Of a DNA stretch of 64,000 nucleotides, positions 1 to 64,000 are shown piece by piece (positions within the stretch are counted from its first letter, which is position 1; each line of letters opens with the position of its first letter). Below the pieces are notes generated by a model that was given only the letters and a program-made list of their open reading frames with translations, was not told where the DNA came from and ran no database searches. Location: NCBI GenBank assembly GCA_021779855.1, contig JAJXZW010000001.1, positions 1-64,000 of the forward strand, given 5' to 3'. The DNA comes from Actinomycetes bacterium (GTDB lineage: Bacteria; Actinomycetota; Acidimicrobiia; Acidimicrobiales; RAAP-2). A program made the position numbers and the translations under genes.

Positions 1-78
1 CCGCTCCGAGGCAACCAGAAAGGCGGTGCGACAACCCATCACGAAGTAGTCTCAGCAGCAACCCGCTGACGCTCTCGG

Positions 79-113
79 GTGGGGAATTTCGATGATCGAG
101 AGTGGGGAGTTTC
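79..113. repeat. Two tandem 12-bp near-repeats, possible IS end
   Basis: GTGGGGAATTTC (79-90) and GTGGGGAGTTTC (102-113) are near-identical and 23 bp apart. Repeats of this look sit at the ends of some actinobacterial IS21-type elements, which is recollection rather than a test. No transposase is visible beside them, so if this is an IS end the element lies mostly before the window. Nothing else can be supported between 1 and 160. Confidence 0.25.
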
Positions 114-178
114 CCGAATCCTCGTCATTTGCTTTCCGTGAGCGGGAGGGGCCACGTGCTGTGGGAGTCAAGCAAGGA

Positions 179-201
179 GGGGGTATCCATCTAACCGGGG
201 G
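179..201 (+). repeat. Left 23-bp inverted repeat of the TnpB-like element
   Basis: Reads GGGGGTATCCATCTAACC followed by five G. It is the exact reverse complement of 2060-2082. It lies 25 bp upstream of the nuclease start codon, so it could also overlap that gene's promoter or leader. Confidence 0.8.
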
Positions 202-225
202 AAAGCCCACCTCCGAAGGAATGCC

Positions 226-2070
226 GTGTCACGGCCCGGTGGCACGATCTCCTGCGTGCCTCGTAGCGACACTGGCGCTGACCACAGCGTCCTCGTGCTG
301 GACCTGAGGCCCAGTCCCGCCCAGGCCCACCGTCTCGACCAGGCCCTCGTCGCCGCCGGTAACCTGCGCCGGGCCCTCACGCGCTTCGGGCTGGCCCGCC
401 TGCGCGACCTGCACCAGAGCCCCGAGTGGCGGGCGGCGCGAGCCCTCCCCACCGGACTCGACGCCAAGGGAAAGGTCGTCGACGCACCCGCGCGAAAGGC
501 GCGCAACGAGGCCCTGAACGCCGCCCGGACGACCCGCCGACTCTCCGAGCGAGACTTCGAGATGGTGGTACTGGAACTGCGCCGCGAGTCGCACTGGATC
601 GCCGAGCACGTGCCCTCCTCCTCGGCGCTCGCGATCAGCCACGAGGTGTGGGAGGTCTTCGAGCGCCACCTCTTCGCCGGGGGTGGCCTGCCCCGGATCC
701 GTCCGCCGAGGCTCGTCACCCACCTGCCGGGGTCCTCGCGCGACGAGGGCCGGGGTCCGGCGACCCCTACGGAGACCGAGCGGGCTCTCGCCCGGGACAA
801 GAACCCACCGCAGGAGCGGCGACCTAAGTGGGCCGGCCTGACCCTCCAGCAGCGAGAGGGCGGTCTCGTCCTGCGCCTCAGCCCGAGCCGGGACCGCGGG
901 CGGCGTCTCGAAGTCACCGTCGTGCTCAGCGAACCCGGTGACCCCGACTACGAGCGCGAGCGTCACTACCTGGACCGCCCCGACGCCTGGCGCACGGTCA
1001 GCCTCGAGCGCCGCGTCGTGCGGGGCCGGCCCCGCTACGAGGCCCACCTCGTCGCCCGCCTCGCCCCCTACCGCGCCCCCGGGCTCTACGACGCCGTGCC
1101 CAGCGCCCGAGTGGGCCTCGACCTCGGGGTCTCGAGCCTCGCCGCGGTCGCTGTCGAAGACGGCCGGGTCGCGGCGGCCCTGCTCGTGACACCGACGAAC
1201 GCGCAGCGCGAGGCCGAGCGAGCACGGGCCCTCAAACACCGGCGCGCCCAGCGCGCGCTCGACCGGTCGCGTCGCACCACCAACCCCGAGGCCTTCGGAG
1301 CCGACGCGAAGGGACGCCCCCACCGTGGCAGCTACCTGCCCGGACACCGGCTCACTAAGTCCCAGAGCTACCGGACCCGGGCGGCTCGTCTGGCCGACGA
1401 GGACCGGCGGCGCGCCGCAGAGAGGACGCGCCGTCGCAACGAGCTCGCTCGCGCCGTTGTCACCGAGATGGGGGCCAACCTCGTCGCCGAGGACGTCAGC
1501 GTGCGACCCTGGCAGAAGCGGTGGGGACGTTCCATCCTCTCCTTCGCCCCGGGAGAGATCCAGGGCGCGATCGACACCGAGGCGAAGCGGGCCGGGGGCC
1601 CTGGCGTCACCCGGGTGCCGACCAGTCTCGCGCTAACAGCCACCTGCCACTGCGGGTCGAGGACCGCGAAGTCCCTCTCGCAGCGCACGCACCACTGCCG
1701 GGTCTGTGGCAACACCCCGGTGCAGCGCGACCTGCACTCGGCCCTGCTCGCCGGGTGCGTGAGAGGTGGCGCACCCACCTTCTACCTGGACGTGCCCTAC
1801 GCCACGCGCGTATGGGCGACGGGGGCCGAGGGTCCCCTGACCGCGGCGTCTAGGAGGCCGGGAGTCATCTCCCGGCAGTCAAGCAAGAGACGGGCGAGCG
1901 CGCAGTCGGGCGCTCGCCGAGATCGAAGCTCGCGGCGAAGCACCGACCCCCTGGTCGACCTCGACGGAGATCGTGTCGTCACCTCCGGTGGCGGGCGCGG
2001 GCCCTGTCGAGAAGACAGTCCGGGCACGGGCAGTCCACTGACGGAACGAGTCCTCGTCTCCCCCGGTTAG
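226..2070 (+). CDS. tnpB: TnpB / Cas12-like RuvC endonuclease
   Basis: Predicted RNA-guided DNA nuclease of the TnpB superfamily, 614 aa. The split RuvC site is visible: D299 in V-G-L-D-L-G, E422 in L-V-A-E-D, and D502 in Q-R-D-L-H. A zinc ribbon formed by C474, C476, C491 and C494 lies between the last two acidic residues, as in TnpB. Start GTG 226 has a GAAGGA Shine-Dalgarno. At 614 aa it is longer than typical IS605 TnpB (about 400 aa), with an extended N-terminal half and an arginine- and serine-rich tail of roughly 100 residues after the ribbon. All catalytic residues are present, so it looks intact. The last bases, including the stop codon, lie in the right inverted repeat. It could instead be classed near type V-U effectors, but no CRISPR array is present. 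Confidence 0.8.
   Translation: MSRPGGTISCVPRSDTGADHSVLVLDLRPSPAQAHRLDQALVAAGNLRRALTRFGLARLRDLHQSPEWRAARALPTGLDAKGKVVDAPARKARNEALNAARTTRRLSERDFEMVVLELRRESHWIAEHVPSSSALAISHEVWEVFERHLFAGGGLPRIRPPRLVTHLPGSSRDEGRGPATPTETERALARDKNPPQERRPKWAGLTLQQREGGLVLRLSPSRDRGRRLEVTVVLSEPGDPDYERERHYLDRPDAWRTVSLERRVVRGRPRYEAHLVARLAPYRAPGLYDAVPSARVGLDLGVSSLAAVAVEDGRVAAALLVTPTNAQREAERARALKHRRAQRALDRSRRTTNPEAFGADAKGRPHRGSYLPGHRLTKSQSYRTRAARLADEDRRRAAERTRRRNELARAVVTEMGANLVAEDVSVRPWQKRWGRSILSFAPGEIQGAIDTEAKRAGGPGVTRVPTSLALTATCHCGSRTAKSLSQRTHHCRVCGNTPVQRDLHSALLAGCVRGGAPTFYLDVPYATRVWATGAEGPLTAASRRPGVISRQSSKRRASAQSGARRDRSSRRSTDPLVDLDGDRVVTSGGGRGPCREDSPGTGSPLTERVLVSPG
1851..2059 (+). ncRNA. Candidate guide-RNA scaffold (reRNA/omegaRNA) at the tnpB 3' end
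   Basis: Two perfect hairpins sit in the tail of tnpB: GCCGGGAG/CTCCCGGC (1857-1864 with 1869-1876, TCAT loop) and a 9-bp stem (1893-1901 with 1910-1918, 8-nt loop). TnpB systems process their guide RNA from the 3' end of the tnpB transcript, overlapping the coding end. The position and structure fit, but the exact ends are unknown. An 11-bp repeat, AGTCAAGCAAG, follows the first hairpin (1877-1887) and recurs just outside the left end (166-176). Confidence 0.35.
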
Positions 2071-2082
2071 ATGGATACCCCC
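2060..2082 (-). repeat. Right 23-bp inverted repeat of the TnpB-like element
   Basis: Exact reverse complement of 179-201. It contains the tnpB stop codon and the first bases of the possible IS481 reading frame at 2071. The downstream flank repeats CAAGCAAG (2084-2091). Confidence 0.8.
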
Positions 2083-3293
2083 ACAAGCAAGATGGAGCAG
2101 CGTTACGACGCCGTGCTCGGCGTCATCCGAGATGGCTTCAGCGTCACCGAGGTGGCCCGGAAGTTCGGCGTCAGCCGCCAGAGCGTCCACGCCGGAATGG
2201 CCCGCTACGAGGCCGGGGGACTCGAGGCCCTGGCGGAGCGATCGCGCCGGCCCAAGGCCTCGCCGGGCCAGATCGACGGAGCCGTCGAGTCGAGGATCCT
2301 CGAGCTGCGCCGCCACCTCCCGAACTGGGCCAGTTCAATCTCCAGCACCAGCGGCGACGCGAGGGCTGGGACCCCCTGCCCTCGCTCTCGTCGATCTGTC
2401 GCGCGCTGAAGCGCCGGGCTGATCGAGGAGCGCCAGCGGCGCGAGAGGCTCCCCACCTACAAGCGCTGGGAGCGGGGCCGACCCATGGAGCTCTGGCAGA
2501 TGGACGTGGTCGGCGGCGTGCTGCTCGACGACGGCACCGAGGCCAAGATCCTCACCGGCATCGACGACCACAGCCGCTTCATGGTCTGCGCCGGGATCAT
2601 GACCCGGGCGACCGGACGGGCCGTCTGCACGCACTTCGCCGCCGCCCTCGAGCGCCACGGCGTGCCCGAGGAGGTCCTCACCGACAACGGGAAGGTCTTC
2701 ACGAACCGCTTCGGCCTCACCCCGACCGAGGTCCTCTTCGATCGGATCGGTCGCGAGAACGCCATCGCGCACCGCCTGACGGCACCGGCCTCACCGACCA
2801 CGACGGGCCAGATCGAGAGCTTCCACCGCACGCTGCGCGACGAGTTCCTCACCCCGCGCACCTTTGCGACCCTCGCGTCGGCCCAGGCCGAGCTCGACAC
2901 GTGGATCGCCCACTACAACACCGAGCGCCCGCACCGCAGCCTCGACATGGCGGTCCCCGCCGATCGCTTCTACCAGCGCCGGCCCGTCCCCGAGGGACCG
3001 CCACCGGACCTGACGAGCCTGCTCGAGGACCGCACCGGGGACGAGTGGATCAGCCGCACCGTCTCGGTCAACGGCTTGATCTCCGTCTCCTACCAGGTGT
3101 TCAGCGTCGGCAAGCACCGCAGCGGCCACGTCGTCGACGTCCGCGTGCTGCCGACCCTCCTCCAGGTCTTCGACGGACCCGACGCGTCGCCGGGCCCGCC
3201 ACGCCGACCGGGAGGGCCGGCCGCCCCGTGCAGCGCGAAGACGCCCCGCAGGGTGGCGTCATCGAACACGTCGTCTTGCCGCACCGTCCCTGA
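2071..3293 (+). pseudogene. Frameshifted IS481-family DDE transposase
   Basis: The N-terminal part (2071 or 2092 to about 2325) has a helix-turn-helix typical of IS481 (V-A-R-K-F-G-V-S-R-Q-S-V-H). The catalytic part resumes at about 2413 (G-L-I-E-E-R) and keeps the DDE core: D in W-Q-M-D (2497-2508), D in L-T-D-N-G, and E in G-Q-I-E-S-F-H. Between them the expected family sequence is found only by changing frame: W in frame 1, G-P-V-Q in frame 2, then Q-H-Q-R-R-R through A-L-K-R-R in frame 3, then frame 1 again. That is three single-base losses which restore phase, plus a stop at 2407-2409. Another frame change lies near 3170-3200 in the C-terminal V-D-V-R-V-L-P-T region. Either decayed or containing sequencing errors; no functional transposase is encoded as read. 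Confidence 0.75.
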
Positions 3294-3543
3294 AGTGCAG
3301 CGTCCAGACGTGTCGCTGGACCGTGCGGACCGCGGCCCCGGCCACGACCCCGACGAGAAGTGCGACGCCCAGGAGCGCGACCAGGCCGTGCGCGCTCTTC
3401 GAGCTCGCCCGTGCCGGGGCCCTTTTCGCGTCCGGACGGTATCGACACCCCCGTTGCGCACCTCCGGGGACTTCGGTCGGATCCCGGGATGCCCCGTTTC
3501 GCCCTCTGCGGCCCGGCGAAGCCGCAGCGCCGATCGCGCGGGC
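3294..3543. other. Gap between IS481 remnant and transporter
   Basis: No gene can be supported. Read on the minus strand, one frame gives a short hydrophobic run (A-L-L-G-V-A-L-L-V-G-V-V-A-G) without a start codon, possibly a remnant of a membrane-protein gene cut by the insertion. Confidence 0.3.
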
Positions 3544-4821
3544 TCAGCCCCAGTGAGCGAGGACGCCCGGGATCATGAGGAAGCCGAAGGCGACGACAAT
3601 GCCCATAGTGGCCGTCGTGAGGATGCGTGGAGCCCCCTGGAGGCGCACCCCTTCGGGAAGTGCCCGGTGCTCGAGCAGGGCCAGCATCACCAGCACAACC
3701 GGGAGCAGGAGTGCGTTCAGGACCTCGACGTCGATGGCGAGGTTGACGAGGTCGACGCTCGCCAGGACGAGGACTGCGCCGAGGACGTGCGCCGCCACGT
3801 AGGTGAGGTAGAAGCGCCGGTTGTGCCGGCCCACTCCCTCGTTCAGGCTATGGCGCCACCCGAGCACCTCAGAGATGCCCCACGAGGCCGCGAGCGACAC
3901 CACGAGCGCGGCCAGCAGGGAGCCCCCTAGCACGGCCGCGCCGACGAGGGCGCGCGACGTCCCCGCGCCGATGGCGCCGGCGAGCGCGCGGGCCATGCCC
4001 GCCACCGAGGTGAGCGGCCGGGTGCGCGCCCGGTCGGTGGCGGCGAAGGCGACGACCACGGCGATCGTGATGACCTGGGTCACGACGGCGCCCACCAGCG
4101 TGTCGCGGCGCTCGGCCCGCCGGTCAGTGCGGACCAGCCCCTTGTCGACGATGGCGCCCTGCTGGTAGAAGACCATCCACGGCATGATCACCGCACCGAC
4201 GTTGGCCGCGAGCAGCACGAGGAACGAGTGCTGGGCGAGCGGCAGGTGGCCCACGCGGTGCGCCAGCGCCGTCCAGTTCGGGTGAGTCGCCAGCATCGCC
4301 GGGATGAAGGCCAGCTCGGCCAGCCCGAGAGCCAGCGCGACCCGCTCGACGCGCCGGTAGCTGCGCGTGAACGCCAGCCCCACCAGGAAGGCCGTGGCCA
4401 CCGGTACCGTCAGCCACTTCGAGAGGCCGAACAGCTCGCCCACGCCCGCGACCCCTACGAACTCCGTGAGGAGCGCCCCGACGGACGAGGCGAATAGCGT
4501 CAGGGCCGACACCAGCCCCCATCCCAGGCCGAAGTGCTCGCGGATCAGCTGCCCGTGGCCCTTGCCGGTCGTCACCCCGAGGCGCACGACGGCGTCTTGG
4601 ACGACGAACAGGATCGGGATGAGGAGGACCTCGGGCAGGACCATGGCGTAGCGCCAGCTCGCCCCCGACTGGGCGGCGGTGATCAGGCTCCCCGCGTCGG
4701 TGTCGGCGAGCATCACGACAAGCCCCGGACCCCAGACCGCGAGCACGCCGATCGTCACCCACCGCCGGCGGCGCGCGCGCCCGGCCGCGGAATCCGTCAG
4801 ACCCTCGACTGCGGCTCCCAT
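3544..4821 (-). CDS. NRAMP-family divalent metal transporter, atypical metal site
   Basis: A 425-aa polytopic membrane protein of the SLC11/NRAMP fold, predicted to import divalent metal ions. Eleven or so hydrophobic segments span the protein. The canonical first-helix D-P-G-N is replaced by D40-T-D-A-G, and the sixth-helix M-P-H is replaced by M213-P-W. A changed binding site is a feature of the NRAMP-related magnesium transporters (NRMT), so Mg2+ or Mn2+ transport is possible; classical H+-coupled Fe/Mn transport is the alternative. Start ATG 4821 was chosen because the protein then begins just before the first helix; the open frame continues upstream but reads through the oppositely oriented ABC gene. 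No strong Shine-Dalgarno is visible. Confidence 0.75.
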   Translation of the reverse strand: MGAAVEGLTDSAAGRARRRRWVTIGVLAVWGPGLVVMLADTDAGSLITAAQSGASWRYAMVLPEVLLIPILFVVQDAVVRLGVTTGKGHGQLIREHFGLGWGLVSALTLFASSVGALLTEFVGVAGVGELFGLSKWLTVPVATAFLVGLAFTRSYRRVERVALALGLAELAFIPAMLATHPNWTALAHRVGHLPLAQHSFLVLLAANVGAVIMPWMVFYQQGAIVDKGLVRTDRRAERRDTLVGAVVTQVITIAVVVAFAATDRARTRPLTSVAGMARALAGAIGAGTSRALVGAAVLGGSLLAALVVSLAASWGISEVLGWRHSLNEGVGRHNRRFYLTYVAAHVLGAVLVLASVDLVNLAIDVEVLNALLLPVVLVMLALLEHRALPEGVRLQGAPRILTTATMGIVVAFGFLMIPGVLAHWG

Positions 4822-5178
4822 CACCAGGGAGATTAGGGGACAAGGGGAGAGGGCCACTAGCGCTCGAGGTCCTCTCACGTCTGGTCGAGGGTGCTCCCGG
4901 CTCACCCTGTGGCCGAGACCGCCCTGTGGGGGGACTGACGACCCGCCACGTGACCGCGCCGACTCGCCGCCGATCGTCGCGCGGAGGTCGGGGGGCGGAG
5001 GGCCCTCGGGGAGCCAGCGCCGGGCGCGCCTACCAGAGCGAGGGCGCCGACTCGGTCGGGCGAGGTCCAGGAGAGCCGCCCGAAGGGGTGGACGGCGAAT
5101 GGGGCGCATACGGCCCCGGCCACGGCCAGGAGTCCCGCGACGTTGGCCTCGACACCCCCCGTCGCGCACCCCGCTTGC
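4822..5178. other. Intergenic region, no gene supported
   Basis: Divergent spacer between the transporter and the ABC exporter operon. A minus-strand frame around 4990-5150 reads as a short alanine- and valine-rich hydrophobic peptide but has an in-frame stop and no start codon upstream. I see no RNA gene or repeat here. Confidence 0.4.
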
Positions 5179-5184
5179 TAGTTT
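5179..5184 (+). promoter_or_regulatory. Leaderless-type -10 element (TAGTTT)
   Basis: TAGTTT fits the actinobacterial -10 TANNNT and lies exactly 7 nt before ATG 5192, the spacing expected when transcription starts on the first base of a start codon. Confidence 0.5.
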
Positions 5185-5191
5185 CCCACCC

Positions 5192-5233
5192 ATGGGTCTC
5201 CTCTCACGGCCCGGTGCTCCGCTCTCGGGATGA
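5192..5233 (+). CDS. Possible 13-aa leader peptide upstream of ABC exporter
   Basis: ATG 5192 opens a 13-codon frame (M-G-L-L-S-R-P-G-A-P-L-S-G) whose TGA overlaps the ATG of the ABC ATPase as ATGA. With the promoter 7 nt upstream and no Shine-Dalgarno for the ATPase, translational coupling through this peptide is plausible. The evidence is positional only. Confidence 0.3.
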   Translation: MGLLSRPGAPLSG

Positions 5234-6252
5234 CGAGTCGGCCTGACGCCGCCGAGCCGACGACCCCTGAGCCGGCGGCTGGGCCCGTGGCGACGGGCCC
5301 CCACGGGTCGCAACCGGACGCCGCCCTCGTCGTCGAGCACCTGACGAAGCGCTTCGGTGAGCGCACCGCGTACGAGGACGTCTCGTTCGAGGTCGGCTAC
5401 GGCGAGGTCTTCGGCTTCCTCGGCCCGAACGGTGCGGGCAAGACGACGATGGTGCGCACGCTCGGCACGCTGCTCGCCCCCACCTCGGGTTCGGCGAGGA
5501 TCGCCGGCATCCCCCTCGCCTTCGAGACGGGCGCCGCGATCCGGGGGCGCATCTCGATCATGCCCGAGTCCCCGGGCCTGTACCTGCGGCTCACCGTCGA
5601 GGAGAACCTCGAGTGCTTCGCCGGCCTCTACGAACTGCGCGACGTCCGTGAGCGGGTCGCGACGGCGCTCCGGGCCGTCAACCTCACCGACCGGGCCCGC
5701 GATCCCTGCGGATCGCTGTCCAAGGGCCTCCGCCAGCGCGTGGCGCTGGCCCGGGCACTCCTCAACGACCCGGCCGTCCTCTTCCTCGACGAGCCCACCT
5801 CGGGGCTCGACCCCGTCGCGGCGCGAGACGTCCACGCGCTGATCGGCGGGCTTCGCGACCGCGGGGTGACGATCTTCCTCACGACGCACCGCCTCGAGGA
5901 GGCCGAGCGGCTCTGCCACCGGGTGGCGATCCTCAACACCACCCTCCTCCTCATCGGGCGACCCGACGAGCTCCGAGAGCGGCTGTTCACGCAGGCCCTC
6001 GACGTGCGCACCCGCACCCCGCTGCCCGACCCGGGCGGCGTGTTCGCGGGACTGGCCGGCGTCTCCGGCTGGGAGCAGCCCACCCCCGGGTCGTACGTGC
6101 TTCACGTCGCCGATCCCGACGCGGCGGCCCCGGCCGTCGCCCGGGCGCTCGTCGGGGCCGGCGCCGACATCCTGTCGATCGTCGAGTCGGTTCACTCGCT
6201 GGAGGACGTCTACCTGCAGCTCGTCGCCGAGGACGCCGAGGCGCAGCGGTGA
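5230..6252 (+). CDS. ABC-2 type exporter, ATP-binding subunit
   Basis: A 340-aa NatA/CcmA-type ATPase that would energise export by the permease encoded next. It has Walker A G-P-N-G-A-G-K-T (residues 65-72), a degenerate signature L-S-K-G-L (163-167, in place of L-S-G-G-Q), Walker B V-L-F-L-D-E (183-188), D-loop S-G-L-D and an H-loop T-T-H. Residues 1-31 are a proline- and alanine-rich extension, and about 100 residues follow the ATPase core, as is usual for this class. Its stop overlaps the permease start (TGATG), indicating one operon. The substrate is not evident; sodium, a drug or a lipid are all possible. Confidence 0.85.
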   Translation: MTSRPDAAEPTTPEPAAGPVATGPHGSQPDAALVVEHLTKRFGERTAYEDVSFEVGYGEVFGFLGPNGAGKTTMVRTLGTLLAPTSGSARIAGIPLAFETGAAIRGRISIMPESPGLYLRLTVEENLECFAGLYELRDVRERVATALRAVNLTDRARDPCGSLSKGLRQRVALARALLNDPAVLFLDEPTSGLDPVAARDVHALIGGLRDRGVTIFLTTHRLEEAERLCHRVAILNTTLLLIGRPDELRERLFTQALDVRTRTPLPDPGGVFAGLAGVSGWEQPTPGSYVLHVADPDAAAPAVARALVGAGADILSIVESVHSLEDVYLQLVAEDAEAQR

Positions 6253-6983
6253 TGACGTTCAGCTGGACGCGCGTCGGGGCGATCCTGCGCAAGGAGCTCC
6301 GGGACTACCGGCGCAACCGCTTCGTGATCTTCTCGATGTCGGCCCTGCCACTCCTGTTCATCGTGCTGACGATGATCCAGCTCTTCACGATCAAGGTCTC
6401 CAGTTCGCCCCGGCTGAACGACCGCATCGGCATCTCGATGCTCTACCTGCTCATCATCCCGACGATGGTCCCGTCGGCGCTCACCGCGTACTCGGTCGTC
6501 GGCGAGCGCGAGCAGGGCACTCTCGAGCCGGTCCTCATCACCCCGATCCGGCGCGAGGAGTTCCTCGTCGGCAAGGCGCTCGCCGCGTTCGCCCCGACCC
6601 TCGTCATCGCCTACACGCTCTTCGGCGTCTTCCTCGGCGCCGCCGAGCTCTTCGCGCAGCCCGCGGTGGTCTCAGCGATCTTCGAGCGCTCCCACGTGCT
6701 CGTCCAGCTGCTGTACACCCCCCTCCTCGCGGGATGGTCGATCTGGATGGGTATCGGCATCTCGGCCCGCTCGACCGACGTCCGCGCCGCCCAGCAGCTC
6801 GCCGTCTTCGCGAGCCTGCCGCCCCTTGGACTCGTGGCCCTGCTGTCCTTTAACGTCATTCCCGCCTCGGTTGGTCTCGCGCTCGGCCTCGCGGCAGGAC
6901 TCCTCGTCGTCGACGGGTTCGGCTGGCGCGCCGTCGCCGCCCTCTTCGACCGTGAGCGCCTCATCACCGGTGGTCGAGCCTGA
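6252..6983 (+). CDS. ABC-2 type exporter, permease subunit
   Basis: A 243-aa membrane protein partnering the preceding ATPase. After a cytoplasmic N-terminus with the K-E-L-R-D-Y-R-R-N-R pattern of ABC-2 permeases, about six hydrophobic segments follow. The central V-V-G-E-R-E-Q-G-T-L-E-P-V-L motif, the coupling element of NatB/YhaP-like permeases, is present. ATG 6252 shares its A with the ATPase stop (TGATG); GTG 6249 is an alternative start. The substrate is unknown. Confidence 0.8.
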   Translation: MTFSWTRVGAILRKELRDYRRNRFVIFSMSALPLLFIVLTMIQLFTIKVSSSPRLNDRIGISMLYLLIIPTMVPSALTAYSVVGEREQGTLEPVLITPIRREEFLVGKALAAFAPTLVIAYTLFGVFLGAAELFAQPAVVSAIFERSHVLVQLLYTPLLAGWSIWMGIGISARSTDVRAAQQLAVFASLPPLGLVALLSFNVIPASVGLALGLAAGLLVVDGFGWRAVAALFDRERLITGGRA

Positions 6984-7010
6984 CGTCCCCCTAGAAGGAG
7001 AGGAGCAAGA

Positions 7011-7316
7011 GTGTCAACCACACTAGAGCTGTCACGAGAAGGCATCGGCATCGAGTTGCGCCGCGGCATCTTCGACGTCGAGGTCGACGGCGTGCGGGTC
7101 GGGTCGATCGAATGGCACGAGACGAAGGAGTTCCCCCTCGAACCGGGACGGCACACCCTGCAGCTCCGAGCGGGTCGGTACCGGAGCCGTACCGAGGCGT
7201 TCGACGCACGCGACGAGAGCGTCGTCTCGTTCCGCTGCCACGGGGCGATGGTGTGGCCCCGCTGGCTGGCGTCCGCGCTGATGCCGAGTCTCGCCATCTC
7301 CCTGGCGCGGAGGTAG
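7011..7316 (+). CDS. Small protein of unknown function, beta-rich
   Basis: 101 aa, not assigned to a named family. GTG 7011 is preceded by a strong AAGGAGAGGAG Shine-Dalgarno. The sequence alternates hydrophobic and polar residues (F-D-V-E-V-D-G-V-R-V-G-S-I-E-W), suggesting a small beta-sandwich, with an E-P-G-R-H-T-L-Q-L turn like those of carrier-type beta domains, then a cysteine (F-R-C-H-G) and a hydrophobic C-terminus. It lies 27 bp after the ABC permease and may be the third gene of that operon. A decayed relative lies on the opposite strand at 7408-7704. Confidence 0.65.
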   Translation: MSTTLELSREGIGIELRRGIFDVEVDGVRVGSIEWHETKEFPLEPGRHTLQLRAGRYRSRTEAFDARDESVVSFRCHGAMVWPRWLASALMPSLAISLARR

Positions 7317-7407
7317 TCGGCGCCAGCCGCGGCGGGTGTCGTCCGCGGACCGCCCGCGTCGAACCCGCAAGGGCGTCCGGCGCGCGCCACCCAATCCGCG
7401 CCGCGGG

Positions 7408-7704
7408 CTACGCACCTGATCGAGATCGCCCGGTCCGGCACCACGGACGAGAGAGATCGGCATAGGGCTCTCGCCGGTGCAGCGGAGGGCGACCCGGGCC
7501 GTCGGCCACGTCGAAGGGCCGCGTGCGGCTCGTGGCGGGCCCGCCGTGGACCTTCAGGGCGTGGTGTCCCGGTTCGACGGGAATCTCCACCGAGTCGCTC
7601 GTCGTGGCCGAGCCGGCGTACGCACCGCCCGCCAGGCGTGCGGGGGGGCGGCGTCGGACCTCAGCACCGATCGCCTTGTGGATGACTCTGAGCCGTGCCG
7701 ACAC
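7408..7704 (-). pseudogene. Decayed paralogue of the 7011 gene
   Basis: On the minus strand the frame reads V-E-I-P-V-E-P-G-H-H-A-L-K-V-H-G-G and then S-R-T-R-P-F-D-V-A-D, matching F-P-L-E-P-G-R-H-T-L-Q-L-R-A-G and S-R-T-E-A-F-D-A-R-D of the gene at 7011. After D-V-A-D-G-P the match continues in another frame (R-V-A-L-R-C-T-G, matching V-S-F-R-C-H-G), so a frameshift near 7490 breaks it. The two copies converge tail to tail. The function is as unknown as that of the intact copy. Confidence 0.5.
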
Positions 7705-8397
7705 CGCGCCCCACCGCGGTCAGCCTCACCTCCCGCCGTCTCGCGGGCGGCCCGATCGCCCGTGCGGACTCCACAGCGAGTCCGCTCCGGCTCTTCTCGC
7801 GTCGATCTACTCCCGACCGGCCGTCGGCGGGCGCCCGATGTCACGACGGAGGGCCGCGACCGCCCGAGCGCCACGGCGTGGACCCGTCCGGCCGACGTCC
7901 ACGTCGCGCACGGACCCGTTGCGCGTCGGGACCGGGGACGCGCTACCCGGTCCGCTGACGCCGCCGCAGGAGCGTGCCTCGCCCCTCGCCCCCCCACTCC
8001 CCAACCTCGCGGTCACGGGCGCTCCGCGGGCTCGAGGGTGGTGAAGGAGGCGTCCCCGGGTCCCCCCGCTCGGTCTCCGACAAGCGCCCGATCGCCCCGC
8101 GCACGACGCGGCGTCATCAGTGGGGTCTCCGGCGGGGGACGTCGGGTGCGCGTCAGCGCGGGGTGCCGGGAGTCGGCCGTCCGCCGGACCGACGCGGACC
8201 AGCGGCCTGGTCCGCCGAGGTCTGGGCCCGAACCCTGGCTCGAAGAGATCGTGCGTCCCGGCGGGGGCCATCACCTGGGACTGCGTGCTCCTCGTCCCGG
8301 TCCTTCTCATGCGTAAGCCCGGAACCGGACTCGGGATCCGCGACACCACGCGGCGGTCCGACACCGCCCGAGCGCCGGGTCGGCGCGCGCCCGCCCC
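7705..8397. other. About 690 bp with no supportable gene
   Basis: Frames are open because of GC content, but none carries a recognisable motif, a sensible Shine-Dalgarno or protein-like composition; translations are dominated by R, P, S and A. It may hold remnants of the neighbouring duplicated small gene. No repeats, tRNA or hairpin with a T-run were seen. Confidence 0.45.
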
Positions 8398-8403
8398 TAG
8401 GCT
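8398..8403 (+). promoter_or_regulatory. -10 element of cysK (TAGGCT)
   Basis: TAGGCT fits TANNNT, 36 bp before the cysK ATG, giving a leader of about 30 nt that holds the GAGGAGGT Shine-Dalgarno. Confidence 0.4.
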
Positions 8404-8439
8404 CGATTCGCCCCGCGAGTCCATCCCCGAGGAGGTCCC

Positions 8440-9378
8440 ATGCCCGTCGCCCCCGACATCACCCGTCTCATCGGCCACACGCCCCTCGTGCGCCTCAACC
8501 GGCTCGCCGAGGGCCTGGGGGCCACGGTGCTCGTGAAGCTCGAGTACTTCAACCCCTCGGGGTCGGTGAAGGACCGCGCCGCCCTCGCGATGGTCGAGGC
8601 GGCCGAGCGCGACGGCCGGCTCGCCCCGGGGGGCCTCATCGTCGAGCCCACTAGCGGCAACACCGGGATCGCCCTGGCTATGATCGCGGCCGCCCGCGGG
8701 TACCGCTGCGTCTTCACGATGCCCGAGTCGATGAGCCGCGAGCGCCGCGCCCTGCTGCGCGCCTTCGGCGCCGAGCTCGTCCTCACGCCCGCGGCCGAGG
8801 GCATGAGCGGGGCCATCGCGGCCGCCGAGTCGATCGCCGCGCAGCGCCACGGCTTCGTGCCCCAGCAGTTCGAGAACCCCGCCAACCCCGAGACCCATCG
8901 CGTCACGACCGCCGAGGAGATCTGGGACGACACCGCCGGCCAGGTCGACGTCGTCGTCGCGGGCGTGGGTACCGGCGGGACGATCACCGGGATCGCCCGA
9001 GGGCTCAAGCCCCGACGGCCCACGTTGCGCGTCGTAGGCGTCGAGCCGACCGAGTCGGCCGTCCTCTCGGGTGGGGAGAAGGGCCCCCACCCCATCCAGG
9101 GGATAGGGGCGGGGTTCGTCCCGGCCAACTACGACGGCTCGCTCGTCGACGAGATCGTCCAGGTGGACGGCCCGCGGGCGATCGAGGTCGCGCGGGAGCT
9201 CGCCCGCCGCGAGGGGCTGCTGCTCGGGATCTCCTCGGGGGCGGCCGTCGCCGCGGCGCTCGAGATCGCGGGCCGCGACGAGTCGCGCGGGCTCACGATC
9301 GTCGCCGTGACCGCCTCCTTCGGCGAGCGCTACCTGTCGACCCCGCTCTTCGCGGGGCTCGTCGACGGCCCGGCGTGA
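8440..9378 (+). CDS. cysK: Cysteine synthase (O-acetylserine sulfhydrylase)
   Basis: PLP enzyme making L-cysteine from O-acetylserine and sulfide; 312 aa, the usual length. The PLP lysine is K44 in S-G-S-V-K-D-R, the asparagine loop is T-S-G-N-T-G (71-76), and the phosphate-binding glycine loop [10 protein letters not shown] follows. The C-terminal S-S-G-A-A-V-A-A-A is typical. ATG 8440 has a GAGGAGGT Shine-Dalgarno. Its stop overlaps cysE (TGATG), so the two steps of cysteine synthesis are co-translated and the proteins may form the cysteine synthase complex. Confidence 0.93.
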
Positions 9379-9923
9379 TGCTCGCACGCCTGAGCGAGGA
9401 CCTCTCCACGGCGCTCGAGCGCGACCCCGCGGCGCGAACCCGCCTCGAGGTCGCCCTCACCTACCCCGGGGTCCACGCGCTGTGGGCCCACCGCGTCGCC
9501 CACTGCCTGCACCCCCGCCACCCGCTCCTCGCCCGAGTGGTCGCCGCGGCGGCCCGGGCGCTCACCGGGGTGGACGTCCACCCCGCGGCCGAGATCGGGC
9601 GTCGGGTCTTCATCGACCACGCCGTCGGCGTCGTGATCGGCGAGACCGCCGTCGTCGGCGACGACGTCACCCTCTTCCACGGCGTGACCCTCGGCGGACT
9701 CGGCCACACACCGGGACGGCGCCACCCCGTGGTCGGAGAGCGTGTCCTGATCGGCGCGGGCGCGACCCTGCTCGGGCCGATCACCGTAGGCGACGACGCC
9801 CGCGTCGGCGCGAACAGCGTCGTCCTCGAGGACGTTCCCGCGGGCGCGACCGTCGTGGGCTCGCCGGCGCGCGTCGTGCGCACCGCCCCCGCCGCGGGCG
9901 ACGGGGGTCGGCGACTCGGTTAG
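9378..9923 (+). CDS. cysE: Serine O-acetyltransferase
   Basis: Makes O-acetylserine from serine and acetyl-CoA, feeding the preceding cysK. About 181 aa, the short EpsC-like form without the long N-terminal domain. The left-handed beta-helix repeats are visible (V-F-I-D-H-A-V-G-V-V-I-G-E-T-A), with the catalytic F-H-G-V-T-L-G-G loop and an N-S-V-V-L coil. ATG 9378 shares its A with the cysK stop; GTG 9375 is an in-frame alternative. The C-terminus is short and does not end in isoleucine, the residue classically used to dock CysK. Confidence 0.9.
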   Translation: MLARLSEDLSTALERDPAARTRLEVALTYPGVHALWAHRVAHCLHPRHPLLARVVAAAARALTGVDVHPAAEIGRRVFIDHAVGVVIGETAVVGDDVTLFHGVTLGGLGHTPGRRHPVVGERVLIGAGATLLGPITVGDDARVGANSVVLEDVPAGATVVGSPARVVRTAPAAGDGGRRLG

Positions 9924-9946
9924 CGTCGAGGGGTCAGGAGGCAGCC

Positions 9947-11290
9947 ATGGCAGCGGACCGCACGACGATGACATCCCTCGAGAGGGAGAAGGCCTCGGTC
10001 TTCCACTCGTGGTCGGCGCAGGCGTCGATCAACCCCTTCATGGTGCGCTCGGCCCAGGGCGTCTACGTCACCGGCGAGGACGGCGAGCGCTACCTCGACC
10101 TCTCGAGCCAACTCGTGAACACCAACGTGGGTCACCAGCACCCCCGCGTGGTCACCGCCATCAAGGCGCAGGCCGACATCCTCACCACCATCGCGCCCCA
10201 GCACGGCTACGAGAGCCGCTACCGCGCGGCCGAACTGATCCTGGACCGCTCCTTCGCGGGCGCCGCCAAGGTCTTCTTCACCAACGGCGGCACCGAGGCC
10301 AACGAGCACGCCGTGCGCATGGCCCGCCTGCACACCGGCCGCAACAAGGTCCTCGCCCAGTACCGCAGCTACCACGGCGCGACGGCGACCTCGATCACCC
10401 TCACCGGCGACCCCCGCCGCTGGGCCAACGACGACGGCACCGCGCCGGTCGTGCACTTCTTCGGGCCCTTCCTCTACCGCAGCGCCTTCAACGCGACGAC
10501 CGAGGCCGAGGAGTGCGAGCGCGCCCTGGCGAACCTCGAGCGCACCATCGAGTTCGAGGGGCCCTCGACCATCGCGGCGATCATCCTCGAGACCATCCCC
10601 GGCACGGCCGGCATCATGGTGCCCCCGCCGGGCTTCCTGGCCGGGGTGCGCGAGCTCTGCGACCGCCACGGGATCGTCTACATCGCCGACGAGGTGATGT
10701 GCGGCTTCGGCCGGGCCGGCGAGTGGTTCGCCTACGACCGCGAGGGGGTCCGCCCCGACCTCGTGACCTTCGCCAAGGGCGTCAACTCGGGCTACGTCCC
10801 GCTGGGCGGCGTCGTCATCAACGAGGCGATCAGCGCGACCTTCGCCGAGCGCGTCTACCCGGGCGGGCTCACCTACTCGGGCCACCCCCTGGCCTGCGCG
10901 GCGGCCGTCGCCACCCTCGAGGCCATGGCCGACGAGGGGATCGTCGAGCACGCCCGGCGCATCGGCGAGGAGGTCCTGCGCCCCGGGCTCGAGGCGCTCG
11001 CCGAGCGCCACCGCGTGATCGGAGAGGTGCGGGGCCTCGGGGTCTTCTTCGCCCTCGAGCTCGTCGCCGACCGCGCCACCCGCGAGCCCCTCGCCCCCTA
11101 CGGCCAGAGCTCGCCGGCGATGGGCGCGATCCTGGCCGCGTGCCGGGACGAGCGCATGCTCGTCTTCGCCAACTTCAACCGGATCCACGTCGTGCCGCCC
11201 TGCACGATCACCGAGGCGGAGGCCCGTGACGGCCTCGCGCGCCTCGACCGGGCGCTCGCGGCGGCGGCCCCCTACTACACCGGCGACTGA
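9947..11290 (+). CDS. Class III PLP aminotransferase
   Basis: A 447-aa fold-type I aminotransferase. Visible are F-T-N-G-G-T-E-A-N-E for PLP phosphate binding, S-Y-H-G-A-T, the I-A-D-E-V-M-C-G-F-G-R aspartate region and the Schiff-base lysine in T-F-A-K-G-V-N-S-G-Y. The best fit by eye is the taurine- or beta-alanine:pyruvate type of the aspartate aminotransferase family group; the substrate cannot be fixed. ATG 9947 has an AGGAGG Shine-Dalgarno, and a TAGCGT -10-like element overlaps the end of cysE, so it may be transcribed separately from cysKE. Confidence 0.8.
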   Translation: MAADRTTMTSLEREKASVFHSWSAQASINPFMVRSAQGVYVTGEDGERYLDLSSQLVNTNVGHQHPRVVTAIKAQADILTTIAPQHGYESRYRAAELILDRSFAGAAKVFFTNGGTEANEHAVRMARLHTGRNKVLAQYRSYHGATATSITLTGDPRRWANDDGTAPVVHFFGPFLYRSAFNATTEAEECERALANLERTIEFEGPSTIAAIILETIPGTAGIMVPPPGFLAGVRELCDRHGIVYIADEVMCGFGRAGEWFAYDREGVRPDLVTFAKGVNSGYVPLGGVVINEAISATFAERVYPGGLTYSGHPLACAAAVATLEAMADEGIVEHARRIGEEVLRPGLEALAERHRVIGEVRGLGVFFALELVADRATREPLAPYGQSSPAMGAILAACRDERMLVFANFNRIHVVPPCTITEAEARDGLARLDRALAAAAPYYTGD

Positions 11291-11309
11291 GCCCGGCCGA
11301 GCGACCCCG

Positions 11310-11315
11310 TAGGCT
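11310..11315 (+). promoter_or_regulatory. Leaderless-type -10 element (TAGGCT)
   Basis: TAGGCT followed by exactly 7 nt and then GTG 11323. There is no Shine-Dalgarno in the spacer, so a leaderless mRNA is the simplest reading. Confidence 0.55.
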
Positions 11316-11322
11316 CGACGGG

Positions 11323-12129
11323 GTGCCGCTCGACCTCCGACGCACGTTCCGCTCGCCCAAGGTCCCCGAGCCCGACGCCTGGTTCTGGGCCCTGAAGCTC
11401 CTCTCCACGGCCATGGGCGAGGCGACCTCGGACTACTTCGTCCACCGCTTCAACCCCGAGCTCGTCGTCCTCGTGGGCCTCGTCGCCTTCCTCGCGGTCC
11501 TCTGGCTGCAGCTGAGCGCGCCCCGCTACCTCATCACGACCTACTGGCTGACGGTCACGATGGTCGCCGTCTTCGGCACCATGGCCGCCGACGTCCTGCA
11601 CGTGGCCCTGCACGTCCCCTACACCGTCACCTCGGTCGGCTTCGCCGTGGCGCTCGCGGTCGTCTTCGTCGCCTGGCGGCGGGTCGAGGGGACGCTCTCG
11701 ATCCACTCGATCACGACCACCCGGCGCGAGCTCTTCTACTGGGCGACGGTGCTCGCCACGTTCGCCCTGGGCACCGCCCTCGGGGACTTCACCGCGTACA
11801 CCCTCAACATGGGCTACCTCGCCTCGATCGCGCTCTTCGCCCTCGCGATCCTCCTGCCCGGTCTCGGGGCCGCCGCGGGGCTGAACCGCGTCGCCACGTT
11901 CTGGTCGGCCTACGTCCTGACCCGCCCCCTCGGCGCCTCGGTCGCCGATTACCTGGGCTTCCCCGCGAGCGTGGGCGGCCGGGGCTGGGGCCACGGCACC
12001 GTCGCCCTCGCGTTCAGCCTGGCGATCGCGCTCGGCGTCGCGCGCCTCCTCACCGCCCACAACCGCCGGCGCCGGCGCGCGCGACTCAGCCTCGTCGCGC
12101 GAGCAGGAACGTCCCCGAGGCCCGACTGA
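11323..12129 (+). CDS. COG4705/DUF347-type membrane protein
   Basis: A 268-aa integral membrane protein of unknown function with about eight hydrophobic segments arranged as an internal repeat: K-L-L-S-T-A-M-G-E-A-T-S-D-Y near residue 25 and T-F-A-L-G-T-A-L-G-D-F-T near 150, the repeated G-E/D signature of this family. The conserved acidic residues inside membrane segments suggest transport, but no substrate is established. GTG 11323 is placed for leaderless translation. The C-terminus is arginine-rich and overlaps the opposite-strand thioesterase gene by 44 bp. Confidence 0.7.
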   Translation: MPLDLRRTFRSPKVPEPDAWFWALKLLSTAMGEATSDYFVHRFNPELVVLVGLVAFLAVLWLQLSAPRYLITTYWLTVTMVAVFGTMAADVLHVALHVPYTVTSVGFAVALAVVFVAWRRVEGTLSIHSITTTRRELFYWATVLATFALGTALGDFTAYTLNMGYLASIALFALAILLPGLGAAAGLNRVATFWSAYVLTRPLGASVADYLGFPASVGGRGWGHGTVALAFSLAIALGVARLLTAHNRRRRRARLSLVARAGTSPRPD

Positions 12130-12517
12130 CGACCTCGCCCGACGGCTCGGTGACGACGGCCTCGGCGTGGGCCACCTGGCGCGCCAGGCGCACCACGTCG
12201 CCGCGCAGCGCGTAGGTCCCCCCCGCGACGGCTGGGCGCAGCAGCTCGGTCGTCATCTCGATCGTGCCCTGGGTACGCTCGCCCTCGGGCAATGCCGCGT
12301 TGATCGCGAAGTTCATCAGGGCGTCGAGCACCACGGCGTGCACCCCGGCCTGGACCGCGCCGTGGGGGTTGGCCGCGAGGGCCGTCGGCTCGAAGCGGCC
12401 CTCGACCCAGCCGAGGTCCTCCCCGTCGACGCCGTAGCGCTCGAGGGCGGCCCCCAGGCGACCCACGAGCTCCATCCCGCCGTCGCCCAGCCAGCGGTCC
12501 ATGTCGCGATTGCCCAC
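12086..12517 (-). CDS. PaaI-type hotdog thioesterase
   Basis: A 143-aa hotdog-fold protein likely to hydrolyse acyl-CoA. It shows N-P-H-G-A-V-Q-A-G-V-H-A-V-V-L-D-A, equivalent to the H-G-G-x-x-x-x-L-x-D signature, then T-I-E-M-T-T-E-L-L-R-P and a basic stretch ending in S-G-T-F-L. GTG 12517 follows a TAGCGT element by 6 nt, so it may be leaderless; an internal ATG five codons in is an alternative. It is divergent from the thiolase and convergent with the COG4705 gene, which suggests a link with acyl-CoA metabolism. Confidence 0.75.
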   Translation of the reverse strand: MGNRDMDRWLGDGGMELVGRLGAALERYGVDGEDLGWVEGRFEPTALAANPHGAVQAGVHAVVLDALMNFAINAALPEGERTQGTIEMTTELLRPAVAGGTYALRGDVVRLARQVAHAEAVVTEPSGEVVSRASGTFLLARRG

Positions 12518-12541
12518 GGCCTCACGCTACCGAGGCCCGTC

Positions 12542-12547
12542 TAGTCT
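12542..12547 (+). promoter_or_regulatory. -10 element of the thiolase gene (TAGTCT)
   Basis: TAGTCT fits TANNNT. Transcription would begin near 12555, giving a leader of about 31 nt before GTG 12586 with a GAGGGGGGT ribosome site. A GTG at 12555 is out of frame with the thiolase. Confidence 0.45.
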
Positions 12548-12585
12548 CGGGGCCGTGGGCCCGTGGGGCCCGAGGGGGGTGGTCC

Positions 12586-13761
12586 GTGGCCACAGCGGTG
12601 ATCGTCGACGCGGTGCGCACGCCGGGCGGCAAGCGCAACGGGAGCCTGCGCGGCTGGCACGCCGCGGACCTCGCGAGCGAGGCCCTGCGCGCCCTGGCGG
12701 CGCGCAACGACCTCGATCCGGCCCTGGTCGAGGACGTGATCATGGGCTGCGTCTCCCAGGTCGGCGAGCAGGCCTTCAACGTCGGGCGCAACGCCGTGCT
12801 CGCCGCCGGCTGGCCCGAGTCGGTCCCGGCCACCACGGTGGACCGCCAGTGCGGCTCCTCCCAGCAGGCCCTCCACTTCGCGGCCCAGGGCGTGATCGCC
12901 GGGGCCTACGACGTCGTGGTCGCCGGCGGGGTCGAGGTCATGAGCCGGGTGGCCATGGGCGCCTCGGTCGGCCAGGGCGCCGGCTTCCCCTTCGGCCCGC
13001 GCGTGCAGGCCCGCTACGAGCCCGTCGGGGGCCTGCGCAACCAGGGGCTCGGGGCCGAGATGATCGCCGAGCGCTGGGGGCTATCGCGCGAGGACCTCGA
13101 CGCCTTCTCCCTCGAGAGCCACCGCCGGGCGGCCCGGGCGAGCGCCGAGGGCCGCTTCGAGCGCGAGATCGTCCCGATCACCGTGCGCGACGACGAGGGC
13201 CACGACACCGACGCCACCCTCGCCCGCGACGAGGGCGTGCGCGCCGACACCTCGATGGAGGCGCTCGCCAAGCTCAAGCCGGCCTTCAGAGAGGACGGCG
13301 TGATCACCGCCGGCAACTCCTCGCAGATCACCGACGGCGCCTCGGCGGTGCTCGTGATGAGCGAGGAGCGCTGCGAGCAGCTCGGCCTCACGGCGCGCGC
13401 CCGCTTCCACGCCTTCGCCCTGGCCGGCGTCGACCCCGTGACGATGCTGACCGGCCCGATCCCGGCGACGGCCACGGTGCTCGAGCGCGCCAAGCTCCGC
13501 CTCGAGGAGATCGACCTCGTCGAGATCAACGAGGCCTTCGCCCCGGTCGTGCTGGCCTGGCAGAAGGAGCACCACGCCGACCTCGCCCGGGTCAACGTGA
13601 ACGGCGGGGCCATCGCGCTCGGCCACCCGCTGGGCGCCTCGGGCGCCAAGCTCATGGCGACGCTCCTCAACGAGCTCGAGCGGACCTCGGGCCGGTGGGG
13701 GCTGCTCACCATGTGCGAGGGCGGCGGGCTCGCCAACGCGACGGTGATCGAGCGGCTCTAG
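12586..13761 (+). CDS. Acetyl-CoA acyltransferase (thiolase)
   Basis: A 391-aa thiolase catalysing condensation of acetyl-CoA or cleavage of 3-ketoacyl-CoA. The nucleophile is C89 in D-R-Q-C-G-S-S, the catalytic histidine is H347 in G-H-P-L-G, and the second cysteine is C377 in M-C-E-G-G-G. N-E-A-F is also present. GTG 12586 gives the standard N-terminus (A-V-I-V-D-A-V-R-T-P). Biosynthetic and degradative roles cannot be separated from sequence. Its stop codon shares a CTAG with the stop of crgA on the other strand. Confidence 0.9.
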   Translation: MATAVIVDAVRTPGGKRNGSLRGWHAADLASEALRALAARNDLDPALVEDVIMGCVSQVGEQAFNVGRNAVLAAGWPESVPATTVDRQCGSSQQALHFAAQGVIAGAYDVVVAGGVEVMSRVAMGASVGQGAGFPFGPRVQARYEPVGGLRNQGLGAEMIAERWGLSREDLDAFSLESHRRAARASAEGRFEREIVPITVRDDEGHDTDATLARDEGVRADTSMEALAKLKPAFREDGVITAGNSSQITDGASAVLVMSEERCEQLGLTARARFHAFALAGVDPVTMLTGPIPATATVLERAKLRLEEIDLVEINEAFAPVVLAWQKEHHADLARVNVNGGAIALGHPLGASGAKLMATLLNELERTSGRWGLLTMCEGGGLANATVIERL

Positions 13762-14030
13762 CGGAAGCGGGTGGCGAGGTAGAAGCCGGCGAACATCGCC
13801 ACCAGCCCCAGCGCCAGGTACCACGACGAGGTCGCCCCGGGCAGCACGTCGAGGTAGTTGAGCGTGATCACGATCACCCCGAAGAGCAGCAGGTCGAGGA
13901 TCGCCCACCCGTACCACCACGGGCTGTGGTGGGCCGAGGTCGGGGTGCGCCGGGTGACCCGCCCGCGGGTCACCGGGTCGACGTAGCGCCCGACGGCCTT
14001 GCGGGGGTCGCGCGGGGGGGACTTGGCCAT
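13758..14030 (-). CDS. crgA: Cell division protein CrgA
   Basis: A 90-aa actinobacterial divisome protein with a basic N-terminus rich in proline (K-S-P-P-R-D-P-R) and two membrane helices (about 42-60 and 70-87) separated by a short loop beginning L-P-G-A, the standard CrgA plan. CrgA recruits or modulates FtsZ- and PBP-containing complexes at the septum. ATG 14030. It lies just downstream of pknB, as in mycobacteria and streptomycetes, which supports the call. Confidence 0.88.
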   Translation of the reverse strand: MAKSPPRDPRKAVGRYVDPVTRGRVTRRTPTSAHHSPWWYGWAILDLLLFGVIVITLNYLDVLPGATSSWYLALGLVAMFAGFYLATRFR

Positions 14031-14044
14031 CAGGGCGATGCTAC

Positions 14045-15979
14045 CTAGCCCTGGGTGGTCGTCCCGCCCCCGGGGACCGTCATCTCACAGACCTGCAGGG
14101 CGACCGTCGCGCCGTAGGTGGCGTTGGAGCCGCCCGGGATGCTCTGGGTGGTGACCGTGGGCTCGACCGCCCCCAGGGGGCACGGGGTCGTCGGGTCGAC
14201 CGAGTAGCTCGCATGGAGGTTCTGGGCCGTCAGCGCGCTCGTCGCCTGGCTCTCGGTGTCGCCGACCACACTGGGCACGACCACCTGGCAGAAGCCCGCG
14301 GAGAGGATGAGCTGCACGCTGCTGCCGGCCTTCACCGGGGCGCCGGCGGCCGGCAGGGTCGAGACCACGAGGCCCGAGTTCACCGTGTTCGAGCAGGTCC
14401 GGCCCTGGACGCCGTTGACGACCAGTCCCTGGTTGGTGAGGGTGGCCGTCGCCTTGACGACGGTCATCCCGGTGACGTTGGTGATCGGGTAGGTCGAGCC
14501 CGAGGCCAGCACCGTGAGGGTCACCGTGTCACCGGTCTGGCCGTTCGTGCCGGGCTGGGGGCTCTGGGCGAGGACGGTGTTGGGGATGACGGTGCCCGAG
14601 CTCGGCGGGTTCGAGGTGTAGTTGATCTTGAAGCCGAGCTTCGCGTGGTTGATCTCGGCCTCGGCGTCGGAGAGCGCGAGTCCCACGTAGCTCTGGATGG
14701 TGACCGGCGAGGAGGTGTTGCCCTCCGAGAGGGTGAGCGTGACCGCCTGGCCCTTGACGACCTTGTGGCCGAACGTGGGGAACGAGCCGATCACGGTGTC
14801 GCGCGGCTGCTTGGACTTGGCGTAGGTCGTGTCCACGCTGAAGCCGTCGGCCTTGAGGGTGGACTTCGCCTGCTGGACGTTCTGGCCGAGCAGGTCGGGC
14901 ATCGTCGTGACCCCGGTGTGGGTGTGCTGGTAGTAGGCGAAGCCGGCCGCCGCCGCGGCCACGACGACGAGCGCGACGGCAAAGCCGATCCAGCCCCCGC
15001 GCGTCGAGCGCCGCCGGGGCACGTCGGTGCGCGGCCCGCTCATAATCGGCACGGCCTGGGTCCGCTCGCCGGCCGGGACGACGGCCACGGCCCGGGTGGC
15101 GTCGGCGCCGAAGTAGGTCCCCTCCCCCGAGCCGGCCCGCACGGGCTCGCCCTCGGTGAAGCGGATCAGGTCGGCGCGCAGCTCGTCGGCGCTCTGGTAG
15201 CGGTGGTGCGGGGACTTGCCGAGGGCCTCCATGATGATGGCCTCGAGGTCGTGGGGCACGTCGGGGTTGAACTCGCTCGGGCTGGGCACGACCGAGTGGA
15301 CGTGCTGGCTCGAGACGTCGACCGGGGTGTCGCCCACGAACGGGGGGCGCCCGACGACCATCTCGAACAGCACGACGCCCAAGGAGTAGACGTCGCTGCG
15401 CCCGTCGACCGCCACGCCCTCGGCCTGCTCGGGCGAGAAGTAGGTCGCCGTGCCCATCACCGAGCCCGCGGCCGCCAGGTGGTCCTCGCTGGCGACGGCC
15501 TGGGCGATCCCGAAGTCGGTCACCTTCACCTGGCCCTCGCGGGTGATGAGGATGTTGCCGGGCTTCACGTCACGGTGCACCATGCCGGCCCGGTGGGCGA
15601 AGCTGAGGGCCGAGGCGACCTGGGCGCCGATCTGGGCGGCCCGCGAGGGCGAGACCGACCCGGTGTGGCGCAGCACCTCGGCGAGCGAGGTGCCGTCGAT
15701 GAGCTCCATGACGATGAAGTAGGTCCCCTCGTCCTCGCCCCAGTCGAAGACCGGGACGATGTTGGGGTGGCTCAGGTTGGCGGCCGCCTGGGCCTCGCGG
15801 CGGAACCGCTCGACGAAGGCCGGGTCCGAGCTCAGCTCGGGGTAGAGGATCTTGAGCGCCACGGCCCGGTTCAACAGGGTGTCGTGGGCGCGGTACACCA
15901 TCGCCATCCCCCCGCGCGCGATCAGGTGGGTGACCTGATAGCGGTTCGAGTAGAGCCGGGTGTCCTCAACCGTTTCCAT
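14045..15979 (-). CDS. pknB: Ser/Thr protein kinase PknB with PASTA domains
   Basis: A 644-aa membrane kinase controlling growth and division. The kinase domain spans about 14-275: glycine loop A-R-G-G-M-A (21-26), catalytic lysine K43, H-R-D-V-K (135-139) and D-F-G (155-157), with the A-P-E replaced by S-P-E. A juxtamembrane linker precedes one helix (about 330-350), then four PASTA repeats (roughly 358-425, 426-493, 494-560, 561-636) that would sense muropeptides outside. ATG 15979. It is downstream of pstP and pbpA on the same strand, so kinase and phosphatase are coexpressed. PknA, its usual neighbour, is not found here. Confidence 0.92.
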   Translation of the reverse strand: METVEDTRLYSNRYQVTHLIARGGMAMVYRAHDTLLNRAVALKILYPELSSDPAFVERFRREAQAAANLSHPNIVPVFDWGEDEGTYFIVMELIDGTSLAEVLRHTGSVSPSRAAQIGAQVASALSFAHRAGMVHRDVKPGNILITREGQVKVTDFGIAQAVASEDHLAAAGSVMGTATYFSPEQAEGVAVDGRSDVYSLGVVLFEMVVGRPPFVGDTPVDVSSQHVHSVVPSPSEFNPDVPHDLEAIIMEALGKSPHHRYQSADELRADLIRFTEGEPVRAGSGEGTYFGADATRAVAVVPAGERTQAVPIMSGPRTDVPRRRSTRGGWIGFAVALVVVAAAAAGFAYYQHTHTGVTTMPDLLGQNVQQAKSTLKADGFSVDTTYAKSKQPRDTVIGSFPTFGHKVVKGQAVTLTLSEGNTSSPVTIQSYVGLALSDAEAEINHAKLGFKINYTSNPPSSGTVIPNTVLAQSPQPGTNGQTGDTVTLTVLASGSTYPITNVTGMTVVKATATLTNQGLVVNGVQGRTCSNTVNSGLVVSTLPAAGAPVKAGSSVQLILSAGFCQVVVPSVVGDTESQATSALTAQNLHASYSVDPTTPCPLGAVEPTVTTQSIPGGSNATYGATVALQVCEMTVPGGGTTTQG

Positions 15980-16021
15980 GTGTCCCCCGAGCCTACGCCG
16001 TGACCCTGTTCACCCGGCCCG

Positions 16022-17509
16022 TCACCCCGGGCACGCGCTCGAGGCGGCGGGCTGACCGGCCTGCACGGCGAGCCCCCCCTCGATCAGGCAGGCGATGACC
16101 GGCCCGGCCACGCTGGCGCCCGTGGCCGAGGTCACCTGGTAGGGCACGACGACGGCCGCGGCCACCGTCGGGTCGCTCGCCGGGGCGAAGGCGATCAGCC
16201 AATCGTCGGTGTTCTGAGCGGCCGTGCCCGTCTGGGAGGTGCCCGTCTTCGCGCCGACGTCGTCGGCCGCCGGGAAGATCCCGGCGGCCGTGCCGAACTT
16301 GGCCACGTTGACCATGAGCGCGGCGATCTGGCCGGCCTGGGCGGCCGAGAGAGGCGTCTTCCAGACGCGGTCCTTGAAGCGGGTCACCACCGCCCCGTTG
16401 GGCCCGGTGATCTCCTTCATCAGGTGGGGCACCATCTCGACCCCGCCGTTGGCGACGGTGCCGGCGATCATCGCGTTCATGAGCGCCGACTCGCGGACGT
16501 TCTGCTGGCCGATCGCGGAGTAGGCGAGCTGGGGCTGGTCGTAGGTGAAGGCCGAGGCCGGCGGGAAGTTGCTCGCCACCACCCCGGGCAGGTCCAGGGG
16601 GGGCGCCTGGTCGAAGCCGTAGGCGTCGGCCGCGCCGGCCAGGGCGTTGCCGCCGAGGTCGAGGCCGACGAGCGCGTAGCCGGTGTCGCACGACGGCGGG
16701 AGCATCTCGGCGATCGTGCCGCCGCAGAGCTCGTAGGCGTAGTTCGAGAGGGTCTTGTTGGAGTTCGGCAGGTGGATGAACGTCTTCTGCGGGTAGACCT
16801 TGTTGAGGAGCTGGGGCTTGGACAGCAGCACCGCCGAGGTCGTCACGACCTTGAACGTGGAGCCCGGGGGGAAGGTCTGCTGGGTCGCGAGCTCACCGAG
16901 CGGCGGGAACCCGTGGACGTTGTTGGTGGTGTCCTCCTTCCAGGCGGCGGCCGCCACGGGGTAGCTCGAGGAGGTGAGCGGCACGGGGTTGTAGGTGGGA
17001 TTCGAGTACATCGCCAGGACGGCGCCGGTCTTGGGGTCGATCACGACGCCGGCCCCGTCGCGGCCGGCCAGGGCGTGCTGGATCACCCGCTCCAGGCCCA
17101 CGTTGATCGTGAGCACGAGGTTGTCCGACGCCTGGGTCGGGGCGAGCAGCTGGGCCAGGCTCTGGGCCGGCTGGGCGTGGGGGGTCAGCTGGCGGTTGTA
17201 CTCGGCCTCGAGCGCCCAGGTGCCGTAGTAGGGCGAGACGAAGCCCACGAGGCCCGACATCAGGCTGCCCAGCGGGTAGATCCGCTTGTAGACGCCCCCC
17301 GACTGGGCCACCGACTGGGCGAGGATCGTGCCGTCGGCGGCGACGATCTCGCCCCGCGCCTGGTTCGCGGTCACCGTGTTGTTGCGCGGGTTGAGCGGCG
17401 AGGCGTCGAGGGCCTTGGCGCGGAAGAACTGCAGGTTGAGGCTCTGGCCGACGACCACGGCAAAGAGCAGGAGGATGGCCCCGGCCAGCAGGCTCAGTCG
17501 GCGCCCCAC
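16022..17509 (-). CDS. pbpA: Penicillin-binding protein, transpeptidase (PbpA type)
   Basis: A 495-aa class B PBP cross-linking peptidoglycan. One N-terminal membrane helix (about 5-22) leads into a short dimerisation region and the transpeptidase domain, with the acylated serine S217 in S-T-F-K (217-220), S-A-I-G-Q-Q as the second motif and K-T-G-T as the third. GTG 17509 was chosen because it lies 2 nt after the pstP stop and places a short basic end before the helix; longer frames only retranslate the pstP tail. The expected SEDS partner rodA, normally between pbpA and pstP, is absent. Confidence 0.87.
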   Translation of the reverse strand: MGRRLSLLAGAILLLFAVVVGQSLNLQFFRAKALDASPLNPRNNTVTANQARGEIVAADGTILAQSVAQSGGVYKRIYPLGSLMSGLVGFVSPYYGTWALEAEYNRQLTPHAQPAQSLAQLLAPTQASDNLVLTINVGLERVIQHALAGRDGAGVVIDPKTGAVLAMYSNPTYNPVPLTSSSYPVAAAAWKEDTTNNVHGFPPLGELATQQTFPPGSTFKVVTTSAVLLSKPQLLNKVYPQKTFIHLPNSNKTLSNYAYELCGGTIAEMLPPSCDTGYALVGLDLGGNALAGAADAYGFDQAPPLDLPGVVASNFPPASAFTYDQPQLAYSAIGQQNVRESALMNAMIAGTVANGGVEMVPHLMKEITGPNGAVVTRFKDRVWKTPLSAAQAGQIAALMVNVAKFGTAAGIFPAADDVGAKTGTSQTGTAAQNTDDWLIAFAPASDPTVAAAVVVPYQVTSATGASVAGPVIACLIEGGLAVQAGQPAASSACPG

Positions 17510-17511
17510 GG

Positions 17512-18708
17512 CTAGCCCCGGCCCGTGGTGGTCGTCGTCGAGCCCGACGTCGTCGAGGTCGTCGACGTCGTCGTCGGCGTGACGCCCAGGCGCCACTCGT
17601 GGTACAGGTTCCTCGCGTAGGCCCGGGCGGCCCCAAGGGTGGGCTCGGGGATCGTCGCCTTCACGGCGCGCTGGTCGAGCGGGCGCAGCTCGCCCATGGA
17701 GTAGGGCGTCGCCTCGAGCAGGACCGGGTGGTACCAGAGGACGCCCGAGGGCTGGCCCTGGTAGATCACGACGGCCCCCTGGTAGTCGGCCAGGTAGTAG
17801 GAGGAGTACGCGTACCAGTGGGTGAGCGCGACCACGCCCGCCGCCACGGCGAGGAAGGCGACGACTCCGAGCAGGACCCGCAGGGTGAAGCGGCGCGGCC
17901 GGGATCGGCCCCGCGGGCGCCCCAGCGTCTCGGCCGGGGGCGGGGCACTCGTCACGGTGCGGTGGATCGGCGACGCCGGAGGCGTGACCTCGTCGAACTC
18001 GAGGAGCACCACCGAGATGTTGTCGTGGCCCCCGGCCGCCAGGGCCGCGGCCACGAGGCCCTCGACGGCGTCCTCGAGGTCGACGGGGTCACCGGCCAGG
18101 CGCACCAGGTCGTCGGGGACGAGCTCGTTCGAGAGCCCGTCGCTGCACAGGAGGATCCGATCGCCGGCCATCGCGTCGATCGACAGGACGTCGACCGCGA
18201 CCGCCTCTTCGACGCCCACCCCCCGGGTCAACTGGTGGCGGCGGGGGTGGACCGCCGCCTCCTCGGGGGTGAGCCGGCCCAGGCGCACCCACTCCTCGGC
18301 GACGCTGTGGTCCTCGGTGAGCTGGCGCAGCGCCCCGTCGCGCAGCTGGTAGCCGCGCGAGTCGCCCACGTGCACGAGCGTCGGCGACGAGGCGCCGGCG
18401 AAGTCGTAGGTGATCGCGACCGCGAGGAGCGTCGTGCCCATGCCGAAGCGCTCCGGGTTCTCCCGGGCGTCCGCCACGATGGCGGCGTTCGCCCGCTCGA
18501 CCGCCGCGACCAGGCCCCCGACCGACTCGTCGGCGTAGTAGCCCTCGCGCACCGTCTCCACGGCGATCTGGGCCGCGACCTCGCCGGCCGCGTGACCGCC
18601 CATCCCGTCGGCCACCACGGCGAGCGCCCCGTCGACGTAGACGGCGTCCTGGTTGGTCTGGCGCACCAATCCGATGTCGGTCGCCGCGGCGTACCGCCAC
18701 CGGGTCAA
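17512..18708 (-). CDS. pstP: PP2C-family Ser/Thr phosphatase PstP
   Basis: A 398-aa metal-dependent phosphatase opposing PknB. The catalytic domain (about 1-240) has the PP2C metal motifs Q-T-N-Q-D-A, V-A-D-G-M-G-G-H, V-G-D-S-R and G-G-H-D-N-I. An arginine-rich linker, one membrane helix (about 278-297) and an extracytoplasmic tail ending in a threonine/serine low-complexity run follow. The start is TTG 18708, overlapping the fhaB stop as TTGA, an unusual but consistent coupling also used at the fhaA-fhaB junction. It is followed after 2 nt by pbpA. Confidence 0.92.
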   Translation of the reverse strand: MTRWRYAAATDIGLVRQTNQDAVYVDGALAVVADGMGGHAAGEVAAQIAVETVREGYYADESVGGLVAAVERANAAIVADARENPERFGMGTTLLAVAITYDFAGASSPTLVHVGDSRGYQLRDGALRQLTEDHSVAEEWVRLGRLTPEEAAVHPRRHQLTRGVGVEEAVAVDVLSIDAMAGDRILLCSDGLSNELVPDDLVRLAGDPVDLEDAVEGLVAAALAAGGHDNISVVLLEFDEVTPPASPIHRTVTSAPPPAETLGRPRGRSRPRRFTLRVLLGVVAFLAVAAGVVALTHWYAYSSYYLADYQGAVVIYQGQPSGVLWYHPVLLEATPYSMGELRPLDQRAVKATIPEPTLGAARAYARNLYHEWRLGVTPTTTSTTSTTSGSTTTTTGRG

Positions 18709-19157
18709 CGAACGACCTCGAGTAGCACGCCGCCGACCTGGACGATGTCGCCCTTGGCGAGGTGCACCCGCCCCCGCACGAGCTCCTCGTTCACGTAGGT
18801 GCCGTTGGTCGAGCCCAGGTCCTCGATGGAGAGGTCGCCGTCGTCGTTGGTGACCCGGGCGTGGCGAGAGGAGATGTAGGTGTCGAGCACGCTGAGGTCG
18901 CAGTCGGGGCTGCGGCCGATCAGTAGGGCCCCCTCGACGTCCACCCGCTCACCGCTGCGCTCTTCGGGCTCGAGGATCTCGAGGGCGAGCCCCCCGCGCC
19001 ACCGGCGACGCCGCCCCCCCTGGTCCTCGGTCGGGCGGGCCTGGACCTGGGCCACCCGCAGCACGCGCAGCAGGAACAAGACGGCCACCACGATGACCAG
19101 GACCTGCAGGGGACGGACGATCGCGGCGTAGTTCGTCGTCGCGAGGAGGTTCGTCAA
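18705..19157 (-). CDS. fhaB: FHA-domain membrane protein FhaB (FipA)
   Basis: 150 aa: one N-terminal membrane helix (about 15-33), a basic linker and a C-terminal forkhead-associated domain with G-R-S-P-D-C-D, S-S-R-H-A-R and S-T-N-G-T-Y-V-N, the phosphothreonine-binding signature. It would dock phosphorylated partners of PknB near the membrane. TTG 19157 overlaps the fhaA stop (TTGA). It is the second gene of the fhaA-fhaB-pstP-pbpA-pknB run. Confidence 0.9.
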   Translation of the reverse strand: MTNLLATTNYAAIVRPLQVLVIVVAVLFLLRVLRVAQVQARPTEDQGGRRRRWRGGLALEILEPEERSGERVDVEGALLIGRSPDCDLSVLDTYISSRHARVTNDDGDLSIEDLGSTNGTYVNEELVRGRVHLAKGDIVQVGGVLLEVVR

Positions 19158-19801
19158 GCCAGCTCGATCCGGAAGCGGACCGTCCCCACCACCACCTCGT
19201 CACGGGGCGACAGCGACACCGCGGAGATGCGGTGGCCGTTGACGTAGGTCCCGTTGGTGGACTGGAGGTCGCGGATCGCGACCCCCTCGGCGGTCCGCCA
19301 GACCTCGGCGTGCTGGCGGCTGACGTTCGGGTCGTTCACCACGACCTCGACGTCCGGGGAACGCCCGATGACCAGGGGCAAGTCGCCGATGGCGAAGGAG
19401 CGGCCGTCGCTCGCCACCAGGCGCGGCTGGCTCGCCCCGGCCTCGAACTCGCAGCGCACCTCGAGCTCGCCGAGCTTCAGGTCGTCGTCGACGTAGACCT
19501 CGACGCGCACCGGGCCGACGAAGGCGTACCCCTCCGCGAGGGCGTGCTGGCGGACGGTCTCTTCGAGCTCGGCCACCAGGGCCTTCTGGAACCCCTCGAA
19601 CCGCTCGGCGTCGTCCGGGCCGAGCCAGACCGTGACCACGTTGGCCGAGATCTCCCCCTGGGTCGACAGGCGCCGGGCCAGATCGACCTCGCGCACGATG
19701 CGCGAGGCGATCTCGATCGGTTGCAGGGCGTTCTTGAAGGGGCGCGAGAACGTCTTCTCGAAGGCCCGCTCGAGGCGGTTCTCGACCTTCCGCAGGGGCA
19801 T
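19154..19801 (-). CDS. fhaA: FHA-domain protein FhaA (DUF3662 type)
   Basis: 215 aa: an N-terminal DUF3662 domain (about 1-115, starting P-L-R-K-V-E-N-R-L-E-R) and a C-terminal FHA domain with I-G-R-S-P-D-V-E, V-S-R-Q-H-A and S-T-N-G-T-Y-V-N. FhaA homologues bind phosphorylated envelope proteins such as the MurJ pseudokinase. ATG 19801 was chosen because homologues begin at this point; the open frame runs about 30 codons further. A TAAAGT -10-like element sits 10 nt upstream. It is shorter than mycobacterial FhaA because the long disordered middle is missing. Confidence 0.9.
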   Translation of the reverse strand: MPLRKVENRLERAFEKTFSRPFKNALQPIEIASRIVREVDLARRLSTQGEISANVVTVWLGPDDAERFEGFQKALVAELEETVRQHALAEGYAFVGPVRVEVYVDDDLKLGELEVRCEFEAGASQPRLVASDGRSFAIGDLPLVIGRSPDVEVVVNDPNVSRQHAEVWRTAEGVAIRDLQSTNGTYVNGHRISAVSLSPRDEVVVGTVRFRIELA

Positions 19802-19870
19802 AGTCCCCTCGACTTTACCGGTCCGGGGGGCCGGAACTCCGGCCAGGGAGGGGTCGATCCGGACGTGCAC

Positions 19871-19876
19871 TATTGT
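19871..19876 (+). promoter_or_regulatory. -10 element of tRNA-Leu (TATTGT)
   Basis: TATTGT fits TANNNT and lies 12 bp before the first base of the tRNA, giving a 5' leader of about 5 nt. It overlaps the region upstream of fhaA on the other strand. Confidence 0.45.
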
Positions 19877-19888
19877 CTCTGGGTCCAC

Positions 19889-19975
19889 GGGCGAGTGGCG
19901 AAATTGGCAGACGCGCAGGCTTCAGGTGCCTGTGTCCGAAAGGACGTGCGGGTTCAAGTCCCGCCTCGCCCACCA
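19889..19975 (+). tRNA. tRNA-Leu (anticodon CAG)
   Basis: 87 nt including an encoded CCA. The acceptor GGGCGAG (19889-19895) pairs with CTCGCCC (19965-19971). The anticodon stem CAGGC/GCCTG encloses the loop TTCAGGT, anticodon CAG, reading CTG codons. A long variable arm, GTCC-GAAA-GGAC, marks a class II tRNA, and the T loop is G-G-T-T-C-A-A-G. Confidence 0.96.
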
Positions 19976-20009
19976 CGGGGCGCCGGGAGGCGGGCCCGAT
20001 CCGAGCCCC

Positions 20010-21086
20010 CTACTCCGCCACGAAGCCCCGCCAGCCGCGCATGTAGTCGACGAAACGGTCCGAGAGGCCCTCGTCGTGGAGCGTCTCGACGCTCACCGGC
20101 AGGGGGCGCATCCTGGCGTCGGGGTCGGCCTGGACCAGCCGGGGGAAGTCGTGGTTGGTGATCGCCGCGCGCCCCAGCACGACGAGGTCGAGACCCGCCT
20201 CGAGGGCGGCGCGCAGGTCGGCCCCCGCGTAGAGCTTGCCGGCCGCGCCGAGGCGGGTCGTCCCCCGGTCGAGCGCGGTGAAGAGGTCGACGAGGCGCCG
20301 ACCCTCGAAGTCCGGGTCGATCGCCTCTTTGAAGACGTCCCAGAGGGAGAGGTCGATTAGGTCCACCTGGCCGGTCGCCACCAGTCGCCGGTAGAGCTCG
20401 ACGACCTCGGCCGTCGAGACCCCGAAGCGCTCGGGCGAGAGGCGCACCGCGAGGAGGAAGTCCTCCCCGCAGCGCCCGCGCACCGCCTCGACGACCTCGA
20501 AGAAGATCCGCGAGCGGTTCTCCGGCGTTCCGCCGTAGCGGTCGTCGCGGCGGTTGCGCTCGGCGTCGAGGAACTGACACAGCAGGTAGCCGTGGGCACC
20601 GTGGACCTCGACGCCGTCGAAGCCGGCGCGCTGACAGCGCCGGGCCGCGGCCGCGAAGGCCTCGACCACGCCCTCGACCTCGGCGGTCGAGAGGGCCCGA
20701 GCACCGGTCTCGGCGTCGTCGAAGGGGGCGACCGGGGAGTGGCCGATCAGCTCGACCGGTGAGCGCAGCCCCGCGTGGTGGAGCTGGACGAGGGCGAGCG
20801 ATCCCCTCGCCTTGATCGCCGCGGCGAGGCGGGTGAGGCCGGGCAGGTGGTCGTCGGAGAAGCAGCCGAGCTGGCCGGGGAACCCCTGGCCGCTCTCGAG
20901 CACGTGGGACGCGCAGGTCGTGGTCATCCCGAAACCGCCCTCGGCGCGCATCACCAGCCACCGGAACTCCTCGTCGCTCAGCGTCCCGTCGACGTGGCTC
21001 TGCTGGTTGGTGAGCGGCGAGAGCATCACGCGGTTGGGGGCCGTGGGGCCGTGGGCGAACGAGACGGGCTCGAAGAGGTCGGGCAT
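20010..21086 (-). CDS. NADH:flavin oxidoreductase, old yellow enzyme family
   Basis: A 358-aa FMN-dependent TIM barrel that reduces activated double bonds using NAD(P)H. It has the family's N-terminal P-N-R-V-M-L-S-P-L-T-N, the V-Q-L-H-H-A-G strand, G-F-D-G-V-E-V-H-G-A-H-G-Y-L-L with the N/H pair region, and R-Y-G-G-T-P-E-N-R-S-R. There is no iron-sulfur extension. ATG 21086 has an AAGGAGGAG Shine-Dalgarno. The substrate is unknown. It lies alone between the tRNA and a divergent hydrolase. Confidence 0.87.
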   Translation of the reverse strand: MPDLFEPVSFAHGPTAPNRVMLSPLTNQQSHVDGTLSDEEFRWLVMRAEGGFGMTTTCASHVLESGQGFPGQLGCFSDDHLPGLTRLAAAIKARGSLALVQLHHAGLRSPVELIGHSPVAPFDDAETGARALSTAEVEGVVEAFAAAARRCQRAGFDGVEVHGAHGYLLCQFLDAERNRRDDRYGGTPENRSRIFFEVVEAVRGRCGEDFLLAVRLSPERFGVSTAEVVELYRRLVATGQVDLIDLSLWDVFKEAIDPDFEGRRLVDLFTALDRGTTRLGAAGKLYAGADLRAALEAGLDLVVLGRAAITNHDFPRLVQADPDARMRPLPVSVETLHDEGLSDRFVDYMRGWRGFVAE

Positions 21087-21254
21087 CGCTCCTCCTTGGG
21101 GGGTGGCCCGACAGTCCTACCAGGCGGACCGGACCCACCGAGGCGACGGGACCGCATCGCCCGGCGCCGAAGGGCCAAGACGACTCTCACCCCGAGGAGT
21201 GGAGGCGACCCGTTGGACGACGGGACGAGCGGCGCGGGCGCCACCTAGGACGGG

Positions 21255-22057
21255 GTGATCCACCTGCGCCGCGCCCGGGCGGGACGCCCGGTCGTCCTCC
21301 TGCACGGACTGGCCGGTGACGGCGCCACCTGGGGTCCCTTCGCCCGGGGGCTCGTCGGGGTGGCCGAGGTCGTGGCACCCGACGCCCGCGGTCACGGCCT
21401 CTCCTCGGCCCAGGGGCGCGGCCACCGCTACGACGCCACGCTCGCGACGTCGAGGCCCTCGTGCGCGCCCTCACCCTGGCCTCCCCGGTGCTCGTCGGCC
21501 ACTCGATGGGGGGCGTGACGGTCGCCCTCGTCGCCCGTCGGGCCCGGGTGGCCCCCTCGGGCGTCGTCCTCGTCGACCCGACCTTCCTCACCCCGGCCCG
21601 TCAGCGCGAGGTGCACGAGGGCGACGCCGCGGCCCGACACGCGGCGTCGCTACGGCTCACCGACGACGAGGGGATCGCCGACCTGCGAGCGCGCCACTCG
21701 AGGCGCACCGAGGAGCTCGCCCGACTGCTCTGGCGCGCCCGGCGCGCGACCCGGCCGGTCGCCTTCGACGTCCTCGTCCCGCCCGCCCCCGACCACCACG
21801 AGCTCGTGAGCGCCCTCGGTGTGCCGTCGCTGGTCGTGGTGGGCGAGGACGAGTCCGTCGTCGAGGCGGCCGTCCTCGACGAGATCCGCCGGGTCCGCCC
21901 CGAGACGCGCGTCGAGGTGGTCGCCGGAGCGGGCCACGGCGTGCCGTTCGACCGGCCTGGGAGGCTCGCGGCCCTCGTGCGCGACTTCCTCGCCGCGCTT
22001 GACGAGACCCGAGCGGCCGCGGCTCAGTCCGAGGCAATCATCCAGCGCACGCCGTAG
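21255..22057 (+). pseudogene. Alpha/beta hydrolase, single frameshift
   Basis: The first frame (GTG 21255 to about 21445) gives V-V-L-L-H-G-L-A-G-D-G-A-T-W and the oxyanion-hole region. The remainder continues in another frame (D-V-E-A-L-V-R-A-L-T-L) with the nucleophile elbow G-H-S-M-G-G and a C-terminal histidine (G-A-G-H-G-V-P-F). One missing base near 21440-21450 accounts for the break. The rest of the gene is fully conserved in character, so this is either a recent mutation or a base-call error. If intact it would be a 267-aa esterase or hydrolase of unknown substrate. Its end overlaps the VOC gene by 34 bp. Confidence 0.7.
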
Positions 22058-22440
22058 CGATCGAGGCAGGTGGACCAGTACTGGCCCCAGCCCATCACCT
22101 CGGGCGCCTGGAACTCGGTCGAGCTCTCGCTGAGAGCCCGATAGAGCCGGTCCACCTCCTCGCGGGAGTCCACCTCGAGCGAGATGGTCGTGTTGTTACC
22201 CACGCGGCACTCGTGACCGAGTGAGGCGAGCATGTCGGTCGCCATGAGCAGGTGTCCGGAGACGATCTCGACCTCGGCGTGCATGACGAGCGATCTCTCC
22301 GACTCGGCCACCTCGAGCCCGGGCATGTCGGAGAAGCGCACGATGGGCCCGACGAACCCCGTCCCGAAGAGGTCCTTGTAGAAGGTGAGCGCCTCCTCCG
22401 CGGTGCCCGGGAAGTTCAGATAGGTGCTGACCCGGCTCAT
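22024..22440 (-). CDS. VOC-superfamily protein (PhnB/DUF1428-like glyoxalase fold)
   Basis: A 138-aa protein of the vicinal-oxygen-chelate fold in the PhnB-like group: Y-L-N-F-P-G-T-A-E-E-A-L-T-F-Y at the N-terminus and W-G-Q-Y-W-S-T-C-L-D-R-Y-G-V-R-W near the end are typical. PhnB-like proteins have no settled function; some resemble bleomycin resistance proteins. ATG 22440 follows an AGGGGGA ribosome site, and the apparent open frame far upstream is not coding. It is probably monocistronic. Confidence 0.82.
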   Translation of the reverse strand: MSRVSTYLNFPGTAEEALTFYKDLFGTGFVGPIVRFSDMPGLEVAESERSLVMHAEVEIVSGHLLMATDMLASLGHECRVGNNTTISLEVDSREEVDRLYRALSESSTEFQAPEVMGWGQYWSTCLDRYGVRWMIASD

Positions 22441-22599
22441 CGGTCCCCCTCGTGGTCGTGGTGGGGGAATCCTGCCCGCTCGCGCCGCGCGGCGCAAGCG
22501 GGACGCTCCCGACCCCGGGGTGTCCGAGGGGAGCGGTCGAGACCATGGTCCCCTTCGCCCCGTCCGGTCCCTGACTAGGTTCGCGCTGGGAGGTGGATC

Positions 22600-23553
22600 G
22601 TGAGCCCTCGTCTCACCGATCGGCGCTCGCCGCGGCGCGCGGCGACGGCGCTGGTGGCCCTCGCCCTTTTCGGGGGCTTCGGGACCGTTCCATCGCCCGC
22701 CACGGCCGCGGTGGCGCTCCCCGCGTGCCTGCCCGAGCACGTGAGCGCCGTGGCGGCACTCTCCAGCCGGCCCGGCGGCACCACGGCCCGGGTCGTGCTG
22801 ACCTCGCGGGAGGTCCCGTCGTGCCGGTGGGCCGTGCCGACGGGCTACCAGTTCATCGATGCCCACGGGGCGACCATCGGCCCGGTCGTCTACGCGCTGC
22901 CCCGCCCGACGACCACGCACTGGGTGGCGCTGCCCTACGGCTTCACGGTCGTCGCACGGGTGACGACGATGTCGGGGGTGAACTGCACCACCCGCAGCGC
23001 GACGCGCGTGCGGGTCACGGTCGCCGGGCGGGGGCCCTCGCTCGACGTCGCCCTCCCGCGGGTGGTGGCGGTCTGCGTTGGCGGCACGACCGCGTGGACC
23101 AGCGTCGTCGAGACCCGCGTGACACCGGCGCGCTGTGCGACCGGCCAGCTGGCCCTCTCGCTCGGGCCGCCGAACGGGGCGGCCGGCACCTCGTACTACC
23201 CGCTGCGCCTGCGCAACACCGCGCGCGTCGCGTGCGCCCTCTCGGGCATCCCGGTCGTGCACGCGCTGGGCAACGTCGGGGGGGCACCGGTCGGGCCCGC
23301 CGCGCGCCGGCTGAGCCTGTCCGACTACGCCACGACGATCGCCCTGGCCCCGGGGGCCACGGTGGCCACGGCGCTCGGCGTGGGCGACGTGGGGAACTAC
23401 CCGGCCTCGAGCTGCGCCCCGACGAGCGCCCGCGCGCTCTCGGTATCGCTTCCCGGGGTGCACCTAGTGACTCGGGTGACGCTGCGGGTCTGCACCCTCG
23501 TGGCGAGCCTCAGCGTCCGCGGCTGGGTGCCGGGGACGTCCGGACAGCCCTAG
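22600..23553 (+). CDS. Secreted DUF4232-like protein
   Basis: A 317-aa exported protein. A basic start (R-R-S-P-R-R-A-A), a hydrophobic stretch and P-A-T-A-A-V form a signal peptide with likely cleavage near residue 36. The mature part has paired cysteines and, after about residue 185, a stretch resembling the actinobacterial DUF4232 domain (L-R-L-R-N-T-A-R-V-A-C-A-L-S-G-I-P). The function is unknown. GTG 22600 has a GGGAGGTGG Shine-Dalgarno, and a TAGGTT -10 element lies at 22574-22579. Confidence 0.75.
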   Translation: MSPRLTDRRSPRRAATALVALALFGGFGTVPSPATAAVALPACLPEHVSAVAALSSRPGGTTARVVLTSREVPSCRWAVPTGYQFIDAHGATIGPVVYALPRPTTTHWVALPYGFTVVARVTTMSGVNCTTRSATRVRVTVAGRGPSLDVALPRVVAVCVGGTTAWTSVVETRVTPARCATGQLALSLGPPNGAAGTSYYPLRLRNTARVACALSGIPVVHALGNVGGAPVGPAARRLSLSDYATTIALAPGATVATALGVGDVGNYPASSCAPTSARALSVSLPGVHLVTRVTLRVCTLVASLSVRGWVPGTSGQP

Positions 23554-23754
23554 CGCCGGCTCCCCCGCTCAGTGGCTCCGGGACCGTGGCGCCGCGCGAA
23601 AGGGGCTCGTCCGCGCGCACGGCCACGTGACCTCGTGGTCCGCGGGGCGCCCGGGTGTCGGGGCCGGTGCGCGGACTCCGGGTGCGTGGAAATCGGGGGT
23701 CGGGGCCGCATAATCGGGGTTCCCGGCGCGCGCGCGCTGCGCCACCATGGGGAC

Positions 23755-23943
23755 GTGATTGTCCTCGGGCTGTTCGTCGCGGCGGCGGCCGCGGCGTCGC
23801 TGGTCGCCCTCGCCGCGCTCTTCGTCGCGGGGGCGGCATCGGCCCTCGCCGTCGGTCGGCTCGCGCGCGAGGACCGGCGCCGTCGCGCCGACCTCGAGCG
23901 GGTCCTCGACGAGGTGCTGGCCTCGACCGGCGAGACCGTCTAG
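23755..23943 (+). CDS. Small membrane protein, unknown
   Basis: A 62-aa single-pass protein: a long alanine/valine/leucine helix (about 2-38) followed by a charged tail (R-E-D-R-R-R-R-A-D-L-E-R-V-L-D-E) likely to form a short cytoplasmic helix. GTG 23755 has no Shine-Dalgarno, but the codons ATG-GGG-ACG-TGA just before it overlap it as GTGA, so it may be re-initiated. A CATAAT -10-like box lies at 23709-23714. Its stop shares CTAG with the opposing oxidoreductase stop. No family recognised. Confidence 0.5.
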   Translation: MIVLGLFVAAAAAASLVALAALFVAGAASALAVGRLAREDRRRRADLERVLDEVLASTGETV

Positions 23944-26144
23944 ACCACGGCCGGCCGCGCCCTCGGCGCGAGGACCTCCGCGGCCACCCGGCGGGCGAAG
24001 GCCTCGGGCTTGGTGGGGCGGATTCGGGCGTCCTCGGCGCGGTCGGCCTTGGAGAAGGCCGCACTCGCCACCACCGAGCCGCCGCGCGCCTCGACCTGGT
24101 GGGCCAGCTCCGCCGGGGCCGACCGAGGGTTTACCCCGTAGGTGCAGAAGAGCGCGACGGGTCGACCCCCGAGCCACGGGAGTCCGTCGACGAACTCGCG
24201 CATAGCGCTCGCCGCGCGCACCCGCGCCACGACGAGCCCCTCCACCCAGGTACCGAGCACCAGGGCGTCGGCCTGGGCCACCGCGAGGGCGTCGACCCGC
24301 TCGACCGGCAGCACCGACACCGTCGCGCCGGAGCGACGCAGCTCGTCGCCGACCACCTCGGCCAGGCGCGCCGTCGTCCCGCTCGCGCTGGCGTAGGCGA
24401 CGAGGACCCGGGGCGCCGGGGCCTCGGGGTCGCGCGCGCGTCCCCCGCGGGTGGGGCGCGCGTCGAGGACGGAGCGGGCCGCCCGACGGCCCTGGGCCAT
24501 CGCCTCGACGACGGTCGACGGGCCGGTGAGCGCGTCGCCCGCCGCCCAGAGCCGCTCGCGGCGGGGCATCGCCGCCTCCCAGAGGCCGACCTCACGGTCG
24601 AGCGCGAGGGCGCCGACGGGCTGGGCGAAGCACGCCGGGCTCGCGGGGTTGGCGAGGATCCCGCTGGCGCGCCAGCGTCCCGGAGCGAAGCCCCGGTGGC
24701 GCTTGGCGATCGGCGTCTGGGGCACGCGAGCGCGCAGCCCCTCGTCGATGCGGTACCCCATGGCCATCACCACGAGGTCGACCGCCAGGACGTCGAGGGA
24801 GTCGGGCGACACCACCGGCGTGCTCGCACGGTCCCGCTGGGTCGTGTGGGACAAGACGGCGCGCACGACCCGGCCGTCGAAGCCCTCCAGGCTGGTGAGC
24901 GTGCGCGAGAAGCGCACGTCGACCCCCTCGGAGCGAGCCTCGGCCAGCTCGTCGGGGCGGGCGAGGGCGAAGCGCTCGTCCAGCCAGTCGACGCACGTCG
25001 CCTCGAGGCCGAGGCGCCGGGCCAGGCGGGCGACGTCCATCGCGGTGTTGCCGGCGCCGAGCACGAGGACCCGCCGTCCCCGTTCCGGCGCGATGCCGAG
25101 TGACGCGCGGAACGCCTCGGGGTCCCCACCCGGGTCCAGGGCGGCCTTGGCCCCCTGGAGGAACGCCGTGGCGGTGCCCACCCCGTCGAGGTCCGCGCCG
25201 GGCACCGAGAGGCGCATCGCCTGGCCGGCGCCGTGGGCCATGACCAGGGCGTCGTGGGCCTCGAGGAGCTGGTCGATGTCGCCGGGCTCGACGCTCGTCG
25301 CCAGGCGCAGGTCGACCCCCGCCGCGACCAGGTCGTCCCACGGTCGGCGGGCGACGTCGTCGGGCAGGGTGAAGTCCGGGATGCCCCACACCAGCAGCCC
25401 CCCGGGCCGGTCGTCGCGCTCGTAGACGGTCACCCGCGCGCCGCCGGCGAGCAGCTCGTAGGCGGCGCCGATGGCGGCCGGACCCGAGCCGACGATGCCG
25501 ACCGACAGGGCCGTCGCGGCCGGCTCGGCGACGACCGGCGCCGGGACGGCCGCCTGGTCGGCGATGAAGCGCTCGAGCCGGCCGATGGCGACCGGCTCGC
25601 CGCCGGCCAACGACCAGGTGCACGAGCCCTCGCACTGGGCGGCCTGGTTGCAGACCCGCGAGCACACGTCGGGCAGGACCGTCGTGCGCCGCAGGATGGC
25701 GTGGGCGCCCTCGAGGTCGTGGGCCCGCACGGCCGCGACGAAGGCGGGGATGTCGTTGTGGGCCGGGCAGCCCCGCACGCAGGTGGGGTCGGGACAGGCC
25801 AGGCACCGGTTGGCCTCGGCGATCGCCTCGTCCCAGCTGGCGTAGCCCTGACGCGTCTCGGTGACGTTGGCGTGGAGCTCGACCGGGTGGCGCAGCGGCG
25901 GGTCGACCCGCGTGGCTAGCGCGAGCGGCCCCTCGACCACGATGGCGCTGAACGGGCAGGTGCGCTCGCACTGGCGACAGCCCACGCACGCGGCGTCGTT
26001 GGCCTGGGCCGTCCAGCTCGCGGGCTCCATGGACAGGGCGCCGGCCGGGCAGCGGATCACGCACTCCTGGCACCCCGCGCAGCGGTCGACGAGGACGGTG
26101 ACGTGGCGCCCGGTCTCGGTGCGCTCGCTCTCGATGATGGTCAT
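23940..26144 (-). CDS. GltD-like FAD oxidoreductase with ferredoxin and flavodoxin domains
   Basis: A 734-aa multidomain electron-transfer enzyme. Two 4Fe-4S ferredoxin motifs lie at C22/C25/C28/C32 and C53/C56/C59/C63. A GltD-type N-terminal cluster region follows (C114, C117, C122, C126), then a FAD site G-S-G-P-A-A-I-G-A-A-Y-E-L, an NAD(P)H site V-L-G-A-G-N-T-A-M-D-V-A-R and G-D-A-L-T-G-P. Residues after about 590 form a flavodoxin-like domain (V-L-V-A-Y-A-S-A-S-G-T-T-A). Fusion to flavodoxin is unusual for this family. ATG 26144 has an AGGAGT site 8 bp after the upstream stop. It is probably the partner of the polyferredoxin membrane protein. Confidence 0.82.
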   Translation of the reverse strand: MTIIESERTETGRHVTVLVDRCAGCQECVIRCPAGALSMEPASWTAQANDAACVGCRQCERTCPFSAIVVEGPLALATRVDPPLRHPVELHANVTETRQGYASWDEAIAEANRCLACPDPTCVRGCPAHNDIPAFVAAVRAHDLEGAHAILRRTTVLPDVCSRVCNQAAQCEGSCTWSLAGGEPVAIGRLERFIADQAAVPAPVVAEPAATALSVGIVGSGPAAIGAAYELLAGGARVTVYERDDRPGGLLVWGIPDFTLPDDVARRPWDDLVAAGVDLRLATSVEPGDIDQLLEAHDALVMAHGAGQAMRLSVPGADLDGVGTATAFLQGAKAALDPGGDPEAFRASLGIAPERGRRVLVLGAGNTAMDVARLARRLGLEATCVDWLDERFALARPDELAEARSEGVDVRFSRTLTSLEGFDGRVVRAVLSHTTQRDRASTPVVSPDSLDVLAVDLVVMAMGYRIDEGLRARVPQTPIAKRHRGFAPGRWRASGILANPASPACFAQPVGALALDREVGLWEAAMPRRERLWAAGDALTGPSTVVEAMAQGRRAARSVLDARPTRGGRARDPEAPAPRVLVAYASASGTTARLAEVVGDELRRSGATVSVLPVERVDALAVAQADALVLGTWVEGLVVARVRAASAMREFVDGLPWLGGRPVALFCTYGVNPRSAPAELAHQVEARGGSVVASAAFSKADRAEDARIRPTKPEAFARRVAAEVLAPRARPAVV

Positions 26145-26152
26145 CTCGACTC

Positions 26153-27730
26153 CTAGTTCGCAGCGTTCATGAACACGTACAGCACGGCGACCACGACGCC
26201 CAGCACGCCGGCCAGGGTCGTCGCCGCGACGCGCACGGCGAGGGGCCGGCGGCTCAGTGGCGCGAGGTCGCGTCCGGCGATGCGCCAGCTCGCCCACATC
26301 GCCGCCGCGGTGCCCAGGGCGACCACCAGGTCCTGGACGGCGATGATCCCGGTGTTCGAGGCGATGAGCGAGGCGTGGTAGAGGTGCGACGAGGTCGAGC
26401 CCACCCCGAACAGGTGGCCGATGGAGACCGGCACGCGCGGGACGTAGCGCAGGAACTTCGGCAGCTGGCGGGCGAAGTAGTCGGCGCCCACCACCGGGAT
26501 GATCCCGTACATGAGGGGCGCGAAGAAGCTGCGGAAGCGGCTGGTGCGCTCGACGAAGGCGGTGCCCCCGGGCGCCGGGACGAAGTCGGGCCGGGCGAAG
26601 GCCGCGCTGAAGAGACGTCCGACGAGCGCGAGCACGAGCGCCACCGCGGCGATGATCCCGACGTAGTCGACGGGGTTGGGGTACTGGGGGAAGTGGAGGT
26701 GGGCGTTGAGCCAGTTGTCGAGGCTGACGACGGCCGAGAGCGCGTTCACCTGCTGGAAGAGCACGAGGCCGAAGAGCAGCGCCACCGACCAGGCCACGTC
26801 GGCCCGGCGACGGCTGGGCGCGACCACCGAGGTGAGCGGCGGCTGGAGGTAGAGGCCGATGTTGTCCGAGGGGCAGGCCTTGTAGCACTCGGTGCACAGC
26901 CCGCAGGCCGCGTTGGAGTCGGCGCTGCCCGGCCAGGTGTACCACGGGCAGCCGTACCCCTCGGCGTCGCCGCGCATGCAGTCCTTGGTCGCACAGCTGA
27001 GGCACACCGACCGGTCCCGGGTGCGGAACCCCGCCACCGAGCCCATCGAGCCGACCGTGCCGATGAGTGCCGAGAGCGGGCAGACGTAGCGGCAGAACGT
27101 GCGCCGCTCGAAGGTGAGGAAGAAGACGACCGCCGTGCCGACGATGCCGAGGACCATGAAGCTCGTGGCCATCGGGTTGCCCGGCCCGGCGATGTTGAAG
27201 TACTCCTCGATCCAGGTGAGCACCAGGAACGCGCCGACCGAGAGCAAGAAGCCGTACTGGGCGAACCGCTCGGGCATCTTGATCCCGAGGCCCAGGCTCT
27301 TGGTGGTGCGCTTGAAGAAGCTGCGGCGCTGGATCCACTCGCCGAAGCCGCCGAAGGGGCACATCGCGCACCAGGCCCGACCGACCGCGACCATCATCAC
27401 GAAGACGAGGGCGAACCACAGGTACCAGGTGATGGCGGTGGCGAAGTTGAGCCCGGGCACCACGGTGCCCACGATCCCGATCGCGATGACGAGCCAGAAG
27501 ATGATCTGGTTGGGCAGGATGAGGAAGAACTGCAGGCGGCGGTCGCGCAGGATCCCGCCCACCCTCTTCAGGCGCGCCACGTCGAGGCCCCGGGGCGGGT
27601 CGGTGGCGGCGAAGCGGCCCGTCGTTTCGGGGTCGGCCGGCGGCCGGGTCCGGATGGCGACCGGGATCGGGTCGACCTGGTGGCTGCCCGGGAAGCCCGA
27701 CCTGGAGTGTTCCTCGGTGAGAAGTGCCAT
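26153..27730 (-). CDS. Membrane-bound polyferredoxin (NosR/NapH-like)
   Basis: A 525-aa membrane iron-sulfur protein. Cysteine groups C-A-M-C-P-F, C-R-Y-V-C-P-L, C-L-S-C-A-T-K-D-C and C-G-L-C-T-E-C-Y-K-A-C-P bind several 4Fe-4S clusters, with about nine hydrophobic segments around them. It belongs to the broad NapH/NosR/RdxA class that passes electrons across or along the membrane. ATG 27730 has a GGAAGGGG site. It is followed directly by the soluble GltD-flavodoxin fusion, suggesting electron exchange between the quinone pool and NAD(P)H. The upstream region carries a DosR-like palindrome shared with a response-regulator gene. Confidence 0.8.
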   Translation of the reverse strand: MALLTEEHSRSGFPGSHQVDPIPVAIRTRPPADPETTGRFAATDPPRGLDVARLKRVGGILRDRRLQFFLILPNQIIFWLVIAIGIVGTVVPGLNFATAITWYLWFALVFVMMVAVGRAWCAMCPFGGFGEWIQRRSFFKRTTKSLGLGIKMPERFAQYGFLLSVGAFLVLTWIEEYFNIAGPGNPMATSFMVLGIVGTAVVFFLTFERRTFCRYVCPLSALIGTVGSMGSVAGFRTRDRSVCLSCATKDCMRGDAEGYGCPWYTWPGSADSNAACGLCTECYKACPSDNIGLYLQPPLTSVVAPSRRRADVAWSVALLFGLVLFQQVNALSAVVSLDNWLNAHLHFPQYPNPVDYVGIIAAVALVLALVGRLFSAAFARPDFVPAPGGTAFVERTSRFRSFFAPLMYGIIPVVGADYFARQLPKFLRYVPRVPVSIGHLFGVGSTSSHLYHASLIASNTGIIAVQDLVVALGTAAAMWASWRIAGRDLAPLSRRPLAVRVAATTLAGVLGVVVAVLYVFMNAAN

Positions 27731-27835
27731 CGCGCCCCTTCCAACTGGTGGTCACGTCCGTATCTACGTGATTCCACTTGCCTAGGTACGTAGTACCACG
27801 CGGGCCGGGTCCCTCTCAACCACCGGGGCCAAAAA

Positions 27836-27849
27836 GGGACCAAAGTCCC
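27836..27849. promoter_or_regulatory. DosR-like palindromic operator GGGACCAAAGTCCC
   Basis: GGGACCAAAGTCCC; the other strand reads GGGACTTTGGTCCC. The mycobacterial DosR box core is GGGACTWWAGTCCC, so this differs at one central position. It lies 106 bp upstream of the polyferredoxin gene and 132 bp upstream of the divergent response regulator. On the minus strand it is followed by TTTTT, so a weak terminator hairpin is the alternative. A second dyad, GGTAC-GTA-GTACC, lies at 27784-27796. Confidence 0.5.
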
Positions 27850-27980
27850 ATGACCCAGGAATGCAGCCGTTTTCGGCCCCCCACGGGCCGGCCGGGATCG
27901 GCCGGCGGGCTCGGAGTCGGGTGGGTACCGTAGAACTACGTACACGTACCCGTAGGGTGTGCCACAGTGGGGAGGTGAGC

Positions 27981-28673
27981 GTGGACGCCGCCGAGGTCGA
28001 GACGGACCGGTCGGGGACCGATCCCATCCGGGTCCTCATCGTCGACGACCACGCCCTGGTGCGCGAGGGGACGCGAGAGCTCCTCTCCCAGGACGACTCC
28101 GTCGTCGTGGTCGGCATGGCCGGCTCGGGCGAGGAGGCCCTCGAGGCGGTGGCCGCCCTCTCGCCCGACGTGGCCCTGGTCGACGTGAACCTGCCCGCGA
28201 TGAGCGGGCTGGAGCTCTCACGCGCCCTGCTGGCCCAGTTCCCCTCGACCAAGGTCCTCGTGCTCAGTGCCTACGACGACTACGCCTACGTGGCCGAGGC
28301 GCTCGAGGTGGGCGTCGCCGGGTATCTGCTCAAGACCGCCTCGGCTAAGGAGCTGATCGACGCCGTGCGCGCCGTCCACGACGGAGTCTTCGTGCTCGAC
28401 CGCCAGGTCTCCCAACGGCTCGTGCGCCGCCGCGAGACGGCCCCGACCGCGGTGAGCGGGCTCACCCCACGCGAGACCAGCGTGCTGCAGTTGCTCGCCC
28501 AGGGCCGCTCCAACAAGCAGATCGCCACCGAGATGGCCCTGGGGACCCGCACCGTCGAGGGCTACGTCTCGAACATCCTCGCCAAGCTAGGCGTCGCCTC
28601 GCGCACCGAGGCCGTCGCCCACGCCATCCGCCACCGCCTCGTGAGCCCCTCGGGCCATGACCCCGCCCACTGA
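27981..28673 (+). CDS. NarL/DevR-type response regulator
   Basis: A 230-aa response regulator. The receiver domain (about 16-135) has the acidic pair D22-D23, the phosphoacceptor D68 in V-D-V-N-L-P and a lysine in L-L-K-T-A. The LuxR-type helix-turn-helix (about 160-225) reads L-T-P-R-E-T-S-V-L and N-K-Q-I-A, then R-T-V-E-G-Y-V-S-N-I-L-A-K-L-G, close to DosR/DevR. GTG 27981 has GGGGAGG 5 nt upstream; a TAGGGT -10 lies at 27953-27958. It overlaps the kinase gene by 17 bp. It may bind the palindrome between it and the redox operon. Confidence 0.88.
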   Translation: MDAAEVETDRSGTDPIRVLIVDDHALVREGTRELLSQDDSVVVVGMAGSGEEALEAVAALSPDVALVDVNLPAMSGLELSRALLAQFPSTKVLVLSAYDDYAYVAEALEVGVAGYLLKTASAKELIDAVRAVHDGVFVLDRQVSQRLVRRRETAPTAVSGLTPRETSVLQLLAQGRSNKQIATEMALGTRTVEGYVSNILAKLGVASRTEAVAHAIRHRLVSPSGHDPAH

Positions 28674-30084
28674 CCCTCCCGACACCCCACGCCCCCGCGG
28701 GCTCGGCGAGCGGCTGGTGCGCCCGCCCATCGCCGACGGGCCGTTCTGGATCATCCAGGGGACGGTCCTCGTGATCGTCGCGCTGCACTACCTCCTCGAC
28801 GTCCACCCCGGGCTGGCCAGCGGCGTGCTCCCGTCGGGGCTGCCGGTCGCCATCCTGGTCGTGCCGATCGGCTACGCCGCCCTGCGCTACGGCCTCCCGG
28901 GCTCGCTCGGCACCACGGCCTGGACGCTGATCCTCTGGCTGCCCGACCTCCTGTTGCCCCACGACGAGGGCCACGTGGGCGACGACCTGCTCAACTTCGC
29001 GGTCATCGTCGTGGTCGCGGTCGTCTTCGGCCGCCGGGTCGAGACCGAGCGCACGACCCAGGCCCGGATCGACTCGGCCAACGCGCGCGCCCTCGCGGTC
29101 GAGGCCGGCTACCACCGGCTCTTCGAGTCGACCCGCTCGCCCATCGTCGTGCTCGACGAGGACGAGCGCGTGAGTGACGCCAACCCGGCCGCGACGGCTC
29201 TCTTCGGGCCGCTCACCGGCCAGCCCCTCACGCGCGTCCTCGGTCCCGACCTCGACATAGCGAGCCTGTCGGGCCGGGTCCTCACCCTGGCCAATGGTCA
29301 CGACTACCGCCTGGACCTCGTCGACATGCCCTTCGACAGCGACGAGCGCCGCCAGCAGCTCAGCTTCGAGGACGTGACCGAGGAGCGCAGCGAGGAGCGT
29401 CGCGCCCGGCTCTTCGCCCGCCAGATCGTCGACCTCGAGGAGGACCAGCGCCGCCGGCTCGCCCGCGAGCTCCACGACGAGCCCCTCCAGCTCTTCTTGC
29501 ACCTCGCGCGCCGCCTCGAGCTACTCGCCCACCACGAGGGCGTCACCGAGAAGATGGCCGGCGAGCTCGAGCGCACGCGCAACCAGGCCCTGGAAGCGGC
29601 GACCCGCCTGCGATCGCTCGCGCGCGACCTGCGCCCACCCGCGCTCGACCAGCTCGGCCTGGTGCCGGCCCTCTCGAGCCTCGTGGCCGAGTTCGACGAC
29701 CAGGGCGAGGCCGCCATCAGCCTCGCGGTGCACGGCGGCCCGACGCGGCTCGCTCCCGAGGTCGAGCTGGGCGCGTTCCGGATCGTCCAGGAGTCGCTAC
29801 GCAACGCCCAGCACCACGCCGGCGCCCACCACGTGGACGTCGTCCTCGACTTCGGCGAGGACGACCTGCACCTGCGGGTGGTGGACGACGGCCGGGGCTT
29901 CGACCCCCACGCCGTGCCCGCCGCGGGCGGCTCGTCGCTCGGCGTGGTGGGGATGCGCGAGCGCGCGCGGCTGCTCGGCGGGGCCGTCGTCCTGCGCTCC
30001 ACGCCCGGGATCGGCACCGTCGTCGAGGCCACGCTCCCCACGGGCGCCCGCGAGGCGCGCCCGGCCCCGACGCCGAGCCACTGA
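28657..30084 (+). CDS. Sensor histidine kinase, HisKA_3 family
   Basis: 475 aa: about four membrane segments (30-125), a PAS-like domain (about 150-245, L-F-E-S-T-R-S-P-I-V-V-L-D-E), a HisKA_3 dimerisation helix with phosphoacceptor H273 in R-E-L-H-D-E, and a HATPase_c domain with N-A-Q-H-H-A and D-D-G-R-G-F-D. It would phosphorylate the preceding regulator. It lacks the heme-GAF domains of DosS, so the signal differs or is read through the PAS or membrane region. Confidence 0.87.
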   Translation: MTPPTDPPDTPRPRGLGERLVRPPIADGPFWIIQGTVLVIVALHYLLDVHPGLASGVLPSGLPVAILVVPIGYAALRYGLPGSLGTTAWTLILWLPDLLLPHDEGHVGDDLLNFAVIVVVAVVFGRRVETERTTQARIDSANARALAVEAGYHRLFESTRSPIVVLDEDERVSDANPAATALFGPLTGQPLTRVLGPDLDIASLSGRVLTLANGHDYRLDLVDMPFDSDERRQQLSFEDVTEERSEERRARLFARQIVDLEEDQRRRLARELHDEPLQLFLHLARRLELLAHHEGVTEKMAGELERTRNQALEAATRLRSLARDLRPPALDQLGLVPALSSLVAEFDDQGEAAISLAVHGGPTRLAPEVELGAFRIVQESLRNAQHHAGAHHVDVVLDFGEDDLHLRVVDDGRGFDPHAVPAAGGSSLGVVGMRERARLLGGAVVLRSTPGIGTVVEATLPTGAREARPAPTPSH

Positions 30085-30087
30085 GGC

Positions 30088-31239
30088 TCAGCGTCGGCGC
30101 GCGAGGGCCCCGGCCATCCGCTCGAGCGCCTCGATGAGGATCGCCGGGGAGGTCGCGAAGTTGAGCCGCACCGCCCCCGAGCCGCCGGTCCCGAAGTCCG
30201 CGCCCGGGCTGAGCGCCACGCCGGCGGCCTCGAGGAAGAAGCCCGCCGGGTCGGCGAGCCCGAGCCCCGCGCAGTCGAGCCACGCGAGGTAGGTGCCCTG
30301 GGGCGCGCGGTAGTTGACCCCGGGGAGGCGCTCGCCCACGAACGCGCCGAGCAGCCGGCGGTTCTCCTCGAGCGCGCCGAGCAGCTCGTCGAGCCACGGC
30401 CCGCCCGCCGCGAAGGCCGCCCCGTGGGCGATAGCGGCCACGTGCCCCGCGCCGTGGGCCACGCTCTCGGGGATCCGGGCGAGGTCCGGGACGCGCGCGG
30501 GCCCGGCGATCAGCAGGGCCGCCTTCAGACCGGCCAGGTTCCACCCCTTCGACGCCGACACGACGGCGAGGGCGTCCTCGGTGCCCTCGAGCGACAGGTA
30601 GGGGGTGAAGCGCGCCCCCGCGAGGACGAGCGGGGAGTGGATCTCGTCGGAGATGACGGCGACCCCGTGGGCCCGGGCGAGGGCCGCGACCCGGGTGAGC
30701 TCGTCGCCGGTCGGGACGGTGCCGGTGGGGTTGTGGGGGTTCGAGAGCAGGAGGGTCGCCCGCGGGCTCGCTGCGGCGGCGCGCGCGAGGGCCGACGCGA
30801 GGGACCCGGGGTCCAGCCGTCCCCGCGGGTCGAGCGGCGCCTCCACGACCGGCCGCCCCGCGCGCGCGGCCACCGCGAAGAAGGGGGGGTAGACGGGCGG
30901 GGTGACCACCACCGGGTCGCCCGGGCCACCGAGCAGAGCCAACGCCTCGGCGACGCCGTGCATCACGTCGGGCACGAGCGCCACCGCGGGGGGGCCGGCC
31001 ACGTCCCAGCCCCAGCGCTCGCGCGCGAACCCCCGGTACGCCTCGGCGTAGCCGGCGCCCCACGGGTAGCCGGTGTCGCCGCGGGCGAGGACGTCCTCGA
31101 GGGCCTCGCGCACGACCGGGGCCAGAAGCGCGTCCATCTCGGCCACCCAGAGCGGAAGGACCGCCTCGCCGTAGCGGCGCCACTTCAGGCTCGTGCGCGA
31201 GCGCAGCTGGTCGAGCGTGGCCCAGGCGAAACCGTTCAC
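30088..31239 (-). CDS. PatB/MalY-type PLP C-S lyase or aminotransferase
   Basis: A 383-aa fold-type I PLP enzyme. Features include P-L-W-V-A-E-M-D near the start, S-N-P-H-N-P-T-G, I-S-D-E-I-H-S-P and the Schiff-base lysine in S-A-S-K-G-W-N-L-A-G-L-K, the MalY/PatB signature. Such enzymes act as cystathionine beta-lyases or aminotransferases, so a role in methionine or sulfur metabolism is likely. GTG 31239 gives the usual N-terminal length; the open frame extends 22 codons upstream through proline- and glycine-rich sequence. The ribosome site is weak, so the start is uncertain. Confidence 0.8.
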   Translation of the reverse strand: MNGFAWATLDQLRSRTSLKWRRYGEAVLPLWVAEMDALLAPVVREALEDVLARGDTGYPWGAGYAEAYRGFARERWGWDVAGPPAVALVPDVMHGVAEALALLGGPGDPVVVTPPVYPPFFAVAARAGRPVVEAPLDPRGRLDPGSLASALARAAAASPRATLLLSNPHNPTGTVPTGDELTRVAALARAHGVAVISDEIHSPLVLAGARFTPYLSLEGTEDALAVVSASKGWNLAGLKAALLIAGPARVPDLARIPESVAHGAGHVAAIAHGAAFAAGGPWLDELLGALEENRRLLGAFVGERLPGVNYRAPQGTYLAWLDCAGLGLADPAGFFLEAAGVALSPGADFGTGGSGAVRLNFATSPAILIEALERMAGALARRR

Positions 31240-31414
31240 CCCCCGATACTCCCACTCGGTCCCCGCACCGGCCCGCGGGGTCCGACCCCCCTCGACCGGC
31301 CACACGAGGCCTCGGGCACCCGAGGTCGTTCGGCCCGACCGCGTCGAGGTTGCCGTCGAGGGCGCACCCGACCGCGTCGACGCCCCGGCCGACCTCGAGC
31401 GCCTCGCGGAGTCT

Positions 31415-33928
31415 CTAGAGGAGCGGCAGCGCGCGGCGGCGCTCGCCGGTGAGGTCGAAGAGCGCGTTCGCCACCGCCGGGGCCACGGCGATCAAGGGGG
31501 TCTCGCCGGCGCCGGCCGAGGGCAGGTCTGGCCGGTCGAGGAGCACCACCTCGATCGGCGGCACGTCACTGAAACGGGGCACCCGGTACGCGGAGAAGGA
31601 GCCGTTGGTCACGACGCCGTCGCGGAACTCGATCCGCTCGAAGAGCGCCCCGCCCAGGGCCATCACGGCCGCGCCCTCGACCTGGGCCGCCACCGTGGCC
31701 GGGTTGACGAGCGCGCCGCACTCGTACGCGGTGACCAGCCGGGACACGCGCCAACGGCTCGCGTCGCCCTCGACCTGGGCCAGGGTCGCCACCCGTCCGC
31801 CCTTCTCCAGCCCGACGGCCACGCCCTGGCCGACCCCGCGCGCGCCCTCGGCCCACCCGAAGCGTCGCGCCGCGGCGTCGAGCACGGCGACGAGGCGCTC
31901 GTCGTCGAGGATCGATCGGCGCAGCGCCACCGGGTCGAGCCCCAGGCGCGCGGCCAGCTCGTCGAGGTGGGACTCGCGCGCGAAGGCGTTCGCGGTGGCC
32001 GCGAGCGCCCGGTAGGGACCGGTGACGAAGGGTCCGGCCGCCGGCTGGTACTCGAGGCGCTCGTTCGCCACCCTGTACGGCGTCGCGATCCCGGCCGTGC
32101 CCGAGTGCAGGTTGCGCAGTGTCCAGGCCACGAGCTCGCCCGCACTCGTCGCGCCGCACTCCACGTCGACGACGGCGGCCGGCCGCAGCGTCGCGGCGAC
32201 GAACTCCTCGTGGCGCGACCACGTCACCTTGACCGGGCCGCCCACCGCGCGCGCCATCACCGCCGCCTCCAGCGCCACGGCGCCGGCGTGCTTGCCGCCG
32301 AAGCCACCGCCCGTCGGCGGGACGACGACGCGGACGTCCCGCTCGGCCACGCCCAGGCCGGCCGCGACCTGGGCGCGCACCGGGAAGGGCGTCTGCGTGC
32401 CGACCCAGACCGTCACGCGCCCGCCGTCCCAGCGCGCGAGCGCGGCCCGGCACTCGAGGGGCGCGTGGGCGATGTAGGCCGTCGTGTAGGTCGCCGCCAG
32501 GCGCACGGGGGCGGCCGCCAGGGCGTCGTCGGGCGCGCCGCGCTCCTCGCGCCAGGGCCCCTCCCAACCCTGTCCCTCGGTGACGGGGTGGGTACGCAGG
32601 TAGGCCTCGAGCCCGTCGGCCGACGGCCACTCGGGCACCGTCCAGCGGGCCGCCAACTCGCCGAGGGCGGCGCGCGCGACCGCGGCGTCGTCGGCGACGA
32701 CCCCCACCAGGCCCGACCCGGTCACGAGGGTGACGTCGTCGCGCCCCCCGAGGGCCCCCTCGTCGTAGGAGACAAGCCGGGCCCCGAGCGCCGGCGGGCG
32801 TAGGACCGCGCCGTGGCGCAGCCCCGCGCCCTGCAGGTCGGTGACGAAGCGCTGGGCCCCGGTGACCCGACCGAGCACCCCGTCGGGCACCCGCGGGCGC
32901 CCGGCCTGGCGCCAGCGGCGCGGATCGCTGAGCTCGACGCCGCCCCGAGCGACCTCCACGCGCCGCTCACCCGGGTCCGGCCGACGGCAGCGGGCCGCGA
33001 AGGCCGCAACGCGGCGCAACGCCTGGCCCGCGTCGGGCATCGAGCGGCTGCCGAAGGTGCCTCGGTCGAAGGGGCACACGTCGGTGTCGCCCATGGCGAG
33101 GCTCACGTGGTCGACGTCGACGCCCAGCTCCTCGGCCACCAGCAGCCGCAGCGCCGTGGTGTTGTCTTGCCCCACGTCGACCTTGCCGGTGAAGGCCGTG
33201 ACCCGTCCGCGGGCGTCGAGGTGCAGCCACGCGCCGACCCCGGTCGTCCACGCCGACGGGTCGGGCGGCGGCGGAGGCAGCACGACCACCAGGCCGTCGC
33301 CGAGCACGTCGAACCAGTCGGCGCGCTCGGGGTCGCTGAGGTCCCAGGGCATCTCCGGGCGCGCCGAGGGGCGGTCCCAGCCCGGCAGCGCCCAGCGCTC
33401 GCCGGCCGGGTCCGCGGGCGGGACGGGCGGAGCGCCCCGGGCGATCTCGACGGCCCGGTGGACCGCCCGGCGGATCGCCGGGTACTCCCCGCAGCGGCAG
33501 ACGTGGGGCTCGAGGGCCTCATCGATCGCCGTGTCATCGGGGTCCGCCTCGCGCTCGAGCAGGGCCACCACCGCCAGCACCATGGCCGGGGTGCAGTAGC
33601 CGCACTGGACCGCCCCGAGCTCCGCGAAGGCCGACTGGACCGGGTGCAGCGCCCCGTGGCCCAGCCCCTCGATGGTGAGCACCTCACGGCCGGCCACGTC
33701 GCCCACGCGCGCCTGGCACGAGGCCGTCGGCCGCCCCTCGACGAGGACCGAGCACGCGCCGCAGGCTCCCTCGCCGCAGCCGGGCTTCGCCCCGGTCAGT
33801 CCCCAGTCACGACGCAGCGCGACCAGGAGGGGCACCGCGGCGTCCGCCACGCGGCGCTCACCGTTGACGGTGACCGCGACGGTCGTCGGGCCCGTCCCGT
33901 GGCCCTCGAGGCCAGGGCGTTCGACCAC
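31415..33928 (-). CDS. Fused 2Fe-2S/molybdopterin hydroxylase (IorAB-like)
   Basis: An 837-aa molybdenum hydroxylase of the xanthine dehydrogenase family. The N-terminal part (about 15-165) is the iron-sulfur subunit: plant-type cluster C51, C56, C59, C71 and second cluster C109, C112, C144, C146. The remainder is the molybdopterin subunit with F-G-S-R-S-M-P-D-A-G, P-T-G-G-G-F-G-G-K and G-A-G-E-T-P near the end, as in isoquinoline 1-oxidoreductase. Small and large subunits are usually separate genes; here they are one. No FAD subunit gene is adjacent. GTG 33928 lies 6 nt after TAACAT, so translation may be leaderless. The substrate is unknown. Confidence 0.82.
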   Translation of the reverse strand: MVERPGLEGHGTGPTTVAVTVNGERRVADAAVPLLVALRRDWGLTGAKPGCGEGACGACSVLVEGRPTASCQARVGDVAGREVLTIEGLGHGALHPVQSAFAELGAVQCGYCTPAMVLAVVALLEREADPDDTAIDEALEPHVCRCGEYPAIRRAVHRAVEIARGAPPVPPADPAGERWALPGWDRPSARPEMPWDLSDPERADWFDVLGDGLVVVLPPPPPDPSAWTTGVGAWLHLDARGRVTAFTGKVDVGQDNTTALRLLVAEELGVDVDHVSLAMGDTDVCPFDRGTFGSRSMPDAGQALRRVAAFAARCRRPDPGERRVEVARGGVELSDPRRWRQAGRPRVPDGVLGRVTGAQRFVTDLQGAGLRHGAVLRPPALGARLVSYDEGALGGRDDVTLVTGSGLVGVVADDAAVARAALGELAARWTVPEWPSADGLEAYLRTHPVTEGQGWEGPWREERGAPDDALAAAPVRLAATYTTAYIAHAPLECRAALARWDGGRVTVWVGTQTPFPVRAQVAAGLGVAERDVRVVVPPTGGGFGGKHAGAVALEAAVMARAVGGPVKVTWSRHEEFVAATLRPAAVVDVECGATSAGELVAWTLRNLHSGTAGIATPYRVANERLEYQPAAGPFVTGPYRALAATANAFARESHLDELAARLGLDPVALRRSILDDERLVAVLDAAARRFGWAEGARGVGQGVAVGLEKGGRVATLAQVEGDASRWRVSRLVTAYECGALVNPATVAAQVEGAAVMALGGALFERIEFRDGVVTNGSFSAYRVPRFSDVPPIEVVLLDRPDLPSAGAGETPLIAVAPAVANALFDLTGERRRALPLL

Positions 33929-34596
33929 AGTGGCATGTTAGACGCCACCGGATCCGTCCCCCTGGGCGTCGGACACGCCCTGGCCGGTGCGACCGCGGCG
34001 CCCCGCGAGGTCCCGCCGGGCCGTCGTCGGGCACGCGTATCACCAACCGACCCGTCCGGGGCATCAACGACCGCCCCCACGGGCCCGTGGACGCGCGAGC
34101 GACAGCGCGTGCGCCGCCCCGTCGCCCGAGAGAACTCCCCGAACGGTGGGGTGTCGCGCGGCTGAACGTCAGGTCCCCCGAGGCGGCACCGCGCCCTTGG
34201 CGCTCGCCGTCCCCGGGGTCAACGGAACCCGCGGGCGGAGCCGCGCCGCCGGCCTCGTCGTCGAACCCCTCGGGCACGACCCCGAGGCGGCCAGGGTCTC
34301 GTCACACGCCACGCGCCGTCGCCCGCTCGATCGGCGCGTCCCGCACGTGCAGCGCGGAGCCGGCGTCGTCAACCAGACCGACGACCTCGTGGTCGGCGCA
34401 GTTCGGGTCTAGCGGGACGTGGGCGGCCCCGCCCGTGCGGCCCGGGTGAGGGCCCGCACCTCGGGCCGCGCGGCCGCCGCGCACCGCGTCCGACTCCCCG
34501 GAGGTGACGACGCCACCGTCACGTCGGACCGCGGCGCGCCCGAGCGCCGCCTCATCCCTGGAGACCAGCGGGTTCCGGCCGCCGCGCGCGGAGGTG
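33929..34596. other. About 670 bp with no supportable gene
   Basis: A minus-strand frame near 34310-34420 (P-L-D-P-N-C-A-D-H-E-V-V-G-L-V-D-D-A-G) looks protein-like but is only about 40 codons, lacks a good start and matches no family I know; it may be a gene remnant. Other frames are low-complexity. No tRNA or repeat was seen. Confidence 0.4.
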
Positions 34597-35043
34597 TCAG
34601 CCGCGCTGGATCTCGATCTTCCGAGCGCCGGTCTCGATCTTCTCGGCGGGCATCGGCATGCGCACCTCGAGCACCCCGTCCTTGTAGGACGCCGAGATCT
34701 TGGACTGGTCCACGCCCTCGGGCAGCGAGACTCTCCGCGTGAGCAGGCCGTAACGGAACTCGCTGCGGTGCACGTGACGCTCGGTCGTCTCCTCGTGGTT
34801 TCGCTTCTCGGCGCTGATCACCAGGTCGCCGTCGACGATCTCGACCGTGACGTCCTTGTCCGGGTCGATGCCCGGGAGCTCGGCGCGCACCACCATCTGG
34901 CCGTGCTCTTGGTACTCCTCGACGCGGAACGGCGGCCGCCAGTCGACGTCGCGGAACACGTCGTCGAACCACCGCCACGACGGCCAGCTCAGGCTGAAGT
35001 CGGGCAGCCGCCTCTCACTCTTCATGGTCTTCAGGTCGGCCAT
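34597..35043 (-). CDS. Hsp20 / alpha-crystallin small heat-shock protein
   Basis: A 148-aa ATP-independent chaperone. The alpha-crystallin domain covers about 42-138: E-L-P-G-I-D-P-D-K-D-V, D-L-V-I-S-A-E-K-R, F-R-Y-G-L-L-T-R-R-V-S-L-P and Y-K-D-G-V-L-E-V-R-M-P, with a short C-terminal tail. ATG 35043 fits the GAGAGAGG ribosome site; GTG 35049 is in frame but too close to it. A TAGGGT -10 at 35098-35103 (minus) suggests a leader of about 55 nt. It is divergent from the DEAD-box helicase gene. No CIRCE or HAIR element was recognised. Confidence 0.9.
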   Translation of the reverse strand: MADLKTMKSERRLPDFSLSWPSWRWFDDVFRDVDWRPPFRVEEYQEHGQMVVRAELPGIDPDKDVTVEIVDGDLVISAEKRNHEETTERHVHRSEFRYGLLTRRVSLPEGVDQSKISASYKDGVLEVRMPMPAEKIETGARKIEIQRG

Positions 35044-35193
35044 GGTCACCTCTCTCTCTCACGCGACGCCGCGCCGACGGGCGCGCCGTCAACCCCGACC
35101 CTACGAAGGCGACCCCCGCCGTCCTAGAGTCCAACGTCACAACACCCACGCTCGCCGGCGCCCGCCGACGTACGCCCGCGGTCGCGCGCCTGG

Positions 35194-35278
35194 TAGGGTG
35201 GCACCACTCATCTCGCCGTTCGCGGCGGAGGCCGATTCGGATCCCTCGGGTTGGTTTCACACAACCCTGAGGAGAACC
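35194..35278 (+). promoter_or_regulatory. Promoter and structured 5' UTR of the cold-shock helicase
   Basis: TAGGGT (35194-35199) as -10 gives a leader of about 72 nt. It contains CGCCG-TTCG-CGGCG (35214-35227), a perfect hairpin with a UUCG tetraloop, and a second hairpin CTC-GGGTTG / CAACCC-GAG (35245-35253 with 35262-35271) whose 3' arm takes up the first half of the GAGGAG ribosome site. This could gate translation by temperature or by the helicase itself. Confidence 0.5.
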
Positions 35279-36754
35279 ATGTCCCCCACCTTCGCCGACC
35301 TCGGCGTGCCCGCCGAGCTCACGTCGCGCCTCGCCGCCCGCGGAATCGTCGACGCGTTCCCCATCCAGGCGGTCGCACTGCCCGACGCTCTGGCCGGACG
35401 CGACGTCGTGGGCCAGGCCGCCACCGGCTCGGGTAAGACGCTCGCCTTCGGCCTCGCGCTGCTCGCGCGACTCACCCCCGCGCGGGCCCGCCGGCCCCGC
35501 GCCCTGGTGCTCACCCCGACCCGCGAGCTCGCGGCCCAGGTCCAGCGCGAGCTCGCGGCCCTGGTGCGCGACCCGCGCCGCGTGCTGAGCGTCTACGGCG
35601 GCACCCCCTACGGCGCGGCCCGCAAGGCGCTCGCCCACGGGGTGGACGTCCTGGTGGCCTGCCCCGGCCGCCTCGAGGACCTGCTGGAGCAGGGCACCCT
35701 CTCGCTCGGTGAGGTCGAGATCGTCGTCGTCGACGAGGCCGACCGCATGGCCGACATGGGGTTCCTGCCCGCCGTGCGTCGGATCCTCGGACAGGTGGCC
35801 GCGGCCCCCCAGACGATGCTCTTCTCGGCGACCATGGGCCCCGAGGTCGCCACGCTCGTCGCGTCGTTCACCCGCGACGCCGCACGCCACGACGTCGTGG
35901 GACCGGTGGCGGAGGTCCCCGTCGACCACCACTTCGTGACCGTCACCCACGCCGAGCGCGTGGACGCCACGGTCCGGCTCCTCGACGAGCACGACCGCGC
36001 CATCGTCTTCACCCGCACCAAGCACGGCGCCGACCGGCTCGCGCGCCAGCTCAACGACCGCGGCGTGAGCGCCGTGGCGCTCCACGGAGGCCGCAGCCAG
36101 GCCCAGCGCGACCGCGCGCTCAAGGACATGTCCACCCGGCGGGTCCGCGCCCTCGTGGCGACCGACGTCGCCGCGCGCGGCATCCACGTCGAGGCCCTGC
36201 CCGCCGTCGTCCACTTCGACCCGCCCACCCAGAGCGCGGACTACGTGCACCGCTCGGGCCGCACCGGCCGGGCCGGTGCCCCGGGCGTCGTGGTCTCCCT
36301 CGTGACGCCCGAGACCACCACCCACGTGCGACGGATCCAGCGCTCCCTCGGCCTCGAGCCCGGCGCGACGTCCCCGAAGGCGCCCACCGCGACCGTGGCG
36401 CCGGCGCCGACCGGCACGCCGCGAGCGACCGTGGCGCCGCGCGAGCGCGCCGGGCGCCGCGAGGCGTCCCCGCGACCCCGGCACGGGAGCGCTGCGCACC
36501 GGGCGGGCGTGGCGAGCGAGGCCCGGACCGGCACCGGCGAGGCCGTCGTCACCAACTACAACGGCGCGCGCGGCTACGGCTTCGCCACCGACGGGTCGGG
36601 TGACGACCTCTTCGTGCACCGCTCCCAGATCGCCGGCACCGGACAGCGCGCCCTCGCGCGCGGCCAGCGGATCCGCTTCGACGAGGCCCGCGGGCCCCGT
36701 GGGCGCGAGGCCCGCAACGTCCGCCTGGTCGACGCGCGCCGGGGGCGGGACTAG
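35279..36754 (+). CDS. DEAD-box RNA helicase fused to a cold-shock domain
   Basis: 491 aa. The helicase core (about 4-365) has the Q motif (7-30), motif I A-T-G-S-G-K-T (48-54), D-E-A-D (152-155), S-A-T and H-R-S-G-R-T-G-R. A proline- and alanine-rich linker leads to a C-terminal cold-shock domain (about 420-484) with the RNP1-like G-A-R-G-Y-G-F-A and RNP2-like D-L-F-V-H-R-S. RNA unwinding and nucleic-acid chaperoning are thus joined in one chain. ATG 35279 has GAGGAG 5 nt upstream within a structured leader. Its stop shares CTAG with the opposing DUF885 gene. Confidence 0.88.
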   Translation: MSPTFADLGVPAELTSRLAARGIVDAFPIQAVALPDALAGRDVVGQAATGSGKTLAFGLALLARLTPARARRPRALVLTPTRELAAQVQRELAALVRDPRRVLSVYGGTPYGAARKALAHGVDVLVACPGRLEDLLEQGTLSLGEVEIVVVDEADRMADMGFLPAVRRILGQVAAAPQTMLFSATMGPEVATLVASFTRDAARHDVVGPVAEVPVDHHFVTVTHAERVDATVRLLDEHDRAIVFTRTKHGADRLARQLNDRGVSAVALHGGRSQAQRDRALKDMSTRRVRALVATDVAARGIHVEALPAVVHFDPPTQSADYVHRSGRTGRAGAPGVVVSLVTPETTTHVRRIQRSLGLEPGATSPKAPTATVAPAPTGTPRATVAPRERAGRREASPRPRHGSAAHRAGVASEARTGTGEAVVTNYNGARGYGFATDGSGDDLFVHRSQIAGTGQRALARGQRIRFDEARGPRGREARNVRLVDARRGRD

Positions 36755-38445
36755 CCCCGCCGCAGGGCCTCGCGGAAGGCCCCCAGGCCGATCGGGCCCA
36801 GGGCCAGCGCGCGGTCGTGGAAGTCGCGCAGCGTGAAGCCATCCCCCCGGGCGGCGCGCATCTCCTCACGCGCGCCGACCCACTCACGCTCGCCCACCTT
36901 GTAGCTGACGGCCTGGCCGGGGATCGCGAGGTAGCGCTCGACCTCGCTCCGGGCGAAGTCCGGCGACTCCAGGGCCCGCTCGACGAGGGTCGCCACCGCC
37001 ATCTCGGGCGTCCAGGGAGCGCCGCCCACCTCGCCCAGTCCGTCGAGGCGGCCGAAGTCCGCCGGCGCCGCCAGCTGCAGGTGCAGCCCGATGTCGATCA
37101 CGACGCGCGCGGCCCGCAGGGCCTGGCTCATGAGGTAGCCCATCTCGTAGGCGGGCTCCTCGAAGCCCCCCAACTCCTCCATGAGCCGCTCGGCGTAGAG
37201 AGCCCAGCCCTCCCCCCACCCGCTGTTCCAGGCCATGAGGCGCTGGTAGCGGGTGAGCCGGCGGGCGTTGAGGACGACGGTCCCCGCCTGGAGGTGGTGC
37301 CCGGGCACGGCCTCGTGGTACCAGGTCGTGACCTGACGCCACCAGGCGAACTCCTCCTTGCCGAGCGTCGGGAACCACGTCGTGCCCGGACGTGACAGGT
37401 CCTCGCTCGGGGACACGTAGTACGGGGCGGCCGCCGATCCCTCGGGGGCGAGGCGCACGTCGCAGAACCGGATCCGCTCGTCGATCGTGAACTCACGGCC
37501 GGCCAGACGCTCCACCGTGGCGTCGGTAAGGGCGCGCAGGCGCGCCAGCAGCTCGTCGGTCCCCCGCACGACGTAGCGGGGATCGTGGTCGAGACGCTCG
37601 GCGACCTCGGTGAGCGAGGCCGCCCCGGGCGCCAGCACCTCGGCGAGGCCGTCCATGCGCGCGTTGATCCGACGCAACTCGTCCCAGCCCCACGCGTAGG
37701 TCTCCTCGAGGTCGAGGTCGAGGCCCGTGTAGTGACGGGCCCACCGGGCGTAGCGCTCGCGCCCGACGAAGGGCGTCTCCTCGGCGGCCGGCGCGTAGAC
37801 CCCGTCCAGCCAGTCGGCGAGCTCGCGGAAGGCGCGTGCGGCCACCGCGGCGCCACCCTCGAGCGCCGACGGCTCGACCCGCGCCGCGCGGGCGGCCCGC
37901 GCGGCGACCTCGGGGAAGCCGACGTCGGCGATCTCGCGCATCTGGGCCGCGACACCGGTCGCGTGACGTCGAGCGGCGGTCGCGCGCGAGGAGACCTGCG
38001 CCTCCAGCGTCTCACGCCAGCGCGCCAGCGCGAGCGGCACCGCCTCGAGGCGCGCGCGGACCGCGTCGGCGCCCTCGGCGTCCTCGGTCGTCATCATCTC
38101 GAAGACCTGACGGATCTCCATCGCCGGTGACGAGATGACCCCGAAGGCGCGCGCCGACTCGCCGCTCGCGTCGAGCTCGCGACCGCTCCCCATCCGCTCG
38201 GTCGCGACCGCGAGGGCGAGCCGGTCGCCGTCGTCGGACGGCTCGAGGGCCGCGAGGGCCTCCAGCGCCGCCTCGACGAGCTCGACCGAGCGGTCCGCTC
38301 CCGCCGGCGAGAAGTCGTCGATCTCCCGGTCGTGGCCGGGGACGCCGAAGTAGGTCGCGGCGAGGGGGTGCAGGGCGCACCAGTCGTCGACGAAGCGGTC
38401 GGTCACCGCGAAGACCTCGGTGCGGTAGAGCGGGGCCTCGGCCAT
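36751..38445 (-). CDS. DUF885-family metallopeptidase-like protein
   Basis: A 564-aa cytoplasmic-looking protein of the DUF885 (COG4805) family, predicted to be a zinc carboxypeptidase or oligopeptidase. The H-E-x-x-x-H-type motif W-Y-H-E-A-V-P-G-H-H-L-Q is present, with W-G-E-G-W-A-L-Y-A-E downstream, both hallmarks of the family. No signal peptide is visible. ATG 38445 has AGGAGG 6 nt upstream; an in-frame GTG at 38451 overlaps that site. The biological substrate is unknown. Confidence 0.83.
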   Translation of the reverse strand: MAEAPLYRTEVFAVTDRFVDDWCALHPLAATYFGVPGHDREIDDFSPAGADRSVELVEAALEALAALEPSDDGDRLALAVATERMGSGRELDASGESARAFGVISSPAMEIRQVFEMMTTEDAEGADAVRARLEAVPLALARWRETLEAQVSSRATAARRHATGVAAQMREIADVGFPEVAARAARAARVEPSALEGGAAVAARAFRELADWLDGVYAPAAEETPFVGRERYARWARHYTGLDLDLEETYAWGWDELRRINARMDGLAEVLAPGAASLTEVAERLDHDPRYVVRGTDELLARLRALTDATVERLAGREFTIDERIRFCDVRLAPEGSAAAPYYVSPSEDLSRPGTTWFPTLGKEEFAWWRQVTTWYHEAVPGHHLQAGTVVLNARRLTRYQRLMAWNSGWGEGWALYAERLMEELGGFEEPAYEMGYLMSQALRAARVVIDIGLHLQLAAPADFGRLDGLGEVGGAPWTPEMAVATLVERALESPDFARSEVERYLAIPGQAVSYKVGEREWVGAREEMRAARGDGFTLRDFHDRALALGPIGLGAFREALRRG

Positions 38446-38660
38446 CGGCACCTCCTCGACGACGTCCCCTCAGGCTAGGCCGTCTCGTCGGGCCCGTCCC
38501 GCCGCTCGGGCAACCGTCACGCGACCGCAACGCGGGTGGCGCGCGCCGGCGCCGTCCGCGGCCTAGCGTGGATCGTCACCGACACGGGAGTCAGGGCGCG
38601 GGCGTAGCGACGCCCACCGGACCGTCGGCGACCTCGGCGACGCAGGTGGGGAGACATTAC

Positions 38661-39605
38661 GTGACGGCGCAGGATGGCGCTCGCGACATCGTGCTCGAGG
38701 CCCGGAGCCTCGTCAAGCGCTTCGGCGCGTTCGAGGCCGTGCGCGGGGTGGACTTCGAGATCGCCCGCGGCGAGAGCTTCGGCTTCCTCGGGCCCAACGG
38801 TGCCGGCAAGACCAGCACGATGCGGATGGTGTCGGCCGTGTCGCAGCCCTCTGCGGGGAGCCTGTCCATCTTCGGCCTCGACCCGCGCGCGCACGGGCCC
38901 GAGATCCGGGGCCGGATCGGCGTCGTCCCCCAGGACGACTCGCTGGAGCTCGAGCTCTCGGTCCGGCTGAACATCGAGATGTACGGCCGCTACTTCGACC
39001 TCCCGCGCCGGGTCCTGCGCGAGCGCACCGACGAGCTCTTGGAGTTCGCGCGCCTCTCCGAGCGCGCCGACAGCAAGGTCGACGACCTCTCGGGCGGGAT
39101 GAAGCGGCGCCTCACGATCGCCCGCGCCCTCGTCAACCGGCCCGAGCTCTTGATCCTCGACGAACCCACGACGGGCCTCGACCCCCAGGCGCGCCACCTC
39201 CTCTGGGAGCGCCTCTACCGGCTGAAGCGCGAGGGCGTGACCCTGATCATCACCACCCACTACATGGACGAGGCGGAGCAGCTCTGCGACCGGCTGGTCG
39301 TGATGGACAGTGGCACGATCGTGGCCGAGGGGGCGCCGCGCGAGCTCATCGGGCGCCACTCCAGCCGCGAGGTCGTCGAGCTGCGCTTCGGCACCGACGC
39401 CCCCGAGCAGATGCAGGACGTCCTCGCGCCCTACGCCGAGCGCGTCGAGGTCCTACCGGACCGAGTGCTGCTCTACGTCGCCGACGGTGACGACGCCCTG
39501 CGCGCCGTCCACGGCTCGGGTCTCGCCCCGGTGAGCACGCTGGTGCGGCGCAGCTCGCTCGAGGACGTCTTCTTGCGCCTGACCGGGCGCACCCTGGTGG
39601 ACTGA
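38661..39605 (+). CDS. ABC-2 exporter, ATP-binding subunit (DrrA/NodI-like)
   Basis: A 314-aa ATPase with Walker A G-P-N-G-A-G-K-T, signature L-S-G-G-M-K-R-R, Walker B L-L-I-L-D-E-P-T-T-G-L-D-P and H-loop T-T-H-Y-M. GTG 38661 follows GGGGAG; the frame is open 31 codons further up to another GTG. A TAGCGT -10-like element lies at 38564-38569, leaving a leader of over 80 nt. It is the first gene of a three-gene operon with TGATG overlaps. Daunorubicin- or Nod-factor-type exporters have the same arrangement; the substrate here is unknown. Confidence 0.87.
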   Translation: MTAQDGARDIVLEARSLVKRFGAFEAVRGVDFEIARGESFGFLGPNGAGKTSTMRMVSAVSQPSAGSLSIFGLDPRAHGPEIRGRIGVVPQDDSLELELSVRLNIEMYGRYFDLPRRVLRERTDELLEFARLSERADSKVDDLSGGMKRRLTIARALVNRPELLILDEPTTGLDPQARHLLWERLYRLKREGVTLIITTHYMDEAEQLCDRLVVMDSGTIVAEGAPRELIGRHSSREVVELRFGTDAPEQMQDVLAPYAERVEVLPDRVLLYVADGDDALRAVHGSGLAPVSTLVRRSSLEDVFLRLTGRTLVD

Positions 39606-40399
39606 TGACGTCGATCGAGCCCGGGCTCGGCCGGGCGCGCTGGCGACGCAGCTGGTGGTACCACGCGGTCCTCTACGCCCAGACCTGGCGGGGGTCGGTG
39701 GTGAGCTCCGTGCTCTTCCCGATCTTCTACCTCGCCTCGATGGGCATCGGCGTGGGCCACCTCGTCGCCCACCACACCGGCCTCGTCCAGGGTCAGAGCT
39801 ACCTGCGCTACATCGCCCCGAGCCTCCTCGCCACCACGACCTTCCAGCTCGGCGAGAGCGAGTCGCTCTGGCCGGTGCTCGGGAGCGTGAAGTGGATCCG
39901 GGTGTACCACGCCGCCGCGGCCACCCCCCTGGAGCCCCGCGACATCCTCTACGGCAAGCTCAGCTGGGTCGCCACCCGCTCGTTCGCGACCGGGGTCGCC
40001 TACACCGCGATCATCGCCGCCTTCGGCGCGGTCCAGTCCTGGTGGGGCCTCACCCTCCCCCTCATCGGCGCCCTCATCACGCTGGCCTTCGCGGCGCCCC
40101 TCACGGCCTACGCCGCGCGGGTCGACAGCGACGCGTCCTTCACGATGATCTACCGGTTCGCGTTCGTGCCCATGTTCCTCTTCTCGGCGACCTTCTACCC
40201 GATCGCGGCCTACCCCGGCTACCTCCGCCCGGTCGTCCAGCTCGTGCCGCTCTACCACGGCGTCGCCCTGGTGCGCGCGGCCGCCTTCGGCCAGGGCTCG
40301 CTCCCCGCCCAGCTGGCGCACGTCGCCGTGCTCGGCGCGATCGCCCTGGCCGGGGTCGCCTGGGGCCGGGTCACGATGCGCCGGCGGCTGGCGGACTGA
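39605..40399 (+). CDS. ABC-2 exporter permease, first copy
   Basis: A 264-aa membrane protein with about six helices. The N-terminal amphipathic region (W-R-R-S-W-W-Y-H-A-V-L-Y) and the M-F-L-F-S-A-T-F-Y-P-I motif are typical of the NodJ/DrrB class. ATG 39605 overlaps the ATPase stop. It resembles the next gene in order of elements (F-P-I-F-Y-L-A-S-M-G-I-G-V against F-E-P-L-F-Y-L-L-S-I-G-I-G-L), so the two probably arose by duplication and form a heterodimeric channel. Confidence 0.85.
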   Translation: MTSIEPGLGRARWRRSWWYHAVLYAQTWRGSVVSSVLFPIFYLASMGIGVGHLVAHHTGLVQGQSYLRYIAPSLLATTTFQLGESESLWPVLGSVKWIRVYHAAAATPLEPRDILYGKLSWVATRSFATGVAYTAIIAAFGAVQSWWGLTLPLIGALITLAFAAPLTAYAARVDSDASFTMIYRFAFVPMFLFSATFYPIAAYPGYLRPVVQLVPLYHGVALVRAAAFGQGSLPAQLAHVAVLGAIALAGVAWGRVTMRRRLAD

Positions 40400-41187
40400 T
40401 GGCGACGCGCGTCCTGCCGGCCTTCGGCTCGCGCCGGAGCGTGCGCCTCTTCGAGCGCAACTTCTACGCGTACCGCTCGCAGTGGCTGATGTTCGTCTCG
40501 GGCTTCTTCGAGCCGCTCTTCTACTTGCTATCGATCGGGATCGGGCTCAACCACCTCGTGGGCGATCTGCCCGTGGGCGGGCGGCTCGTCAGCTACGCGA
40601 CCTTCGTCGCGCCGGGGATGCTCGCGACCTCGGCCATGAACGGCGCGGTCATCGACTCGGTCTTCAACCCGTTCTTCCGGCTCAAGATCTCGCACACCTA
40701 CGACGCCGTGCTCTCGACGCCGCTCGACGTGACCGACGTGGCCCTCGGCGAGGTGTGGTGGGCGCTCTCGCGCGCCGCCCTCTACGCGGCCTCGTTCATC
40801 GTGTGCATGGTCCTGCTCGGCGACGCCACGAGCTGGTGGGTCGTCCTCTGCTGGCCCGGGGCGCTGCTGGCGAGCCTCGCCTTCACCTGCGTCGGGCTCG
40901 CCGGGTGCACGTACCTGCGTAGCTGGCAGGACTTCGACGTCGTGACCCTCGTCCAGCTGCCCCTCTTCCTCTTCTCGGGGACGTTCTTCCCGATCAGCCT
41001 CTATCCCGGGTGGCTCGGGGCGATCGTCTCGGTGTCGCCCCTCTACCAGGCCGCGGCCCTGCTGCGGGGCCTGGCCACCGGCCAGTTCGACCTCCTGATG
41101 CTCGGGCGCGCCGCCTACCTCGCCGCCCTGGGGCTCGGCGGGCTCTGGCTCGCCGCTCGCCGGTTCCGCGCGATCCTCGCGCCCTAG
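40399..41187 (+). CDS. ABC-2 exporter permease, second copy
   Basis: A 262-aa paralogue of the preceding permease. It carries S-G-F-F-E-P-L-F-Y-L-L-S-I-G-I-G-L and L-F-L-F-S-G-T-F-F-P-I-S-L-Y-P, the NodJ-like loops. ATG 40399 overlaps the upstream stop (TGATG). Its own stop shares CTAG with the opposing Smr gene. Confidence 0.85.
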   Translation: MATRVLPAFGSRRSVRLFERNFYAYRSQWLMFVSGFFEPLFYLLSIGIGLNHLVGDLPVGGRLVSYATFVAPGMLATSAMNGAVIDSVFNPFFRLKISHTYDAVLSTPLDVTDVALGEVWWALSRAALYAASFIVCMVLLGDATSWWVVLCWPGALLASLAFTCVGLAGCTYLRSWQDFDVVTLVQLPLFLFSGTFFPISLYPGWLGAIVSVSPLYQAAALLRGLATGQFDLLMLGRAAYLAALGLGGLWLAARRFRAILAP

Positions 41188-41435
41188 AAGCGGAAGTGGA
41201 CGAAGATCCGCCCGAAGTTCCTCGAGTCCTTCTCCACCCGGTGGTAGAGGGGCTTCACGTCGGGCTGGTCCAGGAACCTCAGCACCCGCTTCTTCAGCTG
41301 ACCGCTTCCCTTGCCCGGGATGATCTCGACCAGGCGGACCTTCTTCTCGAGGGCCTCGTCGATCACCGCGCGCAACGCCCGGTCGATCTCGTCACCCCGG
41401 TTGTAGAGCCCGTGCAGGTTGAGGGTGAGCTTCAC
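41184..41435 (-). CDS. Small Smr-domain protein
   Basis: An 83-aa protein consisting almost wholly of an Smr domain (as at the MutS2 C-terminus), a nuclease-type fold: L-N-L-H-G-L near the start and I-I-P-G-K-G-S-G-Q-L-K-K-R are its signature. GTG 41435 lies 8 nt after TACGCT (41444-41449) without a Shine-Dalgarno, so a leaderless mRNA is likely; the longer open frame upstream is unrelated. Stand-alone Smr proteins may act in RNA or DNA cleavage, but the role here is unknown. Confidence 0.75.
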   Translation of the reverse strand: MKLTLNLHGLYNRGDEIDRALRAVIDEALEKKVRLVEIIPGKGSGQLKKRVLRFLDQPDVKPLYHRVEKDSRNFGRIFVHFRF

Positions 41436-41466
41436 CGGCCCGCAGCGTAGCCAGCCGGGCGGGCGG

Positions 41467-41808
41467 CTACCCGGCGCTCCCGCCGGGGCCCCCACTCGGG
41501 CCCAGGGCGATCCCGAGCTCGCGGTGGACCGCGGCGACGGTCTGGGGGGACAGCCCCCGGTCGTAGAGCTCGCACAGGACGCTCAGCACCTCGAGGTCGC
41601 GCACCGAGTAGCGCCGCTGGTTGCCCGAGGGCCGCTCGCCCGCGAAGTCGACCGCCGACTCCAGTCGGCGCAGCGCGTGCGGCGTCGTCCCGAGCAGGTC
41701 GATGGCCACGGCCATCGTGAAGAGGGGCTCGTCGGGATCGGCGACCCGCTCGCGCCAGGGCCGCCCCGCGGGGGGCGTCACCGCCCCCCGACGGGGGCCC
41801 GACGACAT
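41467..41808 (-). CDS. MerR-family regulator, HspR-like
   Basis: A 113-aa winged-helix regulator: F-T-M-A-V-A-I-D-L-L-G, then L-R-R-L-E-S, R-R-Y-S-V-R-D-L-E-V-L, and a short C-terminal helix. The order and spacing match HspR, the heat-shock repressor. ATG 41808 overlaps the Hsp20 stop (TGATG), so chaperone and regulator are co-translated, the usual design for autoregulated heat-shock operons. The effector domain is minimal, and the tail is glycine-rich. Confidence 0.75.
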   Translation of the reverse strand: MSSGPRRGAVTPPAGRPWRERVADPDEPLFTMAVAIDLLGTTPHALRRLESAVDFAGERPSGNQRRYSVRDLEVLSVLCELYDRGLSPQTVAAVHRELGIALGPSGGPGGSAG

Positions 41809-42221
41809 CAGGCCGACTCGGCCGTGAGGACCCGGCGCCCGGACTCGGTCGAGTGGACCTGCACCTTGCGCGGGCGGGCGTGCTCCGACAGCGGGATCCG
41901 CAGGGTGAGCACCCCGTTCGTGTACTCGGCGTCCACGTGCTCGACGTCCAGGACGTCGCCGAGCAGCACCCGGCGCGTGATGGTCGTCTCGGAGCGCTCG
42001 CGCACGAAGTACTTCGCGCCCTCGGGCAGCGCCACCGTCCGCCTCGCGCTGAGGCGCAGCTCGCCGCGCTCGATCTGCAGGTCGATGGTGTCCGGGTCCA
42101 CCCCGGGCAGGTCGAACTGCACGGTGATCACGTCGCCGAGCCGGTACGCGTCCATCGCGGCCAACTGGGTCTCCTCGACCAGGCGGTCCCAGCGTCGCAT
42201 CGGGTCGGTCAGCATCAACAT
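41808..42221 (-). CDS. Hsp20 small heat-shock protein
   Basis: A 137-aa alpha-crystallin-domain chaperone: F-D-L-P-G-V-D-P-D-T-I-D, L-R-L-S-A-R-R-T, F-V-R-E-R-S and Y-T-N-G-V-L-T-L-R-I-P. It is distinct in sequence from the Hsp20 at 34597. ATG 42221 follows GAGGAGG. Its promoter region holds TATACT and a perfect palindrome, probably the site of the HspR-like regulator encoded immediately downstream. Confidence 0.88.
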   Translation of the reverse strand: MLMLTDPMRRWDRLVEETQLAAMDAYRLGDVITVQFDLPGVDPDTIDLQIERGELRLSARRTVALPEGAKYFVRERSETTITRRVLLGDVLDVEHVDAEYTNGVLTLRIPLSEHARPRKVQVHSTESGRRVLTAESA

Positions 42222-42234
42222 GGCAACCTCCTCT

Positions 42235-42263
42235 CAGTAATGCTTACTGTCATTGTCAGTATA
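42235..42263 (-). promoter_or_regulatory. hsp20-merR promoter and operator palindrome
   Basis: On the minus strand TATACT (42263-42258) is a strong -10. Downstream of it lies CAGTAA-TGC-TTACTG (42235-42249), a perfect 6-bp-arm palindrome just before the ribosome site, with a second imperfect dyad between (ACTGTCA-T-TGTCAGT). It differs from the HAIR consensus CTTGAGT-N7-ACTCAAG. A repressor here would block initiation or clearance. Confidence 0.55.
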
Positions 42264-42322
42264 CCTGACTATTCCGCACGGGCGACGGTCGCCCCGATCC
42301 GGGGGCGCCGACGCCGAGCCGG

Positions 42323-42328
42323 TAACCT
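42323..42328 (+). promoter_or_regulatory. Leaderless-type -10 element of lepB (TAACCT)
   Basis: TAACCT, then exactly 7 nt (CGGGCGG), then GTG 42336, the same geometry as at 5179 and 11310. Confidence 0.5.
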
Positions 42329-42335
42329 CGGGCGG

Positions 42336-42950
42336 GTGTCCAGCCCCCCGACCGCCGACGAGCCGGCCGTCGAGGGGAGTGCCCCCGAGGCCGCCCCGGA
42401 GGGGGGCCCGGCGCGCGCGCACAAGATGCACCCGGCACTCGAGTGGCTGATCGTCCTCGTCGTCGCCGTGGGTGTATCCCTTCTCATCAGGACATACGCC
42501 TTCCAGACCTACTTCATCCCCTCCGGCTCGATGGAGCCCACCCTCCACATCGGCGACCGGATCATCGTCTCGAAGCTCTCGGTCGAGTTCGGGACGATCC
42601 ACATTGGCGACGTCGTCGTCTTCCGGGCACCCCCGGGGGTGAGGGTCCAGTGCGGCGACGCGGTGCCCGACCTCGTCAAGCGGGTCATCGGGCTGCCCGG
42701 CGACCACCTGACCAGCCGCGGCAACACCATCTACGTGAACGGCCACCGACTGACCCAGTGGTGGACCCACAACCCTATCCTGGGCAAGCCCATCGGCTCG
42801 GTGACCGTGCCCGCCAACAACTACTTCATGCTGGGTGACAACGAGGCCAACAGCTGCGACAGCCGGTACTGGGGGACGGTCCCGCGCTCGGACATCGTCG
42901 GCAAGGCCATCCTGCGGATCTGGCCCCTCTCGCGCATCGGCTTCCTCTAG
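42336..42950 (+). CDS. lepB: Signal peptidase I
   Basis: A 204-aa membrane serine protease that removes signal peptides. An acidic cytoplasmic N-terminus (1-29) precedes one helix (about 36-52). The catalytic serine is S65 in P-S-G-S-M-E-P-T, the lysine is K115 in V-K-R-V-I-G-L-P-G-D, and G-D-N-E-A-N-S-C-D-S-R-Y-W-G closes the active site, typical of Gram-positive enzymes. GTG 42336 is placed for leaderless translation. Confidence 0.92.
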   Translation: MSSPPTADEPAVEGSAPEAAPEGGPARAHKMHPALEWLIVLVVAVGVSLLIRTYAFQTYFIPSGSMEPTLHIGDRIIVSKLSVEFGTIHIGDVVVFRAPPGVRVQCGDAVPDLVKRVIGLPGDHLTSRGNTIYVNGHRLTQWWTHNPILGKPIGSVTVPANNYFMLGDNEANSCDSRYWGTVPRSDIVGKAILRIWPLSRIGFL

Positions 42951-42977
42951 ACCGGTGACCGGACCTAAGGGGGTGGC

Positions 42978-43949
42978 GTGAGGATCCTCATCGTCGGGGG
43001 GACGTCGTTCGTCGGGCGGGCCATCGCCTGGTCGGCCTGGCACCACGGCCACGGGGTCACGGTCCTGACGCGCGGGCGCACGCCGAGCGACCTCCCCGAG
43101 GCCGTCGAGCACCTGGTCGGCGCGCGCGACGGCGACCTGAGCGCACTCGCGGGGCGCGACTTCGACGCGACCATCGACGTCATCGCGTACCGCCCCCCCG
43201 ACGTCGACCACCTCGCCGACGCCCTCGCCGACCGCGGCGGCCGGCACCTGCAGATCTCCTCGGTCTCGGCCTACCGCGAGACCGAGCGGGAGAACGCCAC
43301 CGAGGACGAGCTCGAGCTCTGGCCCGAGGACGGGGTCGACCCGAGCGCGGGCGTGACCCCCGCCACCTACGGCCCCCTGAAGGCGGCGTGCGAGCGCGCG
43401 GCGCGCCGGCGCTTCGGCGACGAGGTCACGATCGTGCGCCCGACCTACGTCATCGGGTCCCACGACCACACGCTGCGCTTCCCCTACTGGGTGGCCCGGG
43501 CGGCGCGCGGCGGCACCGTCGCCGTGCCCGGTCCGCGCGAGGCCCGCCTGCAGTGGATCGACGCGCGCGACCTCGCCGAGTTCACGCTCGGCGTGCTCGT
43601 CGACGGGCTCCCGGGGCCCTTCCACGTAGCCGCCCCCTCCGGCGGCACGCCCTACGTCGAGGCGATCGAGCGCGTCGTGGCCCACGCCGGGCCGACCGGC
43701 GCCCGGGTGGTCGAGGTCCCGGCCGAGGCCGTCCGGTCCGCCGGCCTCGAGGACCGCTTCCCCCTCTGGAGCCCGCGACCCGAGGCCGTGTCCACCCTCG
43801 ACACCGCTCGCGCCCGGGCGGCCGGCCTGGCCGCGCGGGCGCTCGAGGAGAGCGTGGACGACGTCGCCGAGTGGTGGGGCGCGCGGCCCTGGCCGGAGCG
43901 CTGGCTCACGAGCGAGGCCGAGGCGCGCCTCCTCGAGGCGTCGCGGTAA
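42978..43949 (+). CDS. NAD-dependent epimerase/reductase (SDR family)
   Basis: A 323-aa extended short-chain dehydrogenase. The N-terminal Rossmann motif G-G-T-S-F-V-G is the G-x-x-G-x-x-G variant, followed by D-V-I-A-Y-R, S-S-V-S-A-Y, a Y-G-P-L-K-A catalytic Y-x-x-x-K and R-P-T-Y-V-I-G. It resembles isoflavone-reductase- or RNA-binding CSP41-like epimerases; the substrate is unknown. GTG 42978 has AAGGGGG upstream. A C-terminal helix with W-W-G-A-R-P-W-P ends the protein. Confidence 0.82.
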   Translation: MRILIVGGTSFVGRAIAWSAWHHGHGVTVLTRGRTPSDLPEAVEHLVGARDGDLSALAGRDFDATIDVIAYRPPDVDHLADALADRGGRHLQISSVSAYRETERENATEDELELWPEDGVDPSAGVTPATYGPLKAACERAARRRFGDEVTIVRPTYVIGSHDHTLRFPYWVARAARGGTVAVPGPREARLQWIDARDLAEFTLGVLVDGLPGPFHVAAPSGGTPYVEAIERVVAHAGPTGARVVEVPAEAVRSAGLEDRFPLWSPRPEAVSTLDTARARAAGLAARALEESVDDVAEWWGARPWPERWLTSEAEARLLEASR

Positions 43950-43978
43950 GAGGGCGCCGCGAGCGGACAGAGGCGCGC

Positions 43979-44503
43979 GTGGCCCCCCGGGACGAGGAGC
44001 GTTTCCGCCGACTCGTGGACGAGCACGCCTCGGCGGTGGGCGACTACCTCCGCCGGCGGCTCTACCCCGTGAGCCCGGCCGACCTCGACGACCTCGTCGA
44101 GGAGACCCTGCTCGTCGTGTGGCGTCGCCTCGACGACGTCCCGGCCGACGCCGAGCGCCCCTGGATGATCGGGGTCGCGCGCAACGTCCTGCGCAACGCC
44201 CGACGCGCGAGCGGTCGGCGCAGGGCGCTGCAGGCCTCCCTGCGGCCGACCCCCGACGACCCGCCGGCCGAGGAGAGGGTCGTGGCCGACGTCGCCCTGG
44301 CCCAGGCGCTCGCCTCGCTGGGCGACGACGACCGCGAGCTCATCACCCTCAACGCCTGGGACGGCTACGAGCCCCGGGACCTGGCCGGACACCTCGGGAT
44401 CAGCGCCAACGCCGCCGCGGTGCGCCTCAGCCGGGCCCGGGGGCGGCTCCGGGCGGCGCTGGCTCTGGGCGAGGACGACCCGAAAGAGACGGGTGCCTCG
44501 TGA
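43979..44503 (+). CDS. ECF-type RNA polymerase sigma factor
   Basis: A 174-aa sigma-70 factor of the extracytoplasmic-function type. Region 2 (about 8-75) has F-R-R-L-V-D-E-H-A and D-L-D-D-L-V-E-E-T-L-L-V-V-W-R-R; region 4 (about 105-160) has L-I-T-L-N-A-W-D-G-Y-E-P-R-D-L-A and V-R-L-S-R-A-R-G-R-L-R. GTG 43979 follows AGAGG; the long open frame upstream only retranslates the epimerase gene. A membrane protein gene 18 bp downstream is probably its antagonist or partner. Confidence 0.85.
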   Translation: MAPRDEERFRRLVDEHASAVGDYLRRRLYPVSPADLDDLVEETLLVVWRRLDDVPADAERPWMIGVARNVLRNARRASGRRRALQASLRPTPDDPPAEERVVADVALAQALASLGDDDRELITLNAWDGYEPRDLAGHLGISANAAAVRLSRARGRLRAALALGEDDPKETGAS

Positions 44504-44521
44504 CAGGGGGTGACTAGAGCC

Positions 44522-45661
44522 ATGGACGACCTGGAGCGACGACTGCGGGCGGCCGACCCGGTGGCCGGCGAGCCCTACGCGCTGCCCGCGGGGCTCGTCG
44601 CGCGCGTGATGGCCGAACGGCGCCCGACGCGGGTCGTGCGCCCCTTCGTCTGGCGCGTGGCGGCGGCCGCGGCGGCCAGCGTCGCCCTCACCGTGGGGGC
44701 GGTGAGCGCCCTGGGGGAGGTCTCCCCGGCCTTCGGCGCGGTGGAGGTGGCGGCGGCGGTGCCCCCGCCCCCGACGGCCGGCCCCGCGGCCTTCGGCACG
44801 GTGGAGGCCGCCGCCCTGCCGAGCACGGGCGCGCCGCCACCCCTTCGGCTGGCCCCGGGCCCGCCCGGGCCGCCCTCGGTCGAGGTGACCCGCCTGACCC
44901 ACCCGGCGAACCTCGCGGGCGAGGCCCGGCGCCTGGCCCGGGTCCTCGGCGTCACCGGCCCGGAGGTGCGACTCGGCACGGGCCCGACGAGCTGGCAGGT
45001 GGGTCGGCCGCCCGGCGCCACCGTCGTCGTGGTCGGCGGGGCCGTGCCCCAGTGGAGCTACTCGTCGAGTTCGCCCTCGATCGCCCCGGCCACCCAGTCG
45101 GCCGCCGCGGTGCGCAGCGCCGCCGAGCGGGCCCGCCTGCGCGAGCGCGCGACGGCGCTGCTGGCCCGGCTCGGGCTCGACCTCACCCTCGGGCGGGCCA
45201 CCTACGTGGACGCGATCATGGACGGTGCCACGCCGAGCGACGTCTACCGGGAGGTCACGGCGACCTTCGTCGTGACCCACGCCGGCCTGCCCACCGACCA
45301 GCGCGTGGTCCTGGGCGTTGGCGCCCGGGGCCGGCTGGTCTTCGCGGCGGGCCCGGACGTGACGGCCGCCCGCGACGTCCCCTACGCCCTCGAGTCGGCG
45401 GCGGCGGCGCTCGGCTCCCTGCGCGGGGGGGTCGGTCCGACGTCGGTCGGGGCGTCCGCCTCGGCCCGGCCGGCCGCGGTGCGCGCCACGCTCGGCCTGC
45501 GCGCCTTCGTCGTGCGCGGGGGGGCGACGTGGTGGCTGCCCGTCTACACCTTCACGACCCGCGCGGGCGCGCACTGGCAGGTGCTGGCGCGCGCGTCGGG
45601 CCAGGTGACGATCGCGCCCGACGCCACCGGGCTCGACGCCCGCGGGGTCGTCGCCCCCTAG
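44522..45661 (+). CDS. Single-pass membrane protein, probable sigma-factor partner
   Basis: 379 aa. A short cytoplasmic head (1-42, D-D-L-E-R-R-L-R-A-A-D-P) precedes one helix (about 44-66), a proline-rich stretch, then an extracytoplasmic domain. The layout (small cytoplasmic head, helix, external sensor, gene just after an ECF sigma) is that of anti-sigma factors, but no zinc-binding anti-sigma motif is present, so the role is inferred from position. The external domain contains Y-S-S-S-S-P-S and two beta-rich regions resembling no family I recognise. ATG 44522. Confidence 0.6.
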   Translation: MDDLERRLRAADPVAGEPYALPAGLVARVMAERRPTRVVRPFVWRVAAAAAASVALTVGAVSALGEVSPAFGAVEVAAAVPPPPTAGPAAFGTVEAAALPSTGAPPPLRLAPGPPGPPSVEVTRLTHPANLAGEARRLARVLGVTGPEVRLGTGPTSWQVGRPPGATVVVVGGAVPQWSYSSSSPSIAPATQSAAAVRSAAERARLRERATALLARLGLDLTLGRATYVDAIMDGATPSDVYREVTATFVVTHAGLPTDQRVVLGVGARGRLVFAAGPDVTAARDVPYALESAAAALGSLRGGVGPTSVGASASARPAAVRATLGLRAFVVRGGATWWLPVYTFTTRAGAHWQVLARASGQVTIAPDATGLDARGVVAP

Positions 45662-45939
45662 CCCCTCCTCGATCCCGACGTGGCGGTGCTCGCCGTCGGG
45701 CCCCGTGGCGGCACCGGGACCGGGTCGAACTCGATGCGCCCGATGCCCACCGATAGATCGAGCACCGGCGGGCCGACGCGACCCTCGGTGAGCGCGGTGG
45801 ACCGCCCGTGGTCCGCTGTTCGGGCCGGAACTGGCCGAGGCCGACGTGGCCGGTCACCCCGGCGGCCGTAGGCGCCTCGACGGCCCGCGGGCCGACCGCC
45901 GGGGTGGTGCGCGCGGCGGACGTCGGCGCCGACGGGGCC

Positions 45940-46255
45940 CTAGGTGAGGTCGACGCGTCTCACCGGAGGCGCCACGGCCGGCCGCCGGGATCCGGCCGGC
46001 CGCGATGGGGGCCCGAGGGGCAGCGCGACCCGCAGCCACCATCCGACGGGGCCGGCCTCGGCGCGCGGCGCCCGGGGACCGTCGCCCGGGACGACGACCC
46101 ACGTGGCGAGATAGGCCGAGGACGAGCCCCCAGAGCAGCGCGAGCCCGACGAGGGCGGCCCGCACCACGATCGCGTCCGTGCCCCATCGCTCGGCGACGC
46201 CGCCGCAGACGAGCTTAGGGACCCGGTGGCCCGAGGGGCGGGCGGGGTGGCGCAC
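45940..46255 (-). pseudogene. PspC-domain membrane protein, frameshifted
   Basis: Minus-strand frame from GTG 46255 reads a PspC domain: V-P-K-L-V-C-G-G-V-A-E-R-W-G-T-D-A-I-V-V then A-L-L-W-G-L-V-L-G. Near 46110-46118 the sequence continues in another frame (A-Y-L-A-T-W-V-V-V-P-G-D-G), completing the second helix, and reaches a stop at 45940. One indel explains this. The gene faces away from a sensor kinase that also starts with a PspC domain, so the pair may have acted together. The 278 bp between 45662 and 45940 hold nothing recognisable. Confidence 0.55.
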
Positions 46256-46443
46256 CGGGGGGCGGAGGTCGTGGGCCGCTCGGGCGACGGTTCAGGGCCC
46301 CGGTGGGGTCGCTCACCGTCCGACGCCAGGGCGGGCGGACGCGCCTCGACCATGGGGGACCCCGAGGCGACCCCGACCAGGGGCGCCGCGTCGGGGTTCC
46401 CCCGCAGGGCGCGGAGCCGGCGGCGGTGCGAGACTTCTGCGCG

Positions 46444-47691
46444 ATGAGCGCCACCACCCCGCCGCGCGCCGAGATCGGGGTCCCCCACCGGCCCCTGCGC
46501 CGGGGAGCCGACAACGCGCTCCTCGGCGGGGTGTGCGGGGGCCTCGCCATCCGTCTCGGGGTGAGCGAGCGGGCGGTGCGCGTCGTGACCTGCGTCGTGG
46601 CCCTGCTCTGGGGCGTGGGCCTGCTCGCCTACTTCGCCCTCTGGCTCACGCTGCCCCGGACGGGCGAGGACCGCTCCATCGCCGGCCGGCTCCTCGGGGG
46701 TCGCAACCGGCTGCGGCGGGTGGCCGTCGCGGTGGCCGCCGGGGCCCTCGTCCTGCTCGTGCTGCACCCCTTCAGCGAGGCGCTGCTCGGCCCGCTCTCC
46801 TGGGCCTTCCTCCTCGCGGCGCTCGCCCTCATCGTCGTCTGGCGCGGGGCGACCGCCGAGGAGCGCCAGCGCCTCGAGGAGCTCGGGCGCCACACCCCCT
46901 TCCTGCGCTCGCGCGCGGAGTCGACGAGGACCTGGGCCCTGGTGCGGATCTTCGTCGGCCTGGTCCTGGTGCTGCTCGGGGTGCGCCTCGCCGCGCTCGT
47001 CTCGCGGCGCGTCGACGGCGGGGCCCCGGCCGCCATCTTCGGCACCGCCTTCGTGCTCGCCGGCGTCGTCGTGCTGCTCGCCCCGTGGTGGCTGAGCCTC
47101 GTGCACGACCTCTCCGACGAGCGCCGCTCGCGGGTGCGCGTGGAGGAGCGCGCCAAGCTCGCGGCCCACCTGCACGACTCGGTCCTCCAGACCCTCACCC
47201 TCATCGAGCGCTCGGCCGACGACCCCGGCCAGGTGACCCGCCTCGCGCGCACCCAGGAGCGCGAGTTGCGCCAGTGGCTCTTCGGCCCGGTGGCGACCAG
47301 CCGCGTGGCCACCCTCGCGGGGGCCCTCGACGCCCTGGTCGGTGAGATCGAGGGCGACTACGGGGTGCGCGTCGAGCTGGTGGTGGTGGGCGAGGCCACC
47401 CTGAGCGAGGCGCTGACCGACCTCGTGGCCGCCGGACGCGAGGCGGCGATCAACGCGGCCCGCTGGTCGGGCGCCGAGCGCGTCTCGGTCTACGCCGAGG
47501 TCGAGCCGGACAAGGCCTCGCTCTTCGTGCGCGACCGGGGTCGGGGTTTCGACCCGGCCACCGTGCCCGAGGACCGCCACGGCCTCGCCGTCTCGATCCG
47601 CGAGCGCCTCGCCGCGCGCGGCGGCACGGCCACGGTGCGCTCGGCCCCCGGCGAGGGCACCGAGGTGGCCCTGGAGGTCGCGCTCGCGTGA
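46444..47691 (+). CDS. Sensor histidine kinase with N-terminal PspC domain
   Basis: 415 aa. A PspC domain (about 18-72, A-L-L-G-G-V-C-G-G-L-A-I-R-L-G-V) begins the protein, followed by four further membrane segments (about 92-130 and 167-217). The kinase core has the HisKA_3-type phosphoacceptor H244 in A-A-H-L-H-D-S-V-L-Q-T-L and a HATPase domain with A-I-N-A-A-R-W and D-R-G-R-G-F-D. PspC domains are linked to envelope stress. ATG 46444. It is followed by its response regulator with a GTGA overlap. Confidence 0.87.
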   Translation: MSATTPPRAEIGVPHRPLRRGADNALLGGVCGGLAIRLGVSERAVRVVTCVVALLWGVGLLAYFALWLTLPRTGEDRSIAGRLLGGRNRLRRVAVAVAAGALVLLVLHPFSEALLGPLSWAFLLAALALIVVWRGATAEERQRLEELGRHTPFLRSRAESTRTWALVRIFVGLVLVLLGVRLAALVSRRVDGGAPAAIFGTAFVLAGVVVLLAPWWLSLVHDLSDERRSRVRVEERAKLAAHLHDSVLQTLTLIERSADDPGQVTRLARTQERELRQWLFGPVATSRVATLAGALDALVGEIEGDYGVRVELVVVGEATLSEALTDLVAAGREAAINAARWSGAERVSVYAEVEPDKASLFVRDRGRGFDPATVPEDRHGLAVSIRERLAARGGTATVRSAPGEGTEVALEVALA

Positions 47692-48332
47692 GGCCCCGGG
47701 TCTTCCTCGTCGACGACCACGGCCTGATCCTGGCCGGGCTGCGCGCCGAGCTGGCCGATCACGTGGAGATCGTGGGGGCCGCCGATGAGGTCGCCGCGGC
47801 CGCCGAGATGATCCTCGAGCGGCGGCCCGACGTGGTGCTGCTCGACGTGCACATGCCCGGCGGCGGCGGCGAGGCCGTCCTGCGCGAGGTGCTGGTCGAC
47901 GCGCCCGACGTGCGCTTCCTCGCCCTCTCGGTCTCGGACGCGGCCGAGGACGTGATCGCGGTGGTGCGCGCCGGGGCGCGCGGCTACGTGACCAAGAGCA
48001 TCTCGGCCCCCGAGCTCCTCGAGGCGATCCTCCGCGTGGCCGACGGCGACGCCGTCTTCTCGCCGCGGCTCGCCGGATTCGTCCTCGACGCGTTCGCCTC
48101 CGAGGGCCACCTCGGCGAGGCCGAGGTGGACCCTGAGCTCAACCAGCTCACCCCGCGCGAGCGCCAGGTGCTGCGCCTCATCGCGCGCGGCTACGCCTAC
48201 CGCGACGTGGCCACGGAGCTCGCGATCTCGATCAAGACCGTCGAGAGCCACGTGTCGTCGGTGCTGCGCAAGCTGCAGCTCTCGAGCCGCTACGAGCTCA
48301 CCCACTGGGCGGTCGAGCGGCGGCTCACCTAG
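47688..48332 (+). CDS. NarL/LuxR-type response regulator
   Basis: A 214-aa regulator: receiver domain with D9-D10 and phosphoacceptor D53 in L-L-D-V-H-M-P, and K in V-T-K-S-I. The LuxR-type helix-turn-helix near the end reads L-T-P-R-E-R-Q-V-L-R-L-I-A-R-G and I-S-I-K-T-V-E-S-H-V. GTG 47688 overlaps the kinase stop. The pair resembles actinobacterial envelope-stress systems such as MacRS/PspC-linked kinases. Its stop shares CTAG with the ABC-F gene on the other strand. Confidence 0.88.
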   Translation: MRPRVFLVDDHGLILAGLRAELADHVEIVGAADEVAAAAEMILERRPDVVLLDVHMPGGGGEAVLREVLVDAPDVRFLALSVSDAAEDVIAVVRAGARGYVTKSISAPELLEAILRVADGDAVFSPRLAGFVLDAFASEGHLGEAEVDPELNQLTPRERQVLRLIARGYAYRDVATELAISIKTVESHVSSVLRKLQLSSRYELTHWAVERRLT

Positions 48333-49927
48333 CGCCGCTCGACCAGCTCGAGGTAGCGGTCGTCCCAGACGTCGACGAACTCCTCGGGCAGCAGCACCGC
48401 GTGGGTCGGCTCGAGGGCCTCGACGAAGCCCCGCTCGTGGCTCACCGCCACGACCGTCCCCTTCCACTCGCGCATCAGCTCGCCGAGCGCCGTCACGCTC
48501 GCGGGATCGAGGTTGTTGGTCGGCTCGTCGAGCACGAGCAGGTTGGCCCGCGAGGAGGCCAGCTTGGCGAGCGCCAGCTTGGCCCGCTCGCCCCCCGAGA
48601 GGGTGCCCGGTCGCTGGTGGGCGGCCTCGCCGGTGAGGCCGAAGGCGCCCAGCAGGGCCCGCCGGCCCGGGTCCGTCGTGACGACCGAGTCGGCCAGGTT
48701 CTCCAGGACCGTCGCCGAGAAGTCGAGCTGCTCGTTCTCCTGGGCGAAGTAGCCGACGGTGACGTGGGCGCCGTAGCGCACGGTGCCGGCCGTGGGCGTC
48801 TGGGCCCCGGCCACGCAGCGCAGCAGCGAGGACTTGCCCGCGCCGTTGCGCCCGACGATAGCCACCCGGTCACCCCGCCCGATCGTGAGGTCCAGGTCGT
48901 CGAGCACGCGCAGGCGTCCGTAGTGCACGCACAGCCCCCGCACCTCGAGCGGCACGTCGCCGCTGCGCGGCGGGTCGGGCAGGCGGAACGACACGGTGCG
49001 CTCGCGCGCGGTGACGGTGACGCGCTCCTCACGCAGCCGCTCGACGCGGCGGTCGAGCACCTTGGCCAGACGAGCCCGCTTGGCCGTCTGGCCACGCATG
49101 GAGTCGGCCAATCGCGCGTACTGGTCGATCTTGGCGTCCTGGCGCGCGGCCAGCCGCTCCTCGCCCTGGCGGCGGGCCTCGTCCTGGGCCAGGTAGCTGG
49201 TGTAGTTCCCCCGGTAGTCGAGGAGACGGCCCTCGCGCAGCGCCAGCACCCGGTCGATCGAGGCGTCCAGGAGGGGTAGGTCGTGGCTGATGACGAGGAC
49301 GGTGCCCGCGAAGCGCGCGAGCTCGTCGAAGAGCCAACGCTTGGCGGCCTTGTCGAGGTGGTTCGTCGGCTCGTCGAGGACGAGCACGTCGGGCCGCTGG
49401 TAGAGGACCCGCATCAGGTCGACGCGGCGACGCTGGCCTCCCGAGAGGCTCGCCAGGTCCTCGAGCAGGAGGTCCTGGGCGAGGCCCAGGCCGTCGGCCA
49501 GTCGGGCCACCTCGGCCTCGGCGACGTAGCCGCCGCGCTCGCGGAACTCCTCCTCGAGCTCCGTGAAGCGCGCGATGGTCGCCTCGTCGGGGGCGGCGGC
49601 GAGGGCCTGGCGGGCGTCGTGCATGGCGGCGTCGAGGGCGTCGATGCCGCGTGCGCTGAGCACGTGGCTCAGCCCGATCGGCTCCACGCCGAGCCCGCCG
49701 GGGACGGGCTCTTGGGGGAGGTGGCCCACGACCCCCTGGATCGCGACGGTGCCCTGGTGGCGGACCTGGCCCGCCGACTGGCCGAGCACGACCTTGAGCA
49801 GGGTGGACTTGCCCGCCCCGTTGCGCCCGACGAGGCCGACCTTCTCGCCGTCGCCGATCGTGAACGACGTCGGCTCCAGGAGGCGCCGGCCCCCGATCTC
49901 GATCCCCAGCCCGGTGACGATGAGCAC
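48329..49927 (-). CDS. ABC-F family ATPase
   Basis: A 532-aa soluble protein with two ABC domains and no membrane segments: Walker A G-R-N-G-A-G-K-S twice, signatures L-S-G-G-Q-R-R-R and L-S-G-G-E-R-A-K, and Walker B L-V-L-D-E-P-T-N-H-L-D and L-V-L-D-E-P-T-N-N-L-D. The linker carries K-I-D-Q-Y-A-R-L-A-D-S-M-R. ABC-F proteins act on ribosomes as translation factors or antibiotic protection proteins; this one cannot be placed more exactly. GTG 49927 shares a base with the upstream CoA-transferase stop (TAGTG). Confidence 0.88.
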   Translation of the reverse strand: MLIVTGLGIEIGGRRLLEPTSFTIGDGEKVGLVGRNGAGKSTLLKVVLGQSAGQVRHQGTVAIQGVVGHLPQEPVPGGLGVEPIGLSHVLSARGIDALDAAMHDARQALAAAPDEATIARFTELEEEFRERGGYVAEAEVARLADGLGLAQDLLLEDLASLSGGQRRRVDLMRVLYQRPDVLVLDEPTNHLDKAAKRWLFDELARFAGTVLVISHDLPLLDASIDRVLALREGRLLDYRGNYTSYLAQDEARRQGEERLAARQDAKIDQYARLADSMRGQTAKRARLAKVLDRRVERLREERVTVTARERTVSFRLPDPPRSGDVPLEVRGLCVHYGRLRVLDDLDLTIGRGDRVAIVGRNGAGKSSLLRCVAGAQTPTAGTVRYGAHVTVGYFAQENEQLDFSATVLENLADSVVTTDPGRRALLGAFGLTGEAAHQRPGTLSGGERAKLALAKLASSRANLLVLDEPTNNLDPASVTALGELMREWKGTVVAVSHERGFVEALEPTHAVLLPEEFVDVWDDRYLELVERR

Positions 49928-51231
49928 TACGGGACGAGGTCGGCTAGGCGCTCGTCCAACTCGTCGCGGAAGCGGGGGTCGGCGATCGCGATGAGGGCCT
50001 CGGCGCGCTCGCGCACGGTCTTGCCCCGCAGGTCGGCCGCGCCGTGCTCGGTGACGATGACCTGAGCCAGCTGGCGCGGCGAGGTCACCCCGGCGAACGG
50101 GGTCGGGGACGGGACGATCCGGCTCCTCACGACGCCGTCCACGGTGGTCGTCGAGGCGAAGCAGATCAACGAGACGTGATCGAGGCTGAGGCTCGAGGCC
50201 TCCACGAAGTCGTGGTGGCCGCCCACGCCCGAGAACTGCCGGGGGCCGATCGACTCGGCCATGATCTGGCCCGAGAAGTCGACCTCGACGGCCGAGTTGA
50301 TCGAGACGACCCGGTAGTTCTTCGCGATGACGTGCGGGTCGTTCGTGTAGAAGACCGGCGCCACGCCGATCATCGGGTTCTCGTGGATGAAGTCGTACAT
50401 CTCGCGCGTGCCCGCGGCGAAGGTGATCACGCACTGGCCCGGGTGGAGGGTCTTGCGCGCGTTGGTGACCTTACCGGCCCGGATCAGCTCGTAGAGGCCG
50501 TCGGTGAACATCTCGGAGTGGACCCCGTAGTCCCCGCCGTCGCCCTCGATGAGGGCCTGGGCGACCAGGCTGGGCACGGCCCCGATGCCGGTCTGCAGCG
50601 TGGCCCCGTCGGGGACGAAGGGCACCGCGTGGGCCGCGATGGCGGCGTCGACCTCACACCCGGGGGAGTTGGGGAAGACCGTCGGCCACTCGTCGGTGTA
50701 GACGACCACGTCGACGTCGTCGACGAGGCTGAGCGTGTTGGAGTGGCCCTCGAGGGCGAGGGTGCGCGGGAAGTGGGGCGAGCACTCGGCGATGAGCAGG
50801 CGCTCGGGGTCGCGACCGGCGGCCCGCATCGCCTCGAGGGTGGCGCCGTTGTAGAGCGAGAGCGACACCTCGCCCGCGGCGTCGGGCATCGAGCAGGGCA
50901 CCATCATCACCCGCGGCCGGAAGAGCTCCACGTGCAGCCCCCAGTGGCGGAAGTAGCTCGGCACGTACTGCACGTCCCCGCCCGCCGCGGCCGCGCGACG
51001 CTCGCCCGGCCCGAAGAAGGGGCAGCGGTAGTGGACCCCGGGATGGGTGAAGAGCGCGTCGTAGCTCCCGAGCGCCAGGCCCCCGGTGAGGAGCAGGTCC
51101 TCCCAGTCGTCGCGGGCGGCCAGGGCCCGGAAGAGGGCCGTGGGCGTGCCGGTGATGAGCCCGTAGCCGATCCCGTCCACGGGTCGAATCAGGTCGGCCG
51201 CCTCCTCGGCGGTCATCTCACGTGCGGTCAT
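49927..51231 (-). CDS. Acetyl-CoA hydrolase/CoA-transferase family protein
   Basis: A 434-aa family I CoA-transferase of the 4-hydroxybutyrate/acetate type. It has I-P-like G-I-G-A-V-P near the middle, the catalytic glutamate in G-V-H-S-E-M-F-T-D-G, and G-V-G-G-H-H-D-F and T-E-H-G-A-A-D-L-R-G in the C-terminal half, all typical. It would transfer CoA between acetate and another acid. ATG 51231 lies 38 bp after gyrA. The downstream ABC-F gene overlaps its stop. Confidence 0.85.
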   Translation of the reverse strand: MTAREMTAEEAADLIRPVDGIGYGLITGTPTALFRALAARDDWEDLLLTGGLALGSYDALFTHPGVHYRCPFFGPGERRAAAAGGDVQYVPSYFRHWGLHVELFRPRVMMVPCSMPDAAGEVSLSLYNGATLEAMRAAGRDPERLLIAECSPHFPRTLALEGHSNTLSLVDDVDVVVYTDEWPTVFPNSPGCEVDAAIAAHAVPFVPDGATLQTGIGAVPSLVAQALIEGDGGDYGVHSEMFTDGLYELIRAGKVTNARKTLHPGQCVITFAAGTREMYDFIHENPMIGVAPVFYTNDPHVIAKNYRVVSINSAVEVDFSGQIMAESIGPRQFSGVGGHHDFVEASSLSLDHVSLICFASTTTVDGVVRSRIVPSPTPFAGVTSPRQLAQVIVTEHGAADLRGKTVRERAEALIAIADPRFRDELDERLADLVP

Positions 51232-51269
51232 CGCGACATTCTGCCCGAGAGCGCCGCCGGGGGGCGGAC

Positions 51270-53750
51270 TCAGTCCTCCTCGCCGGCCGGCACGACCGCG
51301 ACGGCGGCCACGGCGTGGCCCTCGTCGAGGTTCATGACGCGCACCCCGGTGGCGTCACGGCCCTGGGAGGAGACCTCGCGCACCGGGGTGCGAATCAGCA
51401 CTCCCCCGCTGGAGGCGAGCAGCACCTCGTCGTCGAGGTGGACCATGAAGGCCGCGACCACGAACCCGCGGACGGCCGTCAGCTTGATCGCCCGAACGCC
51501 CTGGCCGCCCCGGCCCTGGCGGTGGAACCGCTCGACCTTGACCCGCTTGCCGTAGCCGGTATCGGTCACGACGAACAGGTCGGCGTCGTCGCGCACCACG
51601 TCGAGCGAGATCGCCCGGTCGTCGTCCTTGAGCTTGACCCCGCGCACCCCGGTCGCGTCGCGGCCCATCTCGCGGACCTCGGACTCGGCGAAGCGGATGG
51701 CCATCCCCCGGTAGGTCAGCATCATCAGGTCGTCCTCGCCCGTAGTGGGCACGACCCGCACGACCTCGTCGCCCGGGCGCAGGTTGATGGCGATCCAGCC
51801 CTCCCGCCGGGACTTGTCGTACTCGCTGAAGGCCGTCTTCTTCACCGTGCCGTTGGCCGTGGCGAAGACGAGGAACTTGTCCTCGGGGAAGTCGTCGGTC
51901 GAGACGATGGCCTGGATCGACTCGCCGGGCTGGAGGTTGAGCAGGTTGACGATGGCCGTGCCCTTGGCCGTCCGGTCCTTCATCGGGATCTCGTGACCCC
52001 GGAGCCGGAAGACCCGGCCCCGGTTCGAGAAGAGGAGCAGATAGGCGAGCGCCGTCGTGTGGATGATCTGGTCGACGAAGTCCTCGTCCTTGAGCTTGGC
52101 TCCCTGGACGCCCCGGCCCCCGCGCCCCTGGGTCCTGAAGGCGTCGGCCGCGACCGACTTCACGTAGCCGGCGCGGGTCATCGTCACGACGATCTCCTCG
52201 TCGGCGATCAGGTCCTCGACGCCGAGCTCGCCCGGGTCGTTGACGATCTGGGTGAGCCGCGCCGTCGCGTACTTGTCCCGGGTCACGGTCAGCTCGGCGC
52301 TGATCACCCCACGCAGCCTGGCCTCGTCGGCCAAGATCGCGCGCAGCTCGGTGATCGTCTCGCGCAGTCGGGCCATCTCGTCCTCGAGCTCGCTGCGGCC
52401 CAGCCGGGTGAGCCGCCCGAGGGTCATGTCCAGGATGTGGTTGGCCTGCTCCTCGGAGAAGTCGAAGGGTGCCGCCATGAGGGCGACGCGGGCGGCCGGG
52501 CGGTCCTCCGAGCCCCGGATGGCGGCGATCACCGCGTCGAGCACGTCGATCGCCTTGAGCAGGCCCTCGACGATGTGGGCCCGGGCCTCGGCCTTGGCCA
52601 GACGGAAACGGCTGCGGCGCGTGACGACCTCGACCTGGTGAGCCACGTAGTGCGTGAGCGCCTGGGCCAGGTTCAGGGTGCGCGGCACCCCGTCCACCAG
52701 GGCGAGCATGTTCACCGCGAAGGTCGTCTGGAGCGCCGTGTTCTTGTAGAGCTGGTTCACGATGACGTTGGCGTTCGCGTCGCGCTTCAGCCGGATCACC
52801 AGGCGGGCCTGGCGGCCGGCCGAGTCGTTCTGCACCGAGGCGATCCCCTCGAGGTCACCGCTCTTGACGAGGTCGTAGATCTTCTCCTCGATCGACTCCA
52901 CCGAGACCTCGTAGGGGAACTCCGTGACGACGATGCGGGTGTCGCGGCCGACCTCGTCGATCTCGGCGACGGCGCGCACCTTGATCGAGCCCCGCCCGGT
53001 GCGGTACGCGTCGAGGATCCCCTGGCGGCCCAGGATCTGCGCGGCGGTCGGGAAGTCGGGGCCCTTCACGAAGGCCATCAGGTCGTCGGGCGTGGCGTCG
53101 GGGTGCGCGATGAGGTGCAGGGTCGCGTCGATCACCTCGCCCAGGTTGTGCGGGGGGATCTTCGTGGCCATCCCCACCGCGATGCCCTGGCTGCCGTTGA
53201 CGAGCAGGTTGGGGAAGCGTGAGGGAAGGACGACCGGCTGCTGGGTGGAGTTGTCGTAGTTGGGCTCGAAGTCGACCGTGTCCTCGTCGATCGAGTCGAG
53301 CATCTCCAGGGCGATCGGGGCGAGGCGGCACTCGGTGTAGCGCATGGCTGCGGCGCCCTCGTCCGGCCCGGTCCCACCGAAGTTCCCGTGACCCGACACG
53401 AGCGGGTGGCGCATCGAGAAGTCCTGGACCATGCGCACCAGGGCGTCGTAGATCGCCGTGTCGCCGTGGGGGTGGTAGGTGCCCATGACCTCACCGACGA
53501 CCTTGGCGCACTTGGCGTAGGGCCGGTCGGGCCGCAGCCCCTGGTCGAACATCGAGTACAGGATGCGCCGGTGGACGGGCTTGAGCCCGTCGCGCACGTC
53601 GGGCAGCGCCCGGCTGACGATGACCGACATCGAGTACTCGAGGAAGGAGCGCTCCATCTCGAGGTTGATCTCGATGGGCTCTACGTATCCGAGCACCTCG
53701 ACGGGGTCGGCCCCGTCGTTCGGGGGGGTGTTGTTCGAGCGTCGGGCCAT
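51270..53750 (-). CDS. gyrA: DNA gyrase subunit A
   Basis: 826 aa; introduces negative supercoils with GyrB. The active-site tyrosine is Y138 (M-R-Y-T-E-C-R-L). The quinolone-determining region reads H-P-H-G-D97-T98-A-I-Y-D, so the position of E. coli S83 is threonine, a natural variant. The GyrA box Q-G-R-G-G-R-G, which distinguishes gyrase from topoisomerase IV, is present in the C-terminal beta-pinwheel. ATG 53750 lies 9 bp after gyrB in the same transcript. Confidence 0.97.
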   Translation of the reverse strand: MARRSNNTPPNDGADPVEVLGYVEPIEINLEMERSFLEYSMSVIVSRALPDVRDGLKPVHRRILYSMFDQGLRPDRPYAKCAKVVGEVMGTYHPHGDTAIYDALVRMVQDFSMRHPLVSGHGNFGGTGPDEGAAAMRYTECRLAPIALEMLDSIDEDTVDFEPNYDNSTQQPVVLPSRFPNLLVNGSQGIAVGMATKIPPHNLGEVIDATLHLIAHPDATPDDLMAFVKGPDFPTAAQILGRQGILDAYRTGRGSIKVRAVAEIDEVGRDTRIVVTEFPYEVSVESIEEKIYDLVKSGDLEGIASVQNDSAGRQARLVIRLKRDANANVIVNQLYKNTALQTTFAVNMLALVDGVPRTLNLAQALTHYVAHQVEVVTRRSRFRLAKAEARAHIVEGLLKAIDVLDAVIAAIRGSEDRPAARVALMAAPFDFSEEQANHILDMTLGRLTRLGRSELEDEMARLRETITELRAILADEARLRGVISAELTVTRDKYATARLTQIVNDPGELGVEDLIADEEIVVTMTRAGYVKSVAADAFRTQGRGGRGVQGAKLKDEDFVDQIIHTTALAYLLLFSNRGRVFRLRGHEIPMKDRTAKGTAIVNLLNLQPGESIQAIVSTDDFPEDKFLVFATANGTVKKTAFSEYDKSRREGWIAINLRPGDEVVRVVPTTGEDDLMMLTYRGMAIRFAESEVREMGRDATGVRGVKLKDDDRAISLDVVRDDADLFVVTDTGYGKRVKVERFHRQGRGGQGVRAIKLTAVRGFVVAAFMVHLDDEVLLASSGGVLIRTPVREVSSQGRDATGVRVMNLDEGHAVAAVAVVPAGEED

Positions 53751-53759
53751 GTCGTCGCC

Positions 53760-55757
<1,998 letters not shown>

Positions 55758-55759
55758 TC

Positions 55760-55765
55760 ATCCTA
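55760..55765 (-). promoter_or_regulatory. gyrBA promoter -10 (TAGGAT)
   Basis: On the minus strand TAGGAT lies about 70 bp before the gyrB start, inside the 144-bp gap after dciA. The fit to TANNNT is good; a -35 is not clear. Confidence 0.45.
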
Positions 55766-55835
55766 CCCGAACGGCCCCACATTCCAGCCGTTTCGCGGCC
55801 CCCGCGGAGCCGGCCGGAGACCCTCGACGGGTCGT

Positions 55836-56153
55836 CTAAGAGCCCGGCGCGCGTTCCCGCACGACCGTGCGCACCTCGCGCGGGGCGCGCGCCCCGAGCA
55901 CCGCGTAGGCGGCGAGGATGGACGCCGCCTCGTCGGCGACACGCTGGGCGAAGGCGCCCGAGGGCACCGCGACCACGAGGACCCCGTCACGCACCATCTC
56001 GGCGCGGCAGTGCTCGGCGAGCACCGGGTCGACGGCGTCCCTCCAGAGGGCGCGGACCTCGTCGACGGTCCGCAGGTCGACGCGCCGTAGCCGTCCCGCG
56101 AGCCCGTCGAGGACCTCACCGAGGGGCCGGGGTTCATCGTCGCGGCGGCTCAC
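55836..56153 (-). CDS. dciA: DciA-like protein (DUF721)
   Basis: A 105-aa protein of the DUF721 family. DciA loads or assists the replicative helicase in bacteria lacking DnaC; many actinobacteria carry it between recF and gyrB, as here. The domain runs from V-R-A-L-W-R-D-A-V-D-P to L-V-V-A-V-P-S-G-A-F-A-Q. GTG 56153 overlaps the recF stop (GTGA). The C-terminus is shorter than in mycobacterial homologues. Confidence 0.8.
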   Translation of the reverse strand: MSRRDDEPRPLGEVLDGLAGRLRRVDLRTVDEVRALWRDAVDPVLAEHCRAEMVRDGVLVVAVPSGAFAQRVADEAASILAAYAVLGARAPREVRTVVRERAPGS

Positions 56154-57235
56154 CCCACCACCTCGCTCGAGAGGTCCACGACCACCCCGGGGTTGAGGGC
56201 CGTCGGCAGCGGGGAAGCCGTGGTGACCAGGGTCTGACCCCCGGGCAGCATCGCGAGGAGCCGGTCGGCGCGACGAGGGTCGAGCTCGCTGAAGACGTCG
56301 TCGAGCAGCAGGATCGGCTCGACCCCCCGGCGTCGCCGCACGAGCTCGTGGCCGGCCAGACGCAGCGCCAGGGCCAGGGAGCGCTGCTCCCCCTGGGAGG
56401 CCTGGCGGCGGGCGTCGCGCCCGCCGAGCCGCACGAGCACGTCGTCACGGTGGGGGCCCACCCCCGTGCGGCCGCGGTACCGGTCGTCGTGCTCCGCGCG
56501 CACCAGGGCCTCGGCGAGCCCCCCGGTCCACGAGGGCTCGTAGACGAGCTCCACCCTCCCGGGCACGCCCGCCAGCTCCTCGTAGCTCGCGGCGACGAGT
56601 GGCCCGAGCCGCACGAGCACGTCGCGGCGCAGGTCAACCAGCGCGGTCCCCTCGGTGACGAGCTCGTCGGTCCACACCTCGAGCTCGGCGCGCTGGCTCG
56701 CGCCGAGGGTCCCGCCCTCGAGCGAGCGGAGCAGGGCGTTGCGCTGGGTGAGGACGCGCGCGTAGCGCTCGACGACCTCGCTGGCCAAGGGATCCTCGTC
56801 GGTCATCAAGGTGGTGAGGAACGTCCGGCGGTGCTCGGGCGCGCCCCGCACGACGTCGACCCCCTCGGGGGTGAAGACCGTGAGGGGGAGGGCCTCGGCG
56901 AGCTCCGCGCGCGACCGGGGCCGCCGTCCGTTGACGAGCATCCGCTTGGTCGTGGCGCGCGCCCCTCGCGTGAGGGTGAGGTCGACCTGGACCCGCCGCC
57001 CGCCCTGGAGGAGCACGCCGTGGACCTCCGCGAGGTCGCAGCCGGTGCGGACCATGTCCGCGGCGGCCGGGGTCCGGAACGACTGACCGGTGGCCAGAAC
57101 GTGCACGGCCTCGAGGACCGAAGTCTTCCCGGTCCCGTTGGCCGAGAGGAAGACCGTCACCGCGCTCGGGTCGGGGTGGACGACCAGCGCACGAAACAGC
57201 CGGAAGTCGCGCAGCGTGAGCTCAGTGAGGCCCAC
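56150..57235 (-). CDS. recF: DNA replication and repair protein RecF
   Basis: A 361-aa SMC-like ATPase that loads RecA at gaps. It begins L-T-E-L-T-L-R-D-F-R-L-F, has Walker A S-A-N-G-T-G-K-T-S, a signature-like S-Q-G-E-Q-R-S and Walker B I-L-L-L-D-D-V-F-S-E-L-D. The start is GTG 57235, 9 bp after dnaN; another GTG lies 6 bp upstream. Confidence 0.94.
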   Translation of the reverse strand: MGLTELTLRDFRLFRALVVHPDPSAVTVFLSANGTGKTSVLEAVHVLATGQSFRTPAAADMVRTGCDLAEVHGVLLQGGRRVQVDLTLTRGARATTKRMLVNGRRPRSRAELAEALPLTVFTPEGVDVVRGAPEHRRTFLTTLMTDEDPLASEVVERYARVLTQRNALLRSLEGGTLGASQRAELEVWTDELVTEGTALVDLRRDVLVRLGPLVAASYEELAGVPGRVELVYEPSWTGGLAEALVRAEHDDRYRGRTGVGPHRDDVLVRLGGRDARRQASQGEQRSLALALRLAGHELVRRRRGVEPILLLDDVFSELDPRRADRLLAMLPGGQTLVTTASPLPTALNPGVVVDLSSEVVG

Positions 57236-57244
57236 CCCACGGTC

Positions 57245-58342
57245 CTACTGGACCCGTACGGGCATAAGGAGGTAGCGGAAGGTGAGGTCGTCGACACCGT
57301 GAACCATGGCCGGGCGCACGGCGTCGCTCATCTCGAGCACGACCTCGTCACCCGGCACCGCTTCCACCCCGTCGATGAGGAAGCTCGGGTTGAAGGCGAT
57401 CGTCAACTCGTCGCCCCGGAAGTCGGCGTCCACGTTGTCCTCCACGTCACCGGCATCGTGGCTCTGCGTCCGGATCTCAACCGTCCGGTCCCTCACGGTG
57501 AGCCGCACGGAGGACGTCGAGTCCCTCGCGAGCAGGCGCGCGCGTCGCAGGGAGGTCAAGAAGGTGTCCTTCGCCACGCGCAGCTGGTTGGGGTAGCTGG
57601 CGGGGATGAGCTGGAGGACCGAGGGGTAGTTCCCGTCGATGAGCCGTGAGGCGATCGAGGTCGGCCCGGCGACGAAGGCGATCTCGGCGTCCGAGAGCGC
57701 CACGGCGATCTCGGCGTCCGCCGGCAACTGGTTGGCGGTGCGCTGCAGTTCGTGCAGGGCTCGCGCCGGGACGAGGAGGTCGGTCGCGGTGAACCCGGCG
57801 ACGCCGGGCACGTCGCGCACGGCCAGTCGATAGGAGTCGGTGGCGATGAGCCGCAGCGCTCCTTCGCTCGAGGTGAACAGCACGCCGGTCAACAAGGGAC
57901 GGGCGTCGTCGGTGGCCGCCGCCCGTACGACCTGGTTCAGGCCCTGGATCAACTCGAGGGCCGACACCGAGACGAGGGGCCCGCTCACCGGTGGCAACCT
58001 CGGGTAGTCGGCCACCAGGAACGTCCGCAGCGAGAAGCGGGCCCGGCCGAGGGTGACGTCGACGGTCTCGTCGTGCGCCTCTACGGTGACCGCACCTGGT
58101 TCGAGCGAGCGGACCGCGTCGACGACTAGTCGGGCGGGCACCACCGTCGCCCCGTCCTCGATCCCGACCACCTCGATGGTCGTGCGCGCCGTCAGGTCGA
58201 GGTCAGTGCCCGTGACGACCAGTTGGTTACCGGTCAGAGAGAGCAGGATCCCCGACGTCGCCCCGATCAGACGCGTCGTCACGACCCGGCTCGCCGCCCC
58301 CAGCGCGTCGACCAGGAGGTCGCGCTCGGATCTGAACTTCAT
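57245..58342 (-). CDS. dnaN: DNA polymerase III beta clamp
   Basis: The 365-aa sliding clamp, made of three similar domains. It begins M-K-F-R-S-E-R-D-L-L-V-D-A-L and ends Y-L-L-M-P-V-R-V, the classic C-terminal M-P-x-R. ATG 58342 has GAAAGG upstream; a TAACCT -10 lies at about 58367-58372 on the minus strand, inside the dnaA-dnaN spacer. Confidence 0.96.
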   Translation of the reverse strand: MKFRSERDLLVDALGAASRVVTTRLIGATSGILLSLTGNQLVVTGTDLDLTARTTIEVVGIEDGATVVPARLVVDAVRSLEPGAVTVEAHDETVDVTLGRARFSLRTFLVADYPRLPPVSGPLVSVSALELIQGLNQVVRAAATDDARPLLTGVLFTSSEGALRLIATDSYRLAVRDVPGVAGFTATDLLVPARALHELQRTANQLPADAEIAVALSDAEIAFVAGPTSIASRLIDGNYPSVLQLIPASYPNQLRVAKDTFLTSLRRARLLARDSTSSVRLTVRDRTVEIRTQSHDAGDVEDNVDADFRGDELTIAFNPSFLIDGVEAVPGDEVVLEMSDAVRPAMVHGVDDLTFRYLLMPVRVQ

Positions 58343-58593
58343 GGCTCTGCCTTTCTTCGTCCCCTGAGGTTACGGTGTGGATGTTCCATAGAGGGAGTGT
58401 CGGTAGTAGTAGGTCTGTGGATTAGTGGGGGTACCGGCGTCACCCCTGGTCCTCGCCGCGAATCAGACGGGCCCTCCCCCCACAGTGCTGTCGGTAACTC
58501 CCTCAACCCTCAGCGCTGAACCCTCGCGTGATGTGGGTAGCCCTAGGGGCGCCCACGTGAATCCAACACCCCAGAGGACACCTTGCCCACAGG
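58343..58593. other. Candidate oriC: dnaA-dnaN intergenic region
   Basis: A 251-bp gap in the place where oriC lies in mycobacteria and streptomycetes. DnaA-box-like sites, judged against TTATCCACA / TGTGGATAA: TGTGGATGT (58376-58384), TGTGGATTA (58416-58424), TGTGGGTAG (58532-58540) and TTGCCCACA (58583-58591). All are one to three mismatches from consensus. The dnaN promoter lies here as well. Confidence 0.6.
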
Positions 58594-59967
58594 TCACATC
58601 TCGCCCTGGAGCCGGCGCTTGAGCTGGTTGATCTGGCTCAACAGGTCGGGGTTCGAACCGAGCTGGTCACGGATCTTCTCCACCCCGCTGATGACGGTGG
58701 TGTGGTTGCGACCGTCGAAGATGCGCGCGATCATCGGGTAGGAGTAGTTGTTGAGCATCTCCCTGATCAGGAACATCGCCACGTGGCGGGCGTGGACCAG
58801 GGGTCGCAGGCGCTTCGAGCCCCGCACGTCATCGACCGAAAGGCCGTAGAACTCGGCGACGACGCTGAGGATGGTCTCGGGCTTCAAGACGGCCTGCTCC
58901 TGGCCGAGGTTGGCGAGGTGCGCACGGGCGAGCTCGAGGGTGATCGGCTCCTGGCGCAGGTTGGCGAAGGCCCGCAGCATCGTGATCGAGCCCTCGAGCT
59001 CGCGGATGTTGTCACGGACCCGCTGGGCGATCCACTCGGTGACGTCGTCGGGCAGGGCGATCCTCTCAGCCTCGGCCTTCGAGCGCAGGATGGCGATGCG
59101 GGTCTCGAGGTCGGGTTGGTCCACCTCGGTGACGAGGCCCTGAAGGAGGCGACTGCGGAAGCGATCCTGGAGTCCGGCGAGGTCACGGGGTGAGCGGTCC
59201 GAGGTCAGCACGATCTGCTTGCCCTCGCCGTGGAGCGCGTTGTAGGTGTGGAAGATCTCCTCGTGGAAGGTCTCACCGCGCTGCTCCATGAACTGGATGT
59301 CGTCGATCAGGAGGACGTCGTTCTCCCGGTAGCGCTCGTGGAGGGCCAACTGGGTCTTGGTCTGGATCGCGCGGATGAAGTCGTTGAGAAAGGTCTCGGT
59401 CGACACGTAGAGCACGCGGCGCCCGGGGTAGTTCTCACGCACGTAGTTGCCGATGGCGTGCAGGAGGTGGGTCTTGCCCAGCCCGGAGTTGCCGTAGATC
59501 ATCAGGGGGTTGTAGGCCCGGCCCGGGGTCTCGGCCACCGACTGGGCCGCGGCGAAGGCGAGGCGGTTCGACGGACCGGGCACGAACGAGTCGAAGGTCA
59601 TGCGCGGGTCGAGCCGGGCGGGTGCGTCGACGCTCGCGGCGTAGGTCGACGGGGGGGGTGCGCTCGGCGTCGTCGACGCGAGGGGGCTCGCGGGCTCGGC
59701 CGGCGGCGCGATCACGGGGGCGTCGGCGACGGTGAGCGAGACCTGGACCTCGGGGCCGATGACGCGCTGGGCCTGCTCGGTGATGAAGGGGAGGTAGCGC
59801 TGCTGGACGCGCTGGAGCTGGATCTGGTTGGGCGCACCGATCACCAACTCGTCATCGTGGAAATCCACAAGCCGGAGTGTGCTCAGGCCGGCCGCCCACA
59901 CCGCCTCGGAGGCGTTGCCCCGTAACGATTCGCGCAGCTGGGTCCACACCTCCTCACCGTTCTGCAC
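58594..59967 (-). CDS. dnaA: Chromosomal replication initiator DnaA
   Basis: 457 aa. Domain I (about 1-90) is followed by an alanine/proline linker, the AAA+ domain with [11 protein letters not shown] (Walker A) and L-L-I-D-D-I-Q-F (Walker B), and the C-terminal DNA-binding domain with [10 protein letters not shown] and G-R-N-H-T-T-V. GTG 59967 was chosen because GGAGGAAC lies 8 nt upstream and the protein then starts at domain I; longer frames read into the box-rich leader. It is the first gene of dnaA-dnaN-recF-dciA. Confidence 0.96.
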
Positions 59968-60112
59968 GATTGTTCCTCCACAGGCCGTCACCGATGTTTT
60001 CCACAACCCTTCCCACAAGGGGAAACGGTCGCTCTCCGACAGGGACGGCCACCATACACCTATTCGTGGGGGCGTGCCCGAGGAGCCTGAGAGGCGGCGA
60101 AGACCCGTGGGA
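59968..60112. other. DnaA-box cluster and dnaA promoter upstream of dnaA
   Basis: TTTTCCACA (59997-60005) matches the DnaA box at 8 of 9 positions; CTTCCCACA (60009-60017) and a third site (AAATCCACA, inside dnaA near 59862) are weaker. The minus-strand TATGGT (60056-60051) is a likely dnaA -10. The boxes may autoregulate dnaA or be part of a bipartite origin with the dnaA-dnaN gap. Confidence 0.5.
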
Positions 60113-60118
60113 TAAGAT
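60113..60118 (+). promoter_or_regulatory. rpmH operon promoter -10 (TAAGAT)
   Basis: TAAGAT lies 74 bp before the rpmH start, giving a leader of about 67 nt. It is the first promoter reading away from dnaA into rpmH-rnpA-yidD-yidC-jag. Confidence 0.45.
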
Positions 60119-60191
60119 GGCTCGCCATCGTGCGTCCGGGATTCCGCAGCGGACCGGGCGCCCGCGCGACGTCGTCGAGAATGAGGTTTTC

Positions 60192-60326
60192 GTGAAGCGC
60201 ACCTACCAGCCGAACCAGAGGAAGAGGGCGAAGACCCACGGCTTCCGGGCCCGCATGCGGACCCGGGCCGGGCGTGCCGTCCTCAAGGCCCGTCGGGCCA
60301 AGGGCCGTCACCGCCTGACGGTGTAG
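60192..60326 (+). CDS. rpmH: 50S ribosomal protein L34
   Basis: A 44-aa highly basic ribosomal protein: [22 protein letters not shown], then [10 protein letters not shown], full length. GTG 60192 has ATGAGG 5 to 10 nt upstream. It is always the gene opposite dnaA in this layout. Confidence 0.97.
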
Positions 60327-60331
60327 CCCGC

Positions 60332-60655
60332 GTGCCGGACCGGGTCCGCACCCGCCGGCAGTTCGCGCTCTTCGCCACACCGACGGCGCGGGCTCGCAGC
60401 GGGCCACTGAGCATCCGCTTCGTGGCTGGACCCGGGTCGGGGGTCGCGGCGGCCTTCGCCATCGGTCGACCCGTCGGGCCCGCGGTGGTGAGGAACCGGA
60501 TCCGCCGGCGCCTCCGGGCCCTGCTCGACGGGATGGAACCCCGCCCTCTCCCCGGGAAGTACCTGATCAAATGCGGTGTAGGAACCGCGGAACTGACCTA
60601 TGACCAACTCCACGACCACCTCCACCGAGCCCTCGGAGAGCTCGCCTCGCGCTAG
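60332..60655 (+). CDS. rnpA: Ribonuclease P protein component
   Basis: The 107-aa protein subunit of RNase P for tRNA 5' maturation. It has R-V-R-T-R-R-Q-F near the start and the RNR motif [14 protein letters not shown] 60332 lies 5 bp after rpmH. Its final codons overlap or adjoin the yidD gene, depending on the yidD start. Confidence 0.92.
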
Positions 60656-60662
60656 GGGCCCG

Positions 60663-60896
60663 GTGGCCCGAGCGCTCGTGGGCCTGGTCCGGCTCTACCA
60701 GTGGGCGCGGGCCGGGCGGGTGAGCGCCTGCCGGTTCTACCCGACGTGCTCGGAGTACGCGGCCGAAGCGATCGCGCTGCACGGGGCCGCCCGGGGCGGC
60801 TGGCTGGCCGTGCGGCGGCTCTCGCGTTGTCGACCCCTCGGTCCCCACGGGATCGACCTCGTCCCCGAACCCCCTGAGGCCAGGAGAAACGCATGA
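60663..60896 (+). CDS. yidD: YidD-type membrane protein insertion factor
   Basis: 77 aa from GTG 60663: [11 protein letters not shown] and [11 protein letters not shown] are the family signature, with [10 protein letters not shown] at the end. It assists YidC-dependent membrane insertion. GTG 60663 was preferred because homologues start there; ATG 60600 would add 21 residues of threonine- and serine-rich sequence and overlap rnpA by 56 bp. The stop overlaps the yidC ATG (ATGA). Confidence 0.88.
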
Positions 60897-61945
60897 TGAG
60901 CTCCATCACCCACTTCTTCGGCCAGGTCTTCTCGCCGATCTTCACCGCCATCGCCTGGCTGCTGGCGTTCCTGTACGGGATCGTGCCCAACTACGCCGTG
61001 GCGATCGTCCTGCTCACGATCATCATCATGGGCGTGCTGACCCCGCTCACCGTCAAGAGCACGCGCTCGATGATGGCGATGCAAAAAGTTCAGCCAGAGA
61101 TTAAGAAATTGCAGCAAAAGTACCGCGGTGCCGAGAACCGCCAGGTCCTCAACGAGGAACTGATGCGCCTCTACCGCGAGCAGGGCGTGAACCCATTGGG
61201 TGGGTGCCTGCCGATGCTGTTGCAGACGCCCTTTTTGATCGTGCTCTACGAGGTGATCAAGGGGTTGTCCAACACGGTCACGAACAAGGCGGGCCACCTG
61301 GTCTCGGACCCCCGCTACATCCCTCATAGCTCGAAGATGTACGACAACCTGATCCACTCGGGCGGTCACATCAACTCCTTGGGGCTCGACTTGAGCCTTC
61401 GACCCTTCCCGATCAGCGCGCACGGCTCATGGGTCGCGGCACTCCCCTTCTTCGCGTTCGTCGTGGCCGCGGTTCTCCTCCAGTACTTCCAGATGGCTCA
61501 GATCAACAGGCGCGCACTCGCCGCCGGTCAGCAGATGCCCAGCCAGACCCAGATGATGCAGCGGTTCATGCCGATCATCTTCGCCTACATCTACCTGGTG
61601 ATCCCGGCCGCCGTCGTGCTCTACATGATCGTCTCGACGATCATCCGGATCATCACCCAGGACATCATGTTCCGGACCGGCGTGTCCGACCCCCGGCGGC
61701 ACGGGATCGCCCAGGCGAAGGGCCCGGTCGAAATCCCGGGATCGGCCGAGGAGAAGCCCGCTGCCACGCCCGCACCCGCCAAGGCAACCGCGAAGGCACC
61801 CGCCAAGGCACCCGCCAAGGCACCCGCCAAGGCACCCGCGAGGCGCCCTCCAGCCCGGGGCGGGACCACCAATCCCCCGAAGCCCAGCCCTCGGCCTCAG
61901 AGTCATCCACGGGCCCGGGACAAGCGCAAGAGAAAGGCCCGATAG
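60893..61945 (+). CDS. yidC: Membrane protein insertase YidC/Oxa1
   Basis: A 350-aa Oxa1-type insertase (Gram-positive style without the large periplasmic domain). Membrane segments lie near 18-48, 105-130, 175-200 and 220-245; the K[13 protein letters not shown] loop and N-P-L-G-G-C-L-P are conserved. The last 75 residues are basic and contain A-P-A-K repeats. ATG 60893 (or 60896) follows CAGGAG. A short stretch, 61081-61125, is unusually A-rich for this genome. Confidence 0.93.
61793..61840 (+). repeat. Four 12-bp tandem repeats in yidC
   Basis: AAGGCACCCGCC repeated four times (the last ends in G), encoding K-A-P-A. The repeat is in phase, so copy-number change would lengthen or shorten the basic tail without frameshift. 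Confidence 0.85.
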
Positions 61946-61948
61946 CCG

Positions 61949-62875
61949 ATGGAGTGGGTAGAGACCACGGGCAAGTCCGTCGACGAGGCCACCGAGCGGG
62001 CCCTGGTCCACCTCGGCGTGGCCCGAGACGACGCTGAGGTCGAGGTGGTGGAGGAGCCCCGCAGTGGCCTGTTCGGACGGGTCCGAGGGGAGTACCGCGT
62101 CCGGGCGCGGGTCCGACCGGCCAAGCCCCGGCCCAAGCGCGGGCGTCGGCCGGCCGAGGCCGGGGGCCGGGGGCGCACCTCGTCCAACGGGGAAGAGCGC
62201 GGCTCCCGGGTCGCCGATGAGGGCAACGACCGCAACCGGCGCAGTCGGGGCCGCTCCGGTGGCCCGGCCCGGTCAGAGTCCCCAGTGGGTCGGGCGGGGA
62301 CCGACACCGCGCCCTCTCCTCGTCCGGAGAGGCGCGAGCGCCCGCCAAGGGCGCCCAAGACCGAGACGACCGATGAGAAGAAGGAGAACACCATGACGGA
62401 GGGCATTTCGCTCGCCGAGCAGGGGGAGTTGGCGAGGGAGTTCCTCGTCGGCCTCCTCGGGGTGATGGGAATCCAGGCGGAGGTGAGTGTCCGAGAGATC
62501 GACGGGGACACCGTGGAGTTGGCGGTTGACGCCGATCCCCCCACGGAGCTCGGGATCCTGGTCGGCCCCCGTGGCACGACGCTGCAGGCGCTCCAGGAGG
62601 TCACGAGGACGGTGGTCCAGGCCAAGAGCGAGGGCCGTACGGACCGGATCCTCGTCGATGTGGCCCGATACCGGGAGCGTCGCGTCGCGGCTCTGGGTCG
62701 CTTCGCGCGTCAGGTGGCCGATGAGGTCGTCGAGACGGGCGAGGAGCGTGCCCTTGAGCCGATGTCGCCCGCCGATCGCAAGGCGGTCCACGACTCGCTG
62801 GGCGACGATGAGCGCGTCACGACCCGCTCGGAGGGCGAGGAGCCCCGGCGATTCGTGGTGATTTCTCCCGCCTAG
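61949..62875 (+). CDS. jag: RNA-binding protein Jag/KhpB
   Basis: 308 aa: Jag-N domain (about 1-50, W-V-E-T-T-G-K-S-V-D-E-A), a long arginine-rich and disordered linker (about 55-150), a KH domain (about 155-235, I-L-V-G-P-R-G-T-T-L-Q-A-L) and an R3H domain (about 236-300, Y-R-E-R-R and M-S-P-A-D-R-K-A-V-H). Jag binds RNA and affects division and sporulation genes in other bacteria. ATG 61949 lies 3 bp after yidC. Confidence 0.9.
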   Translation: MEWVETTGKSVDEATERALVHLGVARDDAEVEVVEEPRSGLFGRVRGEYRVRARVRPAKPRPKRGRRPAEAGGRGRTSSNGEERGSRVADEGNDRNRRSRGRSGGPARSESPVGRAGTDTAPSPRPERRERPPRAPKTETTDEKKENTMTEGISLAEQGELAREFLVGLLGVMGIQAEVSVREIDGDTVELAVDADPPTELGILVGPRGTTLQALQEVTRTVVQAKSEGRTDRILVDVARYRERRVAALGRFARQVADEVVETGEERALEPMSPADRKAVHDSLGDDERVTTRSEGEEPRRFVVISPA

Positions 62876-62882
62876 TCGTCCC

Positions 62883-63506
62883 GTGCCTAGAGACTGGCTG
62901 CCCCGCGCCCTCGAGGAGTCGAGGGCGCGGGGTTTTTTGAGCCCCCAGGACCTCAGGGAGCAGATCGCCCACGCTCGGGGATTCCTCCTGATCTGGGAGT
63001 CCCTTCGGGGGTCTCCCCCCCGAAGACTGCTCGATATGGGTTCGGGCGGAGGGCTTCCCGGCCTGGTACTCGCCGATCACTGGCGATGCGACACGGTCCT
63101 TCTCGACTCCAGGGAGAGGCGAGGATCATTCCTGCGTGAGGTCGCCGAGTGGCCCGCGGCCCCACCCGGCCTCTCGGTGGTCGTCGCCCGAGCGGAGGAC
63201 GCGGCCCGCACGTCGGCCCTGGAGGGCTCATTCGACCTGGTGACGGCGAGGTCCTTCGCTCCCCCGGCGGTGACCGCGGAGTGTGCCGTTCGCTTCATGA
63301 TGGTCGGCGGTCTGGCGATCGTCTCCGATCCCCCCGGCGGAGGCGACCCGGGGCGCTGGCCCGAGGTTGGGCTAGCTCGACTCGGATTGCGCGGCTTCGC
63401 AGAGGCCGCGGGGGGATTCGCGTATCGCGTCCTCGAGAAGGTGGGGGTGACCGAGGCGGCCTTTCCACGCCCGTCGGGTGTCCCCGGACGACGACCACTC
63501 TGGTGA
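62883..63506 (+). CDS. rsmG: 16S rRNA (guanine-N7) methyltransferase RsmG, shortened form
   Basis: A 207-aa class I SAM methyltransferase. The SAM site L-L-D-M-G-S-G-G-G-L-P-G-L is clear, followed by V-L-L-D-S-R-E-R-R. The region before it lacks the W-N-x-x-x-N-L-T stretch of E. coli RsmG, so the N-terminus is of a divergent type. GTG 62883 includes A-L-E-E-S-R-A-R-G-F-L, coded by a perfect 14-bp hairpin (see terminator); TTG 62936 would start after it. The gene precedes the parS sites and parA, the usual origin order. Confidence 0.78.
   Translation: MPRDWLPRALEESRARGFLSPQDLREQIAHARGFLLIWESLRGSPPRRLLDMGSGGGLPGLVLADHWRCDTVLLDSRERRGSFLREVAEWPAAPPGLSVVVARAEDAARTSALEGSFDLVTARSFAPPAVTAECAVRFMMVGGLAIVSDPPGGGDPGRWPEVGLARLGLRGFAEAAGGFAYRVLEKVGVTEAAFPRPSGVPGRRPLW
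62901..62938 (+). terminator. Intrinsic terminator hairpin inside the rsmG start
   Basis: The perfect 14-bp inverted repeat CCCCGCGCCCTCGA (62901-62914) / TCGAGGGCGCGGGG (62919-62932), with loop GGAG, is followed at once by TTTTTT (62933-62938). This is a textbook rho-independent terminator, but it begins 18 bp into rsmG as called, and would stop transcription coming from the rpmH-jag operon. Confidence 0.7.
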
Positions 63507-63522
63507 TGTTTCACGTGAAACA
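63507..63522. other. parS site 1
   Basis: TGTTTCACGTGAAACA, the exact ParB/Spo0J binding consensus, starting directly after the rsmG stop codon. Confidence 0.95.
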
Positions 63523-63597
63523 CTCCCCCGCCGGCACCGTTCGACGGAGTCCGCCGGCTCGTTAAACTCAACGAAATACCGGGCTCGAGTCATAATT

Positions 63598-63613
63598 TGT
63601 TTCACGTGAAACA
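63598..63613. other. parS site 2
   Basis: A second perfect TGTTTCACGTGAAACA, 91 bp from the first, within the parA upstream region. Confidence 0.95.
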
Positions 63614-63637
63614 TCGTGAGCTGCCGCGAGGCGGTGA

Positions 63638-63653
63638 TGTTTCACGTGAAACA
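63638..63653. other. parS site 3
   Basis: The third perfect TGTTTCACGTGAAACA, 40 bp after the second and 87 bp before the parA start. The three sites would nucleate a ParB complex for origin segregation. Confidence 0.95.
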
Positions 63654-63739
63654 TCGGTACTTGACGGTGTGCGCAAAAGGGAGTTGAATGGCTCTGTCTC
63701 GACGCTGTGTCGGTTCATCTCACCCCTGGGAAGAGGCTC

Positions 63740-64000
63740 ATGGCTGACGCCACCACGATGAGGATCTACGCCGTCGCCAACCAGAAGGGTGGGGTGGGGA
63801 AGACGACCACGACGATATCCCTAGGCGCGGCACTGGCCGAGAAGGGGATGCGGGTCCTGGTGGTGGACCTCGATCCCCAGGGGAACGCCACGACGGGTCT
63901 CGGGGTGGATGGACGGCGCTTTGAGCGTTCCGTGTACGACGTCCTCTTGAATGACGTCCCCATGGTCGACATCGTGGAGCCGACGGGCTACAACAACCTC
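63740..64000 (+). CDS. parA: Chromosome partitioning ATPase ParA (5' part)
   Basis: The first 87 codons of a ParA/Soj ATPase, cut by the window end. Deviant Walker A K-G-G-V-G-K-T (residues 16-22), then V-L-V-V-D-L-D-P-Q-G-N-A-T-T-G-L-G. It drives origin segregation with ParB, whose binding sites lie just upstream and whose gene is expected downstream. ATG 63740 has AAGAGG 4 nt upstream; ATG 63758 is an alternative. Confidence 0.95.
   Translation, partial: MADATTMRIYAVANQKGGVGKTTTTISLGAALAEKGMRVLVVDLDPQGNATTGLGVDGRRFERSVYDVLLNDVPMVDIVEPTGYNNL

Follow-up and report, generated by a model that had tools for sequence, protein, structure and literature searches.

The window, viz. the whole stretch of 64,000 nucleotides that was analysed, contains a conserved two-gene module in which a membrane polyferredoxin is followed by a protein combining iron-sulfur motifs, an FAD-binding core and a flavodoxin. 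This module merits attention as it recurs, keeps its gene order, often adjoins regulators of redox type and fits none of the curated families listed. The sequence matches and the predicted structure confirm that the reading frame at positions 23940-26144 joins a ferredoxin, a GltD-type core and a flavodoxin in one chain. The explanation that we favour, with a probability of about 45%, is that this chain is the soluble catalytic part of a two-protein, membrane-docked and NADH-linked oxidoreductase, which would feed or drain its tethered flavodoxin.

Architecture of the fusion protein and its membrane partner

The fusion gene is read from an ATG at 26144 and its stop codon ends at 23940, giving a clean frame of 734 codons. 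This gene, its domains and the first gene of the operon are as follows, with the evidence for each in brackets.

23940..26144, minus strand: ferredoxin-GltD-flavodoxin fusion protein (P0001), 734 amino acids (open reading frame, Pfam, relatives, structure match)
25929..26105, minus strand: N-terminal 2[4Fe-4S] ferredoxin domain, residues 14-72 (Pfam Fer4_7, invariance of the cysteines)
24450..25877, minus strand: GltD-type core with FAD and NAD(P) Rossmann folds, residues 90-565 (Pfam Fer4_20 and Pyr_redox_2, structure match to NfnI-L)
23967..24413, minus strand: C-terminal flavodoxin domain, residues 578-726 (Pfam, profile, predicted structure)
26153..27730, minus strand: NapH-like membrane polyferredoxin (P0002), 525 amino acids (Fer4_5)

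When the whole fusion protein was compared with Pfam, Fer4_7 was matched at residues 21-67 (3.0e-07), Fer4_20 at residues 93-198 (3.9e-34) and Pyr_redox_2 at residues 215-470 (1.4e-19). Flavodoxin_5 (2.0e-06; 28.6 bits, cut-off 27) and Flavodoxin_1 (5.6e-06; 27 bits, cut-off 25) were also matched, and Flavodoxin_3 was slightly below its cut-off (26.4 vs 27.5); all three flavodoxin families scored above their cut-offs when the flavodoxin domain was run alone. Among 39 relatives, hand-picked from 84 for this check, Flavodoxin_1 was matched in 33, Flavodoxin_3 in 32 and Flavodoxin_5 in 29 (E<=0.001), and the best solved match of a profile of the relatives' flavodoxin domains was PDB 2fz5 (1.4e-11). 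The AlphaFold model of the fusion, which was made from a 5-row alignment, is weak to fair overall (mean pLDDT 62.5), with pLDDT >80 in 9 of the 12 ten-residue blocks of residues 581-700. The 50 Foldseek matches listed for this model were all GltD-containing chains, and flavodoxins surfaced with VIA-align, by which residues 578-726 match solved flavodoxins with Z of 18.9-20.6 (e.g. 5wid_B, Z 20.6, 1.7 A over 137 residues; 4heq_A, Z 19.9, 2.1 A over 138 residues). The flavodoxin fold after residue 590, on which a preliminary description of this DNA had staked its proposal of a triple fusion, is thus present in the predicted model, and both this model and the PDB profile match place the C-terminus among flavodoxin folds. 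For residues 90-565, the top structure match was the NfnI-L chain 5jca_L (Z 27.5, 4.5 A over 416 residues, 32% identity). As in other GltD-like Fe-S flavoproteins, a Fer4_20 domain with eight cluster cysteines precedes the FAD/NAD(P) double Rossmann core. The proposed joining of the three parts in a single chain is borne out by the Pfam domains, the predicted fold and the relatives in which it is found in the same frame.

Conservation of the cofactor motifs was examined in 89 rows, viz. the window, 80 loci from a scan of public genomes and 8 loci of the genome set, with 4 of the rows being duplicates of scan records. The eight cysteines of the ferredoxin domain (C22, C25, C28 and C32; C53, C56, C59 and C63) and the eight of the GltD core (C114, C117, C122 and C126; C161, C165, C171 and C175) are invariant in 89/89 rows, and as these sixteen residues form four motif sets, four [4Fe-4S] clusters are expected in the fusion. 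The two ferredoxin motifs noted in the preliminary description therefore stand, but the total is four because the N-terminal domain of the GltD core contributes two more. In the flavodoxin, the residues of the FMN-phosphate loop (S586, G589 and T591) are kept in all 85 rows with residues there, and the flavin-loop aromatics are W633 (82/84) and a Tyr or Phe at 669 (82/82); these residues are consistent with FMN binding by the fused flavodoxin. Judged from the aligned sequences, the conservation of the cluster cysteines and the FMN loop is more than chance. The fusion and its membrane partner together would have 7 [4Fe-4S] cluster motifs, of which four belong to the fusion and three to the partner, provided that the 12 conserved cysteines of the latter form three clusters.

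The polyferredoxin has Fer4_5 in two stretches (2.1e-11), the domain that marks the NapH family, but its scores are far from the cut-offs of the curated NapH models (28.3 vs 234 bits for PRK09477; 24.7 vs 213.05 bits for TIGR02163). Its alignment of 73 rows (of the 87 found; 72-73 letters per column) contains 12 invariant cysteines and no histidine conserved at 95%, and based on hydropathy and the positive-inside rule these cysteines face the cytoplasm. The structure model of this protein is poor (8-row alignment, shallow as was that of the fusion; mean pLDDT 60) and had no Foldseek match at E<=0.001, due to which its quinone site remains putative. A profile of the protein had one weak match among PDB sequences, viz. 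the ferredoxin subunit of adenylylsulfate reductase (0.019). In its Fer4_5 domains and in the cysteine pairs at membrane helices, the partner resembles the NapH-like membrane ferredoxins, which pass electrons between Fe-S clusters and a donor, e.g. quinol (PMC8238504). However, the partner is longer, with extra C-terminal helices, and the FMN protein that accompanies it is a cytosolic flavodoxin rather than an extracytosolic flavinylated domain. The quinone linkage suggested for the module earlier is plausible by homology to NapH.

The fusion and the polyferredoxin are separated by 8 bases in the window. In 78/78 loci with a called neighbour, the gene directly upstream of the fusion core is a polyferredoxin on the same strand, with a gap of 8-30 bases in 59 of the 78, and the membrane polyferredoxin reported beside the fusion is thus its constant neighbour in these loci.

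Distribution of the module and origin of the flavodoxin fusion

A scan with one genome per species, from which the best 80 of 203 relatives were kept, yielded records whose titles are mostly of metagenome-assembled Actinomycetes, Acidimicrobiaceae or Acidimicrobiales; three rows titled Acidobacteria nest inside the others in the core tree. Within the class, core matches at E <1e-100 were present in 8/198 genomes, and these 8 are also the ones with strong polyferredoxin matches. In two further genomes (G030 and G101), a weaker match to the polyferredoxin was obtained but no strong one to the core, and the pair is present in 3 of the 10 genomes listed for the window's genus. Two metabolic reasons for this distribution were considered and rejected. 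RuBisCO (PF00016), as an indicator of autotrophy, was found in 2/8 carriers (G014, which we take to be Acidimicrobium ferrooxidans, and G134); the window's genome had no match. The POR_N domain (PF01855) of 2-oxoacid oxidoreductases, considered for their ferredoxin, was matched in 6/8 carriers; as it was matched in 176/198 genomes overall, it does not discriminate. Based on these counts, neither pathway explains the distribution.

The flavodoxin is present in the same frame in 84 of the 89 related core reading frames (4 of the 89 being duplicates), and an assembly or frame artefact is rejected, since these 84 continue into flavodoxin sequence. The five lacking it are a frame at a contig end (L065), one that ends early (L120) and three in which the domain is absent (L039, L041 and L042), viz. 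the row of G134 and two copies in G059. In G059 the two unfused core genes lie beside polyferredoxins and a free flavodoxin is located elsewhere in the genome. The flavodoxin being separate in this genome and fused in others is a Rosetta-stone pattern, though a single genome shows it clearly and its free flavodoxin lies elsewhere in that genome. Free-standing relatives of the flavodoxin were sought with a profile in 396 genomes of the phylum, where the best were those of G363 (156 bits) and G059 (154.5 bits); in the same search, the flavodoxin within the G014 fusion scored 140.3 bits. No further Flavodoxin_1 match was found in the window's genome. The genome of G134 has the core and the polyferredoxin but no match to the fused-flavodoxin family, and no flavodoxin lies beside the core/polyferredoxin pair of G383; as the pairs of G134 and G383 occur without it, the flavodoxin port is not essential.

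In the midpoint-rooted core tree, the unfused rows of G383 and G059 are basal, and G134 is placed beside G014 on long branches, which is consistent with one fusion event and a loss in G134. A tree of 51 flavodoxin domains, whose deep support is weak, groups the 12 free copies together with three fused rows whose position is uncertain. No strong fusion-core gene was called near the more distant polyferredoxin relatives in G455, G416, G448, G207 and G200; this absence is a weak negative, because the gene caller, which is tuned to GC-rich genes, missed the G448 polyferredoxin itself.

On the other side of the polyferredoxin, the window carries two divergent regulatory genes.

27957..28673, plus strand: response regulator of the NarL/LuxR type, with a longer start possible at 27861 (Pfam Response_reg, GerE)
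28657..30084, plus strand: histidine kinase with a PAS domain and a hydrophobic N-terminal part (Pfam HATPase_c, HisKA_3, PAS_8)

Among 68 loci, the gene before the polyferredoxin is a divergent response regulator in 30 and a divergent Rrf2 regulator in 25. Within the stretches fetched from the 89 sources, response regulators were found in 57, Rrf2 proteins in 55 and kinases in 54. The Rrf2 identity was confirmed by Pfam for one member, and several members have three spaced cysteines and a following histidine, an arrangement that resembles the ligand set of IscR. In L042, L075 and L112, genes for a multi-cluster ferredoxin and for a protein of the NrfD type are located within a few genes of the module (Pfam matches were obtained for the L112 copies), and an NrfD gene alone is near the module in L097.

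Residues at the flavin and pyridine-nucleotide sites

Two sites of the core differ from those of NfnI-L and other GltD proteins.

25368..25370, minus strand: T259, at the place of R201 of NfnI-L (alignment with 5jca_L)
24981..24989, minus strand: D386-W387-L388, in place of Tyr-Arg-Arg after the NAD(P) strand (alignment)

The R201 of NfnI interfaces with N5 and O4' of the FAD, and R333 is described as highly conserved solely in bifurcating enzymes (PMC12921514, 2026). In the fusion family, the R201 position is occupied by Thr in 87/89 rows and by Ser and Glu in one row each, whereas it is Arg in 14/14 other GltD proteins of the class with a readable motif. The R333 equivalent, which is R396 of the fusion in the alignment with P. 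furiosus NfnI-L, is Arg in 89/89 rows. The proximal cluster of Nfn has a unique Glu ligand according to PMC12921514; this ligand is reported for the P. furiosus enzyme and is not universal (4ylf). In the fusion this motif has four cysteines, with C161 (89/89) standing where 5jca_L has T97. However, the cysteine at this place should be taken as weak evidence on bifurcation, because the 4ylf chain, which is also from a bifurcation study, has a Cys there too. The preliminary description had suggested an electron-bifurcating role; these residues lend no support to an Nfn-type bifurcation. The likelihood of bifurcation is lowered since the R201 equivalent is Thr, the proximal set is of cysteines and inspection of the neighbour families by eye showed no NfnS-like subunit, though R333 is kept.

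At positions 386-388, 88/89 rows have Asp or Glu, then Trp, then Leu, Met or Val. Tyr-Arg-Arg was found at this place in 17/17 other GltD proteins of the class with a readable motif (26 loci scanned); it is usual in the GltD-like class, though not strictly defining. An acidic residue at such a Rossmann position favours NADH, and the loss of the arginines disfavours NADPH. The replacement of Tyr-Arg-Arg by D/E-W-x predicts specificity for NADH or some other changed specificity. The unfused relative in G383 has D-F-L at this site, Ser at the R201 place and Ala at the R333 place. As an unfused protein has them, the altered NADPH and R201 sites seem to be traits of the polyferredoxin-linked group that are older than its flavodoxin; the second copy in G059 (L042), which reads V-R-R, is an exception. 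The predicted NADH specificity of the fusion is read from one motif.

Possible roles of the module and its relation to known systems

The observations to be explained are the predicted fold, the cluster and FMN motifs, the gene order, the co-occurrence of the two genes and the loss of the arginines at the NADPH and R201 sites; from these we infer NADH-linked transfer between pyridine nucleotide, tethered flavodoxin and membrane. In the favoured explanation, reduced pyridine nucleotide, NADH being likelier than NADPH, would reduce the FAD of the core by hydride transfer, and from this FAD single electrons would exit via the two GltD clusters and then the two clusters of the fused ferredoxin. 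These clusters would exchange electrons with the cytoplasm-facing clusters of the NapH-like protein, and so to or from the quinone pool. The tethered flavodoxin would be a second one-electron port, replacing a free flavodoxin, and may serve as an outlet or an inlet for low-potential electrons. The two-component system or the Rrf2 regulator of Fe-S type, which are associated with the module, may exert redox control. If the module links NADH, quinone and flavodoxin, it would be a testable route of low-potential electron supply in these organisms. In this group of actinobacteria, the fusion appears to form an electron-transfer switch that has not been described. For the hydroquinone of an ordinary low-potential flavodoxin, NADH by itself is a weak donor unless another step drives the reaction. 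This weak driving force counts against the favoured explanation, as do the versions of the module without flavodoxin, the reading of NADH specificity from one motif and the poor model of the membrane protein.

These energetics would be resolved by flavin-based bifurcation, in which the FAD of the GltD core splits an electron pair between quinone, via the polyferredoxin, and the tethered flavodoxin, comparable to FixABCX but with another flavoprotein. The Nfn-L fold of the core, the presence of two ports, one at the membrane and one in the flavodoxin, and the retention of R396 (89/89), given the role described for its equivalent in PMC12921514, are in accord with this possibility. However, the Thr at the R201 place (87/89), the loss of Tyr-Arg-Arg, the proximal C161 in place of T97 of 5jca_L, the failure to see an NfnS-like family among the neighbour families read by eye and the existence of flavodoxin-free cores speak against it, and we consider it unlikely. 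It is about as unlikely that the module is a new type of NADH-linked, membrane-coupled device of presumably aerobic actinobacteria, which draws on the quinone pool to energise the flavodoxin built into it through a bifurcating or gating flavin site of a non-Nfn kind. If this were true, the energised flavodoxin would be a flavoprotein answer to the problem that FixABCX solves. No Pfam family of ETF-type FixAB or of FixC/FixX was found in the two proteins examined, viz. the fusion and the polyferredoxin. The change of R201 to Thr and of Tyr-Arg-Arg to D-W in an otherwise Nfn-like core offers a natural test of the determinants of bifurcation by GltD flavins.

Electrons may also flow inward, from quinol or a periplasmic donor through the polyferredoxin to flavodoxin and ferredoxin for cytosolic reductive enzymes, or to NAD(P)H, by reverse electron transport. 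This possibility, to which we give a small probability, agrees with the view that NapH-like proteins accept electrons from a donor, which in some cases is probably quinol (PMC8238504), with the iron oxidation by Acidimicrobium ferrooxidans (PMC8790237) and with the NrfD and multi-cluster ferredoxin genes near some copies of the module. But no energy-coupling subunit was seen in the operon, and just 2/8 carriers have RuBisCO, the window's genome not being among them. It is very unlikely that the fusion is an NADPH-dependent soluble reductase like AegA or Nfn with the flavodoxin as a passive passenger. The order of ferredoxin and GltD domains is that of AegA and YgfT, whose models are matched with 201.3 and 181.4 bits; however, these scores are far under the curated cut-offs of 1003 and 1154, the NADPH motif is lost, the membrane partner is constant and the invariance of the FMN loop (85/85) is not expected of a passenger.

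In comparison with known systems, the fusion is classed as a variant within the GltD-like proteins, outside both the Nfn and the AegA groups, because for each of these at least one tested feature fails. It shares with NfnB/NfnI-L, a subunit of a bifurcating transhydrogenase, the two [4Fe-4S] clusters and FAD of the core and the R333 equivalent. It differs in its added ferredoxin and flavodoxin, in having Thr for R201 and D/E-W-(L/M/V) for Tyr-Arg-Arg, in the all-Cys proximal motif, in its membrane partner and in that no NfnS neighbour was seen. As in AegA and YgfT of E. coli, an N-terminal 4Fe-4S ferredoxin precedes the GltD-like domain; however, the part of PMC8097209 consulted for these two proteins mentions no flavodoxin in them, the fusion has a membrane partner, and its scores are short of the curated cut-offs (NF009408 and NF009451). 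The combination had been called unusual, and this view holds, as none of the 25 NCBIfam models listed (of 82 matched) reaches its cut-off and the architecture is not named in the titles or abstract openings of the openly licensed PMC papers searched. The flavodoxin part has the five-stranded fold and the FMN-phosphate loop of the short-chain flavodoxins (TIGR01753) and of the free Actinomycetota flavodoxins, but it differs from TIGR01753 in its score (39.4 bits vs a cut-off of 123) and in being fused to a reductase core.

Copies and surroundings of the module

Some genomes contain two copies of the module (the ferredoxin-GltD-flavodoxin fusion gene together with the gene for the NapH-like membrane polyferredoxin), which differ in their surroundings, viz. 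those with the loci L069/L070, L080/L104 and L081/L115, and genome G059, with two unfused core genes. In the tree, the fusion genes of three Acidobacteria-titled records (L053, L056 and L073) group among the actinobacterial rows, and these records are perhaps mislabelled bins. Genes resembling those for crotonyl-CoA reductase, methylmalonyl-CoA epimerase and a carboxylase subunit come after the module in 12 sources: L035 (the same record as L060), L049-L055, L057, L058, L060 and L061. Another set, of four genes, lies close to the module in two loci:

L075:1004-4832, four-gene set
L112:10719-14158, four-gene set

One of the four proteins has a cupredoxin-like C-x3-C-G motif, and a Pfam scan of its L112 copy gave no match. 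Another contains several 4Fe-4S clusters and begins with a Tat-like leader; the remaining two are an NrfD protein and a small membrane protein.

Regulators and the divergent promoter region

Rrf2-type regulators adjoining the module carry about 180-210 additional C-terminal residues in L075 (9260-10201) and L112 (4248-5297), and a Pfam scan of the former found no further match besides Rrf2. By eye, several TACGTA-like and GTACC-like palindromes are seen in the divergent promoter region of the window (27740-27960), and these could be regulator sites.

Molybdenum-related genes

Stand-alone flavodoxins of the same family as the fusion's domain are present at:

L155:4820-5263
L156:5446-5949
L162:5206-5649

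Inspection by eye places a MogA/MoaB-like protein adjoining each of them and a MoaA-like radical SAM protein two genes away; these flavodoxins are candidate electron donors to MoaA. The window itself encodes:

31415-33928, minus strand, 837-aa chain with fused 2Fe-2S and molybdenum-cofactor domains (Pfam Fer2, Fer2_2, MoCoBD_1, MoCoBD_2)

This chain resembles a xanthine-dehydrogenase-type enzyme whose small and large subunits are fused.
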